From positions 186,001 to 250,000 of the forward strand of contig NZ_RKLR01000002.1 of NCBI RefSeq assembly GCF_019599465.1: DNA of 64,000 nucleotides, written 5' to 3'. Origin of the DNA: Haloarcula rubra (GTDB taxonomy: Archaea > Halobacteriota > Halobacteria > Halobacteriales > Haloarculaceae). A model generated the notes under the pieces. The model worked only from the letters and a program-made list of their open reading frames with translations. It had not been told where the DNA came from and searched no databases. Of the stretch, positions 1 through 64,000 are shown one piece after another. Both the position numbers and the translations under genes were made by a program. Position 1 is the stretch's first letter, and the number at the start of each line of letters is the position of its first letter.

Positions 1-1139
1 GCCCCCTGTGTGACGCCGAAGGCGCTCCCCTGGACGTCGGCACTGGCTCGCTGGGAGACCAGCGCCGTCAGCGTCACCGAGAGGATGCCGTTCCCGACGG
101 GCAACAGCGTCAGGACGGCCAGCAGGCCGAGCAGTTCGTCGGTGAGGAACGGGGCCAGCGCGGTGAGGTCCGGCAGGACGACGGCGAGGGACCGGGAGAA
201 CGGGAGCGCCCCGACGCTGACGACGAGGGTCGCCGTCCCGGCCAGCGAGAGGGTGACCGGACTGTATCGCGCGGTAAGCCGGCCCACGAGGACGCCCTGT
301 GTCACGACGGCGAGCAGGCCGATGTAGGTCAGCAGGACGGCGCTCTGGGCCGCGGTGTAGCCGTAGATGTCCGCGACGTAGGGGATGAACATTATCTGGA
401 CGCCCGAGAAGGCGAAGGAGACGAGGAAGAACGCGCCGAGCAGTTCCCGCAGGCCCGGCGTGGCGACGGCGGCGCGCAGTTGGGCCAGCGAGGACGTGCG
501 TTCGGTCGCCTCGCCGTCGGCGGTCGGCGTCCGAGACTCCGGGAGGAAGAGAAGCGCGACGACGACGCCGCAGAGACTGGCGAACGCGGCGGCGAAACTC
601 GGTAAGGAGAAGCGGGTTATCGGGACGGCGGCCGGCAGCGCCGCGTCGACGGCGGCGACGGTGGCGTCGAAGCTCAGAACGGCGCCGATGCCCGGCCCGA
701 AGATGAAGCCCAACCCGAACGCCGCGCCGATGAACCCGAGTGCGGCGGCCCGTCGCTCGGGCGGGGTCACGTCCGCGACGTAGGCCTGCGCCGTCGAGAG
801 GTTCCCGCCCATCGCACCGGCGAGCATCCGCGAGGCGAACAGCAACCACAGCGCGTCGGCGAGTCCGAACACCGTCCACGCCAGCACGGATCCACACAGC
901 GAGAGGACGAGGACCGGCCGCCGGCCGACGCGGTCCGAGAGCGACCCCAGCAGCGGCGCGAACCCGAACTGCATCGCCGAGTAGGAGGCCGCGAGCAGGC
1001 CGATGACGAACTCGGTGCCGCCGGGGAACGACCGGGTGTAGAACGGGAGGATGGGGATGACTATACCGAACCCGAGCAAGTCCAGAAAGACCACGGCGAA
1101 GACGATTGCGAGGCCGCGACGACGGCCGGCGTCCGACAT
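1..1139 (-). CDS. MFS drug/metabolite efflux transporter, C-terminus beyond window
   Basis: Reading the minus strand from the ATG at 1139 gives an open frame to the window edge, at least 379 residues, with no stop. The protein begins with a hydrophobic helix (LDLLGFGIVIPILPFY) followed by a second helix and the MFS signature loop SDRVGRRPVL between helices 2 and 3, then repeated hydrophobic segments with a charged, Glu/Asp-rich central loop near residue 190. This is the layout of the TetA/multidrug branch of the major facilitator superfamily, proton-driven exporters in the cytoplasmic membrane. The substrate cannot be told. The last few helices lie outside the window. It is transcribed away from the small gene at 1260. 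Confidence 0.85.
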   Translation of the reverse strand, partial: MSDAGRRRGLAIVFAVVFLDLLGFGIVIPILPFYTRSFPGGTEFVIGLLAASYSAMQFGFAPLLGSLSDRVGRRPVLVLSLCGSVLAWTVFGLADALWLLFASRMLAGAMGGNLSTAQAYVADVTPPERRAAALGFIGAAFGLGFIFGPGIGAVLSFDATVAAVDAALPAAVPITRFSLPSFAAAFASLCGVVVALLFLPESRTPTADGEATERTSSLAQLRAAVATPGLRELLGAFFLVSFAFSGVQIMFIPYVADIYGYTAAQSAVLLTYIGLLAVVTQGVLVGRLTARYSPVTLSLAGTATLVVSVGALPFSRSLAVVLPDLTALAPFLTDELLGLLAVLTLLPVGNGILSVTLTALVSQRASADVQGSAFGVTQG

Positions 1140-1226
1140 GGGACGGAATCGGGCGGGCGAGGGGATAAGCGCGTGGGGGAGAACCGGTGGGGCCCCGGGC
1201 AAGTCGGCTCCCGGATAGCCCGAAAG

Positions 1227-1234
1227 GCTATACA
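1227..1234 (+). promoter_or_regulatory. TATA-like box for the small gene at 1260
   Basis: GCTATACA lies about 30 nt before the ATG at 1260, the spacing expected of a haloarchaeal TATA box driving a leaderless mRNA. It sits inside the short inverted repeat TAGCC-CGAAA-GGCTA (1216-1230). Confidence 0.45.
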
Positions 1235-1259
1235 CTCCCGGCGGAGACGCACGGCCACG

Positions 1260-1391
1260 ATGATGCTCCCGTTGCAGTACGGTATCGAAGGGGCAGGGAC
1301 CGTCTTCGACTTCCTGTTCGCGGTGGGACTACTCGTCGGTGTGCTACTCGCCATCCGCCTCCTCGGTGGGGCCTTCGACCGACTGTTCTGA
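1260..1391 (+). CDS. Small single-span membrane protein (43 aa)
   Basis: Starting at ATG 1260 (a tandem ATG-ATG) the frame encodes 43 residues with one clear hydrophobic span (FDFLFAVGLLVGVLLAIRLL) and a short basic/aromatic tail ending FDRLF. I do not recognise the family. The start is favoured over longer in-frame extensions because a TATA-like element lies at the right distance for a leaderless transcript. It is divergent from the MFS gene and 88 nt before the radical SAM gene, so it may be a free-standing small membrane protein. It could also be a chance frame: it is short, and codon evidence is limited. Confidence 0.5.
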   Translation: MMLPLQYGIEGAGTVFDFLFAVGLLVGVLLAIRLLGGAFDRLF

Positions 1392-1479
1392 GTGAGCATG
1401 GACGACCCGTGCCGACCCACACCACGGCGGCGTAGATGCGCACGCTTTTTCCCGCTGGGTGCAGTCCTAGCCGTACACG

Positions 1480-2508
1480 ATGATCTCCGAGGGCTGCGAA
1501 CAGTGCGCCAAAGGCGGGAAGATGGTGCTGTTCGTCTACGGCTACTGCGACCAGCGAGACTGCTTCTACTGTCCCCTCGGGGAGAACCGCAAGAACGTCA
1601 CCCAGATGTACGCCAACGAGCGTCCCGTCGAGGACGACAGCGACGTCATCGAGGAGGCAAAGCGCATGAGCGCGCTGGGCACCTCCATCACGGGCGGCGA
1701 ACCGCAGGAGGCCCTCGACCGGACCTGTCACTACCTGGAACTGCTGAAAGACGAGTTCGGCGAGGACCACCACACGCACCTCTACACCGGTATCACCGGC
1801 GGCCGCGAGAACATGCGCCGCCTCTCGGAGGCGGGACTCGACGAGATTCGCTTCCACCCGCCGCTGGAACTGTGGGGCGACCTCCACGGCACCGAGTGGG
1901 AGGAGATTCTGTACATCGCCCGCGAGGAGGGTCTGACGCCGGCCTTCGAGATTCCGGGCATCCGCGCCGAGGAGGAGTTCCTCGAGTTCTTAGACGAGGG
2001 CGCCGCCGACTTCTGTAACATCAACGAGTTCGAGATGTCCGACGGCAACTACCGCCGGATGCAGGAGGAGGGCTTCGAACTCAAAGACGACCACATGAGC
2101 GCCGTCGAGGGGAGCCACGACATCCTAGAGACGATGGGCGACCACGAGAAGGTGTACTTCTGTACGAGCGTCTTCAAGGACGCCGCCCAGCACCGCTCCC
2201 GACTCAAGCGGATGGCCCGCAACATCCGCCGCGAGTTCGACGACGTGACCGAGGACGGTACCCTCGTCTACGGGAAGGCGTGGGTGAGCGAGGCCCGCCT
2301 CGAAGAGTTGGGCGTCCCCGAGGAGTTCTACACGGTCAAGTCCGACCACGTCGAACTGGCGTGGTGGCTCTTAGAAGAGATGGTCGAGGAGGGCGACGTG
2401 CCGAAGGGCGAAATCGTCGAGCAGTACCCGACATACGACGGCACCGTCGTCGAGCGGACGCCGCTGTCGGGCGGGTCGACGGGCGGCCGGGCGGCGGCCG
2501 ACGACTGA
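1480..2508 (+). CDS. Radical SAM protein of the COG2108 type
   Basis: The 342-residue product carries Cys23, Cys28 and Cys31 in the sequence CDQRDCFYC, a radical-SAM-like cysteine cluster with CX4CX2C spacing instead of the usual CX3CX2C, and a further pair Cys6/Cys9 just before it. SITGGEP (around residues 67-73) matches the GGE motif that contacts S-adenosylmethionine. This arrangement fits the archaeal proteins distantly related to pyruvate-formate-lyase activating enzyme, whose substrate is unknown. The C-terminal tail is Gly/Ser/Ala-rich and probably disordered. It stands alone: the next gene starts 118 nt later with its own likely promoter. Family assignment is good; the reaction is not known. 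Confidence 0.8.
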   Translation: MISEGCEQCAKGGKMVLFVYGYCDQRDCFYCPLGENRKNVTQMYANERPVEDDSDVIEEAKRMSALGTSITGGEPQEALDRTCHYLELLKDEFGEDHHTHLYTGITGGRENMRRLSEAGLDEIRFHPPLELWGDLHGTEWEEILYIAREEGLTPAFEIPGIRAEEEFLEFLDEGAADFCNINEFEMSDGNYRRMQEEGFELKDDHMSAVEGSHDILETMGDHEKVYFCTSVFKDAAQHRSRLKRMARNIRREFDDVTEDGTLVYGKAWVSEARLEELGVPEEFYTVKSDHVELAWWLLEEMVEEGDVPKGEIVEQYPTYDGTVVERTPLSGGSTGGRAAADD

Positions 2509-2626
2509 GCGGACGGAGCGTACCGACGTAGCCCGGACACCCGGAGAGCACGGCGTCGGAAGTGGGTAACCGACCGAGAAGTGTAAGGTGAGTATAGCAA
2601 TCCGGTACCCTCTCGACTGGAGAGGT

Positions 2627-3517
2627 ATGGGTACACAGTATCCCACGATTACGCGACGGGAGATGCTGGCGCTCGCGGCCGGCACGTCGCTCGCCGGGTG
2701 TTCGGGGTTGTTACCGACGACTCGGGAGAGCGCCACGGGGGCAGCGAACCAACAGGAGTCGCCGACCGACGCCGGTGCCGACGACGACGGGACGGACCGA
2801 ACCGGCGAGACGGTCCGGGCCTTCGTCGGGTCGTACCACTGGGGGTACTTCCTGCTGGACGCCGACGGCACGGAGGTGGACCGACTGACGCTGTCGCCCG
2901 GCGACGAACTCCGTCTGACGCTGTTCAACGTGGAGGCCGACGACGCCGTGGCCGAACTGCCACGGGCCGTCCGGGCGGGCGTCCCGAGTTCCGAACAGCG
3001 AGCGCGGCGGAACGAACAGGTGATTCCGGTTCCTCGGGGCACGTCGCTGGAGGCCCTGCACGAGGCCGCCGAAGCGGCCTATCCCGACCACAGTCTCGCC
3101 ATCGTCTCGGACGAGTTCCTGCGGACCGGCGGGCGGGGACAGGGTGAACCCGGGCAAGGACCACAGGGCCCGGGTGGCGGGCCCTACGGCCCCGGAAGCG
3201 GTCCGTGGGGCGGCCATCACGGGCCACACGGCCCCGGTGGCGGCCAGGGTCCGGGTGGCGGATACGGGCCGGGTGGAGGTCCCTACGGGCCGGGACAGGG
3301 GCCGATGGGGCCCGGCGGGTGTTGGGGGCCGGCGTTCGCCGGGACGCTCGCCCCGACGACGTACCTCTGGCACCACTCGACGGTGCCCGCAGAGATGGGG
3401 TTCGTCGTCGACACGACCGGGTCGTTCGGCTTCGCGTGTACGGTCTACTGCGGATACGGTCACCCGTACATGGCCGAACCGGGACGGGTCGTCGTACGGG
3501 CCGAGAACGACGACTGA
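2627..3517 (+). CDS. Tat-exported lipoprotein with CuA-type cupredoxin motif and Gly/Pro-rich insert
   Basis: The chosen ATG at 2627 gives TRREMLALAAGTSLAGC, a twin-arginine signal ending in a lipobox Cys, so the 296-residue protein is probably folded before export and lipid-anchored outside the membrane. The mature part starts like a cytochrome oxidase subunit II periplasmic domain (VRAFVGSYHWGYF) and ends with CTVYCGYGHPYM, which fits the CuA pattern C-x3-C-x3-H-x2-M; an upstream WHH could supply the remaining His. Between them lies a 60-70 residue segment of repeated GPGG/GPYGPG units. No oxidase subunit I or other respiratory gene is adjacent. It may be an electron carrier or a copper-binding protein; a role as a true oxidase subunit is not supported by context. 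Confidence 0.75.
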   Translation: MGTQYPTITRREMLALAAGTSLAGCSGLLPTTRESATGAANQQESPTDAGADDDGTDRTGETVRAFVGSYHWGYFLLDADGTEVDRLTLSPGDELRLTLFNVEADDAVAELPRAVRAGVPSSEQRARRNEQVIPVPRGTSLEALHEAAEAAYPDHSLAIVSDEFLRTGGRGQGEPGQGPQGPGGGPYGPGSGPWGGHHGPHGPGGGQGPGGGYGPGGGPYGPGQGPMGPGGCWGPAFAGTLAPTTYLWHHSTVPAEMGFVVDTTGSFGFACTVYCGYGHPYMAEPGRVVVRAENDD

Positions 3518-3588
3518 ACTGCGCCGACAGGCCCGACGCCGACCAAGATTCATGCCGGTGATCCGAGTGTGTCTACTCGTTGCCCTCC

Positions 3589-4434
3589 ATGAACTTCGAC
3601 ATCGACAGCGGCAAACTACTGTACGCGCTCGGCGTGGTGTTCGCCGCGGCGGCGTTCGTCTACTTCGTCCGCGACGTGGTGTTCGGCCTCTCGATTACGG
3701 TGAAAGCCGCCCTGCTGTTCGCGGCGTTCGTCGTCTTCTTCGTCGCCGGCGTCACCGTCCAGCGCGACGTGTTGGACGTGGTGGCCTTCGCCCTCTCCGG
3801 CGTCTCCTACGTCGTCTTCGTCGGGTACGTCGTCCTGCGGTACGGCCCCGGCGAGACGGGGACGTTCCTGTTGCTCGCACTGTCGGCGGCACTGTTCGTC
3901 GCGCTCGGATACGCACTCCGAGAGCGGGACCTGCGGCTCCCCGTCCGGACCGCTACCGGCGTCGTGGTCGGACTAGTACTCCTCAGTACTGTCCTCGTCG
4001 GCGTCGACGCCGTCGGTGGCGGCGTCAGCTACGAGTTGCAGACCGCGCAGTCGGTCACCGTCGACGCGCCGACGACCGACCCGCGACCGGAGTACGTCGA
4101 GCGACAGGCACGCGTCGGGACGCTGACCGTCACCAACGAGTTCGTGTTCACGCGTGCCATGTCGCTCCCGCGACTGCAGGGGTGTCTGGTCGGCGTCGAC
4201 GACGTGCCCCGCCGGGACGTCTGGCTCTCCTACCGAGACGTCGACTACAGCCGCGACGACACCATCGCGGGCGGGGTCACGCGTCAGTTCGACGTCGAGG
4301 CCGGTATCCCGGTGGACGTGAACCGGACCGAGTCGACGACCTACGCCATCGAACGGGGGCGCGACTGCACCGTCGACCGACGGTCCCCGACGCTCCTCGT
4401 GACCGTCGGCGAGGACGAGTTGCGGTGGAACTGA
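3589..4434 (+). CDS. Haloarchaeal membrane protein, multi-span N-terminal half with soluble C-terminal domain
   Basis: The ATG at 3589 is preferred to a TTG three codons earlier. The 281-residue product has about six hydrophobic segments in the first 140 residues (such as LLYALGVVFAAAAFVYFV and AALLFAAFVVFFVAGV), then a polar domain of about 140 residues with a pair of cysteines (one near residue 195, one near 262) that could be disulfide-bonded outside the cell. I do not recognise a named family or any catalytic motif. Its stop is 2 nt from the end of the convergent zinc-ribbon gene. Confidence 0.7.
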   Translation: MNFDIDSGKLLYALGVVFAAAAFVYFVRDVVFGLSITVKAALLFAAFVVFFVAGVTVQRDVLDVVAFALSGVSYVVFVGYVVLRYGPGETGTFLLLALSAALFVALGYALRERDLRLPVRTATGVVVGLVLLSTVLVGVDAVGGGVSYELQTAQSVTVDAPTTDPRPEYVERQARVGTLTVTNEFVFTRAMSLPRLQGCLVGVDDVPRRDVWLSYRDVDYSRDDTIAGGVTRQFDVEAGIPVDVNRTESTTYAIERGRDCTVDRRSPTLLVTVGEDELRWN

Positions 4435-4435
4435 G

Positions 4436-4756
4436 TCAGTCGTCGAGTTCGTGCAGACACTGCTGGCAGTAGGTCACGCCCGCACGGTTCGCCGTCCCGC
4501 AACTCGGGCAGGCGACCATCTCGTCGGGCACCGGGTCGCCGCTCGTCACCGCCGCCGTGACCGCGGTCGCGTCGACGCTCCACTCCGACCCCGACTGCTC
4601 CATCGCCTCGGCACGCTGTTGGGCGCGTTCGATGAGTTCGTCGTCTCGCATCGCCTCCAAGCCGCGCCACAGGGCCAGAAACATCACCGTCGGGGCGACG
4701 ATGACGAACAGCCCCGACGCCACCCGGAACGCCAGCTCTAGCTGGCCGATTGCCAT
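4436..4756 (-). CDS. Membrane-anchored zinc-ribbon protein
   Basis: The 106-residue protein starts with a single hydrophobic helix (ELAFRVASGLFVIVAPTVMFLALW), continues with a charged helical stretch, and ends in CPSCGTANRAGVTYCQQC, a four-cysteine zinc ribbon (CxxC-x11-CxxC). The order helix then cytoplasmic zinc ribbon is common in small haloarchaeal proteins of unknown role, probably protein-protein interaction at the membrane. Nothing nearby identifies a partner. It is convergent with the membrane protein gene and 42 nt from the YccF-type gene, which is transcribed in the same direction upstream. Confidence 0.75.
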   Translation of the reverse strand: MAIGQLELAFRVASGLFVIVAPTVMFLALWRGLEAMRDDELIERAQQRAEAMEQSGSEWSVDATAVTAAVTSGDPVPDEMVACPSCGTANRAGVTYCQQCLHELDD

Positions 4757-4798
4757 ACACCCACATGGTGCTGGAGCGACGAGAAGCCTTCGGCGCCG

Positions 4799-5173
4799 TC
4801 AGTAGTTGTACAGCGAGACGACGTACGGGAGTTGGTTGTACATCCAGACGGCCAGCGGGATGCCGACGACAGTCAGCGTCAGCGCGTACGCGACGCCCGT
4901 CCAGATACCGCTCGCCCACCACCCGACCAGCAGGAACCACACCGCCCGCACCAGTAGGGAGTGCTGACTGCCGCCGTCGCTCTCCTCGACCAGCGTCCCC
5001 CGCCGTTTCAGCGACAGCACCAGCGGCACCCGGTTTATCATCTTGATGCCCAACGGAATGCCGATTATCGTGACGTTAAGCAGCCACGCTATCGAGAGCC
5101 ACACGCCGGTCAGCCACCACCCGACCAGCAGGAACCACACCGCCCGCACCAGCAGGGAGCGTTGGTCACTCAT
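4799..5173 (-). CDS. YccF-domain membrane protein with two tandem copies
   Basis: From the ATG at 5173 (MSDQRSLLVRAVWFLL) the 124-residue product is an internal duplication: LLVRAVWFLLVGWW occurs twice, each copy followed by a second hydrophobic helix containing IIGIPLGIKMINRVPLVLSL or VVGIPLAVWMYNQLPYVVSL. This is the YccF (DUF307) repeat, an inner-membrane protein family of unknown function that normally has two copies. The two copies share a perfect 39-bp DNA match (4916-4954 and 5114-5152), so the halves have been homogenised or duplicated fairly recently. The longer in-frame start at 5200 is not preferred. Confidence 0.85.
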   Translation of the reverse strand: MSDQRSLLVRAVWFLLVGWWLTGVWLSIAWLLNVTIIGIPLGIKMINRVPLVLSLKRRGTLVEESDGGSQHSLLVRAVWFLLVGWWASGIWTGVAYALTLTVVGIPLAVWMYNQLPYVVSLYNY

Positions 5174-5304
5174 GAGTGACACTACCCCACCGCGCGACAT
5201 AAGCTTCCTGTCCAGTCGGAGCCGACAGAATCGCCGGTGGGAAGCTTGCTACGTCCTCTCGTGCCCGAGAAACACTTTTCTACGGCCCGGACGGGCAGGG
5301 AATC

Positions 5305-6036
5305 ATGGCAGACCTCCCCGAAACCGACGCGTTCGGTGCGATGTGTCGGGACTACCACGACCACGGCGACGCCTTCGAGGTGGTCGAGCGCGACGACGGG
5401 TTCGTCGATTGCCCCGCTGGCCCCGAAGTGTACTTCTCGCCGCCCGAGGAGTGGGACGGACGGGAACACACCGCCCTGGCGTGGGCGGAGGGGCGTGTCC
5501 TCGACGTGGGCTGTGGCCCCGGCCGGCACGCGCTGGAACTCCAGCGTCGCGGCCACGACGTGACGGGCATCGACCTGTCGCCGGGCGCGATGGCGGTCGC
5601 TCGCGACCGAGGGGTCGCAGACGTCCGCGAGTGCGACGTCGCCGACGCCGACGGCCTCGACGAGCAGTTCGACACCGCACTCATGCTGGGCAACAACTTC
5701 GGGCTGGTCGGGAGTGCCGACCGAGCGCCGACGGTTCTCGGGGCGCTGGCCGACGCGACGACCCACGACGCCACGCTCGTCGCGTCGAGTCTCGACCCTC
5801 TCGATACCGACGACCCCGCACATCTGGACTACCACGAGCGCAACCGCGAGCGCGGGTGGCTCCCCGGTCGCCTCCGCATCCGGACCCGCTACCGCCGGTA
5901 CACCGGCGTGTGGCACGACTACCTCCACGTCGCGCCGGAGACGATGCGCGAACTGGTGGCCGACACCGTGTGGTCGGTCGCCGAGGTGGAACGTGAGGGA
6001 GCGCTGTACGTGGCGCGGCTAGAGAAGGGCGACTGA
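5305..6036 (+). CDS. Class I SAM-dependent methyltransferase
   Basis: The 243-residue protein contains VLDVGCGPGRHAL (motif I, SAM-binding glycine loop), then TGIDLSPGAM (acidic residue binding the ribose hydroxyls) and a later LGNNFGLVG segment where motif IV is expected. The N-terminal region (about 60 residues) before motif I is variable and would hold substrate determinants. The fold assignment is firm but the substrate is unknown; small-molecule methylation is a reasonable guess from its size. It stands alone, divergent from the YccF-type gene, and its coding region is followed by a strong hairpin. Confidence 0.85.
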   Translation: MADLPETDAFGAMCRDYHDHGDAFEVVERDDGFVDCPAGPEVYFSPPEEWDGREHTALAWAEGRVLDVGCGPGRHALELQRRGHDVTGIDLSPGAMAVARDRGVADVRECDVADADGLDEQFDTALMLGNNFGLVGSADRAPTVLGALADATTHDATLVASSLDPLDTDDPAHLDYHERNRERGWLPGRLRIRTRYRRYTGVWHDYLHVAPETMRELVADTVWSVAEVEREGALYVARLEKGD

Positions 6037-6042
6037 AAAAGG

Positions 6043-6067
6043 CCGCACCTCGCTTCGCTCGGTGCGG
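6043..6067 (+). terminator. Intergenic hairpin between convergent genes
   Basis: CCGCACC (6043-6049) and GGTGCGG (6061-6067) form a perfect 7-bp stem with an 11-nt loop. It lies between the stops of the convergent methyltransferase and aminopeptidase genes. A run of five A residues precedes it, so on the minus strand it is followed by five U residues, which fits termination of the aminopeptidase transcript. Confidence 0.5.
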
Positions 6068-6091
6068 TGTGAGACGACCTGTACGCTCTCT

Positions 6092-7183
6092 CTACGCCTC
6101 GAAGCCCTCTTCGAACTTGAACGTCCCATCCCGCTGGACCACCTCGCCGTCCACCTCGATACGGGAGTCCTCGCTCATGTCCACTATCATGTCGACGTGG
6201 ACCGCCGAGTCGTTCTGCTCGTTGCCCTCGCCGACCGTCTCGTCGTAGGCGCGGCCGACGGCCATGTGGACGGTGTCGCCCATCTTCTCGTCGAACAGCA
6301 TGTTGTAGGTGAACCGGTCGATGTCGCGGTTCATCCCGATGCCGAGTTCGCCGAGGCGACTCGCGCCCTCGTCGGTCTCTAAGACTTCGGTCAGCAGGTC
6401 CTCGTTCTTCTCGGCGCTGTGGTCGACGACTTCGCCGTCCTCGAACCGGAGGAAGACGTCGGTGACCTCCCGACCTTGGTGGTACAGCGGTTTGTCGAAC
6501 AGCACCTCGCCCTCGACGCTGTCGGGGACGGGCGCGGTGAACACCTCGCCGCCGGGGAGGTTCTTCTCGCCGTAGTCGTTGAGCGTCACGTTGCCAGCGA
6601 CGGACATCGTCACGTCGGTGGTGTCACCGGAGACGATACGCACCTCGTCGGCCGGGTCGAGAATCTCGACCATCTGGGACTGGTGTTCGCGCACGGCGTC
6701 CCAGTCCTTGTTGACGGCGTCCCAGACGAAGTTCTCGTAACCCTCGGTGGACATCTGGGCCAGTTGCGCGTTGGCCGGCGCGGGGTACTGGGTGAGACAC
6801 CACGTCTTCGAGAGACGTTCTTCGAGGAGGGGTTGCTGAGCCTGCTGGTAGGCGGCGGTGGTCTCCGGGTCGACGTCGCTGGCCTCGGTGACGTTGGCGT
6901 TGCCGCGGATGGCGATGTAGGCGTCCATCGCCTCGTAGAGGGCTTCGATGTGGCCGGGCGTCTCGAACTCGTCGCGGTTGCGGAGGAACGCCCGGTTGAA
7001 CCGTTCGCCGAGTCGCTCCTGCACGACGAGGGGGTTCGCGCCGCGGTCGGCGGCCAGTTCGTGTAGCGCGACGACGAGGTCCTCTGCGACGGGGTGGGCG
7101 TCGATGACGACGTCGTCGCCCTCGCTCAGGTCGATGGAGTGGTCGACGACGACTTCTGCGTGTTCGCGGATGCGCGGGTCCAT
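6092..7183 (-). CDS. Aminopeptidase of family M29 (AmpS type)
   Basis: The 363-residue length fits this metal-dependent exopeptidase family, which removes N-terminal residues from peptides in the cytoplasm. Family features are visible: GGEVFTAP, whose Glu is a metal ligand, the region DEKMGDTVHMAVG with a conserved His, and the closing HVDMIVD containing the HxD pair that binds the second metal. The N-terminal domain (LSEGDDVVIDAHP) also matches. It is convergent with the methyltransferase and 43 nt from a small membrane gene upstream on the same strand. Peptide recycling is the likely role. Confidence 0.9.
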   Translation of the reverse strand: MDPRIREHAEVVVDHSIDLSEGDDVVIDAHPVAEDLVVALHELAADRGANPLVVQERLGERFNRAFLRNRDEFETPGHIEALYEAMDAYIAIRGNANVTEASDVDPETTAAYQQAQQPLLEERLSKTWCLTQYPAPANAQLAQMSTEGYENFVWDAVNKDWDAVREHQSQMVEILDPADEVRIVSGDTTDVTMSVAGNVTLNDYGEKNLPGGEVFTAPVPDSVEGEVLFDKPLYHQGREVTDVFLRFEDGEVVDHSAEKNEDLLTEVLETDEGASRLGELGIGMNRDIDRFTYNMLFDEKMGDTVHMAVGRAYDETVGEGNEQNDSAVHVDMIVDMSEDSRIEVDGEVVQRDGTFKFEEGFEA

Positions 7184-7226
7184 AGGGGAAGGTCCGGCGA
7201 CGGGCCCAAACCACTTTCGCCGTCGG

Positions 7227-7352
7227 CTACTTTTCTTTGCTCTGCTGGAACCCCTCTCTGAACCCTTGGAAGGTCCGGCGGAGCATCAGGTACATGAAGA
7301 AGAAGAACGCGAGCACAGCGGCCAGCAGTCCGTAGATGAGGATATCCTGCAT
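7227..7352 (-). CDS. Small single-span membrane protein (41 aa)
   Basis: The ATG at 7352 gives 41 residues: a short acidic start, one strong hydrophobic helix (IYGLLAAVLAFFFFMYLML) and an amphipathic basic tail (RRTFQGFREGFQQSKEK). The longer frame upstream lacks protein-like composition. The pattern of one helix followed by a cytoplasmic basic tail is typical of small conserved haloarchaeal membrane proteins; no function is recognised. It lies directly upstream of the aminopeptidase on the same strand and may be co-transcribed with it. Confidence 0.65.
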   Translation of the reverse strand: MQDILIYGLLAAVLAFFFFMYLMLRRTFQGFREGFQQSKEK

Positions 7353-7513
7353 ACCCGGCGGTTGACAGGCACGAGACAAAGAGGTTTCGCCACCCCGACG
7401 CAGCGCGCCCAAAACGGTCGATTTCGAAGAGTGAAATCCGTCTTTGAGCGATATGTGCAACGCACGTGTTACCTTGGCAAAGACTCATAACATCATAGTA
7501 CATACGATATCGC

Positions 7514-8188
7514 ATGTCGTTGCTGCCCTCTCGGGACCCGGCGATTCCCGACGCGGAACCCCGGGTCATCGGGGTCGACAGCGAGGACGCGGACGACGTC
7601 CTCTCGGCGCTCTCCTCGGAGACTGCCCGCGAGTTGCTGGCGGCACTCAACCGTGAGCCAGCGCCGCCCGCGGAACTCGCCGACAGGGTGGGGACCTCGC
7701 TCCAGAACACACAGTACCACCTCAAGAAACTCGAGAACGCCGGTGCCGTCGAAGTCGTCGACACCGCGTACTCCGAGAAGGGCCGTGAGATGGACGTGTT
7801 CGCGCCCGCGAACCAACCGCTGGTCATCTGTGCCGGCGACGAGCAGGAGACGTCCGGCCTGCGGGCCGCGCTGTCGAACCTGCTGGGCGCCCTCGCCGTC
7901 GTCGGACTGGCGAGTCTCTTCGTCCAGCAGGTGTTCGGGCGCGGGTTCGGGTCCCTGTTCGGCCCCACGGTGCGAAGCGGCAGTGCCGACACGGCCGACC
8001 CCGACCCGAACTACTACATCGAGAACGGGAGCGTCGCGGACGGCGGCGAGGTGGCCACACAGACGGCCGACGCCGCGACACAGGGCGGTGCGGAACTGCT
8101 CGGGAGCCTACCACCGGGGCTCGCCTTCTTCGCCGGCGGGGCGTTCGTCCTCGCCGTACTCGGGGCCACTTGGTACGTCCGTCAGTAA
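7514..8188 (+). CDS. Membrane-anchored winged-helix (ArsR-like) regulator
   Basis: The 224-residue product starts with a winged-helix DNA-binding domain of ArsR type (residues 23-90: DVLSALSSETARELLAALN, then LADRVGTSLQNTQYHLKKLENAGAVEVV). Two hydrophobic segments follow (near residues 115-135 and at the C-terminal end, LAFFAGGAFVLAVLGATWY), with a polar loop between them. It would therefore be a one-component sensor that binds DNA while tethered to the membrane. No ligand-binding motif is recognised and the target genes cannot be told. Its 5' region (7353-7513) is AT-rich close to the start and may carry its own operator. Confidence 0.8.
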   Translation: MSLLPSRDPAIPDAEPRVIGVDSEDADDVLSALSSETARELLAALNREPAPPAELADRVGTSLQNTQYHLKKLENAGAVEVVDTAYSEKGREMDVFAPANQPLVICAGDEQETSGLRAALSNLLGALAVVGLASLFVQQVFGRGFGSLFGPTVRSGSADTADPDPNYYIENGSVADGGEVATQTADAATQGGAELLGSLPPGLAFFAGGAFVLAVLGATWYVRQ

Positions 8189-8339
8189 GTGTCAAATCCG
8201 CGTTTCACTCTCCAACAGGTCCTTTATCGCGTAGTGGCAACGTACCACGTGCGCCGAACTGCTCGGCGCGCCACGGTCCGCAGTTGACACTCCCATCTGG
8301 CATTCCCGCGACGGCGCGGCCGGCACTCCCCACTCCCTC

Positions 8340-8849
8340 TCACCGTTCTCGGGTCGCTGTCGAGAACACCGCTCCATCCGGCGACCGGAGGCTGACGCGG
8401 ACCCCGCCGTCGGTCGCTTCCAGTTCTGCGTGGGCAGGTCGGTAGCGTCTCGGGTCGGCGTAGCTCCCCGGGTTGACGAGGAGGCGGCCGTCGAGGGCCC
8501 CGATTTCGGGTCGGTGGGAGTGACCCACGACCACCACGTCGGCGTCCTCCTGCCGGGCGAGCAGCCCCAGCGCCGTCTCCGAGTGGTCGTGGCCGTGGAC
8601 GACCAGTACCGTCAGCCCCGCCCACGAGAGCGTCGCGACGTCGGTGAGGCGCTCCCGGACCGCCGTCGTGTCGTTGTTCCCGTAGACGGCGGTGAGCGCC
8701 GACGCCTCGGCCGCGACGGCGTCGAGGACCGACTCGGTGGTGAAGTCGCCGGCGTGGACGACGTGGTCCGCGGCCCTGACCGCGTCGAGCGTGTGGCCGT
8801 CGAGTCGGTGGCCGTCGGTACCGTGCGTATCGGAGACGACAGTGAGCAT
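8340..8849 (-). CDS. Metallophosphoesterase of the YfcE/MJ0936 type
   Basis: The 169-residue protein shows the calcineurin-like phosphoesterase motifs in order: SDTHG (residues 6-10), HAGDF, GNND, VHGHDH and GHSHRP. These supply the two-metal site. Its length and motif spacing match the single-domain YfcE/MJ0936 family, which hydrolyses phosphodiesters such as model cyclic nucleotides in vitro; the physiological substrate is unknown. It is divergent from the cation efflux gene at 8916 with 66 nt between starts. The 151 nt on its 3' side (8189-8339) contain no convincing gene. Confidence 0.9.
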   Translation of the reverse strand: MLTVVSDTHGTDGHRLDGHTLDAVRAADHVVHAGDFTTESVLDAVAAEASALTAVYGNNDTTAVRERLTDVATLSWAGLTVLVVHGHDHSETALGLLARQEDADVVVVGHSHRPEIGALDGRLLVNPGSYADPRRYRPAHAELEATDGGVRVSLRSPDGAVFSTATRER

Positions 8850-8915
8850 ACCCCGGATAGCGTCTCCAGCCGTAAATCCAGAACCACTTTCCCCCAGCCT
8901 CGTGACTGCCCGGGC

Positions 8916-9887
8916 ATGGCAGGCAGTAAATCAGTCGTCCTCGCCGCCCTCGTCGCCAACGGCGCCATCGCGGTGCTGAAGTTCTTCGGGTTCCTCCTGA
9001 CCGGGAGCGCCGCGATGCTATCGGAGACGTACCACAGCGTCTCCGACACCGGCAATCAGGTGTTCCTTCTCATCGGCATCCGGTTCTCCGGGCGCGAGGC
9101 GAACCGAGAGCACCCCTTCGGCTACGGCAAGGCACAGTTCTTCTACAGCTTTCTGGTCTCCGTCTTCCTGTTCGGCATCGCCGGGTGGGAGAGTCTGAAA
9201 CACGGGTACAGCGAACTCACGTCGGGCGGTCACGGTGGAGAGGCCGCCGGCGGTGCCGTCGAGTTCCTGTTCATCAGTTTCACGCCGCCGGCGTGGCTCG
9301 ACCCGCTGTGGGTCAACTACACCGTCCTGCTGGGCGCGTTCGTCTTCGAGACGTGGGCGCTGTACAAGGCCCGCGCCGAGATGCAGCGCCAGATGAAGCG
9401 CAACGACTGGGGCAGTTATCGGGAGGCGTTCCGCAAGACCAGCGACGTGACGACGCTGACGGCGCTGACCGAGGACACCATCGCGCTGGCGGGCATCGTC
9501 ATCGCGCTGGTCGGCCTGTTCCTCGAACAGCAGACCGGCAACCCGGTGTTCGACCAGATATCGGCAGTGCTCATCGGCATCATGCTGATGGGCTTCGCGC
9601 TGGCGCTCGCGTGGGAGAACAAACGCCTCATCCTCGGCGAGAGCCTCCCGGCGGACGTGGGCCGAGAACTCCGCGCCGTCGTCACCGACCACGAACACGT
9701 CAGCGACATCGTCGACTTCCGGACGGTGTACTTCGGCCCGAACGACGTGGTCGTCTCCGCCGACGTGGTGTTCGACGAGGGCCTCGACACCGCGGAGATA
9801 GACGACGCGATCACGGCTATCGAGGACGCGCTGAAGGCGCTCAACGGCGACATCCGGAAAGTGTACATCGAACCCGAGACGGCATGA
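8916..9887 (+). CDS. Cation diffusion facilitator (metal efflux) family protein
   Basis: From the ATG at 8916 the 323-residue protein has the CDF layout: helices at the N-terminus with SETYHSVSDTGNQV, where H and D of the HxxxD motif bind the transported metal, a histidine/glycine loop (GGHGGEAAGG), paired later helices with ALTEDTIALAG, and a cytoplasmic C-terminal domain (from about residue 245, with HEHVSDIVDFRTVYFGP) resembling the regulatory metal-binding domain. It likely exports Zn2+, Fe2+ or Mn2+ in exchange for protons across the cytoplasmic membrane. The loop between helices IV and V is longer than usual. Metal specificity is not determined by sequence here. Confidence 0.88.
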   Translation: MAGSKSVVLAALVANGAIAVLKFFGFLLTGSAAMLSETYHSVSDTGNQVFLLIGIRFSGREANREHPFGYGKAQFFYSFLVSVFLFGIAGWESLKHGYSELTSGGHGGEAAGGAVEFLFISFTPPAWLDPLWVNYTVLLGAFVFETWALYKARAEMQRQMKRNDWGSYREAFRKTSDVTTLTALTEDTIALAGIVIALVGLFLEQQTGNPVFDQISAVLIGIMLMGFALALAWENKRLILGESLPADVGRELRAVVTDHEHVSDIVDFRTVYFGPNDVVVSADVVFDEGLDTAEIDDAITAIEDALKALNGDIRKVYIEPETA

Positions 9888-9888
9888 G

Positions 9889-10632
9889 TCAGCCGTACAG
9901 GCCGATTTCGTCGGCCCACCACGGGACCGGGACGCGGTCGATGCCGGTCGTGACCTGCCACCGGAGGACGAACACCGTGCCGTTGGACCGTCGCATCCAG
10001 TGGTCGACGTACCGGACGATACCCGTCCGGTCGACGTAGATGCGCGACCGGACCGCGACGACCGGGTCCGGGTCGGCGCCGCTGACCGGGGCCCCCGTGT
10101 CGTTGGACCCGACGACGGCGAGCGTGCGGCCGCCGCGCCGGACCGTTCCGAGGCGGTCGTACCCCTCGGCGTCGAGGACCACCCGAAGTCTGGCGACGCC
10201 CGACGCCGACGGGACGTACGGTATCTGCCCGTCGCTGGCTGTCGCGGTGTAGTCCGTGTCGGGGTCGTCGCGGACGCTGCGGTACAGCATCCCGTCGGCG
10301 ACGACGGCGTCGTCGGTCAGCGGGCCGAACGTCCGCCGGACGCGGGTTATCCTGCGCTCTCGGTCGACCCACACGTCCCGCGTGTTCTGTGGTCCCTCGC
10401 GTTCGACGTGACGGTGGAAGCTCCGCTCGGCGAGCGCGGCCTCGTGCCGGGCCAGAATTCGGTCGAGGTCGACACTCCCGTTCTCGCGGGGGAGCGTGAC
10501 GTTCTCGGTGGTCGTCTCCGGCACCGGCGCGGGCGTCAGCGGGCGCTCCGGCGAGGACGTATCGGCGCTCGCGAACAGCCCCGAACAGCCCGCGAGCGCG
10601 ACCACCGCGACGAGGAGCACCGGCCGCCACAT
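9889..10632 (-). CDS. Secreted lipoprotein of unknown function
   Basis: The protein starts MWRPVLLVAVVALAGCSG, a signal peptide with lipobox ALAGC, so the mature 230-odd residues are probably lipid-anchored on the outer face of the membrane. The remaining sequence is rich in beta-strand-like segments with regularly spaced charged residues (for example DVWVDRERRITRVRRTFG), resembling the DUF-type haloarchaeal lipoproteins with a LolA/outer-membrane-carrier-like shape, but no catalytic motif is seen. It is convergent with the CDF gene (1 nt apart) and divergent from the helicase gene. Confidence 0.7.
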   Translation of the reverse strand: MWRPVLLVAVVALAGCSGLFASADTSSPERPLTPAPVPETTTENVTLPRENGSVDLDRILARHEAALAERSFHRHVEREGPQNTRDVWVDRERRITRVRRTFGPLTDDAVVADGMLYRSVRDDPDTDYTATASDGQIPYVPSASGVARLRVVLDAEGYDRLGTVRRGGRTLAVVGSNDTGAPVSGADPDPVVAVRSRIYVDRTGIVRYVDHWMRRSNGTVFVLRWQVTTGIDRVPVPWWADEIGLYG

Positions 10633-10706
10633 GGGTGTCCAGAGGGGCGCGAGCGGGATAGCTACTGGGGCGAACCCTTTTGCCCGAGAACGGCCAACGG
10701 ACCCCC

Positions 10707-12887
10707 GTGGCGACGACAGACGACGGCTACCTCCGCTTTTTCCCCTACGAGGAGCCGTACGACCACCAGCGCGAGGCGATGGGCACCATCTACGACGCCC
10801 TCGACGACGGACGAGACGTCCTCTTCGAGGGGGCCTGTGGCACCGGCAAGACGCTGGCCTCGCTCGTCCCGGCGCTGGAACACGCCCGCGAGACGGACAA
10901 GACGGTGGTCATCACGACGAACGTCCACCAGCAGATGCGCCAGTTCGTCGAGGACGCCCGCGCCATCACGGACCACGAGGACCTGCGAGCGGTCGTCTTC
11001 CGCGGCAAGGGGTCGATGTGTCACATCGACGTCGACTACGAGGAGTGTCAGGCCCTTCGCGATACGACGCGCGAACTGGTCGACGTCGAGGGCGACATCG
11101 CCGACCTCGAACGGCGCGAGGGGGAACTGCTCGAAGCGGGCCAGTCGGGCGACAGCGAGGCCATGGAGGCCCGTAGCGCCGTCGTCGAGGAACTGCGGGA
11201 CTTACAGGAGCAACGCGACGAACTGGAGAGCGAACGGTCGACCTGCGACCACTACTACCGGAACCTCACCGTCGACACCACCGACTTCTACGCGTGGCTC
11301 TACGACGACGTGCGCACGCCCGACGACGTGTACGAGTACGCCGAACAGCAGGGGATGTGTGGCTACGAACTGCTGAAGGAGGGGATGGACGGCGTCGACC
11401 TCGTGGTGTGTAACTACCACCACCTGCTGGACCCGACCATCCGCGAGCAGTTCTTCCGGTGGTTGGGCCGGGAACCCGAGGACGTCGTCGCCGTCTTCGA
11501 CGAGGCCCACAACGTCGAGTCCGCGGCCCGCGACCACGCCCGGCGCACCCTGACCGAGAACACGCTGGACCAAGCGTTAGACGAACTCGACGGGAGCGAC
11601 GACGCCCGCGCGGAGGGTGCCGCGAACGTCCTCGAAACCTTCCGGGACGCACTCGTCGAGACGTACGAGGACTCGTTCGGCTTCGGCGACCGGGAGGCCG
11701 TCGACGAGCACTGGGACGACGTCACCGTCGCCAACGACGACAAGAAAGACGACCTCACCCTCGCGTTCTTCCAGCACTACACCGGCCCCGGCTTCCACGA
11801 GGAGGTCGACCACGCCGTCGAACTGGGTCGGGAACTCGACGCGACGTACGAGGAGCAGTTCAAAGAGGGGGAACTCGACACGCGCAAGGAGTGTCAGACC
11901 CTGCAGGCCGCCGCCTTCCTCTCGGACTGGCTGGCCGAATCGGACGCCGCCGGCCAGTATCCCGTGGTGAGCGTGCGCCGCGACGAGGGCAGCGGCGACG
12001 TCTACGGCCGTGCCGAACTGTACACCTGCATCCCCGAGCAGGTGACCCGGGACCTGTTCGACGACCTGCACGCGGCCGTGTTGATGAGTGCGACGCTGCG
12101 ACCGTTCGACGTGACCGAAGACGTCGTCGGGGTGGACGACCCGGTGACGATGGCCTACGGCGCGCAGTTCCCCGAGGAACGCCGGCGGACCTACGCCGTC
12201 GACGGCCCCGCCCTCTTCTCGAGCGAACGGGACAACCCAGAGACACAGCAGACCATCGCTCGCACCCTCGAAGACGTCGTCCGCTTCACGCCGGGCAACA
12301 CCCTCGTGTTCTGTCCGTCCTACAGCGAGGCGAAGCGCTACCACGACATGGTCGCCGTCAGCGGCACCCGGTATCTGGACGAACCCGGGAAACAGGCCCG
12401 TGACCTCCGCGAGGCCTTCACCGACGACGACGGCGCCGTCCTCTTTACCTCGCTGTGGGGCACCCTCGGCGAAGGGGTGAGCTACGACGGCGACGACGCC
12501 CGCACCGTCGTCGTCCTCGGCGTCCCCTACCCCCACCTCGACGACCGGATGGAGGCCGTACAGGACGCCTACGCGACGGCGTTCGGCGACGAGGACGCCG
12601 ACGAGGCCGGGTGGCGCTACGCCGTCGAGATTCCGACGGTGCGCAAGACGAGACAGGCGCTCGGTCGAGTCGTCCGCTCGCCCGAGGACTTTGGTTCGCG
12701 GGTGTTGCTCGACAAGCGCTACACCGAACACGCCGAGATGGACATGCGCGACTACGCGGTCCGGGGCACCTTCCCGCCCGAGGAACGCCGCGAGATGGTC
12801 GACATCGGCCCCGAGAAACTGAAGTTCGCCCTGCTGAACTTCTATCAGGACATGGACGCTTACGACGGGCCGCCGCCGAAGCCCTGA
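10707..12887 (+). CDS. XPD/Rad3-type ATP-dependent DNA helicase
   Basis: Superfamily 2 helicase of about 726 residues. GACGTGKT (residues 42-49) is Walker A, VFDEAHNVES is the DEAH box, and the late segments SLWGTLGEGVSYDGDDARTVVVLGVPYPHLDDR and QALGRVVRSPEDFG are motifs V/VI. Four cysteines in the expected region (GSMCHI, YEECQAL, STCDHYY, GMCGYE) are suited to the 4Fe-4S cluster of XPD helicases. The enzyme would unwind DNA 5'-3' in repair. I chose GTG 10707 (ATTDDGYLRFFPYEEPYDHQ) as start because the protein-like sequence begins there; a TTG at 10680 would add nine residues. It is divergent from the lipoprotein gene. Confidence 0.9.
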   Translation: MATTDDGYLRFFPYEEPYDHQREAMGTIYDALDDGRDVLFEGACGTGKTLASLVPALEHARETDKTVVITTNVHQQMRQFVEDARAITDHEDLRAVVFRGKGSMCHIDVDYEECQALRDTTRELVDVEGDIADLERREGELLEAGQSGDSEAMEARSAVVEELRDLQEQRDELESERSTCDHYYRNLTVDTTDFYAWLYDDVRTPDDVYEYAEQQGMCGYELLKEGMDGVDLVVCNYHHLLDPTIREQFFRWLGREPEDVVAVFDEAHNVESAARDHARRTLTENTLDQALDELDGSDDARAEGAANVLETFRDALVETYEDSFGFGDREAVDEHWDDVTVANDDKKDDLTLAFFQHYTGPGFHEEVDHAVELGRELDATYEEQFKEGELDTRKECQTLQAAAFLSDWLAESDAAGQYPVVSVRRDEGSGDVYGRAELYTCIPEQVTRDLFDDLHAAVLMSATLRPFDVTEDVVGVDDPVTMAYGAQFPEERRRTYAVDGPALFSSERDNPETQQTIARTLEDVVRFTPGNTLVFCPSYSEAKRYHDMVAVSGTRYLDEPGKQARDLREAFTDDDGAVLFTSLWGTLGEGVSYDGDDARTVVVLGVPYPHLDDRMEAVQDAYATAFGDEDADEAGWRYAVEIPTVRKTRQALGRVVRSPEDFGSRVLLDKRYTEHAEMDMRDYAVRGTFPPEERREMVDIGPEKLKFALLNFYQDMDAYDGPPPKP

Positions 12888-13026
12888 GCAGTGAACCGCC
12901 ACGGATGCCGTAGGACAGTTTCGTTACCCCCGGCCTGCCGTTCGACGAGCCAGTGGGTGTGACAGTCGACGAACACTCGGACGACAGCGTCGTTCATCAC
13001 GTCGGACGACCAACGTCGAACTGTCG

Positions 13027-13410
13027 ATGATTCGTAACGCACTCACCGCCGTCGGCATCGTCGAACTCCTGTTTCCCGAAGCACTCGTCGGCGCGGCCGA
13101 ACGGATAGCACTCGACAACCCAGACGAGTGCGAGTTACGGTCGTGGGTCGTGCCCGGGGCACGAGCGGAAGGACTCGCCATCCTATTCGTGATGTGACGA
13201 AGTGACGCCTCGTATTCGGCGTTCAAGCGACTCCTCGGCCTCGTCGGCGTCGTCGCTCTGGTCGCCCCGCAAGCCTACGTCGACTACGGCGCGGCGCTAG
13301 CGTACACCGACGCCGCCGACTGCAAGTGGAAAGGCTGGGTGTATTCGGGGACCCGCCTCGTCGGGTTGCTGTACGTCCTCGTCGCCGTAGCCGAACGACG
13401 AACCGACTGA
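13027..13410 (+). pseudogene. Small membrane protein gene interrupted by an in-frame TGA
   Basis: The frame from ATG 13027 runs to TGA 13408-13410 with a single in-frame TGA at 13195-13197. The sequence keeps good coding character on both sides: the first half (MIRNALTAVGIVELLFPEAL...) and the second half (FKRLLGLVGVVALVAPQAYV...) are both hydrophobic and resemble each other, including a shared x-W-x-x...R-x-x-GL segment (SWVVPGARAEGLAI against GWVYSGTRLVGLLY), so the original protein was an internally duplicated membrane protein of about 127 residues. TGA is probably a mutated TGG. A sequencing error would explain it equally well. Haloarchaea are not known to read TGA as selenocysteine. Confidence 0.65.
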
Positions 13411-13491
13411 GGAACGGCCTCGAACGGCCAGTCGAACCGCATCGGGCGGAAAGAGGTGGATAGAAAACCCCCGCTCTGCTATCCCCGGGCA

Positions 13492-14124
13492 ATGCTAGTC
13501 GCCTTCGACTTCGACGGCACCCTCTCGGACTCCGAGATGACGGTCCTGCTGGGCAACCAGAACGGCACCGCCGAGGACATGGCGTCGATTACCGAGCGAG
13601 CGATGAACGACGAAATCGAGTACGCCGAGAGCCTGCGCCAGCGCTGTGCGCTGCTCGAAGACCTGCCCGACGAGCAGGCACAGGCCGCCTTCGACGAGGT
13701 GGAACTGCGCCCCGGCGCGGCCGACGTCATCGCTGCCCTACGCGAGGCCGGCCACTACGTCGCCATCCTCACCGGCGGCTTCGAGCGCGGCGTCGAGGCC
13801 GCACTCGCGAAGGAGGGGGTCGAAGTCGACGCCATCGTCGCCAACCGCCTGCCGGTCGCGGACGGGAAACTCACCGGCACCGTCGAGGGACCGCTCGTCG
13901 AGGGGACGAAAGACGACGCGCTGGAGGTGGCGACGGCCATCGTCGGCGAGGACCGCGACCGCACCGTCGCCGTCGGCGACGGCGCCAACGACCTGCCGAT
14001 GCTGGAGGTGGCGGGACTGGCCGTCGGGTTCGAACCGAAACCGGCCGTCGCCCCGTCGTGTGACGTGACCGTCTCGACGATGGCGGAACTGCAGGACCTC
14101 TTCGAGGAGAAGGAGATTCTCTAG
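13492..14124 (+). CDS. serB: Phosphoserine phosphatase (HAD family)
   Basis: The protein starts directly with the HAD nucleophile motif FDFDGTLSD (residues 4-12), followed by a helical cap, then AILTGGF (motif II region), a conserved Lys in EGTKDDAL (motif III) and VAVGDGANDLPML (motif IV, GDGxND). The 210-residue length matches archaeal SerB, which dephosphorylates O-phosphoserine to serine in the cytoplasm. Its pathway partner SerA lies 28 kb away at 41550. It ends adjacent to, but convergent with, a small membrane gene at 14125. ATG 13492 is chosen because the catalytic motif starts within four residues. Confidence 0.9.
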   Translation: MLVAFDFDGTLSDSEMTVLLGNQNGTAEDMASITERAMNDEIEYAESLRQRCALLEDLPDEQAQAAFDEVELRPGAADVIAALREAGHYVAILTGGFERGVEAALAKEGVEVDAIVANRLPVADGKLTGTVEGPLVEGTKDDALEVATAIVGEDRDRTVAVGDGANDLPMLEVAGLAVGFEPKPAVAPSCDVTVSTMAELQDLFEEKEIL

Positions 14125-14430
14125 TCAGGCCCGCGCCGTCTCCGTGTCCGCGTGGCCGTACAGCGAGTAGACGAGCAGGCCGAACCCGAGCGCGGTGACC
14201 GACCGCTGGAGGAGGACGCCGCCGAGGAAACTCCACCCGAGCAGTTGGTGGACGCCGCCGCCCAGGAGGAGCCCCAGCGTCACGAGGCCGAACCCGGCGG
14301 CGAAGCGGCGCATCACCGGGGACCCGTTCCGGCGGGCCGCCCGGTAGGCGAGGTGGGTAATCACGCCGCCGAGGACGAGGACCACGGCGCTCGTGAGCAC
14401 CGCGAGCATCGTCAAGAGTGTCGTATCCAT
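14125..14430 (-). CDS. Small three-span haloarchaeal membrane protein
   Basis: The 101-residue product has three hydrophobic helices (residues 5-28, 47-65, 71-91) separated by short basic loops (AYRAARRNGSPVMRR), with the C-terminus GHADTETARA polar. This resembles the small haloarchaeal membrane proteins often annotated only by a DUF number; no function is known from the sequence. It is convergent with serB, with the two stops touching. Its ATG at 14430 lies 82 nt beyond the stop of the DoxX-type gene. Confidence 0.65.
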   Translation of the reverse strand: MDTTLLTMLAVLTSAVVLVLGGVITHLAYRAARRNGSPVMRRFAAGFGLVTLGLLLGGGVHQLLGWSFLGGVLLQRSVTALGFGLLVYSLYGHADTETARA

Positions 14431-14512
14431 CTGTCTCTCCGTGTACTGAAATGTTGCTTCGGTGGCGGAACCGCCGTCGCCGGACCGGCGAGCGGCGGCA
14501 GGCCCGTGCGCG

Positions 14513-15088
14513 TCACCCGAGGAGGGCGCGGAGCCACGCGTTGTTCTGCACGACCTCTAGCTGTTCGAGGTAGGCGTCGAGGCCGAGGATGCGGCCGGCG
14601 CCGATGGCCCCGAGGCCGAACAGGAGCGCCGCGTAGACGACGTGGTCGTCGATGACCCAGCCGTGGGCCAGCGGGAGGCCGGCCATGAGACCGCCCTGAA
14701 GGCTCGCCGCCCAGAACATCATCATCATGACGGCGGCCCAGAACGCGTTCCAGCGGACGAACGCGCCGACGATGAGGCCGATGCCGGTCAGGGTGAGCCC
14801 CCACATCACGAGCATGTCGACGAGCGGGCTCCCGGCCATCGAGGCGAACATCCCGGTGAAGGGGTTGCCCTCGGGGATGGCGTTGGCGAGGTAACCGGCC
14901 GCCGTCCAGTTGTTCTCGGCGGTGGCGTCGAGGTACGTGACGAGTTTCGTGAGGCCGCCCTGTAACAGGACCCACCCCATCGTGAGGCGGAGCGACAGGA
15001 TGGCGTAGCCGATCCAGTGTTCGGAGTACGCGAAGTCGGCCTTACGGCCGAACAGTTCGACGTCGATGTGTCGGGTGTCGGTAGACAT
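14513..15088 (-). CDS. DoxX-family membrane protein
   Basis: The 191-residue protein has four hydrophobic helices and a conserved basic/Trp entrance helix (AILSLRLTMGWVLLQGGLTKL) typical of DoxX/DoxD proteins, which in archaea include the small subunit of thiosulfate:quinone oxidoreductase and many proteins of unknown redox role. The charged loops sit on one face as expected of the family. The neighbours do not include a sulfur-oxidation partner. A perfect 19-bp palindrome lies 58-76 nt upstream of the start and probably sets its regulation. DoxX is a broad label; substrate unknown. Confidence 0.8.
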   Translation of the reverse strand: MSTDTRHIDVELFGRKADFAYSEHWIGYAILSLRLTMGWVLLQGGLTKLVTYLDATAENNWTAAGYLANAIPEGNPFTGMFASMAGSPLVDMLVMWGLTLTGIGLIVGAFVRWNAFWAAVMMMMFWAASLQGGLMAGLPLAHGWVIDDHVVYAALLFGLGAIGAGRILGLDAYLEQLEVVQNNAWLRALLG

Positions 15089-15145
15089 GATTGATTTCCT
15101 CTACAGGTAGTAATCGGTGTGGAGAGGGCTTGAAGAGAGAGTCCC

Positions 15146-15164
15146 GTTCTCAAGTATTGAGAAC
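15146..15164. promoter_or_regulatory. Perfect palindrome upstream of the DoxX gene
   Basis: GTTCTCAA-GTA-TTGAGAAC: eight-base arms with a 3-nt centre, 19 bp in all. It sits 58-76 nt before the DoxX start (minus strand), too far for a TATA box but in the range of an operator bound by a dimeric winged-helix regulator. Confidence 0.65.
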
Positions 15165-15256
15165 CGAATACGTTCGGGCGTCCTACCGTTCTCGTCGGGC
15201 GGGAAACGGGTCGCGTGCCCTGAAAGAGGCGTCGACGCGGAAAAAACGGCTCGGCG

Positions 15257-16552
15257 TTACTCGGTGGCCTGCGCGATGGCCTGGTCGAGGTCCCCGATGA
15301 TGTCGTCGACCGATTCCGTCCCGACCGAGAGACGCACCATGTCGTCGGTGACGCCGGCGGCGTCCTTCTCCTCGTCAGTGAGCTGCTGGTGAGTCGTGGA
15401 CGCGGGGTGGATGACCAGCGTCTTCGCGTCGCCGACGTTCGCCAGCAGGCTGGCGATTTCTGTCGACTCGACGGTGGTCCGGGCGGCGTCGTAGCCCTCC
15501 GCGAGACCGAACGTGATCATGCCGCCGTACCCGCCGTCGAGGTACTTCGTCGCCATGTCGTGGGTCTCGTGGTCCTCGAGGCCGGGGTAAGTGACCCACG
15601 ACACCTCGGGGTGGTCGTCCAAGAACTCCGCGACGGCCATCGCGTTCTCGCAGTGGCGGTCCATCCGCGTCGGCAGGGTCTCTAAGCCCTGCATGGTCTG
15701 CCAGGCGTCGAAGGGGGACTGCTGACAGCCAAGGTCACGCAGGCCGCGGGCGATAGCGGCGTAGGTGAAGGCGGCGTCGCCGAACCGCTCGCGGAAGTTG
15801 ACGCCGTGGTAGGCCGGGTTGTCCCCGGCGATTTCGGGGTACTTCTCCTCGTACTCGTCCCACGGGAACGACCCGCCGTCGACGAGGACGCCGCCGACGG
15901 TGGTGCCGTGGCCGTGAATCCACTTCGTCGTGGAGTTCCAGACGAGGTCCGCGCCGTGTTCGATGGGGTTGCACAGGTACGGCGTCGCGAACGTGTTGTC
16001 CACGAAGAAGGGGACGCCGTTGTCGTGGGCGATGTCCGCGAGGCGCTCGAAGTCCGGCGTCACGAGCGCGGGGTTGCCGATGGTCTCGCAGTGGACGTAG
16101 GCCGTGTTCTCGTCGATGGCCTCCTCGTAGGCGTCGTAGTCCAGCGTGTCGACGAAGCGCGTCTCGACGCCGTTCCGGGGGGCAGTGTGGGTGTAGTACG
16201 TGTAGGTGCCGCCGTACAGCGAGGAGGCGGTGACCACGTTGTCGCCCACGTCGGCCAAGAGGAACGTGGCGAGGTTCAGCGACGCCATCCCCGAGGCGGT
16301 GGCGACGGCCCCGACCCCGCCTTCGAGTGCGGCCAGTCGCTCCTGGAGCATCCCGACGGTGGGGTTCATCAACCGGGAGTAGATGTGTCCCGGCTTTTCG
16401 AGGGCGAACTGCTTCGCGGCGTCCTCGGCGTCTTCGAAGACGTACGAGGTTGTCTGGTACAGCGGTGGTGCCCGGGCACGGGCCTCAGCGTCCGGTTCTT
16501 CCTGCCCTACGTGGAGGGCGTCTGTCTCGAATCCGCGGTCGTCGTCGCTCAT
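15257..16552 (-). CDS. metY: O-acetylhomoserine aminocarboxypropyltransferase (sulfhydrylase)
   Basis: The 431-residue enzyme belongs to the Cys/Met-metabolism PLP family (fold type I). RLMNPTVGMLQERLAALEGG and NSTTKWIHGHGTTVGG are present; the Lys in the latter is the one that binds PLP. MetY joins O-acetylhomoserine to sulfide to give homocysteine, the step that brings sulfur into methionine. The internal sequence HGVNFRERFGDAAF and the 430-residue length favour MetY over the shorter cystathionine enzymes. It stands alone on the minus strand with its own promoter and an inverted repeat over the start site region. Confidence 0.92.
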   Translation of the reverse strand: MSDDDRGFETDALHVGQEEPDAEARARAPPLYQTTSYVFEDAEDAAKQFALEKPGHIYSRLMNPTVGMLQERLAALEGGVGAVATASGMASLNLATFLLADVGDNVVTASSLYGGTYTYYTHTAPRNGVETRFVDTLDYDAYEEAIDENTAYVHCETIGNPALVTPDFERLADIAHDNGVPFFVDNTFATPYLCNPIEHGADLVWNSTTKWIHGHGTTVGGVLVDGGSFPWDEYEEKYPEIAGDNPAYHGVNFRERFGDAAFTYAAIARGLRDLGCQQSPFDAWQTMQGLETLPTRMDRHCENAMAVAEFLDDHPEVSWVTYPGLEDHETHDMATKYLDGGYGGMITFGLAEGYDAARTTVESTEIASLLANVGDAKTLVIHPASTTHQQLTDEEKDAAGVTDDMVRLSVGTESVDDIIGDLDQAIAQATE

Positions 16553-16558
16553 ACACTG

Positions 16559-16584
16559 GGGTAGTAACGGGCTACCCTCTTAAG
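16559..16584 (-). promoter_or_regulatory. metY promoter with overlapping inverted repeat
   Basis: On the minus strand, the TATA-like CTTAAGA (about 16577-16583) lies about 28 nt before the metY ATG, giving a leaderless transcript. The inverted repeat GGGTAG (16559-16564) / CTACCC (16572-16577), 7-nt centre, falls between this TATA and the start codon, where a bound repressor would block transcription initiation. Confidence 0.45.
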
Positions 16585-16721
16585 TTCCGTCTACGGCGGC
16601 GAGACACCCCCCGAATCCGAGATACCGGTGATATTCCCGCGCCGGTCCGAACCAGTTCGGCCCCAGTTCGACCACCCTGATAAATCAAAGAGTTATCACC
16701 CAGTAGTGCAATGCGTACGGT

Positions 16722-18602
16722 ATGACTATCCCCCGGGAGACGACAGTCCTCCTGGTCTCGGCGCCGTCACAGGCCGAGGTCGGCCAGCGACTCCGAGCGT
16801 CGTCTGCGGCGACTGTCAGGGACGTGGACTCGGTGACGGCGGCGGAACGGCACCTCCACGACGGCATCGACTGCGTCGTCAGTGGCGTCGACCTCCCGGA
16901 CGGGAGCGGTCTGGACCTGCTGGAGCGTCACAGCGGGGGCGCGTGCGACGACCCGTTCGTCCTCGTTGCCTTCGACGGTGACGAAACCGTCGCCGCCGAG
17001 GCCGTCGCGGCGGGCGTCGACCGGTACGTCCCGGCAGACGACCCGGAATCGGCGGCCGGCGACGTCGCCGATGCCGTCTCCGCGGTCGTCGAGACGGGGG
17101 ACGGGTCGGCGTCGATGGACCACCACGAGAAACTGGTCCAGTACTCCTCGGACATCATCGCGACGTACGACCGGGCGGGCCATCTGAGCCACGTGAACGA
17201 CTCGGTCACCGACACGTTGGGATACGACCCTGCCGACGTCGTCGGCGAGGACCCGATAGAGAAGGTCCACCCGGACGACCGGGACCGAATCGCCGACTTC
17301 TTCGACGCGTTGCGGGGTTCGGCCGGTGAGACGCGGCGTGTGACCTACCGGTTCCGGACGGCCGACGGCGACTACCGCACCCTCGAGTCAATCGGCCGGA
17401 ACCGCCTCGACGACCCGGAACTGGAAGCCATCGTCATCAACTCCCGGGACGTCACTGACCGAGAAGAACGGAAGGCCGAACTGGAACTGTACGAGCGAAT
17501 CGTCGAGACGGTCCCCGTAGGTGTTCACGTCCTCGACGAGACTGGGACGTTCCTCTGGGTCAACGACGTCTTCGCGACCACGATGGGGACGACGCCCGAA
17601 GAGATAGAGGGCACGGATTACACGAGGGTTATCGAACAGGGGTACGTCCCCGAGTGGATATCCGACGCGTACGACGACGTCGTCCGCCGACTCCTGAGTT
17701 CGCGCACCGACGCCGAGACGGCGACTATCGACGCCGTCCCCGTCCAGACGGCCGAGGGTGAGAAGCGACTGTTCGACACCCACCTCGGACTGCTTCCGCT
17801 GGACGACGGGGCGTTCGCCGGCACCGTCACCGTGTTCCGCGACGTCACCGAGCGAACCGCCTATCGGGAGGAACTGGAGCGCCAGAACGAACGGCTCGAA
17901 GAGTTCGCGAGCGTCGTGACCCACGACATCCGGAACCCCCTGAGCATCGCCGCCGCCCACGTCGAACTCGCTCGAGAGGACGGGGAGAGTACACACCTCG
18001 ACGCGGCCCACCATGCTATCGAACGGGCCGAGGAACTCGCCGAGAACGTCCTGACGCTGGCCCGGGAGGGGAAGATAGTCGGGGAGACGGTGGCCGTCGA
18101 CGTGGCAGTGGTCGCCCGGGCGGCGTGGCAGACGACCGAGACGGGCACCGCCGCCCTCGAAGTCGAACCGGGCGTCGGGACGCTCCTCGCAGACGAGACA
18201 CGGTTGCGACAGGTGTTCGAGAACCTCTTTCGGAACGCCGTCGAACACGGTTCGACGGATTCCGGTTCGCAGGCCGACGAAGACGGCGGGGAACACGGCG
18301 CCACCGACAGTCCGACGCAACCCGACGACAGCGCCCCCTCGGTGACCGTCACCGTCGGGCCGCTCTCGGACGAGGCCGGCTTCTACGTCGCCGACGACGG
18401 CCCCGGCATCCCCGAACACCAGCGCCACAGGCTGTTCGAGACCGCGACGGGAGACGACGCCGGGTTCGGCGTAGCCATCGTCAAGACCATCGCGGACGCA
18501 CACGGCTGGACCGTCGCTGTCGGGGAGAGCGACGCCGGCGGCGCTCGGTTCGAGGTCAGCGACGTCACCACGCCCGACGCCGAGTCCTCAGCGGTCGAGT
18601 GA
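16722..18602 (+). CDS. PAS-domain sensor histidine kinase with N-terminal pseudo-receiver
   Basis: The 626-residue protein starts with a receiver-like domain (about 1-120) in which the phosphoacceptor position reads DCVVSGVDLPDGSG, Gly replacing the usual Asp. Two PAS domains follow (about 130-255 and 258-390), then the HisKA H-box VTHDIRNPL with His401, and a HATPase with N-box FENLFRNAVEH, G1 box DDGPGI and a late GFGVAIVKTIADAHG. The kinase would sense an unknown signal in the cytoplasm, since no transmembrane helix is seen. It has no adjacent response regulator. Its last 15 nt overlap the convergent gene at 18588. Confidence 0.85.
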   Translation: MTIPRETTVLLVSAPSQAEVGQRLRASSAATVRDVDSVTAAERHLHDGIDCVVSGVDLPDGSGLDLLERHSGGACDDPFVLVAFDGDETVAAEAVAAGVDRYVPADDPESAAGDVADAVSAVVETGDGSASMDHHEKLVQYSSDIIATYDRAGHLSHVNDSVTDTLGYDPADVVGEDPIEKVHPDDRDRIADFFDALRGSAGETRRVTYRFRTADGDYRTLESIGRNRLDDPELEAIVINSRDVTDREERKAELELYERIVETVPVGVHVLDETGTFLWVNDVFATTMGTTPEEIEGTDYTRVIEQGYVPEWISDAYDDVVRRLLSSRTDAETATIDAVPVQTAEGEKRLFDTHLGLLPLDDGAFAGTVTVFRDVTERTAYREELERQNERLEEFASVVTHDIRNPLSIAAAHVELAREDGESTHLDAAHHAIERAEELAENVLTLAREGKIVGETVAVDVAVVARAAWQTTETGTAALEVEPGVGTLLADETRLRQVFENLFRNAVEHGSTDSGSQADEDGGEHGATDSPTQPDDSAPSVTVTVGPLSDEAGFYVADDGPGIPEHQRHRLFETATGDDAGFGVAIVKTIADAHGWTVAVGESDAGGARFEVSDVTTPDAESSAVE

Positions 18603-19040
18603 ACCCGCGTACGACTGGTCGCGGGCGACGACCGTCGCCGGGTCGAACCGAACGAGGCCGTAGCCGTCGTCGTCGAGGTCACGGAACCGCTCGTCCCACG
18701 CGTCTCGGTCGGGCCCGAGATACGCCTCCAGTAGCCGGCCGGCCACCCCGTCGTCGAACGGCTCTAGCGTCGCCGTCCCGCGCATCCCGACGTGTTCGAC
18801 ACCCCCCGAGTTCGGGTCGAAGTCCACGACTGCGAGGGCAGACTCCGGGAACTCTCGGACTCGCTCGGGGTACGAGCGACCGTTCTCCATGGCGACGAGC
18901 CACACCGCCTCGCCGTCCCAGTGGAACCACAGGGGCGAGACGCGGGGCCCGGACGCCGACGACTGCGCGAGGAAGCAGAACAGCGGGCGAGCGAGAAAGT
19001 CGTCCAGCGAGGTATCGAGGGTGTTCTCGACGACGTCCAT
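18588..19040 (-). CDS. Pyridoxamine 5'-phosphate oxidase-like (split-barrel FMN) protein
   Basis: The 150-residue product has the split-barrel FMN-binding fold signature: an N-terminal strand with RPLFCFLAQSSASGPRVSPLWFHWDGEAVWLVA, a second strand with SALAVVDFDP, and a closing YGLVRFDPATVVARDQSYA. In haloarchaea such proteins are usually nitroreductase- or heme-oxygenase-like enzymes of unknown substrate rather than true PdxH, which is longer. Its 3' end overlaps the 3' end of the kinase gene by 15 nt on the opposite strand. Confidence 0.75.
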   Translation of the reverse strand: MDVVENTLDTSLDDFLARPLFCFLAQSSASGPRVSPLWFHWDGEAVWLVAMENGRSYPERVREFPESALAVVDFDPNSGGVEHVGMRGTATLEPFDDGVAGRLLEAYLGPDRDAWDERFRDLDDDGYGLVRFDPATVVARDQSYAGSLDR

Positions 19041-19195
19041 AGCGGGCCCTCGACCGCCCGAGGCAAATAGGTTCGAGTGGAAACGGGGGGCGTTCTAATA
19101 CCTACGTGGCTACCAACTGACAACCGGGCGGTCGCGAGTGGTGCCCACAGCAGCACGAAGCGCCGCGAGGTGTCACCCGACGACGGAAAGGGTCG

Positions 19196-20764
19196 TCAGG
19201 CGAACTTCCGAACGGTCATGTCCAGCGTGTCGAGGTCCAGAATCGGGGCGAACCCGGCGTCGGGGTCGATGTTGACGGACTTCTGGAAGTCGGTCTGGGC
19301 CTGCCAGCACCCCGAGTTCAGCGCGAGGACGTTGTGGTACTTCCCCCAGCCGAGTTTGTGGACGTGACCCGTGTGGAAGACGTCGGGCACCTCCTCCATG
19401 ACGAGGTAGTCCCGGTCCTCCGGTGCCAGTCGGGTGTGGCCGCCGTACTGCGGGGCGACGTGGCGCTTCTTCAGCAGTTGGTACATCGCCTTGTGGGGTT
19501 CCTCGTAACTGGCCTCCTCGTCGGGGAGTTCGGCGATGACCTCGTCCAGCGAGACGCCGTGGTACATCAGGACGGTGACGCCCTCCACCGTGACGAGCGC
19601 GGGGTTCGAGTGGACCTGCGCGTCGTGGGCGGTCATGATGTCCCGCAGTTCCTCGTCGAAACCGGGTTGCGGTTCCGCGAGGCGGACGGCGTCGTGGTTG
19701 CCCGGAATCATCCGAATCTCCATGTCGCCGGGGACCTCCTTGAGGTACTCCGAGAACCGCTCGTACTGCTCGTAGATGTCGACGATGTCCAGTTCCTCGT
19801 CCTGGTCGGGGTAGATGCCGACGCCCTCGACCATGTCGCCCGCGACGAGGAGGTACTCGACGTGTTCGGCTTCGGGGCTGTGGAGCCAGTCCGTAAAGCG
19901 GTGCCACGCGTCGGCCATGAACTCCTGACTGCCGACGTGGACGTCGGAGATGAGCGCCGCCTGCACGTGGCGGTCGGCCGTCGACGGCGAGTGGGTCCGC
20001 GGGACGTCCGGGAAGTACATCGAGTCGACGAAGAGGATGCCGGCGTCGTCGGCCAGCGTCCCGTCGACGGCGATAACCTCGTCCAACAGGAGTTGCTGGA
20101 CCAGATCGGCGATGGGGCGGTCTTTCATCACGAGACAGGGGAACGTCCCGTTCGTGTCTTCGAGTTCGACGAGCCAGTGCCCGCTGGCCGTCGAGCGGAT
20201 ATCCGACACCATCCCGATGAGGGCGGCCTCGCTGCCGCCGGTCATGTTCTGGATGGCGTCGGTCGGGCGGTGGTTCACGCGACCCCGGAGTTTGCTCGCG
20301 AGTTTCTCGTAGCGGTCCCGGAACACCGAGACGAAGTCGCTGTACTCCCCGGTTCCCGTGGAGTTGCCGGTCATGTCGTTGGCGACCTCGATGGCCCGCT
20401 TCGAGAGGTCGACGTCGCGAGACCCCCTCGTTTCCGGTGGAACGTCCCCGCCCGTGTCCGGCGACGAGGGAGAGTCTGTTCCAGTCGAAATAGGGGGGTC
20501 TGCCGTAGCGCTCGACTCGGTCGTCCCGTCGGTCGTCGGACGACCACCGGCGGTCGCGTCGGCCCTCGATTCTCCACGGTCGAGCGCCGAGTCGACGTGG
20601 TCGGCCGTGAGTTTCAGCGCGTCGTCCGGCATCGTTTCCAGTGCGCGGTCGAGAGCGCGCTCCGGGTCCGGAGCGTCGGCCAGTTTCGTCACCGCGTCGC
20701 GTTCCGCGTTGTAGCCGCGGCTGGCGAGTTCGCTGACGATACGGGCCGGCGTCGAAAGCGGCAC
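19196..20764 (-). CDS. polB: D-family DNA polymerase small subunit (DP1)
   Basis: From a GTG at 20764 (PLSTPARIVSELASRGYN) the 522-residue protein has an N-terminal alpha-helical region, an acidic linker rich in Ser/Thr/Gly, an OB-fold region, and a C-terminal Mre11-type phosphoesterase with SDVHVGS, AGDMVEG, PGNHD, YHGVS and HTGHVH, the 3'-5' exonuclease site. This is the proofreading subunit of PolD, the archaeal replicative polymerase; the large subunit DP2 lies at 47290-51468. A much longer frame upstream is rejected because it overlaps the signal peptidase genes. GTG is chosen because the conserved N-terminus begins there. Confidence 0.92.
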   Translation of the reverse strand: MPLSTPARIVSELASRGYNAERDAVTKLADAPDPERALDRALETMPDDALKLTADHVDSALDRGESRADATAGGRPTTDGTTESSATADPPISTGTDSPSSPDTGGDVPPETRGSRDVDLSKRAIEVANDMTGNSTGTGEYSDFVSVFRDRYEKLASKLRGRVNHRPTDAIQNMTGGSEAALIGMVSDIRSTASGHWLVELEDTNGTFPCLVMKDRPIADLVQQLLLDEVIAVDGTLADDAGILFVDSMYFPDVPRTHSPSTADRHVQAALISDVHVGSQEFMADAWHRFTDWLHSPEAEHVEYLLVAGDMVEGVGIYPDQDEELDIVDIYEQYERFSEYLKEVPGDMEIRMIPGNHDAVRLAEPQPGFDEELRDIMTAHDAQVHSNPALVTVEGVTVLMYHGVSLDEVIAELPDEEASYEEPHKAMYQLLKKRHVAPQYGGHTRLAPEDRDYLVMEEVPDVFHTGHVHKLGWGKYHNVLALNSGCWQAQTDFQKSVNIDPDAGFAPILDLDTLDMTVRKFA

Positions 20765-20863
20765 GTTAGCTACTCCGCGTCGGCAGGCAAAAACGTAGCG
20801 GACCGGCAGACGACGCGGGGCGACACAACATTGATGCCGTGGTGCTGACAAGCCGAGGTACGG

Positions 20864-21544
20864 ATGGACCCCGACTTGTCGGCCGACGGCGGCCCTCCTG
20901 CGAGCGACGCCGGCGGCCGGAGCGGCGACGACAGCGACGGCGTCCCGGTCTCGGTGTACGTTCGCGACGTCGGGACGAGCGTCGGCGCCGTCCTGCTGGT
21001 CGGCCTGTTGCTGTTCGCCGTCAGCGGCGTCTGGCCCCCGCTCGTCGCCATCGAGAGCGGGAGCATGACCCCGAACATCGACACCGGTGACATGGTGTTC
21101 ATCATGGCGGAAGACCGGTTTCCCGGCCCGGACGCTCGGCACGGCGTGGTCACCGCTCAGACGGGCAGCGAGTCGAACTACGTGATGTTCCGCGAACCCG
21201 GCGACGTCATCGTCTTCGAACCCGACGGCGACACACAGCGGACCCCCGTCATCCACCGGGCGATGTTCTACGTCGAGGACGGGGAGAACTGGTACGACCG
21301 CGCCGACCCCGACGCTATCGGTGCCGCCGATAGCTGTGCCGACCTCCGGAACTGCCCCGCCCCGCACGACGGGTTCGTGACGAAAGGGGACTTCAACGAC
21401 GCCTACGACCAGGTGACTGGGACCAGTACGGTCGTCCGTGCCGAGTGGGTCGTGGGCACGGCCGAACTGCGCGTTCCGGGCCTCGGGTGGCTTCGACTCC
21501 AGTCCGGCCACCTGCTGGTCGGTCCACGGCCCACGGGGGCGTAG
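20864..21544 (+). CDS. Archaeal signal peptidase I (S26B), first tandem copy
   Basis: The 226-residue protein has a short acidic cytoplasmic start, one transmembrane helix (VGAVLLVGLLLFAVSGVWPPLVAIE) and the serine protease motif ESGSMTP, whose Ser is catalytic; archaeal S26B enzymes use a His in place of the bacterial Lys, and the segment VIHRAM supplies a candidate. It cleaves signal peptides of secreted proteins at the outer face of the membrane. A second copy follows 48 nt later in the same direction. The two share a perfect 76-bp block covering the helix while the rest has diverged. Confidence 0.85.
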   Translation: MDPDLSADGGPPASDAGGRSGDDSDGVPVSVYVRDVGTSVGAVLLVGLLLFAVSGVWPPLVAIESGSMTPNIDTGDMVFIMAEDRFPGPDARHGVVTAQTGSESNYVMFREPGDVIVFEPDGDTQRTPVIHRAMFYVEDGENWYDRADPDAIGAADSCADLRNCPAPHDGFVTKGDFNDAYDQVTGTSTVVRAEWVVGTAELRVPGLGWLRLQSGHLLVGPRPTGA

Positions 21545-21592
21545 GTCACACAACGGAACGTTGATTGTTCGTCTCCCGGTAGTCCCGGTAGC

Positions 21593-22267
21593 ATGTCCGG
21601 CGACGACCGTCCGTCGGCGAGCGACGACGGGGCTGGTGTACTGGTGTACGTGACCGACATGGTCGGGAGCGCCGGCGCCGTCCTGCTGGTCGGCCTGTTG
21701 CTGTTCGCCGTCAGCGGCGTCTGGCCCCCGCTCGTCGCCATCGAGAGCCCCAGCATGGACCCCCACATCGAGAAGGGCGACCTCGTCTTCGTCATGGAGG
21801 AGGAGCGGTTCGCCGGAGCGAACGCAGAGCACGGCGTCGTCACGGCCGCACGTGGCGAGCGCTACGTCCGGTTCAGCCGACCGGGCGACGTCATCGTGTA
21901 CGCGCCCGACGGGGACAACGGGACGACACCCATCATCCACCGAGCGATGCTGTACGTCGAAGACGGCGAGAACTGGTACGACCGCGCCGACCCCGCCGCC
22001 GTCGGCGTCGCGGACAACTGCCGGGAACTCACCAACTGTCCGGCGCCCCACGACGGGTTCATCACCAAAGGCGACAACAACCGCCGCTACGATCAGGTGG
22101 GGTCAAGTCCCATCAGCGACCCGGTCAGGCCCACGTGGGTCATCGGTACCGCCGAGTGGCGCGTGCCGTTGCTCGGCGAGATTCGGCTCGGCTGGAATCA
22201 GGCCGCGCGCGTCTCCACGGTCGGGACGTCGGTCACAGCGGAGAACGGAACTGTCGTCGGCGCGTAG
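21593..22267 (+). CDS. Archaeal signal peptidase I (S26B), second tandem copy
   Basis: The 224-residue paralogue has the same plan: cytoplasmic acidic stub, one transmembrane helix, ESPSMDP with the catalytic Ser, and IIHRAM for the likely catalytic His. It also shares DGENWYDRADP and a C-terminal QVxxx-region with the first copy. The exact 76-bp identity at 21673-21748 and 20983-21058 is within the helix. Both copies may be active; they could differ in substrate choice. The gene ends 11 nt from the convergent orc1 stop. Confidence 0.85.
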   Translation: MSGDDRPSASDDGAGVLVYVTDMVGSAGAVLLVGLLLFAVSGVWPPLVAIESPSMDPHIEKGDLVFVMEEERFAGANAEHGVVTAARGERYVRFSRPGDVIVYAPDGDNGTTPIIHRAMLYVEDGENWYDRADPAAVGVADNCRELTNCPAPHDGFITKGDNNRRYDQVGSSPISDPVRPTWVIGTAEWRVPLLGEIRLGWNQAARVSTVGTSVTAENGTVVGA

Positions 22268-22277
22268 CCACCCGCAG

Positions 22278-23831
22278 TCAGTTGTCGAAGCGCGCCTGTA
22301 CGAACGGTTGGACGTCGTCGATGTCGCCGAGTCGCGAGTCCGAGAGGAGCACCGCTTCGGTCTCTTCGGTCGGGACCGACAGCGAGATCTCTTTCGTCCG
22401 GCCGTAACGGCCCTTCGAGACGACGACGGCGTTGACGATGCCCAGCATGTCCAGTTCGGAGATGAGGTCCGTGACCCGGCGCTGGGTCAACACGTCGGCG
22501 TCTATCTCCTCACAGAGGTTCTTGTAGATGTTGAACACCTCGCCGGTGTTGATGTTGCGGACGCCGTTCTTCTCTAGGAGGATGATGGCGAAGAGGACTA
22601 TCTTCGACTGGGTCGGCAGGGTGCGGACGACTTCGACGACCCGGTCCAGTTCTATCTTCTCCTGGGCCTGCCGGACGTGGTCCTCCTCGACCTGGTCGGT
22701 CTGGTCGCGTTCGGCCAGTTCCCCGGCCGTCCGGAGGAGGTCGAGTGCCCGGCGGGCGTCCCCGTGTTCCTGTGCGGCGAAGGCCGCACAGAGGGGGATG
22801 ACGTCGTCGGAGAGCGCACTCCCCTTGAACGCGACGTCGGCACGGGCCTGTAGGATGTCACGCAACTGGTTGGCGTCGTAGGGCGGGAAGACGATCTCCT
22901 CCTCGCCGAGACTCGACTTGACGCGGGGGTCGAGGAAGTCGGTGAACTTCAGGTCGTTGGAGATGCCCATGATGGAGACGCGGGAGTTCTCCAGTTCGGA
23001 GTTCATCCGCGAGAGGTTGTAGAGGGTGTCGTCGCCGGACTTCTCGACGAGTTTGTCTATCTCGTCGAGCATGATGACGACGACCCGTTCGTGGTAGTCG
23101 ACGGCGTCGAAGAAGGAGGAGTACACCCGGTCGGTCGGCCACCCGGTCATCGGAACCTCCTCGAAGTCGTCCTTGTCGGATTCGAGCGCGTCGATTTCGG
23201 CTTCGAGCGCGTCGACGCTGTCGAACTCCGTCCCTTCGAGTGCGGTGGCGTCCTCGCGTGCGCGTGACAGCGTGTCCTCGAGCGTCTCGATCCGGTCGTC
23301 GATGACGTCGACGTTCTTGTTGATGAACTTGTTCGCGAGCTGGGCGAGGACGCGGTACTGGGTGTCGGTCACCTCGCAGTTGATGTACTCGACCTCGCAG
23401 GGCACCTCGTACTTCTGGGAGGTGGTCTCCAGTTCCTCGCTGACGAACTTCGCGCTGGCCGTCTTCCCCGTCCCCGTCTTGCCGTAGATGAGGATGTTCG
23501 ACGGAGTGTCCCCGCGGAGGGCGGTGACGAGGATGGTCGCCATGTTGTTTATCTGCTCTTCGCGGTGCGGGAGTTTGTGTGGCGTGTAGGAGGGTCGCAG
23601 TACCTCCTTGTTCTCGAAGATGGGTTCACCTTCGAGCAAGTCGTCGAACAGGCCGCGAGAGGCCTCGTCGGAGTCGTCGCTACTCCCCGTGTCGAGGTTG
23701 TCGAGCACGACGTCGTCCAGGTCCGGTGTCTGAGAGGACTGGTCGTCGGCCGCGTCGTCGGACGAGAGTTCGTACTCCGAGTCCTCCGATGTGTCGGGCC
23801 CGGCGTCCGAGTCGTCGAGTGAGTCGGTCAT
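22278..23831 (-). CDS. orc1: Orc1/Cdc6 origin-binding initiator (oriC1 type)
   Basis: The 517-residue protein carries Walker A GKTGTGKT (residues 117-124), Walker B VVIMLDEIDK, sensor-like segments (MGISNDLKF) and a C-terminal winged helix (from about residue 400, with ELDMLGIVNAVVVSKGRYGRTKEI). An acidic N-terminal tail of about 75 residues and a helical insertion between Walker A and B (IDDRIETLEDTLSRAREDA) are as in haloarchaeal initiators of the main chromosomal origin. It binds ORB sites and loads MCM. ATG 23831 is chosen; frames extending to 23960 are not conserved-looking. It is transcribed away from the origin at 23832-24943. Confidence 0.93.
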   Translation of the reverse strand: MTDSLDDSDAGPDTSEDSEYELSSDDAADDQSSQTPDLDDVVLDNLDTGSSDDSDEASRGLFDDLLEGEPIFENKEVLRPSYTPHKLPHREEQINNMATILVTALRGDTPSNILIYGKTGTGKTASAKFVSEELETTSQKYEVPCEVEYINCEVTDTQYRVLAQLANKFINKNVDVIDDRIETLEDTLSRAREDATALEGTEFDSVDALEAEIDALESDKDDFEEVPMTGWPTDRVYSSFFDAVDYHERVVVIMLDEIDKLVEKSGDDTLYNLSRMNSELENSRVSIMGISNDLKFTDFLDPRVKSSLGEEEIVFPPYDANQLRDILQARADVAFKGSALSDDVIPLCAAFAAQEHGDARRALDLLRTAGELAERDQTDQVEEDHVRQAQEKIELDRVVEVVRTLPTQSKIVLFAIILLEKNGVRNINTGEVFNIYKNLCEEIDADVLTQRRVTDLISELDMLGIVNAVVVSKGRYGRTKEISLSVPTEETEAVLLSDSRLGDIDDVQPFVQARFDN

Positions 23832-24257
23832 AGTCGAGAGCGCAACCCCCTTGTTTCGAGTGGAGAGCAACGGATACTCCCGAAGAGCGGACGTGAAGAC
23901 CACGTCTGTGCTATCGCTGGCGAGTGACGACGCTCTCGGGTGCGTCCAGTTGAACCACATGAACCCGTGGGTGAGTCGATATTAAACATTTCGGTCGAAT
24001 CGTGGCCGTGGGTCCACGTGAAAAGGTCCCCCTCCACGAAGCGAGCTGCTGCGGTCGAGGCGGGTCAGTCGCCGAGATAATCACGACTTAAGCACGAATT
24101 ACCGTCGAATTCGTCGACGAGACTGGTGGATACCGAAGGTTGCAGGCGAACTAGGGGGTGGTCGGCCAAGGGCCGTCGGCTACGAGCGAGGGGACGTGAG
24201 TGTGAGTAGGTGGGGCATATCGACGGTACTGTCCGACGACGTGAATAGAGAGTGATA

Positions 24258-24268
24258 TTTCCGGTGGA
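24258..24268 (-). repeat. Degenerate mini-ORB core
   Basis: TTTCCGGTGGA, one mismatch to the ORB core TTTCAGGTGGA, immediately left of the left ORB and in the same orientation. A second degenerate core in the opposite orientation (TCCACGTGAAA) is at 24013-24023. Confidence 0.45.
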
Positions 24269-24270
24269 CC

Positions 24271-24298
24271 CCCCCCACCCCTTCGTTTCAGGTGGAGC
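24271..24298 (-). repeat. Left origin recognition box (ORB)
   Basis: Contains the core TTTCAGGTGGA preceded by CCCCTTCG and a C-run. Its reverse complement matches the right ORB at 27 of 28 positions. The G/C-run plus core is the typical ORB arrangement bound by Orc1/Cdc6. Confidence 0.85.
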
Positions 24299-24343
24299 GG
24301 GGAACGAGCAGGGGTGGGGGGTGAGGGGGCGAACGGGAACGCT

Positions 24344-24474
24344 CTAGACTAGGAAAGATTTAATACATATACAGAAAAACCAAACCCGCGGGAAACAAAA
24401 AGAAGTGACTAGAGTGCTACAGTTGTTCTAGACTAGTGTCTCGACGCTTCTCGTCCGCGAATACGCTAGTCTAG
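24344..24474. repeat. Three CTAGACTAG motifs bracketing the AT-rich centre
   Basis: CTAGACTAG occurs at 24344-24352 and 24428-24436, and its reverse complement CTAGTCTAG at 24466-24474. An extra CTAG lies in GACTAGAGT near 24407. Seven CTAG tetramers in about 130 bp is far above their density elsewhere in the window. The role is unknown; the positions on both sides of the AT-rich segment suggest initiator or accessory-protein binding. Confidence 0.6.
24353..24405. other. AT-rich duplex-unwinding element candidate
   Basis: The stretch around GAAAGATTTAATACATAT and the following A-rich run is the lowest-GC part of the origin and lies between the two inverted ORBs, where the helix is expected to open first. 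A short GC block CCCGCGGG sits in its middle. Confidence 0.6.
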
Positions 24475-24544
24475 CTCACAGCGGACGCCCCACTCCTTCC
24501 CGTCGAGTGCCGTCTCGACGCCGTCCGCCCCGGGCCTGCTCGTC

Positions 24545-24572
24545 GTTCCACCTGAAACGAAGGGGTGGGGGG
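24545..24572 (+). repeat. Right origin recognition box (ORB)
   Basis: TCCACCTGAAA core followed by CGAAGGGG and a G-run, in the opposite orientation to the left ORB. One mismatch to the reverse complement of the left copy over 28 bp. Confidence 0.85.
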
Positions 24573-24943
24573 CTACACCCTCCCCACCGTTTCCCCTCTG
24601 TCCTCCTCACCCGCTCGCACGCTCGGTCGTCGCGTTCGGTTCGGTCGTTCGGCAGTGTACCGGCCACCGATCCCCGTAGCCCCGGAGACTTCGTTCCCTT
24701 TCTCCGCGTGAGGCCCTCGGTTTCTCGTGCATCCGAACGCACGCGACGCCGAACCGAGTCGTCAGCTCTCGCCTCGACGTTCCACTCGGCCGGCCGCCTG
24801 TGTTTCAGCACGACGACGGCTCAGTCGGCTCTCCAAGACCTCTCTAAGATTTTATGCTTGTCTGACGTAGCCTTAAGTGAATTCGCCTTTCTTCTACGGG
24901 CAGAAGCCGCCAAACCGGCAAGTCCGGGCGGCGGGAGGATAGG

Positions 24944-25585
24944 ATGGGACTGCTAACAAACCTCAAAGACAGCATTTCACGGGCAGCATCGACGCTGTTC
25001 TCCGAAGAAGACCCGAAGCGCATCGGGATATACGGTCCGCCGAACGCCGGTAAGACGACGCTCGCGAACCGTATCGCACGCGACTGGACCGGCGACGCCG
25101 TCGGCCCGGAGAGTCACGTGCCACACGAGACGCGCCGCGCGCGCCGGAAGGAGAACGTCGAGATAGAACGGGACGGGAAGAAGGTGACCATCGACATCGT
25201 CGACACGCCGGGTGTGACGACGAAAGTCGACTACACCGAGTTCCTGGAACACGACATGGAGAAAGACGACGCGGTCCGTCGCTCCCGCGAAGCCACCGAA
25301 GGGGTGGCGGAAGCGATGCACTGGCTTCGCGAGGACGTCGACGGCGTCATCTACGTCCTCGACTCGGCGACGGACCCGTTCACGCAGGTCAACACGATGC
25401 TCATCGGCATCATCGAGAGTCAGGACCTCCCGGTGTTGATTCTCGCCAACAAGATAGACCTGGAGGAGTCGTCGGTCCAGCGGATTCGGAACGCCTACCC
25501 ACAACACGAGACCATCCCGCTCTCCGCGCTGGAGGGCGACAACATGGACGAGGTCTACGACAAGATAGCGGAGTACTTCGGGTGA
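24944..25585 (+). CDS. oapA: Era-like GTP-binding protein, origin-associated OapA
   Basis: The 213-residue GTPase has GPPNAGKTTL (G1/P-loop, about residue 30), DTPGV (G3) and NKID (G4), in order, with a C-terminal SALEGDNMDEVY (G5-like SA). It is the first gene right of the origin, and the trio GTPase, DUF2073 protein and zinc-ribbon protein next to orc1 is known in Halobacterium as the origin-associated proteins. Its cellular job is not established; a link to replication is inferred from conserved position. ATG 24944 follows a GGAGG-type sequence. It is 4 nt from oapB. Confidence 0.88.
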   Translation: MGLLTNLKDSISRAASTLFSEEDPKRIGIYGPPNAGKTTLANRIARDWTGDAVGPESHVPHETRRARRKENVEIERDGKKVTIDIVDTPGVTTKVDYTEFLEHDMEKDDAVRRSREATEGVAEAMHWLREDVDGVIYVLDSATDPFTQVNTMLIGIIESQDLPVLILANKIDLEESSVQRIRNAYPQHETIPLSALEGDNMDEVYDKIAEYFG

Positions 25586-25589
25586 TACC

Positions 25590-25973
25590 ATGGCAGAGAT
25601 AAAAGGCCCCGACGACGGCGTGCAGATAGACCTCATCAGCGGCGAACGGATGGACGGCCTCGCCTCGATGGAGAAGATACGCATCATCCTCGACGGGGTG
25701 CGCGACGGCAACATCGTCATCCTCGAAGAGGGTCTCTCGCCCGACGAGGAGTCCCGTCTCATCGAGGTGACGATGACCGAGATAAGCCCCGACGAGTTCA
25801 ACGGCATCGAGATAGAGACCTACCCCAAATCGGAAACGGCAGACCAGAGCATCCTGGACCGCATCATGGGCAAGGAGTCGACGAAGAAACTGACCGTCAT
25901 CGGTCCTGCCAACCAGATAGAGACACTCCACAAGGACGAAACCCTCATCAGCGCGCTCGTCTCCCGGAAATAA
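25590..25973 (+). CDS. oapB: DUF2073 protein, origin-associated OapB
   Basis: The 127-residue protein is all soluble, rich in charged residues, with a compact N-terminal domain (GVQIDLISGERMDGLASMEKIRIIL) and a predicted alpha/beta body ending DETLISALVSRK. DUF2073 proteins are found next to oapA in haloarchaea. No catalytic residues are recognisable. Its stop codon overlaps the start of oapC by one base (TAATG), so translation is probably coupled. It is the middle gene of the oapABC unit. Confidence 0.85.
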   Translation: MAEIKGPDDGVQIDLISGERMDGLASMEKIRIILDGVRDGNIVILEEGLSPDEESRLIEVTMTEISPDEFNGIEIETYPKSETADQSILDRIMGKESTKKLTVIGPANQIETLHKDETLISALVSRK

Positions 25974-26683
25974 TGCCACACCAGTGTACGAACTGCGGCC
26001 GCGCGTTCGACGACGGCTCGAAGGAGATGCTGTCGGGGTGTCCGGACTGTGGCGGTAACAAGTTCCAGTTCCGGCCCGACGGCGTCGACAGTTCGAACCC
26101 GCCGGACCCGGACGCGGAGCCACCGGAACCCCCGGAGCCTCCGGGGGCCGACAGCACCGTCGCCCGCACCGTCGGGAAGACGGCGGCGACGGTCCGTGAC
26201 ATCGTCGGCGGTAACGGGGGCGACGACCCGAGCGTCGGTGCCGACCACGGGGCCGGCAGTTCCACTGGAACCACCGGGGCCGAGGGGACGTCCCCCGAGA
26301 CAGACCGGAACGAGGCGGCGACGCGTCCGGAGGTCGAGGCCCAGCGGACGGATACCGAGGACGCCGCACAGGCGAGCGCCCGCGCGGACGTGGTGACGCC
26401 GGACGAACTCCCACAGGAGCCACAGACCGACGCCGAGAGCGAACATCGCTTCCGGCCCGTCGGGGCCGACCCGGACCCGCCCGAGGAACCCGAGGAGACG
26501 GAGCGCCCGGACCTCAAGGAACTCCGCGAGGAACTCAACGACCAGTTCGAGTCCATCAAGGTCCTCGAACCGGGCCAGTACGAACTCAACCTGATGGAAC
26601 TGTACGACCGCGAGGAGTACATCGTCGCGTTGCAGGAGGACGGGCGCTACTCCATCCAGGTCCCGGAGTCGTTCCGCGAGTAA
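25973..26683 (+). CDS. oapC: Zinc-ribbon protein, origin-associated OapC
   Basis: The 236-residue protein starts with CTNCGRAFDDGSKEMLSGCPDCG, a CxxC-x14-CxxC zinc ribbon (residues 5-26), followed by a long low-complexity acidic, Pro/Glu-rich linker, then a conserved C-terminal domain (LREELNDQFESIKVLEPGQYELNLMELYDREEYIVALQEDGRYSIQVP). That C-terminal block is the most conserved-looking part and is probably the binding module. The zinc ribbon could bind nucleic acid or protein. It shares an operon with oapA and oapB; function unproven. Confidence 0.83.
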   Translation: MPHQCTNCGRAFDDGSKEMLSGCPDCGGNKFQFRPDGVDSSNPPDPDAEPPEPPEPPGADSTVARTVGKTAATVRDIVGGNGGDDPSVGADHGAGSSTGTTGAEGTSPETDRNEAATRPEVEAQRTDTEDAAQASARADVVTPDELPQEPQTDAESEHRFRPVGADPDPPEEPEETERPDLKELREELNDQFESIKVLEPGQYELNLMELYDREEYIVALQEDGRYSIQVPESFRE

Positions 26684-26717
26684 CCCCTCATTCTTCGGGT
26701 CGAACCCGGCACAATCG

Positions 26718-26725
26718 TTATATAA
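26718..26725 (+). promoter_or_regulatory. TATA box for the small gene at 26753
   Basis: TTATATAA, centred about 31 nt before the ATG at 26753, the best TATA match in this neighbourhood. Confidence 0.65.
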
Positions 26726-26752
26726 CACCGCGGAGATGAATCGCGTACGACC

Positions 26753-26890
26753 ATGACACACCGGGACTACGGACAGACGGGCGCACACCTCGACGAGTGG
26801 GCGTCACTCCTCGGTACGGACATCGCCGAGGAGTCACGCGACCACACGGACGAGACCGACGTGCTGGAAGAGCAGTCAGAGCACGTCTGA
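26753..26890 (+). CDS. Small acidic protein (45 aa)
   Basis: ATG 26753 opens a 45-codon frame MTHRDYGQTGAHLDEWASLL..., rich in Asp, Glu, His and Thr, with no hydrophobic span, so it would be a soluble small protein. A strong TATA element at 26718 with correct leaderless spacing, and a composition matching haloarchaeal proteins, support it as real. The family is not recognised. It lies between oapC and the convergent malate dehydrogenase gene. Confidence 0.6.
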   Translation: MTHRDYGQTGAHLDEWASLLGTDIAEESRDHTDETDVLEEQSEHV

Positions 26891-26932
26891 GCGTCACGAG
26901 AGGAAACGGGAGAGGAGAACTGCGACGGCGGC

Positions 26933-27847
26933 TTACTCGATTTTGTCGTACTGGTCCGAGAGCTTCTCGGCCGCTTCGGCCATCAGGTCCTGTTCGTAGT
27001 CGTCGAGGTCCCACTCGACGATCTCCTCGACGCCGTTCGAGCCGAGTCGGACGGGGACGCCGAAGGCGGTGTCCTCGTGGCCGAACTCGCCCTGCAGTTT
27101 CACGGAGGCGGGCAGGACCTCGCCGGTGTCGCGGACGATGGCTTCGACCATGTGGGCGACGCCGCGGGCCGGGCCCCACTCGGTCGCACCCTTGCGTTCG
27201 ATGACGTCCATCGCGGACTCCTGCAGGTCGCCGAGAATCTCCTCGCGCTCGTCGTCGTCGAACTCGGGGTCACGGCCGTCGACGCGGACCTTCGAGAAGA
27301 CGGGGACCTGTGCGTCGCCGTGTTCGCCGAGGATGGTCGCCTCGACGTTCTGGGTCGGGGCGTCGAAGCGCTCGGAGAGGACGTAGCGGAACCGCGCGGA
27401 GTCGAGTCGGCCGCCGAAGCCGATGACCTGCTCGCGCGAGCGGTCGCCGGCCTCGTAGAGGTGCCGGTTGAGCAGGTCGACGGGGTTCGACGTCGTCAGC
27501 GAGACGTAGTCGTCGTTGTGCTCGTCCAGCGAGGACTGGATGTCCTCCATGATGGGCGCGTTGTCGCCCGCGAGGTCGATGCGGGTCTGGCCCGGCTGAC
27601 GGGGGATGCCGGCCGTGATGACGACGACGTCCGAGCCGGCGGTGTCCTCGTAGCCGCCCTGTCGGACCGTCGTGTTCGAGTCGTAGGCGATGCCGTGGTT
27701 GGTGTCGGCGGCCTGCCCGATGGTGTCTTCCTCCTTGTCCGGGATGTCGACGAAGACGACTTCGTCCGCGATGTCGCGGAGCGCGATGTTGTACCCTGCC
27801 GCGGCGCCGACCGTTCCGGCCGCGCCGACTACGCTTACCTTTGTCAT
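26933..27847 (-). CDS. mdh: Malate dehydrogenase, L-lactate/malate dehydrogenase family
   Basis: The 304-residue enzyme has the NAD-binding [13 protein letters not shown] (residues 8-20), the conserved substrate-loop segment [17 protein letters not shown] with the arginine that selects oxaloacetate/malate over pyruvate/lactate, and LGEHGDA with the catalytic His. Its sequence and high acidic content match the well-studied tetrameric halophilic malate dehydrogenase. It catalyses malate + NAD+ to oxaloacetate in the citric acid cycle. ATG 27847 is preferred; the long frame before it is not conserved. It is convergent with the oap cluster. Confidence 0.95.
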
Positions 27848-27955
27848 ACCATTCGGAACGCCTCTCGCGCGAACGTTAAACGTGTCGAAACCCCCCTCCA
27901 CGGGTCGCTGATTGCACCCGAAAACGGTTTTCAGCGCCACGGCGTTGGTACGTGT

Positions 27956-28789
27956 ATGAGCGACTTCGACAAGGAAGCCGAACGCGAGAAACTCCGCGAG
28001 AAGTTCGAGAAAGAGGAGGAACAGCGCGCGGCCACCGAGCAGATGAGCGAACTCCTGTTGAAGGGGGCCACGATGACGAACGCCCACTGTTCGGACTGTG
28101 GGGACCCCATCTTCCGCTACGACGGGCAGGAGTTCTGTCCCACCTGCCAGAAGCCCATCACACGCGAGCAGGGAGCGTCGGAGGACGGGACCGACGACGA
28201 GGGCGACCAGTCCGCCGACGGCCAGTCAGGGGACCACATCGAGGTGGCGAACCCGAGCGACGAGGCGCGCGTCCAGTTCGGTGGCGACGACGCGGCGGCG
28301 AGCGACCAAGCGGCGAGCGACCCGGCGGCCCGGACGGACGAGCAGGCTCAGGGCGACGCCGAGGCCGGGCCGGACTCACAGCCCTCGGACCAGACTGCCG
28401 CCGACCAGCAGCCGGCGTCGCCGGCGGAACCGCGACGCGAAGTGCCGTCTGCCGACCCCGCCCGTACTCCAGACGAAGCGGGGGGCGACCGAGCCACGGA
28501 CGAGCGAGACGACGCCACACGCCAGCCAGAGCGCGCGCCGCGCCGGTCTCCCGACCGCGAGGACCACACGGGCCGGCGGCCTGACCCGGACGTTTCCACT
28601 CGAACCGCGTCCGGTGAGGGGTCACGGAGTGACGTCCGCGCGGACCTCGCCGCCGCGGAGTCGCTGCTGGCGGAGACGGTCCGACGCTTCGCGGAACGGG
28701 CGGCGGCGGCCGAGGACCCGAGAGAGGCACGCGAACACCTCGCGGCCGCCCGCGAGGCCGCAGAGGCCCTCGACGCGGCGAGGTTCTGA
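27956..28789 (+). CDS. Sjogren's syndrome/scleroderma autoantigen 1-like zinc-ribbon protein
   Basis: After ATG 27956 the protein starts with a charged helix ([40 protein letters not shown]) and then [20 protein letters not shown], the four-cysteine zinc ribbon typical of this archaeal/eukaryal family. The rest (about residues 65-220) is a long disordered Asp/Glu/Ala/Pro-rich linker, and the final 50 residues form a predicted helix pair. A role is not established for archaeal members. It stands 108 nt from the divergent mdh start and 185 nt from hef. Confidence 0.8.
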
Positions 28790-28974
28790 GCGAGTCCGGC
28801 GTCTGGCGAGTACCCGGTGGTGGAGTCAGCCGTCGGCGCGGACCGCGTCGGTGGGTTCGACGGCGGCTCCGTCGCGATGGGCGTCGAGTCTGTCGCGGAG
28901 CGAGCGATAGTCGGGTAACACCGGGACGGCGGGGTCGCCACGCGGGGGACTGCCGTCGTCCCGGTCCGGGCGAG

Positions 28975-31458
28975 TCAGGGCTCGTAGTCGCCGCCGACGA
29001 CGTCGCGGATACGGTCTGCGGTCACGTCGCCGATGCCGTCGACGGCGAGGAGGTCGTCGTGGTCGGCGGTCATCACCGCCTCGACGCTCCCGAAGTGTTC
29101 GAGGAGGTTCCGGGCGGTCACCGGCCCGACTTCCGCGACGGAGGTGACGACGTACTCCTGTTGCTCGGCCAGCGTCTTCGACTGCTTCTCGCCGTGGACG
29201 CTCACCTCTCGGTCGCCCTCGTCCTGTTCCCGGCCGGCGATGGTCTCTAGCAGGTCGGCCGTCTCGGCCTCGTCCGCGGTGCGCATCACGCTGGCACCGA
29301 AGTCGACGGCCAGCGAGGCCAGTGCGCCGTTGATGGCCCTGTGGTGGACGTTCCGGGCGCCGTAGAGGTCTTCGCCCTCGACGACGACGACCGGGCGAGC
29401 GTAGTGGCGGGTGGCGTCGCCGACTTGCTCGAACATCGACCGGTCGCCGCCGGTCAGCGTGTCCAGGAAGTCCGCGACGGTCTTTCGCTCGACGACGACG
29501 CGGTCCGAGAGGACGTAGTCGCCGACGGCCAGCGTCTCCAGTCGCGTCTCGACGCCGTCGCGGGTCGAGAGGTCCCGGGCGATGGTCGAGTCGAGTTCGC
29601 GCTGGTCGGCCACTATCTCGATGGTTTCGGTGTCGCCGGCCGCCGTCGCGACAGTCCCGTCCAGTTCGTCGGCGTCGGTCCCGGCCTCGTCGGCCACGTC
29701 CTCGCCGGCGAACGCGTCGAGGCCGGCCTGTCCGTCGTCGCTCGTGCTCTCGGCGCCGCCCCCGCCGCCGCTCTCGCCCCCGGTTTCGGCTGGAGCGGAC
29801 CCGGAGCCGTCGTCTGTGGTGGTGTCCCGGTCGGCCTCGCTCTCGGTCCCGTCACCCTCGGCGTCGGCGTACTCGTCTAAGCCCGTCTGGTCGAGTTCGG
29901 CCTCCAACTCCCCGGCGACGCTCTTGAGGTTCTGTAACTCCCGCTTCATCCGCTTCTGGTCGTTCCGGGCCTTCCAGAAGTACGCCTCGTCGCGGGTGTC
30001 TTCGGCCAGCAAGACGACGACGCGGCCCTCCGCCTGCCGGCCGGTCCGGCCCTTGCGCTGGATGGCGCGGATGGCCGTCGGCACCGGTTCGTAGAACATC
30101 ACGAGGTCGACCTCCGGCACGTCCAGTCCCTCCTCGGCGACGGAGGTCGACACGAGGACCTCGAACTCGCCCGCCCGGAAGCGGTCTAAGGTGTCCTGTT
30201 GCTCGGTCTGGGTCATCCCCTCGCTGCCGTCGGTGTCGCTCTGTCCGACGAACTTCTCGGTCTGGAAGTGGTCCGAGAGGAAGTCCACCAGCGTCTCGGC
30301 GGTGTCACGCGACTCGGTGAAGACGATGACTCGCTCGCCGTTCTCGATGCCCAGCGTCTCGGCCAGCAACATCCGCGTCTGGCGGAACTTCGGGTGCAGG
30401 TCGTCGTACGCGTTGGCCTTGCGCATCGCCTCGCGAATCTTGGGTTCGCTGACGAGTCGCTGGTCGGCCTTCGACGCCCCCGAAGAGCGGGCGGCCTCCT
30501 TCAGGCGCTCGAAGTACCGCCGCAGCGACTCGACGCTCTGGGTCTCGACGTAGGTGACCGCCGTCCGCAACTTCCGAATCTCCGCGAGCAGGCTCATCCC
30601 CTGATACCCCTCGCTCTGGTCGTTGTCCATGAGTTTCCGCAACTCGGCCTGCATCCCCTGAATCTCGCGCTCGGAGAGGTCCGGCGAGGACTTGTTGGTG
30701 ACGCCCAGCTCCTTCAACTGTTCTAAGCGGTCCGCGACCACCTCGTTGACGGCGTCGCGTATCTCTATCACCACCTCCGGCAGTTCGATGCGCTGCCACA
30801 CCACGCTGGTGTCGTGGGTGTACTCGGCGACGTCGGCGTCGTCCTCGGTCATCACGGTGACCTCCGAGAGGCCGAGATTCTCACACACTTCGAGGATGGC
30901 TTCCTCGTCGTCGCCGGGGGAGGCGCTCATCGCGGTGACGAGGGGGTCGTCGGCGTCGGCGTGGTAGCGGTCGGCGATGTAGTTGTAGGCGTAGTCGCCG
31001 GTCGCGCGGTGGCACTCGTCGAACGTGCAGTGGGTGACCCCCGAGAGGTCGATGCGGTTGCCGACGAGGTCGTTCTCGACGACCTGCGGCGTCGCGATGA
31101 CGACACGGGCGCGCTCGAACAGTTCGGCCCGGTCGTCGGGTCTGACTTCACCCGTGAAAACGACGATCTCGTCGTCGGGAATCGTCAGCGCCTCGCGGTA
31201 GAACTCGGCGTGTTGCTGGACCAGCGGTTTCGTCGGCGCCAGCAGGAGGGCGGTGCCGCCGACGCTGTGGAGGCGTCGGGCGGTCACGAGCAGCGAGACG
31301 GTCGTCTTACCGAGGCCGGTGGGGAGACAGACGAGGGCGTGGGTATCGTCGGCGGTGTCGGCGAGTTCGACCTGATACCGACGGTTCTCCAGCAAGCCGT
31401 CGGTGACCAGCGGTTCCGTGACGTACTCGCCACCGGACTCGGCGTCGGTGGTCGCCAT
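28975..31458 (-). CDS. hef: Hef helicase-nuclease
   Basis: The 827-residue protein joins an SF2 helicase (Walker A LPTGLGKTTVSLLV, DECH box FDECHRATGD, motif VI region KGRTGRQAEGRVV) to a C-terminal XPF-type ERCC4 nuclease (VERKTVADF, the ERK-x3-D motif; VVVEGEDLYG) and a helix-hairpin-helix pair (VGPVTARNLLEHFGSVEAV, IGDVTADRIRDVV). A Ser/Gly/Ala/acidic linker of about 80 residues joins the halves. Hef acts on stalled replication forks and branched DNA in archaea. It is close to the origin but not co-transcribed with it. The start ATG 31458 fits the first helicase strand. Confidence 0.95.
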   Translation of the reverse strand: MATTDAESGGEYVTEPLVTDGLLENRRYQVELADTADDTHALVCLPTGLGKTTVSLLVTARRLHSVGGTALLLAPTKPLVQQHAEFYREALTIPDDEIVVFTGEVRPDDRAELFERARVVIATPQVVENDLVGNRIDLSGVTHCTFDECHRATGDYAYNYIADRYHADADDPLVTAMSASPGDDEEAILEVCENLGLSEVTVMTEDDADVAEYTHDTSVVWQRIELPEVVIEIRDAVNEVVADRLEQLKELGVTNKSSPDLSEREIQGMQAELRKLMDNDQSEGYQGMSLLAEIRKLRTAVTYVETQSVESLRRYFERLKEAARSSGASKADQRLVSEPKIREAMRKANAYDDLHPKFRQTRMLLAETLGIENGERVIVFTESRDTAETLVDFLSDHFQTEKFVGQSDTDGSEGMTQTEQQDTLDRFRAGEFEVLVSTSVAEEGLDVPEVDLVMFYEPVPTAIRAIQRKGRTGRQAEGRVVVLLAEDTRDEAYFWKARNDQKRMKRELQNLKSVAGELEAELDQTGLDEYADAEGDGTESEADRDTTTDDGSGSAPAETGGESGGGGGAESTSDDGQAGLDAFAGEDVADEAGTDADELDGTVATAAGDTETIEIVADQRELDSTIARDLSTRDGVETRLETLAVGDYVLSDRVVVERKTVADFLDTLTGGDRSMFEQVGDATRHYARPVVVVEGEDLYGARNVHHRAINGALASLAVDFGASVMRTADEAETADLLETIAGREQDEGDREVSVHGEKQSKTLAEQQEYVVTSVAEVGPVTARNLLEHFGSVEAVMTADHDDLLAVDGIGDVTADRIRDVVGGDYEP

Positions 31459-31561
31459 TGGCGTGGCGTTGGCCCCGGCGGTGGTTAAGGGTTCAGGTAG
31501 CGTGGTGGAAGTGAAACCGCGTGGACGAAGGTATTATTTCATCTTCTGATAATCATACGGC

Positions 31562-33241
31562 ATGACGGTGACCGGCCCGGTCGAAATCGCACTCGTCGCG
31601 TTCTTCTCGGTTTCGGGGCTGTCGCTCGCCGGGCTCACGCTGTACCTCCGGACCTATCCGACCGGCATTCGGGGTGTCCGCTCGTTTACCGCCCTGTTGG
31701 CACTGACGGCGGCGTGGTCGTTCGGCGCCGCCGCGAAGATAGTCTCGCCGACGCCGGTCGAACGCCTGTTGGTCGCGCTCGAACTCCCGCTGGGGGTGCT
31801 GTTCGTCCTCGTCTTCTTCGTGTTCGCCTCCCAGTACACGGGCCGCGACTGGCACCGCCGCCCCGTGTTCGTCGCGTACGTGGTGGTCGTGCTACTCGGC
31901 CTCGGACTCGGTATCCTCACGAACCCGCTCCACCACCTGTTCTGGGAGGACATCGAACTGTCGACGGCGGTGTTCCCCCACCTCGTCCACAGGGGACTGG
32001 GGCCGCTGTACTTCCTCTACGTCCTCCTCTCGTACGGGCTGTACTGTCTCGCGGTGTACGCGCTGCTCGGCATCCACCTCCGGAGTCGGTACAGCACCGA
32101 GTCGGTGTTGCTCGTCGCCTTCGGGAGCGCGCTACCGCTGTTCGTCAACGTCGTCTCGCTACTGGACAGTGCCCCGATTCCGGGGCTCGATTACACCCCT
32201 ATCGGACTGGCGCTGTTCGGCATCGCGACGACGTGGTCCATCCAGCTAGACTTCTTCGACATCGTGCCGTTGGCCCGCGATACGGCCGTCGAGCAGAGTA
32301 GCGAGGGCATGGTCATCCTCGACGCCGAGCGTCGCATCCGCGACTTCAACCCCACGGCCGCGGCGTTCCTGCCGTCGCTCGCGGACCACCGAAACGACCC
32401 GCTCGACCGGGTGGTCGAGAACGCCGACGAGTGGTTCGAGGACGCCGACGGCGGGCGGATAGAGTTCGCCCCCCAGACCGACGAAGACCGGTACCTCTCG
32501 GTCCAGACGTCCGCGATAACCGACGGGCCACACCACCTCGGCTGGACTGTCGTCCTTTCGGACATCACCGACCAGGAGCGGCGACAGCGCCACCTCCGTC
32601 TCGTCTCCCGGGTCCTGCGACACAACATGGCCAACCGAATCAACACCATCATGGGCCACGCGGAGGTGTTAGACGAGTTCGTCGACGAACGCGGGCGGAC
32701 ACATCTGGACGCCATCGACGAGAGCGCGAGTTCCATCATGGAGACGAGCGCGAAACTCCGGACGATACAGCGCATCGTCACCAGCGAGCGGAGCAGAGCG
32801 CGGACCGACGTCTCTGCCACCGTCGCGGCCGTCGTCGCCCGGTACTCGGACCAGTTCCCGGCGGCGACGGTGACGGCTTCCTGTCCCGACGAGGTGTTCG
32901 TCCGCTCGACGGTCGGACTGCAGGCCGCCCTCGAGAACCTCGTCGCGAACGGCATCGAACACGACCCGGACCCCCACCCGTCGGTGACCGTCACCGTCGC
33001 CGTCGACGGCGACGAAGTGACCGTCACCGTGGCCGACGAGGGGCCGGGCATCCCCGACACGGAGCGGCGCATCCTCGAAGAGGGGGAGACGCCGCTCCAG
33101 CACAGTTCCGGCGTCGGACTGTGGCTCGTCTACTGCTTCGTCGAACAGTCCGGCCGCGACCTGACCTTCGAGTTGGGGCCGGAGGGCGGGAGCGAAGTGT
33201 CGTTCACACTCGTCCGTGCGCCGGCGGAACTGGAGGGGTGA
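31562..33241 (+). CDS. Sensor histidine kinase with N-terminal 7TM region and PAS domain
   Basis: The 559-residue protein has about seven hydrophobic helices in residues 1-225, matching the histidine-kinase N-terminal 7TM domain, then a PAS domain (about 235-345), the H-box RHNMANRIN with His354, and a HATPase with LENLVANGIEH (N box), DEGPGIPD (G1) and SSGVGLWLVYCFVEQ (G2). All catalytic boxes look intact. It would sense a signal in or near the membrane. No response regulator is adjacent, as is usual in haloarchaea. It is 103 nt from the divergent hef start. Confidence 0.9.
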   Translation: MTVTGPVEIALVAFFSVSGLSLAGLTLYLRTYPTGIRGVRSFTALLALTAAWSFGAAAKIVSPTPVERLLVALELPLGVLFVLVFFVFASQYTGRDWHRRPVFVAYVVVVLLGLGLGILTNPLHHLFWEDIELSTAVFPHLVHRGLGPLYFLYVLLSYGLYCLAVYALLGIHLRSRYSTESVLLVAFGSALPLFVNVVSLLDSAPIPGLDYTPIGLALFGIATTWSIQLDFFDIVPLARDTAVEQSSEGMVILDAERRIRDFNPTAAAFLPSLADHRNDPLDRVVENADEWFEDADGGRIEFAPQTDEDRYLSVQTSAITDGPHHLGWTVVLSDITDQERRQRHLRLVSRVLRHNMANRINTIMGHAEVLDEFVDERGRTHLDAIDESASSIMETSAKLRTIQRIVTSERSRARTDVSATVAAVVARYSDQFPAATVTASCPDEVFVRSTVGLQAALENLVANGIEHDPDPHPSVTVTVAVDGDEVTVTVADEGPGIPDTERRILEEGETPLQHSSGVGLWLVYCFVEQSGRDLTFELGPEGGSEVSFTLVRAPAELEG

Positions 33242-33307
33242 CGCGTGGTCCGCAACTCGGGGCGTGGCGCACAGTCCTCACTATCGCCGGGGGAGTAGCC
33301 GACGAGA

Positions 33308-34186
33308 ATGTCGTTCCACAGTCACCGCGGCGCCGACTCGCTCTGGGACACCACCGTCCGGTGTCTGTGGTGGGCACAGCAACTCAGCGTCGTCCAGAGC
33401 GTCGTCGCGGCCGCGAAGACGGCGTTCGCGATGGCTCTCCTCGGGGTGACTGCCCCGGCGGCCCCCGTCGTCGTCGGGTTCGTCACCTTCGCCATCTACA
33501 CGGCCAACGACCTCGCCGACGTCGCCGAAGACGGCATCAACTGTCCCGAACGGTCCGCGTTCGTCTCCGACCACTGGGCGACGGTCGCGACCCTCGCCGT
33601 CGTCGGCCTGCTTCTCGGTGTCGGACTGGCGCTCGCGGCGGGCGGCGTGGCCGCCGTCACCGTCGCGCTGGTTCCGGTCGTCGCCTCTATCCTGTACAGC
33701 GTCCCGGTGGCATCCGGTCGCCGGCGACTGAAAGACGTGTTCCTCGTCAACACTGCGCTCGTGGCGGGTGCGTGGGGCGTGACGGTGACGCTGCTTCCGC
33801 TCGTGCTCGCGGGTCGGCCCGCCGGACCGCTCGCGGCGGCGGTCTGTCTGTTCTTCGTCCTCCGGTCGGTCGTCTCCGTCGAGGTGTTCAACGTCCGCGA
33901 CGTCGTCGGCGACGCCGTGACGGGCGTCGACACGCTCCCGGTCGTCCTCGGCGTCGGCCGGACGCGCCACCTACTCGCGACGCTGGACGGGTGCTCGCTC
34001 GCGGTCCTGGTCGCGCTCACGCCCGTCGCCGACGCGTCGCTCCCGGCGGTGTTCGGCCTCGCCGTGGTGAGCTACTCGCTGTCGATTACGTGGTTCCTCG
34101 GGCAGACGAACGCGACGGAACTGCTGTGTCTGGCCAAAGACGGGGAGTACCTCCTGCTCGGACTGGTCGCACTCGCACTCGCCTAG
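33308..34186 (+). CDS. UbiA-family prenyltransferase
   Basis: The 292-residue membrane protein shows both aspartate-rich motifs: NDLADVAED (around residue 73) and NVRDVVGDAVTGVD (around residue 198), the Mg2+-prenyl-diphosphate sites of UbiA enzymes, with about eight hydrophobic helices. Archaeal UbiA members transfer isoprenoid chains to quinone rings or to glycerol phosphate (DGGGP synthase). This one is not clearly either. Its 3' end overlaps by 4 nt the end of the convergent dolichol-kinase-like gene, also an isoprenoid function. Confidence 0.8.
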   Translation: MSFHSHRGADSLWDTTVRCLWWAQQLSVVQSVVAAAKTAFAMALLGVTAPAAPVVVGFVTFAIYTANDLADVAEDGINCPERSAFVSDHWATVATLAVVGLLLGVGLALAAGGVAAVTVALVPVVASILYSVPVASGRRRLKDVFLVNTALVAGAWGVTVTLLPLVLAGRPAGPLAAAVCLFFVLRSVVSVEVFNVRDVVGDAVTGVDTLPVVLGVGRTRHLLATLDGCSLAVLVALTPVADASLPAVFGLAVVSYSLSITWFLGQTNATELLCLAKDGEYLLLGLVALALA

Positions 34187-34770
34187 ACCGGGACGACGGC
34201 CAGACCCGTCCACATCGCGGCGGCCGAGAGCACGGGAATCGAGAAGTTGTCGTCGACGACGTAGCCCGCGACGGTGGGCTTGACGCCGTCGGCGAACGTC
34301 GCGGCGACGCCGCCCAGCACTGCCGCGGCCGGCGAGACGAACGGGGCCGCAAGCAGCGTACAGACGCCGAACATCACGAGCAACACCCACGCCTGCTTGA
34401 CGTTGCTGGCCTCGGCGGACCCGAGCAGTCCGCTGATGGGGTCGCCGATGGCGAGCATGAACATCGCCGGCACCGCCACGGTGGTCGGCAGGCCGACGGC
34501 GACGGCACCGGCGACGACGGCCATCCCGACGATGTACAGCGCGTAGCCGGCGGGGTTGTCCTGTTCGTACTCGCGGGTGAGACGGTCGTAGATAGCCCAG
34601 TCGAGGCCGACCGAGAGGCGGAGGTACTCCAGCGTGACGACGGCGACCAGACACACCGACAGGAACGCCTGTACGACCCGCCACGTGACGAGGTCGGGGG
34701 CGAGCAGGTGCGATACCGGGACCGCCGACCCGGTGACGTGGACGAGTCGGCGGGCGACCTCGTCGGCCAT
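34183..34770 (-). CDS. Dolichol kinase-like (SEC59/CTP-dependent) membrane enzyme
   Basis: The 195-residue protein starts RRLVHVTGSAVPVSHLL and has four to six hydrophobic helices with AIGDPISGLLG and ADGVKPTVAGYVVDDNFSIPVL, the conserved Asp-rich cytoplasmic loops of the polyprenol/dolichol/phytol kinase family. It would phosphorylate a long isoprenoid alcohol with CTP, making or salvaging dolichyl or archaeal isoprenoid phosphates for glycosylation or lipid synthesis. Its stop is 2 nt before the glycyl-tRNA synthetase frame on the same strand... it is the downstream gene of that run. The substrate is inferred from family only. Confidence 0.75.
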   Translation of the reverse strand: MADEVARRLVHVTGSAVPVSHLLAPDLVTWRVVQAFLSVCLVAVVTLEYLRLSVGLDWAIYDRLTREYEQDNPAGYALYIVGMAVVAGAVAVGLPTTVAVPAMFMLAIGDPISGLLGSAEASNVKQAWVLLVMFGVCTLLAAPFVSPAAAVLGGVAATFADGVKPTVAGYVVDDNFSIPVLSAAAMWTGLAVVPV

Positions 34771-34771
34771 C

Positions 34772-36508
34772 TTACAGGGCGTCGAAGGTCGTCTCGCCCT
34801 CGGTGAGGCGCTCTAAGGTCTCCGCGAGGCCGTCGATGGAGACGCGTTTCTGGTCGGTGCTGTCCCGTTCGCGGAGGGTGACCGTGTCTTCTTCGAGGGA
34901 CTCGTAGTCGACGGTCACGCAGTAGGGCGTGCCGATTTCGTCCTGCCGGCGGTAGCGGCGGCCGATGGCACCGGAGTCGTCGTAGGTGACCGAGTGACCG
35001 GCCTCGCGGAGCGCGCCCGCTATCTCCCGGGCGTAGTCGGCCATCCCGTCCTTGTCCATCAGCGGGAAGACGCCGACGGTGGTCGGAGCCTGTTCCGGCG
35101 GGAGGTCGAGGTAGGTCCGCTCCTCGCCGTCCACCTCGTCCTCGGTGTAGGCGTGGGCCAGTACGGTGTAGACGAGGCGACCGACGCCGAAGGAGGGTTC
35201 GACCACGTGCGGGCGGACGTGCTCGCCGTTCTCGGTGACCTCCTCGACGCTGAAGTTCGTCTCCGCGACGGGGACGGTGAAAGAGTCGCCGTCGACTTCG
35301 ACCGTGACCTCGTCGCCGTCGAAGGCCTCCGGATTCCGCTCGGCCAGCGCTTCGAGTGCGTCGGCCACCGTCTGGGCGTCGCCGCCGAACTCGGGGCCGA
35401 GGTAGCTCATGTCGGGGTCGACGGTCGGTCGCTCGACGGTCACGGGTTCGTCGTACTGCTTGAAGACGGTGAAGTCCTCGCCGGAGTGTTCGGCGTGCTT
35501 CTCGAGGTCGTAGTCGCCCCGGTAGGCGAACCCGGTGATCTCTATCCAGTCGCCGTCTATCTCGGCTTCCGCGTCCCAGCAGTCCGAGGCGTAGTGAGCG
35601 AGTTCGCCCGGCAGGTGCTGGCGGAACCGGAACCGGTCCATGTCGACGCCGATGCGCTCGTACCAGCCCTTCGCGACGCCGAGGTAGTAGGCCACCCAGT
35701 CGCTCGTGACGACGCCGTCTGCGACGGCCTCGCCGACGGTCAGGTGTTCGACGCCGCCGTCGTCGGCCTGTTGGCTCTCGGCCGAGTACAGTGGCAGGAT
35801 GACGTCCTCGACTTCCGAGAGCGGCGGTTCGTCCTCCTCCGGGTCGACGAAGTGTTCGAGTTCGGCCTGCGTGAACTCGCGGACGCGCACCAGCGACTTC
35901 CGCGGGGAGATCTCGTTGCGGTAGGCCTTGCCGATCTGGGCGACGCCGAAGGGGAGTTGGTTGCGGGCGTACTCCGAGAGTTGCGGGAACTCCACGAAGA
36001 TGCCCTGTGCCGTCTCCGGGCGGAGGTAGCCCGGCGAGGAGGTGCCCGGGCCGATGTTCGTCTCGAACATCAGGTTGAAGTTGTCGACGGGTTCGCCGGC
36101 CAGCGAGGCGTGACAGGACGGACAGGCGATGTCGTGGTCGGCGATGATGTCCATGACCTCCTCGTTGGGCAGGGACTCGGCCTCCTCGATGTCGGTGTTG
36201 TCCTCGACGAGGTGGTCGGCGCGGTGGGTCGCGCCACACTCGGCACACTCGATTATCATGTCGTCGAAGCCGTCGAGGTGACCCGACGCCTCGAAGACGG
36301 GTTCGGGCATCACGTCGGGGGCCGAAATCTCCTGGTGGCCCTCCCGGACGACGAACCGGTCGCGCCACGCGTCCTCGACGTTCGACTTCAGCGCCGCACC
36401 CTGTGGGCCGTAGGTCCAGAACCCGGCCGCGCCGCCGTAGGCCCCCGCGGCGGGGAAGTAGAAGCCCCGGCGCTTGGCCAGTTCGGTCAGGCGTTCGCCC
36501 TCGCTCAT
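34772..36508 (-). CDS. glyS: Glycyl-tRNA synthetase (class II)
   Basis: The 578-residue enzyme begins LTELAKRRGFYFPAAGAYGGAAGFWTYGPQGAALKSNVE, the start typical of archaeal/eukaryal GlyRS, contains a zinc-binding pair of CxxC motifs (IIECAECG... and IACPSCHASL), class II motif 2-like FRNEISPRKSLVRVREFTQAE, and the C-terminal anticodon-binding domain from about residue 470 (APTTVGVFPLMDKDGM). It charges tRNA-Gly. The ATG at 36508 overlaps the stop of the upstream CBS gene by ATGA, so the two are translationally coupled. Length agrees with the family. Confidence 0.95.
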   Translation of the reverse strand: MSEGERLTELAKRRGFYFPAAGAYGGAAGFWTYGPQGAALKSNVEDAWRDRFVVREGHQEISAPDVMPEPVFEASGHLDGFDDMIIECAECGATHRADHLVEDNTDIEEAESLPNEEVMDIIADHDIACPSCHASLAGEPVDNFNLMFETNIGPGTSSPGYLRPETAQGIFVEFPQLSEYARNQLPFGVAQIGKAYRNEISPRKSLVRVREFTQAELEHFVDPEEDEPPLSEVEDVILPLYSAESQQADDGGVEHLTVGEAVADGVVTSDWVAYYLGVAKGWYERIGVDMDRFRFRQHLPGELAHYASDCWDAEAEIDGDWIEITGFAYRGDYDLEKHAEHSGEDFTVFKQYDEPVTVERPTVDPDMSYLGPEFGGDAQTVADALEALAERNPEAFDGDEVTVEVDGDSFTVPVAETNFSVEEVTENGEHVRPHVVEPSFGVGRLVYTVLAHAYTEDEVDGEERTYLDLPPEQAPTTVGVFPLMDKDGMADYAREIAGALREAGHSVTYDDSGAIGRRYRRQDEIGTPYCVTVDYESLEEDTVTLRERDSTDQKRVSIDGLAETLERLTEGETTFDAL

Positions 36509-37350
36509 AGGCCCTCCAGCAGGTCGACGTCGCGGACGATGCCGTCGAGTTCGTCGCCCGCGACGAGCGGAATCTGTTCGATGTCGTGCTCTATCATCAG
36601 TTGAGCGGCCTTCTCTGCGGTGAGGCGCTTGCTCACCGTTACGACGTCGTCCGTCATGAACTCGCTGACGGGTTCGACCGGAATCTCGACGTTCCGGGTG
36701 GGCATGTAGCGGCCGCCGACGGCCTTGATGCCCTCCCACGCCCACTCGTCGTCCTCGTTGGCGATGGACTCGCCGGTGTCGTCCTCGCCCTCGACGACGC
36801 GGGCCACCTCGATGATGTCGACTTCCGTGAGCATCCCGGTCATCTCGCCCTCGTCGTCCAAGACGACGCCGTAGGGCACCTCGGCGTGGGACAGTTCGCG
36901 TTCGGCGACGGTCAGCGGCGTCTCGACGTAGATGCAGTTGATGTCGCTGCGTGCGAGGTCGCCGACCACGGCGCTTCCGTCGACGTCGCCGTTCGCGATG
37001 GCGTGGACCACGTCGGTGACGGTGACGATACCTTCGAGACGGCCGTCGACGACGGGGATACGCCGCTCGCCCTCGGTGAGCATCAGTTCGGCGGCCTCCT
37101 GAATCGTGGCCTCGGCCCTGATGGTCGGGACTTCCTCGACCAGGAGGGCCAACTGGTCCTCGTCGGGTTGGTCGATGAGGGCGTCCCGCGAGATGAGTCC
37201 GCGGAACTCCTCGCCGTCGTCGGTCTCTTTGATCACGGGGACGGACGAGAAGGCCCGCTTCTGGAGGTACTCCAGCACGTCGTCACGGGTGCCCGGAATC
37301 TCGACCGTGACGACCTCCGAGCGCGGCGTCATGGCGTCTGCGACGTTCAT
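36505..37350 (-). CDS. CBS-domain protein (four CBS repeats)
   Basis: From ATG 37350 (NVADAMTPRSEVVTVEIPG) the 281-residue protein is built of four CBS motifs (each with a strand-helix of the type DAMTP...VPVI), ending with the SEFMTDDVVTVSKRLTAEKAAQLMIEHDIEQIPLV pair. Two tandem CBS pairs bind adenosine nucleotides or SAM. No enzyme domain is fused, so it probably regulates another protein. It overlaps glyS by 4 nt (ATGA) and may report energy state to translation; that link is inference. Confidence 0.88.
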   Translation of the reverse strand: MNVADAMTPRSEVVTVEIPGTRDDVLEYLQKRAFSSVPVIKETDDGEEFRGLISRDALIDQPDEDQLALLVEEVPTIRAEATIQEAAELMLTEGERRIPVVDGRLEGIVTVTDVVHAIANGDVDGSAVVGDLARSDINCIYVETPLTVAERELSHAEVPYGVVLDDEGEMTGMLTEVDIIEVARVVEGEDDTGESIANEDDEWAWEGIKAVGGRYMPTRNVEIPVEPVSEFMTDDVVTVSKRLTAEKAAQLMIEHDIEQIPLVAGDELDGIVRDVDLLEGL

Positions 37351-37516
37351 ACTGGCAAAACTTCCTGCCCGCACCTACTAAGTCCTTAACATCCACCGTT
37401 TTCACCCCGGTGCGCGGCCCCCGCTGACGAGGGTGTGCGCCCTCGCGACGACCGGTCGAAACCCTGCCGCGCGGGCGAGGGCTGGCCCGAAGTCGCCCTC
37501 TTACGTCCTTCCCGCG

Positions 37517-37538
37517 AACGGATACGTTCATATCCGTT
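37517..37538. promoter_or_regulatory. Palindrome AACGGATA-N6-TATCCGTT
   Basis: Perfect eight-base arms with a 6-nt centre in the gene-free interval, with ACTTAACGG immediately downstream. It is too far from the gene at 37748 for simple operator action unless a transcript starts nearby. Confidence 0.4.
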
Positions 37539-37717
37539 ACTTAACGGGGACGGTAAGCTCGTCGTACCGCAGACGGCCGCACCGAGCCGAGTGGAAAACC
37601 ACTGTAGGGAAACCGGATACGGTGGTCGCCGTCTGAATGCCGAGTACGAACACGGCTCGACGTGTGGCAGACAGATGTCTGACAGTCGGCCCGATTCCCT
37701 CTGGGGATTTCGCTACG

Positions 37718-37725
37718 TTTATATA
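37718..37725 (+). promoter_or_regulatory. TATA box for the small gene at 37748
   Basis: TTTATATA, centred 26 nt before the ATG at 37748, so the mRNA should be leaderless or nearly so. Confidence 0.75.
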
Positions 37726-37747
37726 TGGGTGTTACATATTGTCATGC

Positions 37748-37915
37748 ATGGAGCCGGACACGGTTGCCCCAGCGGAGGTTGCTGAGGACGCGGAGGTTAT
37801 GGCTTCCGTCGAGGAAGGCACGACTGACACGCTCGTCATCGCAGACGTCTCGACCGACGAGGCGTATATGACACTCCCGCTGGTAGACGCCGCTTCGCTG
37901 CCCGAGTGGCGGTAA
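37748..37915 (+). CDS. Small acidic haloarchaeal protein (55 aa)
   Basis: ATG 37748 gives MEPDTVAPAEVAEDAEVMASVEE... ending DAASLPEWR, 55 residues. Related small haloarchaeal proteins (DUF7556-like by recollection) have the same MEP...VMAS... and terminal WR. The longer frame starting at 37637 has no protein-like character, and the TATA box fits the ATG at 37748. Function unknown; the fold appears to be small and all soluble. Confidence 0.75.
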   Translation: MEPDTVAPAEVAEDAEVMASVEEGTTDTLVIADVSTDEAYMTLPLVDAASLPEWR

Positions 37916-38030
37916 CGCGCGGTCCGGGTCACTGCGGTTCGACCCGACGATTTCACCTTTTCGCCGTACGCGCCCTGTAGCCGCCGCTGGCGTCGGGGCG
38001 TCTGGCGCCCGGTCGGCGACGCGTGACCGG

Positions 38031-41000
38031 TCAGGTCCCGCTCTCGAACTCGAGCAGCGGTATCGACGGGGGTTCGCCGTCGGCGGCTAGCACCTCGGAC
38101 TGGCGCACGCCGTCGGGCGTCAACAGGTCGAGGACGTTCGACTGACTCTCGGACTCGCGGCCGCCGAAGTCCCGAACGTCCCGTTCGCGCTCGACTCGGG
38201 CGACGCCGCCGTCGCCGGTCAGGGAGTTGCCCAGCACCAGCGGGACGAGTTCGGTCGTCGAGAGGTCGCCGACGGTGGCTTTCGGTATCGACAGCCAGAG
38301 GCCCCGCACGCCGTCGATAGTGTCGACGGTCACGTCGTCGGTGACGACGGTGCCGTCCGGCCGTTCGACGGCCGTCGTCGTCTCGCTCGCGACGACCCGA
38401 CTGTGGTACGGTGCCGCCAGCGTCGCGCCGACGCCCTCGCGGGCCGCCGTCGCGCCGCCGCTCTCCTCGGGATAACGGAGGTACAACTGGAGGTGCTGGG
38501 GCCGACTCCCCGGTCCGTCCGTCTCGACGGGGCCGCGGAACGCGAACTGGACGCGGTAGCGCTCCTCGCCCTCGAAGACGGCGAATCGGGTGAGGTCCAG
38601 CGCCCCGTCGGGCCACCGCGAGGAGTCGGGGTAGGTGTACGTACCGGGGCCGTGGTCGTCACCGGTCGGGTCGTCCCACGCGGCCACGAGGTCCGCGCCG
38701 AGCAGGCGGTTCTGGACGCCGGTCGACAGCGAGACGGACGGGAGCGTCGCGCCCGCATCGGACCGAACTGCCGCCTCGTCGGTCGACGGGCCGACGAGCA
38801 AATCCGCGACGTTCGACTCGCTGGTCTGAGCCACGTCACCGGGCGCGTCGGGGTCGTAGCCGGCGACGAGTGCGGTAAATCGGAGGTCGCGCGGGTCCTC
38901 GGGGAGATACTCGTTCGGCACGTCGACCCGAATCTGGTCGCCGACGACCCGAGCGTCGAGGTCGGTCACGGCCTCGCCGTCGCTCGCTTCGAGCACGGCC
39001 GTCTGGGGCGTGACGACGACCCGGTACTGCGCGGGGTCGGCCAGCGACGCGTCGATGCCCGTCCGGGTGGCCGTCGTCCCGCCGTCGGCGTCCGGGTCGC
39101 GGAGGTACAGCTGGAGATGCTGGCTCGCACCGTCACCGGGCAGGTTCTCGAAGGACCAGACGAACTGGTGGGCGTCGTCGCTCTCGTAGACGTCGAGCGC
39201 ACGGAGGTCCAGTGCCGACGCCTGCGTCCCGTCCGGCGCAGTGGCGTCGCCCGTAGGGTCCGAAAACGTCGCCAGCGGGGCCCCGCGACCGGAGAGCGCG
39301 TCGGCACGCAGGACGACGGCCGCGTCGACGGTGACGGCGCCGTCGTCGGTGCCCACGTCCGCACCGGCGATGCGGTCGGTCCGGGAGACGGCGGGGTGCT
39401 GGGCCACCTCGACGGGGTCCTCGCCGAAGTTCAGGAGGACGTGGACCCGTCGGCCGTCGGCCTCGCGGGCGTATCCGGTCACGCGGTCGTTCCCGGGCGT
39501 GACGGAGAGCGGTACCACGTCGGCGTCGGACTGGAGGGCGGGTTCCTCGTGGCGAACGTCCGCGAGGTTCCGGTAGAACGCCCGCAACGCCTCGTCGGCG
39601 TCGTCCCAGTTCATCCGCTCGCGCATCCCGGTCAGGCCGGTCTCCTGTCCGTAGTACACCATGGGCGCGCCGGGGAGCGTGAACGTCGCGGCGCCGGCGG
39701 CCATCTGCGCGCGCCGGGTCGCCCCAGCGAGGTAACGGTCGGTGTCGTGGTTCTCGACGTAGTTCAACAGGCCGACGTGGTCGGGGTAGCCGGCGTCGCG
39801 CCGCCACGCTGCTACGTCGTGGAGGGCCTCTGCCGGTTCCTCGCCGGCCCCTATCGCTCCGAGCGTCTCGAACAGGCCCTCGGCGTAGTGGAGGCCGAAC
39901 TCGTTCTCGGCGAAGTCGGCGTAGTCGTCCTCCCACGGCACGCACTCGCCCAACAGGAGGAAGTCGGGGTGCTGGCGCTTGATGCGGGCACGGAACTCCT
40001 TCCAGAAGCTATGGGGGACGCCCCACGCCACGTCACAGCGGAAGCCGTCGACCACCTCGGCCCACTCCTCGGCGACGGCCAGCACCCACGACCGGACGGC
40101 CGGTTCGTCGAAGTCGAGGAGAGGGATACCGCGCCACCCGAAGTAGTACCGTGCCTCCTCGCCCTCCCAGCGGTACCAGTCGCGGAAGGGGGCGTCTTCG
40201 CCCGCCGTCGCGGACTGGAAGTATGGGTGTTCCCGGGCGGTGTGGTTCACCACGAGGTCGAATATCACCTCGATGTCTCGCTCGTGGCACGCGTCGACGA
40301 ACGACTGGAACGCCTCGCGGGTGCCCAGCGCGTCGGCCGTCTCGAAGTAGTCGACGACGTCGTACCCGTGCGGGCCACCGGGTTGGGTCTCGTCGCGGTG
40401 GCTGTGGGCGTCCAGTATCGGCGTCAGCCACACCGCGTCGGCGCCCATCGAGTCGACGTACTCCACCTTCGATTCGAGGAACTCGAAGTCCACGTCCGCG
40501 CCGAACCGCCGGACGAAAATCTCGTAGACGACGGCGTCCTCGGCCCACGCCGGTGGCTCGGTCGGCCGTGCGACGGTCCCGTCCGGGTCCACCCGGACGG
40601 TGTCGGCGACGCTCCGGCCGGTCCGTCCCGCGGCGGCCGCGTGGACGCGGACCGGCCCCGACAGGTCGCCCGGCGAGAGGCGTGCCTCGTGACCCTCGAC
40701 GGCGAGCGACCCCGAGAACGCGTCCCGGTCCCGGTCGTCGACCAGAAACTCGACGGTGAGGTCGTCGTCGGACTCGTCGCTACTCGCGGGCGCACGAGCG
40801 TCCGCGCGGAGGAGTATTCCGTCGGTGTCCGCCTCACCGTCGCCAGAGAGCGTCAGGGTCGGCCGGGGTTCGCCCGCCGTCTGCCGGGGGAACGCCCGGA
40901 CCGTGAGCGGGTGGGTGCCGTCGGGGGCGTCCAGTTCCAGTTCGTAGGTCCCCGGTTCGTCGGGTTCGAACTCGACGGCGGCGCCGTCACCGACCGTCGC

Positions 41001-41348
41001 CTCGCTCCCGCCGGGCGCGTCGACGACCGACCACGCGTAGGCCCCCTCGCGGTCGGGATTCCACGGCGCGAGGTTGCTCTCGACGCCGGCGAACTCCGGG
41101 GCCCGAACCGTCTCGCCGATGCTCGTGAACACGGGCGGGCCCGGCGCGTGGGCCCCGTCGACGGCGGCCTGCGGCGCGTCCGCGACGGCGAGGCCGGTGT
41201 CGGTCGGCCTCCCGCCGTCGGTCGCCTCGCGGGTCTCTGTAGTGGTCGTCCCCTCGACGGGGCCACCGCTCGGACAGCCCGCTAGTCCGGCCATCGCCGC
41301 CGAGAGCAGGAGTCGGCGTCTGCTCAGTTCCGTGCGGTCGCCTGTCAT
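38031..41348 (-). CDS. Exported GH13 alpha-amylase-family lipoprotein with two C-terminal glucodextranase-like domains
   Basis: From ATG 41348 the 1105-residue protein has a twin-arginine signal RRRLLLSAAMAGLAGC with lipobox Cys. A linker and an N-terminal beta-rich region follow; then GH13 catalytic regions: DLVVNHTA (I), GFRCDVAWGVP (II, catalytic Asp), LLGECVPW (III, catalytic Glu) and NYVENHDTDRY (IV, Asp). Two similar C-terminal modules, each with DPTGD... and HLQLYLRDP/HLQLYLRYP, resemble the glucodextranase C-terminal domain. It probably degrades extracellular starch or related glucans. It is divergent from serA and has a likely operator upstream. Confidence 0.88.
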   Translation of the reverse strand: MTGDRTELSRRRLLLSAAMAGLAGCPSGGPVEGTTTTETREATDGGRPTDTGLAVADAPQAAVDGAHAPGPPVFTSIGETVRAPEFAGVESNLAPWNPDREGAYAWSVVDAPGGSEATVGDGAAVEFEPDEPGTYELELDAPDGTHPLTVRAFPRQTAGEPRPTLTLSGDGEADTDGILLRADARAPASSDESDDDLTVEFLVDDRDRDAFSGSLAVEGHEARLSPGDLSGPVRVHAAAAGRTGRSVADTVRVDPDGTVARPTEPPAWAEDAVVYEIFVRRFGADVDFEFLESKVEYVDSMGADAVWLTPILDAHSHRDETQPGGPHGYDVVDYFETADALGTREAFQSFVDACHERDIEVIFDLVVNHTAREHPYFQSATAGEDAPFRDWYRWEGEEARYYFGWRGIPLLDFDEPAVRSWVLAVAEEWAEVVDGFRCDVAWGVPHSFWKEFRARIKRQHPDFLLLGECVPWEDDYADFAENEFGLHYAEGLFETLGAIGAGEEPAEALHDVAAWRRDAGYPDHVGLLNYVENHDTDRYLAGATRRAQMAAGAATFTLPGAPMVYYGQETGLTGMRERMNWDDADEALRAFYRNLADVRHEEPALQSDADVVPLSVTPGNDRVTGYAREADGRRVHVLLNFGEDPVEVAQHPAVSRTDRIAGADVGTDDGAVTVDAAVVLRADALSGRGAPLATFSDPTGDATAPDGTQASALDLRALDVYESDDAHQFVWSFENLPGDGASQHLQLYLRDPDADGGTTATRTGIDASLADPAQYRVVVTPQTAVLEASDGEAVTDLDARVVGDQIRVDVPNEYLPEDPRDLRFTALVAGYDPDAPGDVAQTSESNVADLLVGPSTDEAAVRSDAGATLPSVSLSTGVQNRLLGADLVAAWDDPTGDDHGPGTYTYPDSSRWPDGALDLTRFAVFEGEERYRVQFAFRGPVETDGPGSRPQHLQLYLRYPEESGGATAAREGVGATLAAPYHSRVVASETTTAVERPDGTVVTDDVTVDTIDGVRGLWLSIPKATVGDLSTTELVPLVLGNSLTGDGGVARVERERDVRDFGGRESESQSNVLDLLTPDGVRQSEVLAADGEPPSIPLLEFESGT

Positions 41349-41377
41349 GGGACGGTGTTGGGGGACCGATTGAATAA

Positions 41378-41397
41378 ATGTTGAGGTTTTACAACAT
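41378..41397. promoter_or_regulatory. Inverted repeat over the amylase promoter
   Basis: ATGTTG-N8-CAACAT at 41378-41397. On the minus strand the amylase TATA-like TTTATT is just downstream (about 41372-41377), 26 nt before the ATG at 41348, so the repeat covers the BRE/upstream side of that promoter. Likely operator for a sugar-responsive regulator. Confidence 0.5.
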
Positions 41398-41519
41398 ACG
41401 TATAACGGGCGTCGGCTACCGTTCAGGTCGGACCCACAAGAACGGGCGTGTTCGATACTACAGGTGTTTATACGATTTCGGCCCGGCAGCCGCCTCGCCT
41501 CCGGGACGAGAAAACAAAT

Positions 41520-41526
41520 GTTATAC
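41520..41526 (+). promoter_or_regulatory. TATA box of serA
   Basis: GTTATAC, centred 27 nt before the ATG at 41550, leaderless-type spacing. Confidence 0.55.
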
Positions 41527-41549
41527 ACGCTGACTCGGTTCCTCTCGAT

Positions 41550-43136
41550 ATGAAGGTACTCGTCACGGACCCCATCGCCGACGCCGGCCTCGCTCGGCTA
41601 CGTGAGGCGGGCCACGAGGTGGAGACAGCCTACGACGTCGAGGGCGACGCGCTGCTCGACGCCGTGGCCGACGCGAACGGACTCATCGTCCGGTCGGGCA
41701 CCGAGGTCACCGACGAGGTGCTCTCGGCCGCTCCCGAACTGGTCATCGTGGGTCGGGCCGGCATCGGCGTCGACAACATCGACATCGACGCCGCCACCGA
41801 ACACGGCGTCATCGTCGCCAACGCCCCCGAGGGCAACGTCCGGGCCGCCGCCGAACACAGCGTCGCGATGGCGTTCGCCACGGCGCGCTCCATCCCGCAG
41901 GCCCACGACCGCCTCAAGGGCGGCGAGTGGGCCAAGGGCGCGTTCCTCGGCACCGAGGTCAACAAGAAGACGCTCGGCGTCGTCGGCTTCGGCCGCGTCG
42001 GCCAGGAAGTCGCGAAACGGCTGGGCAACCTCGGCATGGACATCGTCACGTTCGACCCCTACATCAGCGAGGAGCGCGCCAAACAGTTCGGCGCGGAACT
42101 GGTCGACGAACTCGACGAGTGCCTCGAGAAGGCCGACTTCGTCACCATCCACACGCCGCTGACCCCCGAAACCGAGAACATGATCGGCGAGGAGGAACTC
42201 GCCCAACTCGAAGGCGGCTACGTCGTCAACTGCGCCCGCGGCGGCATCATCGACGAACCCGCGCTGGCCGAGGCCGTCGAGGACGGCGTCCTCAAGGGCG
42301 CGGCGCTGGACGTCTTCGGCGAGGAACCGCTCCCCGACGACTCGCCGCTGCTCGACGTCGAGGACATCATCGTCACGCCCCACCTCGGGGCGTCGACGGA
42401 GGCCGCACAGGAGAACGTCGCTACCTCCACCGCCGACCAGATCATCGCCGCGTTCAATCAGGAACCCGTGGCGAACGCCCTGAACGCGCCGTCGCTGGAC
42501 CGCGCCACCTTCGAACAGGTCGAACCGTACCTCGAACTGGCGAGCACGGCGGGCCGCATCGCCGTCCAACTGTTCGACGGTCACATGTCCGAAGTCGAGG
42601 TCACCTACGCGGGCGACATCGCCGACGAGGACGTCGAGTACGTCACCGCCAGCGCCCTCGAGGGCGTCTTCGCCCCCTCGGACATCCAGGTCAACGCTGT
42701 CAACGCCCCGCAAGTGGCCAAGGAGCGCGGCATCGACGTCACCGAGTCGAAGACGAGTTCCGCCGAGGACTACCAGAGCCTCATAACCGTCACCGTCTCC
42801 GACGGCACCGACTCCGTCTCCGTCTGTGGGACGCAGTTCGGCGGCGAGGAGTCCCGCATCGTCCGCATCGACGACCACCGCATCGAAGCGGTGCCCCACG
42901 GCCACATGCTCGTGGTGCGCAACAAGGACGAACCGGGCACCATCGGCTTCATCGGGACCGTGCTGGGCGAATCGAACATCAACATCGCGGGGATGTTCAA
43001 CGGCCGCGAGACCATCGGCGGCGAGGCCATGTCGGTGTACAACCTCGACGAACCGCCGACGGCCGAGGTGTTCGACGCCCTGAGCACCGACGACCGCATC
43101 ATCGAGACCACCTACGTCGCCCTCGGCGACGAGTAA
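41550..43136 (+). CDS. serA: D-3-phosphoglycerate dehydrogenase
   Basis: The 528-residue enzyme shows the D-isomer 2-hydroxyacid dehydrogenase pattern: GRAGIGVDNID, the nucleotide-binding loop LGVVGFGRVGQEVA (about residues 142-155), the catalytic Arg in NCARGGIIDE, the Glu in DVFGEEPL and the His in TPHLGAST. An intervening and a C-terminal ACT domain (DEPGTIGFIGTVLGESNINIAGMFNGRE) follow, the serine-feedback module of the long SerA type. It starts serine synthesis from 3-phosphoglycerate; SerB is at 13492. It stands alone, followed by two histidine kinase genes. Confidence 0.95.
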   Translation: MKVLVTDPIADAGLARLREAGHEVETAYDVEGDALLDAVADANGLIVRSGTEVTDEVLSAAPELVIVGRAGIGVDNIDIDAATEHGVIVANAPEGNVRAAAEHSVAMAFATARSIPQAHDRLKGGEWAKGAFLGTEVNKKTLGVVGFGRVGQEVAKRLGNLGMDIVTFDPYISEERAKQFGAELVDELDECLEKADFVTIHTPLTPETENMIGEEELAQLEGGYVVNCARGGIIDEPALAEAVEDGVLKGAALDVFGEEPLPDDSPLLDVEDIIVTPHLGASTEAAQENVATSTADQIIAAFNQEPVANALNAPSLDRATFEQVEPYLELASTAGRIAVQLFDGHMSEVEVTYAGDIADEDVEYVTASALEGVFAPSDIQVNAVNAPQVAKERGIDVTESKTSSAEDYQSLITVTVSDGTDSVSVCGTQFGGEESRIVRIDDHRIEAVPHGHMLVVRNKDEPGTIGFIGTVLGESNINIAGMFNGRETIGGEAMSVYNLDEPPTAEVFDALSTDDRIIETTYVALGDE

Positions 43137-43213
43137 CCCGCGTTTTCGGTTTTGAATCTTTAGGGGAACCGTTATCTGTTCCGCTAATCACTGTCGAGTA
43201 ACGAGTTGGTGGG

Positions 43214-45061
43214 ATGGACACGAACGACAGCCGACAGGTCCGGGTCCTGTCAACTGACGCCGGCGAGCGACTCGACGCGGTCTGGGCGGTCCTCACCGAA
43301 CGCGGGTTCGACGTCGACCACGTCGAGAGCCCCGCCGCCCTCGGACGGGCCGACACCGACGCCTACGACCTCGTCGTGGTCGCACACGACGAGACGACGA
43401 CGCCCGAACTGGACGGCGTCGCCGGCGTCGAGACGGCGGTCGCCGCCGTCGACTGTCCGGTCGTCCTGTACGCCGTCGGCTTCCCGGGTGCCGACGTAGC
43501 CGTCGACGCCCTCGCGGCCGGGGCCACCGACGCCGTCTACGTCCCGCCCGAACGCGCGTCGCTGCTGGCCCGCCGCTTCGACTGTGCGGCGACCGACGGG
43601 ACCTCGTTCGACTCGCCCGAGGCGCTGCTGAACGACTTCTTCGAGCACTACCCAGAGGACGTGTTCGTCAAGGACGACAGCTCCCGAATCGCTATCGGGA
43701 GCCACGAGACGACCCGGCCACAGGGGTACGACCGCGACCAGCTCGTCGGGTTGACCGACTACGAACTGTTCCACCCGGACCTCGCGGACGCGCTGTACGA
43801 ACAGGAGCGGCGCATCCGGGAGGAAGACGACCCGCAGGTGAACGTCGTCGAACACTACGTCGAAGACGGCGAGGACTGTTGGGTGTCCTCGACGAAGGTC
43901 CCGCGGTACGACGAGGACGGCGCGGTGACCGGTATCGTCGGGGGGACCCGCGACGTGACGGAGTTGCGCCGCAGGGAGGAACTCGTCGCCTCGCTCAACG
44001 AGTGGAGTCGCGACCTGATGCGCGCCGAGACGGCCGCCGACATCTGCCGGCTGACGGCGGCCATCGCCGCGGACATCGACACGCTCCCGTCGGCACAGGT
44101 AGTCCTCGACGACGGCACCCGTCTCACGCCCGCCGACGTCGACGACGACGGCCCCGCGCTGTTCGAGACCCACGAGCGCTGGTTCTGGCGGGCCTTCGAG
44201 ACGGGGGACCCACAGTACGTCACGACCGGCCCCGACGGGCGGACGACACGGACCGACGGCGCCGACCCGACCGAAATCGAGGCCGTGGTGTTACCGCTGG
44301 GCGACCACGGGGCGCTCGGGCTATCGCCCGGCGACACCCTCGACGAGTTCACGCTGGACCTCGCGAACGTGCTCGCGGCGACCGTCGAGGCGTCGCTCGA
44401 CCGGGCCGAGCGCGAACAGGAACTGCGCGAACACGAACGCGAGCTAGAGACACAGAACGAACGGCTGGAGGCGTTCACGACGATGGTCAGCCACGACCTG
44501 CGGAACCCGCTGCAGGTCGCACTCGGTGCCACGGACCTGTTGGACGAGGAGTCCGAACACGTCGACCGCATCTACACGGCGCTGGACCAGATGGACCGTC
44601 TCGTCGACGAACTCCTGACGCTGGCCAGACGGGGCGAAATCGTCGGCGACCGCGTCGCCGTCGACGTCGCGACCCTCGCCGGTGCCGCGTGGAGCGCCGT
44701 CGACACGGGCGAGGCGACGCTGACGCTCGACGACCCCGGCACCGTCGTCGCCGACCGCGACCGCCTGCGGGAGCTGTTCGAGAACCTCCTCTGGGTGTTG
44801 CTGGAACGCTCGGCGGCCGACCCGACCGTCCGCGTGGGGTCGCTCGGCACGGGGGGTCTCTACATCGAACACGCCGACCGGACGGCGACAGACGGTGACG
44901 GCGACCCGCTGGCCGCGTCCCCACTCGATACGGAGGACTGGACGCAGTACGGCCAGTACATCGTCTCGACTATCGCGGAAGCGTACGGCTGGGACGTGAC
45001 CGCGGTCGACACCGGCGGCGACCACGTCCGGTTCGAGATAACCGGACTGGAGGGACGATGA
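43214..45061 (+). CDS. Histidine kinase paralogue with degenerate ATPase domain (probable pseudokinase)
   Basis: The 615-residue protein has an N-terminal receiver-like region without a proper phosphoacceptor (about 1-125), a PAS domain (about 135-255), a GAF-like region, a linker, and an intact H-box VSHDLRNPL with His427. The HATPase is damaged: the N box reads ENLLWVLLERS, lacking the second Asn and NA pair, the G1 motif DxGxG is replaced by EHADRTA, and the G2 region YGQYIVSTIAEAYG lacks the glycines. It is followed 19 nt later by an intact paralogue. The protein may still dimerise or act as a phosphoryl acceptor. Confidence 0.85.
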   Translation: MDTNDSRQVRVLSTDAGERLDAVWAVLTERGFDVDHVESPAALGRADTDAYDLVVVAHDETTTPELDGVAGVETAVAAVDCPVVLYAVGFPGADVAVDALAAGATDAVYVPPERASLLARRFDCAATDGTSFDSPEALLNDFFEHYPEDVFVKDDSSRIAIGSHETTRPQGYDRDQLVGLTDYELFHPDLADALYEQERRIREEDDPQVNVVEHYVEDGEDCWVSSTKVPRYDEDGAVTGIVGGTRDVTELRRREELVASLNEWSRDLMRAETAADICRLTAAIAADIDTLPSAQVVLDDGTRLTPADVDDDGPALFETHERWFWRAFETGDPQYVTTGPDGRTTRTDGADPTEIEAVVLPLGDHGALGLSPGDTLDEFTLDLANVLAATVEASLDRAEREQELREHERELETQNERLEAFTTMVSHDLRNPLQVALGATDLLDEESEHVDRIYTALDQMDRLVDELLTLARRGEIVGDRVAVDVATLAGAAWSAVDTGEATLTLDDPGTVVADRDRLRELFENLLWVLLERSAADPTVRVGSLGTGGLYIEHADRTATDGDGDPLAASPLDTEDWTQYGQYIVSTIAEAYGWDVTAVDTGGDHVRFEITGLEGR

Positions 45062-45080
45062 CGCCGGGTGGTGCGCGGCG

Positions 45081-46985
45081 ATGAGCGAACCCGACCCGCT
45101 TGCGGTCACCTGCGTCGACCCGGACGGGCGACTCGACCCGGTCGTCGCCGCGCTCCGGGGGGCCGACGACGTGGTGGTCACGACCGTCGAGACAGTCGCC
45201 GACGTGCCGGCGACCGCGGACTGCTGTGTCCTGTTACACGCGCCGGCGACGGCGTCGCTCCCGGCCGTCGACGCCTTCGCCCAACTGGACGCGCTCACCG
45301 ACGCCCGACCCGACGTGCCGGTCGCCATCTACGGCCACGACATCGGGTCGATGGCGACGACGACGCGGGCGTTCACCCACCGGGTGGTCGAGTCGGGCGC
45401 CGACGTCGCGATGACGATGACGGCCGACCGCCCGGAACTCGTCGTCCGCCGGGTCGAGCAGGCCGCCGGCCGCGAGACGCACTTCCAGTCCGACCCCGAC
45501 CTGCTGGACTCGCTGCTGGACTCGTTTCCCCACCAACTGTTCGTCAAGGACGACGTCGGCCGGTTCGTCGACACCAGCGCGGTCACGGCCAGCGAGTACG
45601 ACTTCGACCGGGACGAGTTGGTCGGCCTGACCGACTACGAACTGCTCCCGCACGACCTCGCGGAGGACCTCTACGCGGAGGAACAGCGCATCATGGCCGC
45701 CGGCGAACCGATGCTGCACAAGGTCGAACACTACGTCGACATCGAGGGCCGCAGTCGCTGGGTCAACACGGCGAAAGCGCCCCGATTCGACGCCGACGGC
45801 GACCCCATCGGTATCGTCGGCAGCGCCCGCGACGTCACCGACGAGAAGCGACAGGAGCACATGGTGCGGGCGGTCCACGAGGCCAGCCGTGACCTCGTGC
45901 GGGCGGGCGACCGGACCGAAATCGGCGAGGTGACCGTCGCCATCGCCGAGGACATCCCGGCGCTCCCGCGCGTGCAGGTCGCCCTCGTCGACGCCGACAG
46001 CGGCGACCTCCGGCCGGTCGACCCGGACGACGGGGGGCAGATATACGACCAGTACGCGGGGTGGTACGACCGGGCCTTCGACCGCGGCGAGACGCTGTTC
46101 GTCACCGCCGGCGGGGCCGACGCGACGGCCGAGTGGACGGCCGTCGACGAACCCGCCGCCGCCCTCATCCCCGTGGGCGACCACGGCGTCTTCGGCGTCA
46201 CGACGGGAGAGGGGACCGTCGACGAGTTCACGCTGGACCTCGCCGACATCCTCGCGGCCAACGTCGAGGCCGCACTGGACCGGGCCGAACGCGAGCGCGA
46301 ACTCGAACGCCAGAACGAACGGTTAGAGGAGTTCGCCAGCATCGTCAGCCACGACCTGCGGAACCCGCTGACCGTCGCCGACGCCTACGCCGAACTCGCC
46401 AGGGACGACCCGCAACCGGAGCACTTCGACAAGATAGACGACGCCCTCGACCGGATGGCGCAGTTGACCGAGGAACTGCTGACGCTCGCGAAGAAGGGTC
46501 AGGCCGTCGGCGAGACGACGCCCGTCCAGTTGGAGGCCGCCGTCGACGAGGCCCGGAATTCCGTCGACGCCGACCGTCTCGCGGTCCGAACCGTCGACCT
46601 CGGCACCGTCGAGGCCGACGACTCCCGACTGGTCGAACTCCTCGAAAACCTCCTCCGGAACGCCGTGGAGCACGGCGCTACGGGCACTCGGACGCCCGCC
46701 GGCGACGCCGTCGAACACGGTGATGACGGCGGCGACGCGGTCACCGTCACCGTCGGGATGCTCCCGGACGGCGAGGGGTTCTACGTCGCCGACGACGGCC
46801 CCGGTATCGCCGAGAGCGAACGCGAGAAGGTGTTCGAGATGGGGTACACCGACAGCGAGGACGGCACGGGGTACGGGCTCTACATCGTGAAGACCATCGC
46901 GGAGGCACACGGGTGGTCGGTGGCGGTCACCGAGAGCGACGCCGGCGGCGCTCGGTTCGAGGTCAGCGACGTGGCCGGCCACTGA
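45081..46985 (+). CDS. PAS/GAF-like sensor histidine kinase
   Basis: The 634-residue paralogue of the preceding gene has receiver-like, PAS and GAF-like segments, the H-box VSHDLRNPL with His424, and an intact HATPase: ENLLRNAVEHG (N box), DDGPGIAE (G1) and YGLYIVKTIAEAHG (G2). A stretch of its 3' end (46932-46972) is identical over 41 bp to the kinase gene at 16722 (18525-18565), so these kinases have been exchanging sequence or are recent duplicates. It abuts, with no gap, the convergent coiled-coil gene. Confidence 0.88.
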   Translation: MSEPDPLAVTCVDPDGRLDPVVAALRGADDVVVTTVETVADVPATADCCVLLHAPATASLPAVDAFAQLDALTDARPDVPVAIYGHDIGSMATTTRAFTHRVVESGADVAMTMTADRPELVVRRVEQAAGRETHFQSDPDLLDSLLDSFPHQLFVKDDVGRFVDTSAVTASEYDFDRDELVGLTDYELLPHDLAEDLYAEEQRIMAAGEPMLHKVEHYVDIEGRSRWVNTAKAPRFDADGDPIGIVGSARDVTDEKRQEHMVRAVHEASRDLVRAGDRTEIGEVTVAIAEDIPALPRVQVALVDADSGDLRPVDPDDGGQIYDQYAGWYDRAFDRGETLFVTAGGADATAEWTAVDEPAAALIPVGDHGVFGVTTGEGTVDEFTLDLADILAANVEAALDRAERERELERQNERLEEFASIVSHDLRNPLTVADAYAELARDDPQPEHFDKIDDALDRMAQLTEELLTLAKKGQAVGETTPVQLEAAVDEARNSVDADRLAVRTVDLGTVEADDSRLVELLENLLRNAVEHGATGTRTPAGDAVEHGDDGGDAVTVTVGMLPDGEGFYVADDGPGIAESEREKVFEMGYTDSEDGTGYGLYIVKTIAEAHGWSVAVTESDAGGARFEVSDVAGH

Positions 46986-47195
46986 TTAGCGCTCGTCGAG
47001 CAACCGCTCGTACCGCTCGACGACCGCTCGACGGCGTTCGCGCTCGGACTCGAGCGCCGCCTCCAGCGCGGCGATGCGACAGTGCAGGACGGTCAGTTCG
47101 AACTGTGCGATGCTCGTCGGGGTGGCCCGGGTGGACGTGCGGTCGACGTCCGACCCGGACTCGGGCGTCGCCACTTGGGTGGGTCGTGTGGTCAC
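46986..47195 (-). CDS. Small coiled-coil protein
   Basis: A GTG at 47195 opens a 69-residue frame with an N-terminal disordered segment (TTRPTQVATPESGSDVD) and a C-terminal helix rich in heptads (ELTVLHCRIAALEAALESERERRRAVVERYERLL), a likely coiled coil. An ATG at 47231 would add 12 residues of unlike composition. Small haloarchaeal coiled-coil proteins of this kind are common. Its stop touches the stop of the histidine kinase on the other strand. No partner or function is known. Confidence 0.6.
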   Translation of the reverse strand: MTTRPTQVATPESGSDVDRTSTRATPTSIAQFELTVLHCRIAALEAALESERERRRAVVERYERLLDER

Positions 47196-47289
47196 ACACC
47201 ACGATTGGTGTCGAGTGTCAAAAGCACCCATCGGACGGTCGTCACACGCCCGTCATGCGGTCGTCGGCGGCCTGAGAGCGCAGGCCGAC

Positions 47290-50200
47290 CTACATGAAGT
47301 CCGCGATGCCGGACTGCTTGTTGTGGTCGTTCTCGAACACCGACTCGATAGAGCGTTCGAGGATCTTCAACCGCTGTTTCGTGTAGTCGCGGGCGCCGAA
47401 CTCGTCGGCGACGCGGATGGCCGTGTCGATGTACTTCGTCACCGACCCCTCGTGGACGGTGAGGTTCACGCGGCCGCCACACTCCCGGCAGTCGCCGGTC
47501 AGCGGCATCCGGCGGTAGGACTCCCCGCAGTCCAGACACCGCACCTCCTGTCTGGAGAACGCCCGGAGGTTACCGATGAGGTCCGGCAGGAAGTGGTACT
47601 CGATGATGCGCTCGGCCACGTCGGACTCGACGACGGCCCGCAGTTTCCGCGAGAGGGACAACTGGGCGTCCATCTTCTCCTCCATCGACCCGAGCGTCTT
47701 GTACGCCGAGAGGTCCGGCCCGGCCGCGAGGTCGGTGGTGTCGTGGGTGTGCCGGAAGTCAGTGTACTCGCGGTCGGTGCCCAGCGTCTCCTCGGCTATC
47801 GTCATGACGTCTTCCACCTCGGCGGGGTCGGCCAGCTCCCGCGTGGCCTCGTAGAACTCGCGAGGGTAGCGGTCCATGATGTCCATGTTGTGGGCCTCGT
47901 CGTCGATTTCGCTGGGGTCGATTCGCGAGGACATCACCAGCGGGGCGTCCATCTGCCCCCCGCGCTTGTTCGGGAGGTAGGACTTCGAGAAGTTGAGCAG
48001 GCCGTCCATCAGGAGCATCACGCAGTCCTCGTCGCCGTCGCACTGGCCGACGTAGGTGCCCTCGACGGCGACCCGGTGGGTGTCGGCGACGGTGAGACAG
48101 TAGACGTGGTCGACGTCGCTCTCGACGTACTCGACGGCGGTCACGGCGTCCGTCGGGACGCCCGCGCCGTCGGCCACCGGGACGGCCGCCCCGGCACCGG
48201 TCATCGTCGTCTCGCCGCCGTCGTACGCCGGCAGGTCGTCGCCGACGTCGATGTCGCTGGCCGGGACTTCCTCGACGCCGTCGGCCCCGGCCCGGAGCAT
48301 CGTGTGGTCCGGGGTGACCCGCAGCGTCCGGTCGCCGACCTCGACTCGGACGAGGTGGTCCGGCGCGGGGTGTTTCGAGACGGCCTCGACCGGTCTGCGG
48401 CAGGGGCCGTCCGCCCCCAGCGAGGGCACCGCGACGTCGCCGTCCAGTTCCTGCATGAGCGTCCCGAAGTCGTCCGCTTCGGGGTCGTCGAGCCGAGACT
48501 CCACCAGTTCCTCGATGGTGCCGTAGGCCCACTCGTCGTCCTCGTCGCGGTGCCAGAGGCGGGTCTCTGGATGGAAGCAGTTCCGCCGTTTGGCGGCGTG
48601 GAAGTACGGGTGGGCGTAGCCGACGGCCGCCGAGGTAAAGCCGACGACCCGGCCGACCGTCGCGGCGGAGGTGTGGGGGGCCATCCCGAAGACGAGTTCG
48701 CCCACGAGTTCCTCGCGGTCGTCGAACTCGTAGTACGGGTCCAGACCGTAGTACTGCTCCAGGAGGTCGTCGACGAACGCCGCGGTCTGGAGCATGTGTT
48801 CGGCCGCGCCGTCCGAGAGGACGATGTCCTGCACTTTCAGTTCGACCAGTTGGTCGGCGCGAGTCAGCGGGTCGCCGTGGATGTCCGTCTCGTAGCCGAG
48901 ATGGCGCAGGCGGTCGGGGTCGACGTCGAGTTCGGCCGGTCGGACCGCCGTCACCGGCAGGTCGGTCATGTCGTACCGGACGGTGCCGTCCTTGAACGCC
49001 GAGACGTCGTGTTTCGCCCGCAGAATCCCCTTCTCCATCGGTTCGGGAAGTTTCTCCTCGGAGGTGAGCCCCTTGACCGCTTTCAGCGTGTCGAACGCCG
49101 TCTCGCGCTCGCCCACGCTCTGGAGGGCGTCGCGGTATATCTCCCGGATGTCTAGTTCCGTGTACTGGGTGGGCGAGGCCAGCGTCTCACAGCGGCCACA
49201 CTCCGCGCGACCGGACTCGTCGGGTTCGACCTCCGTCTCGCAGTCGGGGCAGACGTACACCGTCTCGGCGACGGCGTCACACTCCGGACAGCGGGCTTCG
49301 TGGGTCTCCGTGGCGCAGTCGGGACAGCGCCGCCGGGCCACCTCCACCTCGACGCGGCCCGGTGTCTCGCTCATCGAGTCGGCGTGTTTGGTCGCGTCGG
49401 CGACGCTCCGCTGTGCCCCGCCGGCCTCGCCGATGGGGAAGAGCGTGTGGACCGCCGGCGAGAGGTCCCGCCGCTCTGACTTCTCGGGCCGGCCCATCCG
49501 GTTGCCGATGCGGGTCGGGGCGCGCTCCCGTATCTCGAAGGGCGACACCTCGTCGACCGCGAGGACGGCGTTCCGACCCGCCTCGTCGCCCAGTTCGTCG
49601 TCGACGTAGCCGATGGCGTCGGCCGCCTCCTGTTCGCCGTAGGTCTTCGCGCGGTCCGAGAGGTCCTCGATAGCCCACGTCCGTTCGAGCGACCGGTCGA
49701 AGCCGAGCGTGCGGACCAGCGGGAGCCAATCGGGGACGACGAGGCGGTCCTCGTCCTGTGAGTGCTCGACCAGTAGCCGTTCGAGGGCGGCCCGTGCGTC
49801 GTCGGTCCGCGGGAGGACGAGGTCGCCGTCGGCGGCGGCGCTCCCCGGCCCCTCGACGACGGCACCGTCGGTGTGTGCGACCCGTCCCTCGTCGATGGCG
49901 TCGGCCAGCGCCCCCATCTGCTCGACGCTCACGTCGTGCCAGAGGTAGGTGTACTTCGGGTGGAGCGGTGCGTCGTACTCGCTGGCCCACTCTAGGGCCT
50001 CCTCGGCGCTGGGGTCCGCGAGGTCGACGGTCGGACTGTCCCGCATCGCCTGCACGTCCGCGCCCGCGGCCTCGAAGTCCTGCTCCCACCACTCGACGGT
50101 GTAGGAGGCCGGGGCCAGCGGGTGGTTGTTCTCGACGAACTCGCCGTAGTTGACGAGGTACTCGCCGAGGTCGAGTATCTTCTCGACGCCGTTCCTGACC

Positions 50201-51468
50201 TCGAGCGCCTCCTCGGCGTCGTCGATGCGCCGGACGTCGCCGTTGGCGAGCCGGACCGTCGGCCCCTCGATGGTGTCGACGGGGACGACGCCCGCCGCCT
50301 TCCCGGGCCGTTCGGTCTTTATCTGGGTCCCGGTCGCGAGGAAGTCGTCGACCAGATGCATCGTCGCGGGGTGGACCCCCGCCGTCGCGAATCCGTGGTT
50401 GCGCGCCCGGCCGTAGCGCAGGCGGAAGCCGCCCGACTTCGAGGGGTGTGAGAACACCGGCCGGCCGGCGATGAGGTCACGGAGGTACTTCTTCGCGGGT
50501 TCGACGCGGGGCGGGCCGGCCTGTTCCTCGCTCGGGTCCTCGTCGCCGTCGTCGTCAGTGCCCGCATCGCTCGCGGTTTCACCGCTCGCGCTCTCCGAGG
50601 CCTCCCCCTGATCGGCCTCGCCGTCTTTCCCGATGGTGCCGTCGATGAGGTCCTGCAACCACGGCCAGTCGACCTCGTCCAGATTACGGGTGTAGCGCTG
50701 AATCTTCGGGGCCTTCAGCGCGATGCCCTCCGCGAGGACGAGACACATCCCGCCGCGGGCGGAGTTCGAGTCCACCCGTTCGAGGTCCCGATACCCCGAC
50801 ACCTCCTCGTCGCCGGTGGCCTCGCCGTCCAGCATGATTGGCATGTGCTCGGCGATGAACTTCGTCTCCTTCTCCTTCGGCGAGTACTGGAGGCCGGTGT
50901 CCTTGTCGTAGAGGTCTATCTCCTCGGCGTAGCGACCGATCTCCTCCTCGCGGGCCCTGTACTGGTCGATGCCCAGCAGTGCGCGGGCGTAGTCGGCGAC
51001 CAACACCGACAGGGCCTGTGCGGTCCCACCCGCCGAACGGATGGGGCCGGCGTAGTAGACGTTGATGAACTCCGTCCCGTCGTCGTTCTCCAGCAGTTCG
51101 ACGCGGTCGATGCCCTCGATGGGCGCGGCGACGACCCCCTCGGTCAGCAGGGCGACCGCGGTCCGAACGGCTCCCTCGACCTTCCCCTCGCGGGTGTCGT
51201 AGTCGCCGACGGTCCCCTCGACGAAGTCCTCGACGAGTTCGAGGGCGGCCTCCTCGCGTGACATCTCGCCCTCCAGTTCCCGCACTCGTTCGGCGACGCC
51301 GTCGATACCGAGGATGTTCTCGACGCGGTCGGCCATGTCCCGCGCGGTCGGAATCTCGACCTCGGGTTCGGGGTCGCCCCCGCGCTGGCGGGCGCGCTGG
51401 GCGACGTCCATCGCCGACTCGAGTTCCGTCTCGAGTGTCTCGAAGTACTGTTCGTCGGCCTCGCGCAT
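47290..51468 (-). CDS. polC: D-family DNA polymerase large subunit (DP2), with mini-intein
   Basis: Catalytic subunit of PolD. The 1392-residue frame contains INVYYAGPIRSAGGTAQALSV, EIDLYDKDTG, cysteine-rich zinc modules (RRCPDCATETHEARCPECD, YVCPDCETE and a C-terminal RCLDCGESYRR...CRECGG) and the catalytic aspartate motif CDGDED. A 179-residue intein sits immediately before that Cys; removing it leaves about 1213 residues, close to other DP2 proteins. The ATG at 51468 is separated by only 1 nt from the stop of the PPC gene upstream, so the two are probably translated together. DP1 is at 19196-20764. Confidence 0.95.
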   Translation of the reverse strand: MREADEQYFETLETELESAMDVAQRARQRGGDPEPEVEIPTARDMADRVENILGIDGVAERVRELEGEMSREEAALELVEDFVEGTVGDYDTREGKVEGAVRTAVALLTEGVVAAPIEGIDRVELLENDDGTEFINVYYAGPIRSAGGTAQALSVLVADYARALLGIDQYRAREEEIGRYAEEIDLYDKDTGLQYSPKEKETKFIAEHMPIMLDGEATGDEEVSGYRDLERVDSNSARGGMCLVLAEGIALKAPKIQRYTRNLDEVDWPWLQDLIDGTIGKDGEADQGEASESASGETASDAGTDDDGDEDPSEEQAGPPRVEPAKKYLRDLIAGRPVFSHPSKSGGFRLRYGRARNHGFATAGVHPATMHLVDDFLATGTQIKTERPGKAAGVVPVDTIEGPTVRLANGDVRRIDDAEEALEVRNGVEKILDLGEYLVNYGEFVENNHPLAPASYTVEWWEQDFEAAGADVQAMRDSPTVDLADPSAEEALEWASEYDAPLHPKYTYLWHDVSVEQMGALADAIDEGRVAHTDGAVVEGPGSAAADGDLVLPRTDDARAALERLLVEHSQDEDRLVVPDWLPLVRTLGFDRSLERTWAIEDLSDRAKTYGEQEAADAIGYVDDELGDEAGRNAVLAVDEVSPFEIRERAPTRIGNRMGRPEKSERRDLSPAVHTLFPIGEAGGAQRSVADATKHADSMSETPGRVEVEVARRRCPDCATETHEARCPECDAVAETVYVCPDCETEVEPDESGRAECGRCETLASPTQYTELDIREIYRDALQSVGERETAFDTLKAVKGLTSEEKLPEPMEKGILRAKHDVSAFKDGTVRYDMTDLPVTAVRPAELDVDPDRLRHLGYETDIHGDPLTRADQLVELKVQDIVLSDGAAEHMLQTAAFVDDLLEQYYGLDPYYEFDDREELVGELVFGMAPHTSAATVGRVVGFTSAAVGYAHPYFHAAKRRNCFHPETRLWHRDEDDEWAYGTIEELVESRLDDPEADDFGTLMQELDGDVAVPSLGADGPCRRPVEAVSKHPAPDHLVRVEVGDRTLRVTPDHTMLRAGADGVEEVPASDIDVGDDLPAYDGGETTMTGAGAAVPVADGAGVPTDAVTAVEYVESDVDHVYCLTVADTHRVAVEGTYVGQCDGDEDCVMLLMDGLLNFSKSYLPNKRGGQMDAPLVMSSRIDPSEIDDEAHNMDIMDRYPREFYEATRELADPAEVEDVMTIAEETLGTDREYTDFRHTHDTTDLAAGPDLSAYKTLGSMEEKMDAQLSLSRKLRAVVESDVAERIIEYHFLPDLIGNLRAFSRQEVRCLDCGESYRRMPLTGDCRECGGRVNLTVHEGSVTKYIDTAIRVADEFGARDYTKQRLKILERSIESVFENDHNKQSGIADFM
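48043..48579 (-). other. Mini-intein within DP2
   Basis: The block starts with Cys (FHPETRLWHRDEDDEWAY), has TPDHTML (block B-like) and ends VAVEGTYVGQ before the extein Cys. It encodes 179 residues, too short for a DOD homing endonuclease, and no LAGLIDADG motif is seen. The flanking exteins AAKRRN and CDGDEDC join exactly at the polymerase active site. The last intein residue is Gln and the penultimate is Gly, both less common than the usual His-Asn. Confidence 0.88.
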
Positions 51469-51469
51469 C

Positions 51470-51892
51470 TCAGAGGTCCCAGAGGTCGAGGTCCGTCCGT
51501 TCGTCGTGTTCGCGTTCGAGGTGGGTGTCGAACGCGCGGACGTACAGTTCCCCGGCCCAGACGGTGCCGGCGTTCAGGTGGCCGGCGACGGCCTCGCCGT
51601 CCGGGCGAGAGAGGACGGCGTGGGTGTGGGCGAACCGCTCCCCCTCTAGCCACGAGACGTTGCCCACGCACGCGGCCACTTCCAGCGGTTCGTCGAAGGT
51701 GACGGCGTCGTACTCGGTCCGGTCCTGGTCGTAGAACCAGATTTCGGCGTCCTGCACCGCGCCGAGGCCGTAGAAGAAAGCCGCGTCGACGTCCTCGTCG
51801 TCGGCGAACGACTCTATCTGCGCTCGCCAGTCGGCGCCGTGGTCCAGTCGGCAGACGTACTCCGAGGCGGTGTCGACCTCCCGATAATCCAT
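51470..51892 (-). CDS. PPC/DUF296 domain protein
   Basis: The 140-residue protein is a single PPC (DUF296) domain: RLDHGADWRAQIESFADDEDVDAAFFYGLGAVQDAEIWF and later HTHAVLSRPDGEAVAGHLNAGTVW, which form the trimeric beta-barrel of this family, found alone in archaea and bacteria and fused to AT-hooks in plants. The conserved histidines resemble a metal site. Being directly upstream of polC, with 1 nt between them, suggests co-expression with the replicative polymerase. Function is unknown. Confidence 0.85.
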   Translation of the reverse strand: MDYREVDTASEYVCRLDHGADWRAQIESFADDEDVDAAFFYGLGAVQDAEIWFYDQDRTEYDAVTFDEPLEVAACVGNVSWLEGERFAHTHAVLSRPDGEAVAGHLNAGTVWAGELYVRAFDTHLEREHDERTDLDLWDL

Positions 51893-51947
51893 ACTGGAAC
51901 GGGACGGTAGGGGACGGCAAAAACGTACCGCCCTGACTCGCCGCCCC

Positions 51948-52457
51948 CTACGCCGGCAGGGTGACCCGACTGACGGACTGCCCGCGGTCGGCGTCGTGGA
52001 AGACGAGTTCCTCGACGGTCCACTCGATGGGGTCTAGCTCCCGGTCGACCAGTCGGTCGGCCGCCGCGGGGTCGCCGCCCCGTGCCACGGTGACGTGCGG
52101 GACGTACGCGTCGCCTTCCATCCTGTCGACGGGGTCGAACTCGCCACAGAGGCGTTCGTGGAGCGCCCGCAGGCCGGGGCTCTCGACGGCGAGGTAGACG
52201 ACGGGGGAGGGACCGGTCACCGCCGTCTCGAACTGCTCGACGCCGGTGACCCGGACGGCGAAGGGGTCGGTGCCCCGCAGGGCGTCCCGGGCGCACCCCT
52301 CGATGCGGGCGTAGGCGGCGTGGTCGCCGCCCCCCAGTCGTTTGACGACCAGCGTGTGCTCGCCGCGGGGCCGTGCCTGCGCGCGCGGCACGTCTCTCGC
52401 GAGGCGGCCCGCGAGCGCCGTCACCGACGACGGCAGGGACACGTTCAGGCTGTACAC
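51948..52457 (-). CDS. 2'-5' RNA ligase/LigT-like phosphodiesterase
   Basis: A GTG at 52457 (YSLNVSLPSSV) is taken as start; an upstream ATG at 52484 adds nine residues. The 169-residue protein shows the 2H phosphoesterase pattern: EHTLVVKRL in the first half and YVPHVTVARG in the second, each with a His. The first copy departs slightly from HxT (the residue after next is Leu), as in other haloarchaeal members. It could act on 2'-5' linked or cyclic-phosphate RNA ends, for example in tRNA repair. Neighbours do not fix the role. Confidence 0.78.
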   Translation of the reverse strand: MYSLNVSLPSSVTALAGRLARDVPRAQARPRGEHTLVVKRLGGGDHAAYARIEGCARDALRGTDPFAVRVTGVEQFETAVTGPSPVVYLAVESPGLRALHERLCGEFDPVDRMEGDAYVPHVTVARGGDPAAADRLVDRELDPIEWTVEELVFHDADRGQSVSRVTLPA

Positions 52458-52503
52458 GCCGCTAGCGAGTCGGGCGGTCGGCAAAAGGGGCGCGGTCCGC
52501 CGT

Positions 52504-52692
52504 CTACAGGCGGTCGGTCAGGTAGAGGACGATGAGCACGATGAGCGCGATGCCGAGGAGCGGCTGGAGCGGGCCGAGGAGCCACCCGAGGATGCCGAGC
52601 ACGCCCTCGACGACTTCCAGCGCTATCCAGACCACGACGAGGAGGAGCAGTACTTTCAGCAGCGTGTCTACGTCGACTTTCCCGCGGTTCAT
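52504..52692 (-). CDS. Small two-span membrane protein (62 aa)
   Basis: ATG 52692 opens MNRGKVDVDTLLKVLLLLVVVWIALEVVEGVLGILGWLLGPLQPLLGIALIVLIVLYLTDRL in outline: a short polar start, two hydrophobic helices separated by a Gly/Pro turn, and a polar end. The pattern matches small conserved haloarchaeal membrane proteins of unknown function. A longer frame starting at 52752 lacks protein-like character. It is divergent from the HTH membrane protein gene at 52782. Confidence 0.65.
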   Translation of the reverse strand: MNRGKVDVDTLLKVLLLLVVVWIALEVVEGVLGILGWLLGPLQPLLGIALIVLIVLYLTDRL

Positions 52693-52781
52693 GGCCCTGG
52701 CTTCCGGTCGGCGGGTGAAACCAGTTGTGGCCAGCGTTCGGCAACAAGTCATATTGTCGCCGAGCGTAAACTGCCCACAGA

Positions 52782-53918
52782 ATGCGACGAATCGGTAGCC
52801 TACTGGTCGCTCTGTTGCTCGTGACTGCGACGCTGACCGCGACGGCGGCGGGCGCCGCCTTCGGCGGTCTCTCCCAGCAGTCGGTCGACCCCGACGTGGT
52901 CGTGATGACCGCCGACGTGCAGGCCGACGGCGACGCGCAGTGGACCGTCGCCTACCGGATTCGACTGGAGACCGACAACGACACGCAGGCCTTCGAGGAG
53001 TTACAGGCCGACATCCGCGCCAACGAGACGGCCTACACGGACCGGTTCGGCGACCGGATGGCCGGCACGGCCCGCGCCGCCGAGAACGCGACCGGCCGGG
53101 AGATGGCCATCGAGAACGTCAGCGTCACGGCCACACAGGAGTCGTTCGGGCAGACGTACGGCGTCGTCACCTACCGCTTCCAGTGGACGAACTTCGCCGC
53201 CACCGACGACGGCCGTCTCACGGCCGGCGACGCCCTCTCGGGGCTGTTCCTCGACAGCGAGACGTCCCTGACGCTGTCGTGGCCCGCGGGGTACGGCGCC
53301 CAGAGCGTCACGCCCCAACCGGACGACCGCTCGAACACGTCGGCCACGTGGCGGGGCCAACAGCAGTTCGGCACCGACGAGCCACGGGTCGTCCTCGCGC
53401 AGGAGGGCGGCGGGAGCGGTGACGGTGGCCTCGACACGACGCTCGTCGGCGGGGCGCTAGTGGTGGTCCTCGGCCTCGTCGGGGCCGCCTACTGGGCGCG
53501 CCGGTCGGGCCTGCTCGCCGGCGACGGTGGCGACGGCCGCGAGGGCGACGAACCGGCCCAGCAGTCGACGGCGGCGTCCGAGGGCGGGGCGAGCCAATCG
53601 GTGACCGACGACGCGAGTGGCGCCGCCGGGAACGCCGCCAGCGCCGGGGCCGCCGGCAACGGGGCGTCCGAACCTCCGGCGGACCTGCTCAGCAACGAGG
53701 AGCAGGTGTTGAAACTGCTGAACGAGAACGGCGGGCGCATCAAACAGCAGGAGGTCGCGAGCCGACTCGACTGGACCGACGCCAAGACGAGTCAGGTCAT
53801 CGGCGGCCTCCGCGAGGACGACGAACTGGAGACGTTCCGCATCGGCCGCGAGAACGTCGTCACTCTCCCCGATACGGACGTGACCGAGACGAACGGCGGC
53901 GACGAGAACGACGAGTAA
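52782..53918 (+). CDS. Secreted-domain/TM/winged-helix membrane regulator
   Basis: The 378-residue protein has a signal-type N-terminus (RRIGSLLVALLLVTATLTATAAGAAF), an extracytoplasmic domain of about 190 residues, a single transmembrane helix (VGGALVVVLGLVGAAYW), a Gly/Ser-rich linker, and a cytoplasmic winged-helix domain (about 305-370: EEQVLKLLNENGGRIKQQEVASRLDWTDAKTSQVIGGL). This order is a one-component membrane sensor that would read a signal outside and bind DNA inside. Ligand and targets unknown. The same design in different order is seen at 7514. Confidence 0.8.
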   Translation: MRRIGSLLVALLLVTATLTATAAGAAFGGLSQQSVDPDVVVMTADVQADGDAQWTVAYRIRLETDNDTQAFEELQADIRANETAYTDRFGDRMAGTARAAENATGREMAIENVSVTATQESFGQTYGVVTYRFQWTNFAATDDGRLTAGDALSGLFLDSETSLTLSWPAGYGAQSVTPQPDDRSNTSATWRGQQQFGTDEPRVVLAQEGGGSGDGGLDTTLVGGALVVVLGLVGAAYWARRSGLLAGDGGDGREGDEPAQQSTAASEGGASQSVTDDASGAAGNAASAGAAGNGASEPPADLLSNEEQVLKLLNENGGRIKQQEVASRLDWTDAKTSQVIGGLREDDELETFRIGRENVVTLPDTDVTETNGGDENDE

Positions 53919-54054
53919 TAACTGTTCCGGCATTTCACACCCCGCAAGCGGAGTACTACGCCGCTGTCGTGCGGTTTAATCCGGGTTAATCGGCGACGAA
54001 CCGGGCTGATCGTGTGGGGTTTATACGTGGATAGGGGGCCAAGCAGTGGGTACG

Positions 54055-54867
54055 ATGAGACGAGCCACTCCGGCACTCCTGGCCCTCCTGCTCGTGACGA
54101 GCGCGCTGGCTGCGGTGCCAGCGGCCACGATGGCACAGGAGACGTCGACCCAGACCGAACAGCGCGGTGAGAACGCGACCGTCGCCCCCGGCGCGCAGTT
54201 CGCCGGCGCGGTCGGCGTGCAGGGCGCCGAACTCGGCGGCGAGGTCGAGGCCCGCGCGTACGGCATCAGCGTCGCGAAGGCCAACACCGACACCGCCCGC
54301 GCGGCCATCGTCGCCGACGAGTCCGGCGAGCTAGAGGGCCGTCTCGAAGAGCTCCGACAGCGCAAGGCCGCCCTCCAGCAGGCCCGCGAGAACGGGTCGA
54401 TGAGCGAGGGCGAGTACCGCGCCCGGATGGCCCAGCTCCACGCCGAGACCCGGACCGTCGAGCGGTTGGCCAGCCAGACCAACGAGACGGCGAGCACGCT
54501 GCCCGCCGCGGCGCTCGAGGCGAAGGGCGTCGACATGGAAGCGGTCCGCTCGCTGGCCCAGCGTTCCGCGGAACTGACCGGCCCCGAAGTGGCCGAAATC
54601 GCCCGCAGCATCGCCGGGAACGACGTCGGCGAGGGCGTCGGACCGGCCGAGGACCGCGGGCCCGAGCAACGAGCGGACCGCGGCGAACGCAACGGAGCGG
54701 ACGCCGACGCCGGGACGAACGGCACGGTCGACGTGGAGACGAACGACACCCAGACGACCGTGAAGACGACGGCGAACACGTCCGTCGAAGCCGAGACCGG
54801 CGACCTGCCCGACACCAACACCACGGCGACCAACGAGACCGAGCCCTCGCCCGACGGCGACTACTGA
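54055..54867 (+). CDS. Exported Ala/Glu-rich protein
   Basis: ATG 54055 gives 270 residues with a signal peptide (RRATPALLALLLVTSALAAVPAATMA), an N-terminal domain (GAQFAGAVGVQGAELGGEVEARAYGISVAKA), a helical stretch with repeated acidic and basic residues (LEELRQRKAALQQARENGS), and a long low-complexity tail of Asp/Asn/Thr/Glu (AGTNGTVDVETNDTQTTVKTT). It is secreted or surface-exposed. No enzyme motif is seen. A TATA-like TTTATAC at about 54019-54026 precedes the start by about 30 nt. It lies upstream of the arginine leader. Confidence 0.75.
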   Translation: MRRATPALLALLLVTSALAAVPAATMAQETSTQTEQRGENATVAPGAQFAGAVGVQGAELGGEVEARAYGISVAKANTDTARAAIVADESGELEGRLEELRQRKAALQQARENGSMSEGEYRARMAQLHAETRTVERLASQTNETASTLPAAALEAKGVDMEAVRSLAQRSAELTGPEVAEIARSIAGNDVGEGVGPAEDRGPEQRADRGERNGADADAGTNGTVDVETNDTQTTVKTTANTSVEAETGDLPDTNTTATNETEPSPDGDY

Positions 54868-54925
54868 CGACACCCTGACAGTGGTTCCCGTGTGACTCTC
54901 GGCCACACTGTTTCTAACACGGAAG

Positions 54926-54933
54926 CTATTAGT
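54926..54933 (+). promoter_or_regulatory. TATA-like box of the arginine leader
   Basis: CTATTAGT, centred about 30 nt before the leader ATG at 54960. No comparable AT-rich element lies in the 30 nt before argG itself, so argG is probably transcribed from here. Confidence 0.55.
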
Positions 54934-54959
54934 ACGGGACCTACAGTAGTCGGACGTAC

Positions 54960-55055
54960 ATGACGCGGACCACCGTCGCCGACGCGTTCGCCGCCGCCGA
55001 CGAGCGGTCCGTCCGCTTCTCCCCGAGCCGACGACGACGACGGGCCCTCTGCTAG
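54960..55055 (+). CDS. Arginine-rich leader peptide upstream of argG
   Basis: ATG 54960 opens a 31-codon frame MTRTTVADAFAAADERSVRF...ending SPSRRRRRALC, too short for normal gene finding. Eight of 31 residues are Arg, and residues 24-28 are five consecutive Arg codons, CGA four times then CGG (55029-55043). The promoter is placed to make this the first translated frame of the argG transcript. The stop lies in the loop of a GC hairpin (55042-55059) and argG starts 120 nt downstream. This has the features of an amino-acid-responsive leader peptide. No such attenuator is known to me in haloarchaea, so the regulatory role is an inference; the protein itself need not have a job. Confidence 0.6.
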   Translation: MTRTTVADAFAAADERSVRFSPSRRRRRALC

Positions 55056-55059
55056 GCCC
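55042..55059 (+). promoter_or_regulatory. Attenuator-like hairpin after the Arg codon run
   Basis: GGGCC (55042-55046) pairs with GGCCC (55055-55059), an 8-nt loop containing the leader stop codon, followed by a pyrimidine-rich tract (CCACTACTCTCCTCAC). A second possible structure pairs AGCCGAC (55026-55032) with GTCGGCT (55111-55117); this excludes the local hairpin GCCGG-N8-CCGGC (55107-55124). Mutual exclusion is what an attenuator needs, but short matches are common in GC-rich DNA. Confidence 0.45.
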
Positions 55060-55175
55060 ACTACTCTCCTCACTTCGTTTCACGGTTCGTCTCGACTCCG
55101 AGTACCGCCGGTCGGCTGTCCGGCGTGTCAGTCCAAACCGACAGTCACACCACGGAACCCACACAGTACACACCT

Positions 55176-56438
55176 ATGCCAGAAGGAAACGGAACCGTCG
55201 CGCTCGCCTTCTCCGGTGGGCTCGACACGACAGTCTGCGTATCGCTGCTGAAAGAGGAGTACGGCTACGACGAGGTCATCGGCGTCACCGTCGACGTCGG
55301 CCAGCCCGACTACGAGTTCGAGGAGGCCGAGGAGACGGCCGAGGCGCTCGGCGTCGAGCAGCACGTCGTCGACGCGAAGGAGGAGTTCGCGGACCTCTGT
55401 CTCAAGGCCGTGAAGGCCAACGCCGACTATCAGGGCTACCCGCTGGGCACCGCGCTCGCCCGCCCGGTTATCGCGAAGGCCATCCTCTCCGTCGCCGAGG
55501 AGGAGGGGTGTAACGGCATCGCCCACGGCTGTACCGGCAAGGGCAACGACCAACTGCGCTTCGAGGCCATCTGGCGCGACTCGGACCTGGAGGTCATCGC
55601 CCCGGTACGCGAACTCGGCCTGACCCGCGAGTGGGAGAACGAGTACGCCCAGGAGAAGGGCCTGCCCGTCGAGGGCGGCGACGGCGGCCGCTACTCCATC
55701 GACACGAACCTCTGGAGCCGTTCCATCGAGGGCTCCGAACTCGAAGACCCCTCGACCATCCCCGAGGACGACATCTACAAGTGGACCGAGAACCCCTCGG
55801 GCAAGGACGCCGAACTCGTCGACGTCGAGTTCGAAGACGGCGAGGCCGTCGCTATCGACGGCGAGGAACTGGGGAAGGTCGAACTCATCGAGCGACTCAA
55901 CGCACAGGCCGGTGCCCACGGCATCGGCCGCACGGACATGATGGAGGACCGCATGCTCGGCCTCAAAGTCCGCGAGAACTACGAGCACCCCGCGGCGACG
56001 GTGCTCCTGACGGCCCACGAGGCGCTGGAGGGCCTCGTCCTCACCCAGGAGGAGCGCGCGTTCAAGGCCCAGGTCGACCAGCAGTGGTCCCAGAAGGCCT
56101 ACGAGGGCCTCGTGGATGCGCCGCTCGTGAGCGCACTCGAAGCGTTCATCGACGACACGAACGAGCGCGTCACCGGCTCAGTCACCGTGAAACTCGAGGG
56201 CGGCCACTGCCGTCCGGTCTCCCGCGAGTCCGACTACGCCGTCTACAGCGAGTCCGCCGCGTCTTTCGACGAGGAGGACGTCACCGGCGGCATCACCCAG
56301 CAGGACGCCACCGGCGTCGCGAAGTACCACGGCTTCCAGTCCCGTCTCGCCAACGGCATCTTAGAGAACGCGAAGAAGGGGACGGCCGTTCCGGACGGGA
56401 GCGGCGAGGACGACCACGGGGAGGGCTCGGAGGAGTAA
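55176..56438 (+). CDS. argG: Argininosuccinate synthase
   Basis: The 420-residue enzyme opens with GTVALAFSGGLDTTV, the PP-loop pyrophosphatase motif SGGLDT that binds ATP, and continues with conserved stretches (AHGCTGKGNDQLRF, GLTREWENEYAQ). It joins citrulline and aspartate with ATP to argininosuccinate. ATG 55176 is taken as start since the family motif starts eight residues later; a GTG/ATG further upstream at 55125 would add a non-conserved segment. It is 4 nt from argH, so the two form one operon behind the arginine leader. Confidence 0.95.
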   Translation: MPEGNGTVALAFSGGLDTTVCVSLLKEEYGYDEVIGVTVDVGQPDYEFEEAEETAEALGVEQHVVDAKEEFADLCLKAVKANADYQGYPLGTALARPVIAKAILSVAEEEGCNGIAHGCTGKGNDQLRFEAIWRDSDLEVIAPVRELGLTREWENEYAQEKGLPVEGGDGGRYSIDTNLWSRSIEGSELEDPSTIPEDDIYKWTENPSGKDAELVDVEFEDGEAVAIDGEELGKVELIERLNAQAGAHGIGRTDMMEDRMLGLKVRENYEHPAATVLLTAHEALEGLVLTQEERAFKAQVDQQWSQKAYEGLVDAPLVSALEAFIDDTNERVTGSVTVKLEGGHCRPVSRESDYAVYSESAASFDEEDVTGGITQQDATGVAKYHGFQSRLANGILENAKKGTAVPDGSGEDDHGEGSEE

Positions 56439-56442
56439 CCCA

Positions 56443-57933
56443 ATGAGCGACGGGGAGGACCACGCCGGGGACGCCGACGACGAGACGGTGGTCCGCCGGG
56501 ACCGCTTCGCGGGCGGGCCTGCGCGCTCGTTCCTCTCCTCGCTCGCCGACGACGAGCGCATCTTCGCGGCCGACCTCGCCGTCGACCGCGCCCACGTCGT
56601 GATGCTCGAAGAGCAGGACGTCGTCGACCGCGAGACGGTCGGCGAGATTCTGGCGGCGCTGGACGACGTCGAGGCGGCCGGGCACGCCGAACTGCCCGAC
56701 GGCGAGGACGTCCACGAGGCCATCGAGAGCGCGGTCATCGAGCGCGTCGGCCCCGAGGGCGGGAAGATGCACACCGCCCGCTCGCGCAACGACGAGGTGG
56801 CCGCCTGCATCCGGTATCGCCTGCGCGAGGACCTCGTCGAACTCGTCGAGACGGTCGTCGGCGCCCGCGAGCAGTTGCTCGCCGTCGCCCGCGAGGAGGT
56901 CGAGACGGTGATGCCCGGCTACACGCACCTCCAGCCCGCACAGCCGACCACGGTCGCCCACTGGGTGCTGTCCTACGAGCAGGCGCTCCAGCGCGACACC
57001 GCGCGCTTGTTCGACGCCTACGAGCGCGTCAACCAGAACCCACTGGGGTCGGCCGCGTTCGCGGGCACGCCGTTCGACGTGGACCGCGAGCGAACCGCCG
57101 AACTGCTCGGCTTCGACTCGGTGGCGGAGAACTCGATGGACGCCTCCGCCGCGCGGGACTTCCTCGTGGAGGTCACGAGCGCCGTCGCGACGCTGGCGAC
57201 GACGCTCTCCGGACTCGCGGAGGACGTGGTCGTGATGGCCAGCAAGGGCCACGTCGAACTCGACGACGACTACGCCTCCACCTCCTCGATAATGCCCCAG
57301 AAGAAGAACCCCGACACGCTGGAACTGGTGCGGGGCCGCACCGGCGACGCGACGGCGGGGCTGAACGGCCTGCTGACGAACCTGAAGGGGCAACCGCGCG
57401 CGTACAACCGCGACCTGCAACGCGCGGGCCGCCACGCGTGGGACGCCATCGACAGCGTCACCGAGAGCGTCGAAGTCGCCGCCGGCGCCGTCGCCACCGC
57501 GGAGTGGCCCGCCGAGACGCTCGAAGCCGCCGCGAGCGAGGGGTTCGCCACCGCCACCGGCGTCGCCGACTTGCTGGCGATGGCCGGCGTCCCCTTCCGC
57601 ACGGCCCACGAAGTCGTCGCCGAGGCGGCCGCGGGGCTCGGTCCAGAGGAGGACGCCCCGGACTACGAGGCCATCTCGGCTATCGCCGAGGACGTTCTCG
57701 GCGACCCGCTCTCCCAGTTCGTCGACCGGGCGGCCGTCGAGGCCGCCCTCGACCCCGCCGAGAGCGTCGCCACGCGCGACTCCCGCGGCGGTCCGGCCCC
57801 CGAGGCCGTCGCCGACCAACTGTCCGTCGCCGAGGAGGTGCTGGCCGGCCACGGCGAGACGGTCCAGACGGCCGCCGCCGCCGTCGAGCGCGCACACGAA
57901 CGCCGGCACTCGGAGGTCGACCGCTATGTGTGA
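56443..57933 (+). CDS. argH: Argininosuccinate lyase
   Basis: The 496-residue enzyme belongs to the fumarase/aspartase superfamily: conserved HTARSRNDEVA (region 1, about residue 107), GYTHLQPAQPTTVAHW (region 2) and the catalytic signature SSIMPQKKNPDTLE (region 3, with GSxxMxxKxN). It splits argininosuccinate to arginine and fumarate. It starts 4 nt after argG. Its stop codon overlaps a small Arg-codon-containing frame (57926-57970) and is followed by a GC hairpin. Confidence 0.95.
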   Translation: MSDGEDHAGDADDETVVRRDRFAGGPARSFLSSLADDERIFAADLAVDRAHVVMLEEQDVVDRETVGEILAALDDVEAAGHAELPDGEDVHEAIESAVIERVGPEGGKMHTARSRNDEVAACIRYRLREDLVELVETVVGAREQLLAVAREEVETVMPGYTHLQPAQPTTVAHWVLSYEQALQRDTARLFDAYERVNQNPLGSAAFAGTPFDVDRERTAELLGFDSVAENSMDASAARDFLVEVTSAVATLATTLSGLAEDVVVMASKGHVELDDDYASTSSIMPQKKNPDTLELVRGRTGDATAGLNGLLTNLKGQPRAYNRDLQRAGRHAWDAIDSVTESVEVAAGAVATAEWPAETLEAAASEGFATATGVADLLAMAGVPFRTAHEVVAEAAAGLGPEEDAPDYEAISAIAEDVLGDPLSQFVDRAAVEAALDPAESVATRDSRGGPAPEAVADQLSVAEEVLAGHGETVQTAAAAVERAHERRHSEVDRYV

Positions 57934-57970
57934 GCGACGACGAGCCCCGTCGGGGGCGATTGTACCATAA
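57926..57970 (+). other. 14-codon Arg-containing frame over the argH stop (speculative)
   Basis: ATG TGT GAG followed by three CGA codons, then a frame to TAA at 57968-57970, overlapping the end of argH. The Arg run is followed directly by the GCCCC-GTCG-GGGGC hairpin. It repeats the layout of the argG leader but is short, and CGACGACGA is common in these GC-rich genes, so it may be chance. Confidence 0.25.
57944..57957 (+). terminator. GC hairpin after argH
   Basis: GCCCC-GTCG-GGGGC, a 5-bp stem with a four-base loop, shortly after the argH stop and before the lysW promoter, so it may end part of the argGH transcript. Confidence 0.35.
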
Positions 57971-58064
57971 ATCTGATACGGAAATCGGACACGTGCGGTA
58001 TACTGGATTTAGACGGCGCTAGGCGGTAGTGTGCGTTACTATTCTATTCTGATAAGTTCGGAGG

Positions 58065-58071
58065 TTTTAAG
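58065..58071 (+). promoter_or_regulatory. TATA-like box of the lysW operon
   Basis: TTTTAAG about 30 nt before the lysW ATG at 58099, suggesting a second promoter for lysW-argXCBDEF. Confidence 0.5.
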
Positions 58072-58098
58072 TGGGTGCGGCCGCGAGAGAGAGGTACA

Positions 58099-58263
58099 AT
58101 GGCAGACTGCATCGAGTGCGGGGCGGAAGTCTCCCTGCACGACTCCCTCGAAGTCGGAGAGATCGTCGACTGTGCTACCTGTGGTGCCGAACTCGAAGTC
58201 GTCGGCACTGACCCCGTCGAGCTCGACAGCGCACCCGAGCTCGAAGAGGACTGGGGTGAGTGA
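58099..58263 (+). CDS. lysW: LysW amino-group carrier protein
   Basis: The 54-residue protein has CIECG and CATCG zinc-knuckle pairs, and the C-terminal acidic tail ends DWGE. The final Glu is the attachment point: intermediates are carried on its gamma-carboxyl through the arginine/lysine pathway. In haloarchaea this carrier serves arginine made through glutamate bound to LysW. ATG 58099 is chosen over an upstream frame start at 58075. It begins the second part of the cluster, 78 nt before argX. Confidence 0.93.
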   Translation: MADCIECGAEVSLHDSLEVGEIVDCATCGAELEVVGTDPVELDSAPELEEDWGE

Positions 58264-58341
58264 GGTGGCCGCGGTGGCGCGGCACGTCGCGTCGCCCGTG
58301 ACCCGTGACGCCGCGACCCGCGGACACACGGAGGAGACAGC

Positions 58342-59262
58342 ATGAGAGTCGGGATACTCTACTCGCGCATCCGCCGGGACGAGAAGCTCCTGCTCTCGGA
58401 ACTGCGCGACCGCGACCACGAGGTAGTGAAGATAGACGTCCGCAAACAGCAGTTCAACATCAGCGAGGCCCCCGAGGCGTTCACGGACCTCGACATCGTC
58501 GTCGACCGCTGTCTGGCCACCTCGCGGAGCGTCTACGCGACGAAGTTCGCGAAGGCCTACGACGTGCCGGTCGTCAACGGCCCCGAGGTCGCCGAGACCT
58601 GTGCGGACAAGGTGAAGAACAGCCTCGCGCTGGTCGACGCGGGCGTCCCGACGCCCGACACCGACGTCGCGTTCACGAAGGACGCCGCCCTAGAGTCCAT
58701 CGAGGACTTCGGCTACCCCTGCGTGCTGAAGCCCGTCGTGGGGTCGTGGGGGCGTCTGATGGCGAAAATCGACTCCCGCTCGGCCGCCGAGGCCATCCTC
58801 GAGCACAAGGAGACGCTGGGCCACTACGAGCACAAGATATTCTACGTGCAGGAGTTCGTCGACAAGCCCGGCCGGGACATCCGCGTGCTGGCCGTCGACG
58901 GCGAACCCATCGCGGCGATGGTCCGCTCGTCGGACCACTGGCTCACCAACGCCGCGAAAGGCGCCGAGACGAACGAGTTCGAACTGGACGACCGCGCGCT
59001 CGAACTGGTCGAGAAGGCGTCGGCCGCCGTCGGCGGCGGCCTGTTGGGTATCGACCTGATGGAGGTCGGGGTGTCGCAGAGCGACACCCGGGACGCGAGC
59101 GGCGACGAGCCGCGAGCGGAGGACTACACGGTCCACGAGGTCAACCACACCGTCGAGTTCAAGGCGCTCAACGAGGTCACCGACGTGGACGTGCCCGCGG
59201 CGGTCGTCGACTGGCTCGAATCGAAGGCGGCAAGCGAGAGCGACGCGGAGGTCACCGCATGA
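58342..59262 (+). CDS. argX: Glutamate-LysW ligase ArgX
   Basis: The 306-residue ATP-grasp enzyme (ATP-binding strand with VLKPVVGSWGRLMAK near residue 130, IFYVQEFVDKPGRDIRVLAV, and GVDLMEVGV/GIDLMEVG-like metal-binding region) attaches glutamate to LysW. The run VNHTVEFKALNEVTDVDV near residue 275 is the family's C-terminal segment. An insert VGVSQSDTRDASGDEPRAEDYT is longer than in homologues. It shares ATGA overlap with argC. The choice of ArgX rather than the lysine enzyme LysX is inferred from the surrounding genes. Confidence 0.88.
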   Translation: MRVGILYSRIRRDEKLLLSELRDRDHEVVKIDVRKQQFNISEAPEAFTDLDIVVDRCLATSRSVYATKFAKAYDVPVVNGPEVAETCADKVKNSLALVDAGVPTPDTDVAFTKDAALESIEDFGYPCVLKPVVGSWGRLMAKIDSRSAAEAILEHKETLGHYEHKIFYVQEFVDKPGRDIRVLAVDGEPIAAMVRSSDHWLTNAAKGAETNEFELDDRALELVEKASAAVGGGLLGIDLMEVGVSQSDTRDASGDEPRAEDYTVHEVNHTVEFKALNEVTDVDVPAAVVDWLESKAASESDAEVTA

Positions 59263-60296
59263 CGTACTCCGCCAGCGTCGTCGGCGGCTCCGGGTTCACC
59301 GGCGGGGAACTCCTCCGCATCCTCGACGGCCACCCGGAGTTCGAACTCGCACAGGCCACGAGTCGCTCGAAGGAGAACAAGACCGTCGGCCACCAGCACC
59401 CCAACCTCCGCCACTCGGACCTGCGCTTCTCCTCGCCCGAGGACCTCGAATCGGTGGACGTCCTGTTCGCCGCGACGCCACACGGCGTCTCGATGGAGCA
59501 GATAGACCAGTTCCAGGACGCGGCCGATACGGTCGTCGACCTCTCGGCGGACTTCCGTCTGGACACCGAGGCGCAGTACGACGAGTGGTACGACGGGCAC
59601 ACGCGACCCGAACTCCTCGAACAGAGCGAGTACGCGCTCCCGGAACTGAACCGCGACAACCTCGCGGGCGCGGACCTCGTCGCCTCCGGCGGCTGTAACG
59701 CCACGGCGACGATTCTGGGCCTGCTCCCGCTGTTCGAACACGGCGTGCTCTCGGGCGACGAGCAGATAGTCGTCGACGTGAAGGTCGGGTCCAGCGAGGG
59801 CGGGGCCGGCGGCGGCGAGGCCTCCTCGCACCCGGAGCGCTCGGGCGTCGTCCGCCCGTACGCGCCGACGGGCCACCGCCACGAGGCCGAGATTCAGCAG
59901 TTCCTCGGCGTCGACGTCTCCTTTACCGTCCACGCGGTGGACATGGTCCGGGGCGCGAGCGCGACCTGTCACGTCTTCCCGGACGGCCCCGTCTCGAAAG
60001 GGGACCTCTGGGGAGCGTACAGGGGCCAGTACGAGGACGAACCGTTCGTCGAGTTGGTCGCCGGCGGTGGCGGCGTCTACCGCTACCCCGAACCGAAGGC
60101 CGTCGCGGGGACGAACCGCGCCGAAGTCGGCTTCGAACTCGACCCCGCCAACAAGCGGCTGGTCGTCTTCTCGGCCATCGACAACATGATGAAGGGGTCG
60201 GCGGGACAGGCGGTCCACGCCGCCAACGTCGCCCTCGGCATCGAGGAGACGGCGGGACTGGAGTTCCAGGGACTCCACCCCGTCGGCGCACCGTAA
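59259..60296 (+). CDS. argC: LysW-gamma-glutamyl phosphate reductase
   Basis: The 345-residue enzyme has VVGGSGFTGGELLRIL (NADPH loop) and ASGGCNATATILGLLPL with the catalytic Cys; the late HAVDMVRGASATCHVF is the substrate-binding segment. It reduces LysW-gamma-glutamyl-5-phosphate to the semialdehyde, the counterpart of N-acetylglutamyl-phosphate reductase. It starts in an ATGA overlap with argX and is 18 nt from argB. Confidence 0.92.
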   Translation: MTYSASVVGGSGFTGGELLRILDGHPEFELAQATSRSKENKTVGHQHPNLRHSDLRFSSPEDLESVDVLFAATPHGVSMEQIDQFQDAADTVVDLSADFRLDTEAQYDEWYDGHTRPELLEQSEYALPELNRDNLAGADLVASGGCNATATILGLLPLFEHGVLSGDEQIVVDVKVGSSEGGAGGGEASSHPERSGVVRPYAPTGHRHEAEIQQFLGVDVSFTVHAVDMVRGASATCHVFPDGPVSKGDLWGAYRGQYEDEPFVELVAGGGGVYRYPEPKAVAGTNRAEVGFELDPANKRLVVFSAIDNMMKGSAGQAVHAANVALGIEETAGLEFQGLHPVGAP

Positions 60297-60314
60297 TCCC
60301 TGACCGTAGTTTTC

Positions 60315-61154
60315 ATGACAGTAGTTATCAAAGTCGGTGGCGCTCGCGCGGTCGACCCAGCGGGGGCGCTCGCGGACGTGGCATCACTCGCAGCGGACGG
60401 AGAGCAGGTCGTCGTGGTTCACGGCGGCTCTACCAAAGTCGACGAGACGCTCGAACGACTCGGCATCGACCCGGAGTACGTCGAGACGCCGAGCGGCGTC
60501 GTCGGCCGGTTCACCGACGAGACGACGATGGAAGTGTTCGAGATGGCCTTCGGTCACCTCAACACCCAACTCGTCGCGGGCCTCCAGAGCGAGGGCGTCG
60601 ACGCCGTCGGTCTGAACGGCGTGGACGGTAAGTTGCTGTACGGCCCACGCAAGTCCGCGGTCCGCGTCGTCGAGGACGGCAAGAAGAAGATTCGCCGCGG
60701 TGACCACTCGGGGACCATCAAGCAGGTCAACGGCGACCTCCTGCGGTCGCTGCTTTCGGACGGCTACACGCCCGTGGCGGCCCCGCCGATGGCCGGGGAA
60801 GACGACGGCGAAATCATCCCCGTCAACACCGACGCCGACCGCTCGGCGGCGGCCATCGCCGCCGAACTCGACGCGACGCTCGTCCTCTTGACAGACGTCG
60901 AGGGCGTCTACGAGGACCCCGACGACCCGTCGACGCTCATCGAGTCCGTCGAGACGGCCGACGACTGGACGGCCCTCGAAGCCGCCGCCGAGGGATTCAT
61001 GGGCCGGAAGATAATGGCCGCCGAAGAGGCGCTCTCCGGCGGCGCACCCGAAGTGGTGGTGGCCGACGCGAACGCCGACGAGCCGATTCTGTCGGCGCTC
61101 TCCGGCGACGGAACACACGTGCAAGCGAGTGCGATTTCGGAGGTAGATTCATGA
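60315..61154 (+). CDS. argB: LysW-glutamate kinase (ArgB/LysZ type)
   Basis: The 279-residue amino acid kinase has KVGGARAVDPAGALADV (phosphate binding), VVVHGGSTKVDE and MEVFEMAFGHLNTQLVAGLQSEGVDAVGLNGVDG, followed by NTDADRSAAAIAAELDATLVLLTDVEGVY. It phosphorylates LysW-bound glutamate. A four-base ATGA overlap joins it to argD. Confidence 0.92.
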   Translation: MTVVIKVGGARAVDPAGALADVASLAADGEQVVVVHGGSTKVDETLERLGIDPEYVETPSGVVGRFTDETTMEVFEMAFGHLNTQLVAGLQSEGVDAVGLNGVDGKLLYGPRKSAVRVVEDGKKKIRRGDHSGTIKQVNGDLLRSLLSDGYTPVAAPPMAGEDDGEIIPVNTDADRSAAAIAAELDATLVLLTDVEGVYEDPDDPSTLIESVETADDWTALEAAAEGFMGRKIMAAEEALSGGAPEVVVADANADEPILSALSGDGTHVQASAISEVDS

Positions 61155-62278
61155 GCGGATTCGTCTTCAACGAGAAACCCATCCAGATCGAGCGTGGCGA
61201 CGGTGCCTACGTCTACGGCGACGACGGCACGGAGTTCCTCGACATGGGCGCGTCCTACGCCTGCGTCCCGTTGGGACACGGCCACCCGGCCGTACAGGAC
61301 GCGGTCACCGAGCAGTTCGAGAAGATAACCTACGTGCAGGCCTCCTACCCCAACGCCGAACGGACGGCGCTGTACGACCTACTGGCCGACACTGCCCCGG
61401 ACCCAATCGACAAGACGTGGCTCTGTAACTCCGGGACCGAAGCCAACGAGGCGGCGCTGAAGTTCGCGCGCTCGGCGACGGGCAACTCCAAAATCGTCGC
61501 GACGATGCAGGGGTTCCACGGCCGCACGATGGGGGCGCTCGCCACCACGTGGAAGGACAAGTACAAGAAGCCCTACGAACCGCTCATCGGCGACGTGGAG
61601 TTCGTCCCCTACGACGACGCCGAGGCGCTGGACGAGGCTGTCGACGAGAACACCGCCGCGTTCATCGTCGAACCGGTCCAAGGCGAGGGCGGCATCAACC
61701 CCGCGTCGGCGGGCTACCTCGAAGCGGCCCGCGAGATTACCGAGGAGACCGGGACTGCGCTCGTCTTCGACGAGGTCCAGACCGGAATGGGCCGGACCGG
61801 CGCGCTGTGGGACTCTCAGCGGGCGGACGTGACGCCGGACATGATCACGTCGGCGAAGGGACTGGGCAACGGCTTCCCGGTCGGCGCGACGCTCTGTCGG
61901 GACTGGATAGCCGAGAACTACGGCTCACACGCCTCGACGTTCTCCGGCGGCCCGGTCATCTCCGCCGCCGCCGGCGCGACCGTCTCGACCATCGTCGAGG
62001 AGTCCGTCCCCGAACACGCCGCCGACATGGGTGAGTACCTCCAGACGGAACTCGAGGCGGCCATCGGCGACGAAGTTCGGGACATCCGCGGCGAGGGCCT
62101 GATGATAGGCGTCGAGGTCGGTCGCGGCGCGAACAAGGCGCTGAAACAACTCGCCTTGAACCACGGTATCCTCGCGCTCCCCGCGGGCCGGACCGTGGTC
62201 CGACTGCTCCCGCCGCTGACCATCGACGAGGAACACGCCGACGCCGTGGTCGACGCGATGGCCGAGGTGGTGGGATGA
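61151..62278 (+). CDS. argD: LysW-ornithine/acetylornithine aminotransferase
   Basis: The 375-residue class III PLP aminotransferase has GTEANEAALKFAR and SAKGLGNGFPVGA, with the PLP lysine in SAKG. It converts the LysW-bound semialdehyde to the amine. Its length matches the archaeal ArgD/LysJ group. ATG 61151 overlaps argB; its end overlaps argE. Confidence 0.93.
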   Translation: MSGFVFNEKPIQIERGDGAYVYGDDGTEFLDMGASYACVPLGHGHPAVQDAVTEQFEKITYVQASYPNAERTALYDLLADTAPDPIDKTWLCNSGTEANEAALKFARSATGNSKIVATMQGFHGRTMGALATTWKDKYKKPYEPLIGDVEFVPYDDAEALDEAVDENTAAFIVEPVQGEGGINPASAGYLEAAREITEETGTALVFDEVQTGMGRTGALWDSQRADVTPDMITSAKGLGNGFPVGATLCRDWIAENYGSHASTFSGGPVISAAAGATVSTIVEESVPEHAADMGEYLQTELEAAIGDEVRDIRGEGLMIGVEVGRGANKALKQLALNHGILALPAGRTVVRLLPPLTIDEEHADAVVDAMAEVVG

Positions 62279-63330
62279 GCGAAGCAGTCAGCGAGGACGC
62301 GGACGCCGAGGCCCGGCAACTGCTCGAAGACGTCGTCCGCATCCCCTCGATCACCCCCGAGGAACGCGAGGCCGCCGAACGCCTCGTGGAGTTCTTCGAG
62401 GCTCACGACCGCGAGGTGTGGCTGGACGACGTCGGCAACGTCCGCGCGCCCGCCGACGACGGCGTCCTCCTGACCTCCCACGTCGACACCGTGCCGGGTG
62501 ACATCCCGGTCCGAATCGAGGAGACCGACGAGGGCGACGTGCTGTGGGGCCGCGGCAGCGTCGACGCCAAAGGACCGCTGTGTTCGATGGCCGTTGCCGC
62601 CGTTCGCACCGGGGCCTCCTTCGTCGGCGTCGTCGGCGAGGAGGTCGACTCCCGCGGCGCGCGCTACCTCGTCTCCGACCGCGACGCCGAACCGGACGCC
62701 GTCGTCAACGGCGAACCCTCCGGCTGGGAGGGCATCACGCTGGGCTACCGGGGGCTGCTCGGTGGGACCTACGTCGCCACCAGCGAGTCCGGTCACTCCT
62801 CGCGCCCGGAGAACAACGCCATTCAGGACGCCATCGACTGGTGGGCCGCCGTCGAGGACGAGTTCGAACCCGACGACTGGGTCCCGGTGTTCGAGCGGGT
62901 GACCTGCAAACCCGTCGACATCGACGGCGGCATCTCCGAGGACGGCCTCTCCGTCGAGGCGACGATGGACGTACAGCTACGCGTCCCCCCGGAGTACACC
63001 ACCGACGAGATTCGCGAAATCGCCGACGGCCACCTCACCAACGGCACGGTTCACTGGGACGACAAGGTCGAACCCGTCATGCAGAGTCCCCGGACCCCGG
63101 TCGCGCGGGCGTTCCGGGCCGCCATCCGCCAACACGGCGGCGACCCCACCTTGCTTCGCAAGACCGGCACCAGCGACATGAACGTCTTCGCGAAGGCGTG
63201 GGACTGCCCGATGGCGACCTACGGCCCCGGCGACTCCGATTTGGACCACGCGCCCGACGAACACATCCACCTCGCGGAGTACGACCGCGCGGTCGGCGTC
63301 CTCACGGACGTCACCGAACGCCTCCTGTAA
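62275..63330 (+). CDS. argE: LysW-ornithine hydrolase (ArgE/LysK type)
   Basis: The 351-residue M20-family enzyme has TSHVDTVPGDI, GRGSVDAKGP and GEEVDSRGAR, the metal ligands of the M20 site. It releases ornithine from LysW. It overlaps argD by ATGA and is 2 nt from argF. Confidence 0.92.
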   Translation: MSEAVSEDADAEARQLLEDVVRIPSITPEEREAAERLVEFFEAHDREVWLDDVGNVRAPADDGVLLTSHVDTVPGDIPVRIEETDEGDVLWGRGSVDAKGPLCSMAVAAVRTGASFVGVVGEEVDSRGARYLVSDRDAEPDAVVNGEPSGWEGITLGYRGLLGGTYVATSESGHSSRPENNAIQDAIDWWAAVEDEFEPDDWVPVFERVTCKPVDIDGGISEDGLSVEATMDVQLRVPPEYTTDEIREIADGHLTNGTVHWDDKVEPVMQSPRTPVARAFRAAIRQHGGDPTLLRKTGTSDMNVFAKAWDCPMATYGPGDSDLDHAPDEHIHLAEYDRAVGVLTDVTERLL

Positions 63331-63332
63331 CC

Positions 63333-64000
63333 ATGCACCTGCTCGACGTCGACGACCTCACGACAGACGAACTGTCCGCCGTGCTCGCTCGCGCGGCCGA
63401 AATCAAAGCCGACCCCGGCGAGTACGAGGACCTGCTGGACCAGCAGACGCTGGGGATGATATTCGAGAAGCCCTCGACGCGAACCCGCGTCTCCTTCGAG
63501 ACGGGGATGACCCAACTGGGCGGACACGCCCTGTTCCTCGGCCCCGACGACATCCACCTGGGTCACGGTGAACCGGTCAAGGACACGGCGCGGGCGCTGG
63601 CCCGCTACGTCGATTTCGTGATGGCCCGCGTCTTCGACCACGAGGACGTCGAGGAACTGGCCGCGTACTCCGACGTGCCGGTCATCAACGCGCTGACCGA
63701 CGACGCCCACCCCTGTCAGACGCTCGCCGACCTGCTGACCATCCGCGAGAAGTTCGACGGGTTCGACGTGGACGTGGCGTGGGTCGGCGACGGCAACAAC
63801 GTCTGTCAGTCGTTCGTCCTCGGCGCGGCGATGACGGGCATCGACCTCACCGTCGCCACGCCCGAGGGGTACGAGGTGTCCGACGCGGTGCTCGACCGGG
63901 CCGCCGAGGTCGGCGACGCGCCCGCGACCACGACGGACCCCGAGGCGGCCGTCGACGGCGCCGACGTGGTCTACACGGACGTCTTCGTCAGCATGGGCCA
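63333..64000 (+). CDS. argF: Ornithine carbamoyltransferase, C-terminus beyond window
   Basis: From ATG 63333 the frame runs to the window edge (222 residues visible). It has EKPSTRTRVSFETGM with the carbamoyl-phosphate loop STRTR, and DDAHPCQTLADLLTI with HPCQ, the ornithine/carbamoyl-phosphate site. It makes citrulline from ornithine. It is 2 nt after argE and closes the visible operon. Confidence 0.93.
   Translation, partial: MHLLDVDDLTTDELSAVLARAAEIKADPGEYEDLLDQQTLGMIFEKPSTRTRVSFETGMTQLGGHALFLGPDDIHLGHGEPVKDTARALARYVDFVMARVFDHEDVEELAAYSDVPVINALTDDAHPCQTLADLLTIREKFDGFDVDVAWVGDGNNVCQSFVLGAAMTGIDLTVATPEGYEVSDAVLDRAAEVGDAPATTTDPEAAVDGADVVYTDVFVSMG

Follow-up and report, generated by a model that had tools for sequence, protein, structure and literature searches.

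The DNA ahead of argG in Haloarcula rubra raises the question of whether a short open reading frame (ORF) ending in a run of arginine codons is a regulatory leader of the arginine genes behind it, and if so, of what kind. We analyzed this leader in the window (the whole stretch of 64,000 nucleotides under study), in haloarchaeal argG loci, and in a scan of part of the same genome. Our reading, held as probable, is that the arginine operon is controlled through this leader by ribosome-mediated attenuation, and that a leader before ilvB, in front of the branched-chain operon, is the second of the two members of the same haloarchaeal class.

Anatomy, distribution and constraint of the argG leader

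The window is haloarchaeal, and the closest argG among the fetched loci was that of Haloarcula pellucida (97%). The following features were identified:

54927..54934, forward strand: TATA-box-like element TATTAGTA, read directly, putative leader promoter
54960..55055, forward strand: leader ORF of 31 codons, MTRTTVADAFAAADERSVRFSPSRRRRRALC and stop, with ATG at 54960 and counterparts in 78 parsed argG loci
55029..55043, forward strand: five arginine codons, CGA CGA CGA CGA CGG (codons 24-28), proposed arginine sensor
55042..55059, forward strand: stop-spanning hairpin GGGCC-CTCTGCTA-GGCCC (arms 55042-55046 and 55055-55059), proposed attenuator
55053..55055, forward strand: leader stop TAG, read directly, across the loop and 3' arm of the hairpin
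55060..55076, forward strand: pyrimidine- and A-rich tail ACTACTCTCCTCACTTC 3' of the hairpin, 17 nt without G
55176..56438, forward strand: argG, with ATG at 55176, first gene of a putative operon
From argG to beyond 63998, forward strand: putative operon argG-argH-argW(lysW)-argX-argC-argB-argD-argE-argF, with functions assigned by sequence similarity and gene order

The original prediction had described a TATA-like element, a 31-codon ORF with five arginine codons at 55029-55043, a GGGCC/GGCCC hairpin overlapping the last of these codons, and a pyrimidine-rich tract behind it. Direct reading and a script recovered the first three as described, with the arginine codons at the stated coordinates, and the tail proved to be without G from 55060. 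The leader stop had been placed inside the hairpin loop; the hairpin does span the stop, and TAG straddles the loop and the 3' arm. The nine arg genes of the putative operon are also listed for haloarchaea (PMC10433800).

By both reading and script, TATTAGTA lies 33 nt 5' of the leader ATG at 54960, and the TATA-like element mostly starts 30-36 nt before this ATG across the parsed leaders. Such a position predicts a leaderless or nearly leaderless leader mRNA, and the leader ORF is probably leaderless. Leaderless transcripts account for 72% of the transcription start sites (TSSs) of protein-coding genes in H. volcanii and are the commonest kind there (PMC4983044). The main texts of the publications searched contained neither a TSS nor a footprint for HVO_0049, the argG of H. 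volcanii.

No U-run or T-run follows the GC hairpin, the leaders having a C/U/A-rich tail, and a sigma-70/intrinsic terminator scan of 54860-55200, whose promoter part is not applicable to archaea, returned no terminator-like site. The hairpin and tail do not form a canonical archaeal or bacterial-type intrinsic terminator. No Rfam family matched the leader above its gathering score, the only hit being a sub-threshold CrfA on the other strand (E 0.46).

We fetched 80 haloarchaeal argG loci, of which two had no upstream DNA, leaving 78 parsed leaders, window included. A short ORF with arginine codons and a hairpin spanning or abutting its stop was observed in all 78, with one locus (L073) in which the script chose the wrong hairpin and the correct one was read by eye. 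Absence from relatives had been set beforehand as grounds for refutation, and no haloarchaeal argG locus with upstream sequence lacked the element. In an even sample of the phylum, the element was present in all 20 further genomes of the order, five being read by eye, and absent from 20 more distant Halobacteriota, comprising 19 genomes outside the order and the deep-branching G134. On this distribution, the element looks like a haloarchaeal invention. In L032, the leader is enlarged by several imperfect hairpin-like repeats, with the terminal arginine codons and hairpin kept and the continuity of the ORF unconfirmed; enlarged leaders were also seen in L034 and L016.

Of 13,785 stop triplets of the own genome, 6.9% were spanned by a stem with 5 or more Watson-Crick pairs, and 0.08% by such a stem together with a G-poor tail; the argG leader is a real observation, far from chance. 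CGA made up 67.5% of the arginine codons in the last 10 positions of the parsed leaders, against 12.1% in 242 genes of the own genome and 1.7% in argG bodies. In every parsed leader, the 15 nt 5' of the hairpin held 2-5 arginine codons. The hairpin arms were observed to change with pairing kept, from GGGCC/GGCCC to the flipped GGCCC/GGGCC in Haloferax and Halorubrum and to GGGGTC/GACCCC in Halorussus and Halobacterium, with GGGGC/GCCCC and CGGGC/GCCCG also present. The loop measured 3-8 nt, and the leader stop lay in the loop or across the loop and 3' arm in 65 of 78 leaders and 1-3 nt past the hairpin in the other 13. Across all 78, G was nearly absent from the first 15 or so positions of the tail.

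Pairing was counted per sequence by script, without a tree-based covariation statistic, because MAFFT alignments of the hairpin and the 5'UTR misplace stems. The same per-sequence count gave two main phases of the hairpin relative to the reading frame; since the frame slips against the hairpin while the arginine run stays, the hairpin does not account for the run. Leaders varied in ORF length (about 16-57 aa) and in N-terminal sequence, and the peptide was unconserved except for the arginine run. Codon meaning and hairpin are under separate selection. Folding energy was unremarkable for the whole leader (z 0.12) and for the hairpin segments (z -0.4 to -1.3). With neither unusually stable, thermodynamic folding was dropped as evidence, and the case for the hairpin is comparative.

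Promoters and RNA structure between the leader and argG

No TATA box was found directly before argG in the window, nor before argG in Haloarculaceae, Halorussus, Halobacterium, Halocatena, and others, so that argG in these lineages should depend on the leader promoter. A second TATA was present 30-34 nt before argG in Haloferacales, Natrinema, Halostella, and some others (L041-L043, L046-L048, L050, L051, L054, L056, L057, L059, L061-L063, L065-L076, and L078-L080). The absence of an alternative promoter before argG, as originally proposed, thus holds for the window and Haloarculaceae but fails in Haloferacales, Natrinema, and some others. In the lineages with a second promoter, control by the leader is limited to the long transcript; the second promoter, which is unexplained, would bypass a terminator in the leader, and this counts against the attenuator. 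Several of these genomes also share a conserved stretch around AGCGTCTCTATAGGCATC between the leader and the second promoter, a possible operator.

An H-type pseudoknot could be folded between leader and argG in most of the 29 Haloarculaceae loci (most of L001-L027). In the window, its stems are as follows:

55106-55110 / 55121-55125, forward strand: pseudoknot stem 1, CGCCG/CGGCG, extendable by one pair, with pairing-preserving changes among loci
55114-55120 / 55140-55146, forward strand: pseudoknot stem 2, GGCTGTC/GACAGTC, with pairing-preserving changes among loci

Stem 1 varied within Haloarculaceae as CCGCCC/GGGCGG, CCGTCC/GGACGG, CTGCCG/CGGCAG, and CGCCCA/TGGGCG, and stem 2 as GTCGGGT/ACCCGAC, GTCCGGT/ACCGGAC, GTCTGTC/GACAGAC, GACTGTC/GACAGTC, and GCTGGGT/ACCCGGC. 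The mean best pseudoknot score in this family was 30.9 versus 8.7 for dinucleotide shuffles, and the 49 loci outside Haloarculaceae had no pseudoknot as a group (3.3 versus 5.4 for shuffles). The structure was weak or absent in a few Haloarculaceae, including L003, L004, L006, L008, L011, L029, and L030, and in most loci of the family 8-30 nt separated its end from the argG ATG. Its unconserved loops speak against a small-molecule riboswitch; the roles it may have are to tune argG translation or to shield the 5'UTR. A conserved RNA pseudoknot in this position implies that the leader transcript reaches argG.

The local hairpin originally proposed at 55107-55124 is indeed paired, but as stem 1 of this conserved pseudoknot. 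The pairing of AGCCGAC with GTCGGCT, proposed as an alternative to it, is real in the window but unconserved, being found only there and in the nearest relative, L001. No antiterminator pairing was conserved across Haloarculaceae, and the arginine codon run had no conserved pairing to the argG 5'UTR. A classical trp-type antiterminator is thereby excluded; direct masking of the hairpin by a ribosome needs none.

These structures bear on translational attenuation, a possible though unlikely reading in which leader, stalled ribosome, and pseudoknot gate the argG start without early termination of transcription. It draws on the conserved pseudoknot near the argG ATG in most Haloarculaceae loci, on the lack of a T-run terminator, on an A/C-rich unstructured argG start region, and on the actinobacterial LEU elements, which join a leader peptide and a pseudoknot (PMC1262725). 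The leader and hairpin, however, are universal, whereas no other tested haloarchaeal family yielded the pseudoknot. Further, argG of Haloferacales has its own leaderless promoter, and an mRNA from there would be out of reach of translational control by the leader.

A second leader before ilvB

We scanned 1.66 of the 4.67 Mb of the own genome for a TATA element, a short ORF, a stop-spanning stem, and a G-poor tail, with no amino-acid bias, and further leaders may exist in the remainder. Scanning 1.264 Mb gave three matches, namely the argG leader, a match before gyrB, and a leader before ilvB; a further 0.394 Mb gave one unrelated match (L322) without amino-acid context, for a total of four. 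The match before gyrB (L116:16011-16049), a GTG-started ORF encoding VNGAPTRRRAGR with a stop-spanning GGGGC hairpin, could not be aligned in several close relatives and is probably due to chance. The second leader is the following:

L215:14549-14635 (contig C31, about 514.6 kb), reverse strand: ilvB leader MTAHAGVRVRPIASGADLLRDVRIVGAV and stop, with hairpin AGGGGC-TGTATA-GCCCCT, 118 nt upstream of ilvB

This leader was clear in 47 of 48 haloarchaeal loci (L242-L271 and L295-L312), 42 automatically and five by eye, with L262 divergent, and it was absent in two deep-branching genomes, L313 and L314. The leaders ended in IIVGV, IIVGA, RIVGA, and similar sequences (RIVGAV at L215), and their tails were nearly free of G in the same way as those before argG. 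Isoleucine was encoded by ATT in 75% of cases versus 9.5% in the genome, and valine by GTA in 56% versus 3.4%. Longer hairpins could explain part of the GTA bias, although the bias persists where the hairpin excludes GTA. In L296, the leader before ilvB has a very isoleucine-rich end, ASIIAIIAIIGVS, and hairpin arms TATTGGGG and GCCCCATA.

Isoleucine and valine codons stand before ilvB and arginine codons before argG, so the control codons match the product of the operon in both cases observed. This match in two operons of one architecture is the strongest argument for codon sensing. The pair amounts to a natural experiment, with like hairpin logic and different codons, that makes codon sensing directly testable. 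Analogous leaders were not found at trpE, trpC, hisG, hom, pheA, carA, and a second leuA-like locus of relatives.

The same comparison weighs on the remaining explanations. The fungal arginine attenuator peptide (encoded by the CPA1/arg-2 upstream ORF) is a conserved peptide that stalls the ribosome at high arginine, and a nascent arginine-rich peptide could likewise arrest the ribosome on free arginine here. The conserved C-terminal patterns RRPGR and RRRAL and the closeness of the ORF end to the control element would fit such an arrest peptide. The C-terminal residues, however, track the hairpin sequence and differ by clade (PGR, PGL, ALC, PAL, PGSL), the upstream peptide is unconserved, and the ilvB leader of like architecture, which also uses rare codons, ends in the unrelated IIVGV; we regard arrest by the peptide as very unlikely.

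Still less credit can be given to a DNA operator, in which the inverted repeat GGGCC-N-GGCCC would bind a transcription factor and the ORF would be incidental, as a short GC-rich palindrome 3' of a promoter might suggest. Against this, the loop varies from 3 to 8 nt and the arms change freely with pairing kept, the palindrome always ends an ORF of variable length, and the argG and ilvB leaders have different arms but a common position, stop, and tail, with codons that match each product. The least credible proposal is a small basic protein, made from the ORF and functional in a way unrelated to cis regulation, for although the presence and start of the ORF are conserved, only the arginine run is kept within a product of widely varying length and N-terminal part, and the hairpin and tail are non-coding features.

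Proposed attenuation and comparison with known systems

The core of the original prediction, an arginine-responsive leader peptide with an attenuator, is supported by the conservation of the leader and by the ilvB leader of like build; the response to arginine is itself inferred. In the attenuator we favor, the promoter would yield a leaderless or nearly leaderless mRNA with the short leader as its first ORF. Rare codons for the end product (CGA for arginine, ATT for isoleucine, GTA for valine) would be read near the leader end, directly 5' of the GC-rich stop-spanning hairpin. With arginine scarce, a ribosome would wait at CGA and cover the 5' arm, the hairpin would stay open, and transcription would proceed into the operon. 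When arginine is plentiful, a ribosome would terminate at the stop and leave, and the hairpin would form behind RNA polymerase and end expression early, most likely by premature transcription termination, either hairpin-type or assisted by FttA/aCPSF1.

There are no expression data, and transcription and translation of the leader, stalling, and the sign of regulation are all inferred. That a stalled ribosome prevents the hairpin is inferred from geometry; with the arginine codons abutting the hairpin and a classical antiterminator lacking, the stalled ribosome more likely masks the hairpin directly. Termination as the output is likewise an inference, with factor-dependent termination by FttA as an alternative. 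In H. volcanii, 503 mapped 3' ends had a hairpin no more than 10 nt upstream, and hairpin S12 terminated 59% of transcripts in reporters (PMC7237163). FttA favors U-rich RNA, and competition between it and the coupled ribosome has been proposed (PMC11616081).

Several results speak against the attenuator, namely the lack of a T-run, a hairpin that is not unusually stable, and the lack of analogous trp, his, hom, pheA, and carA leaders. In S. coelicolor, putative control codons before ilvB were swapped without effect (reported in PMC1262725), which calls for caution in the present reading. With these reservations, haloarchaea probably sense amino-acid shortage by stalled ribosomes. We lean, with somewhat less assurance than for the arginine operon alone, toward a general archaeal attenuation in which arginine and isoleucine/valine operons across haloarchaea are controlled by leaderless leader peptides, with rare end-product codons set against a hairpin over the stop and a G-free tail, through a new conditional terminator and direct ribosome masking. 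If true, archaea exploit the coupling of transcription and translation for regulation; the leaders would supply a defined signal for conditional termination that lacks a U-run and would explain the tuning of two large haloarchaeal biosynthetic operons, in a group that includes the standard model H. volcanii.

Leader-peptide attenuation is a textbook mechanism of bacteria. No description of archaeal leaders of such a kind was found in the open-access literature searched; subscription papers and preprints were outside the scope of the search, and priority is uncertain. The fungal arginine attenuator peptide has in common with the argG leader a short upstream ORF for arginine synthesis, whereas the haloarchaeal peptide is unconserved beyond its arginine codons. 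Hairpin S12 of H. volcanii (PMC7237163) is likewise a haloarchaeal RNA hairpin linked to termination, but it lies in a coding region, without a leader peptide or a tie to an amino acid.

The actinobacterial LEU element before leuA (PMC1262725) also combines a codon run in a leader peptide with a conserved pseudoknot ahead of the first structural gene. In that element, the codon run pairs with the Shine-Dalgarno box into a base stem and encloses the pseudoknot, whereas the argG pseudoknot stands apart, is confined to one family, and is not tied to the leader hairpin; the argG leader does not qualify as a LEU element. The closest known case is that of the actinobacterial ilvB leaders (PMC1262725), in which isoleucine, valine, and leucine control codons overlap the terminator hairpin, no clear antiterminator is needed, and the gene is the same as in the haloarchaeal ilvB case; they differ in being bacterial and in having poly-U after the hairpins, and no arginine counterpart is described there.

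The bacterial trp, his, leu, and ilv attenuators have in common with the haloarchaeal leaders a short leader ORF, rare control codons for the end product, a downstream hairpin, and a matching operon. The haloarchaeal leaders differ in their TATA promoter, inferred leaderless ORF, codons abutting the hairpin, and stop in the hairpin loop, with no conserved antiterminator and with a G-free C/U/A tail in place of the U-run. Apart from the classical antiterminator and the U-run, the haloarchaeal leader, judged by its sequence, meets the sequence criteria of a leader-peptide attenuator.
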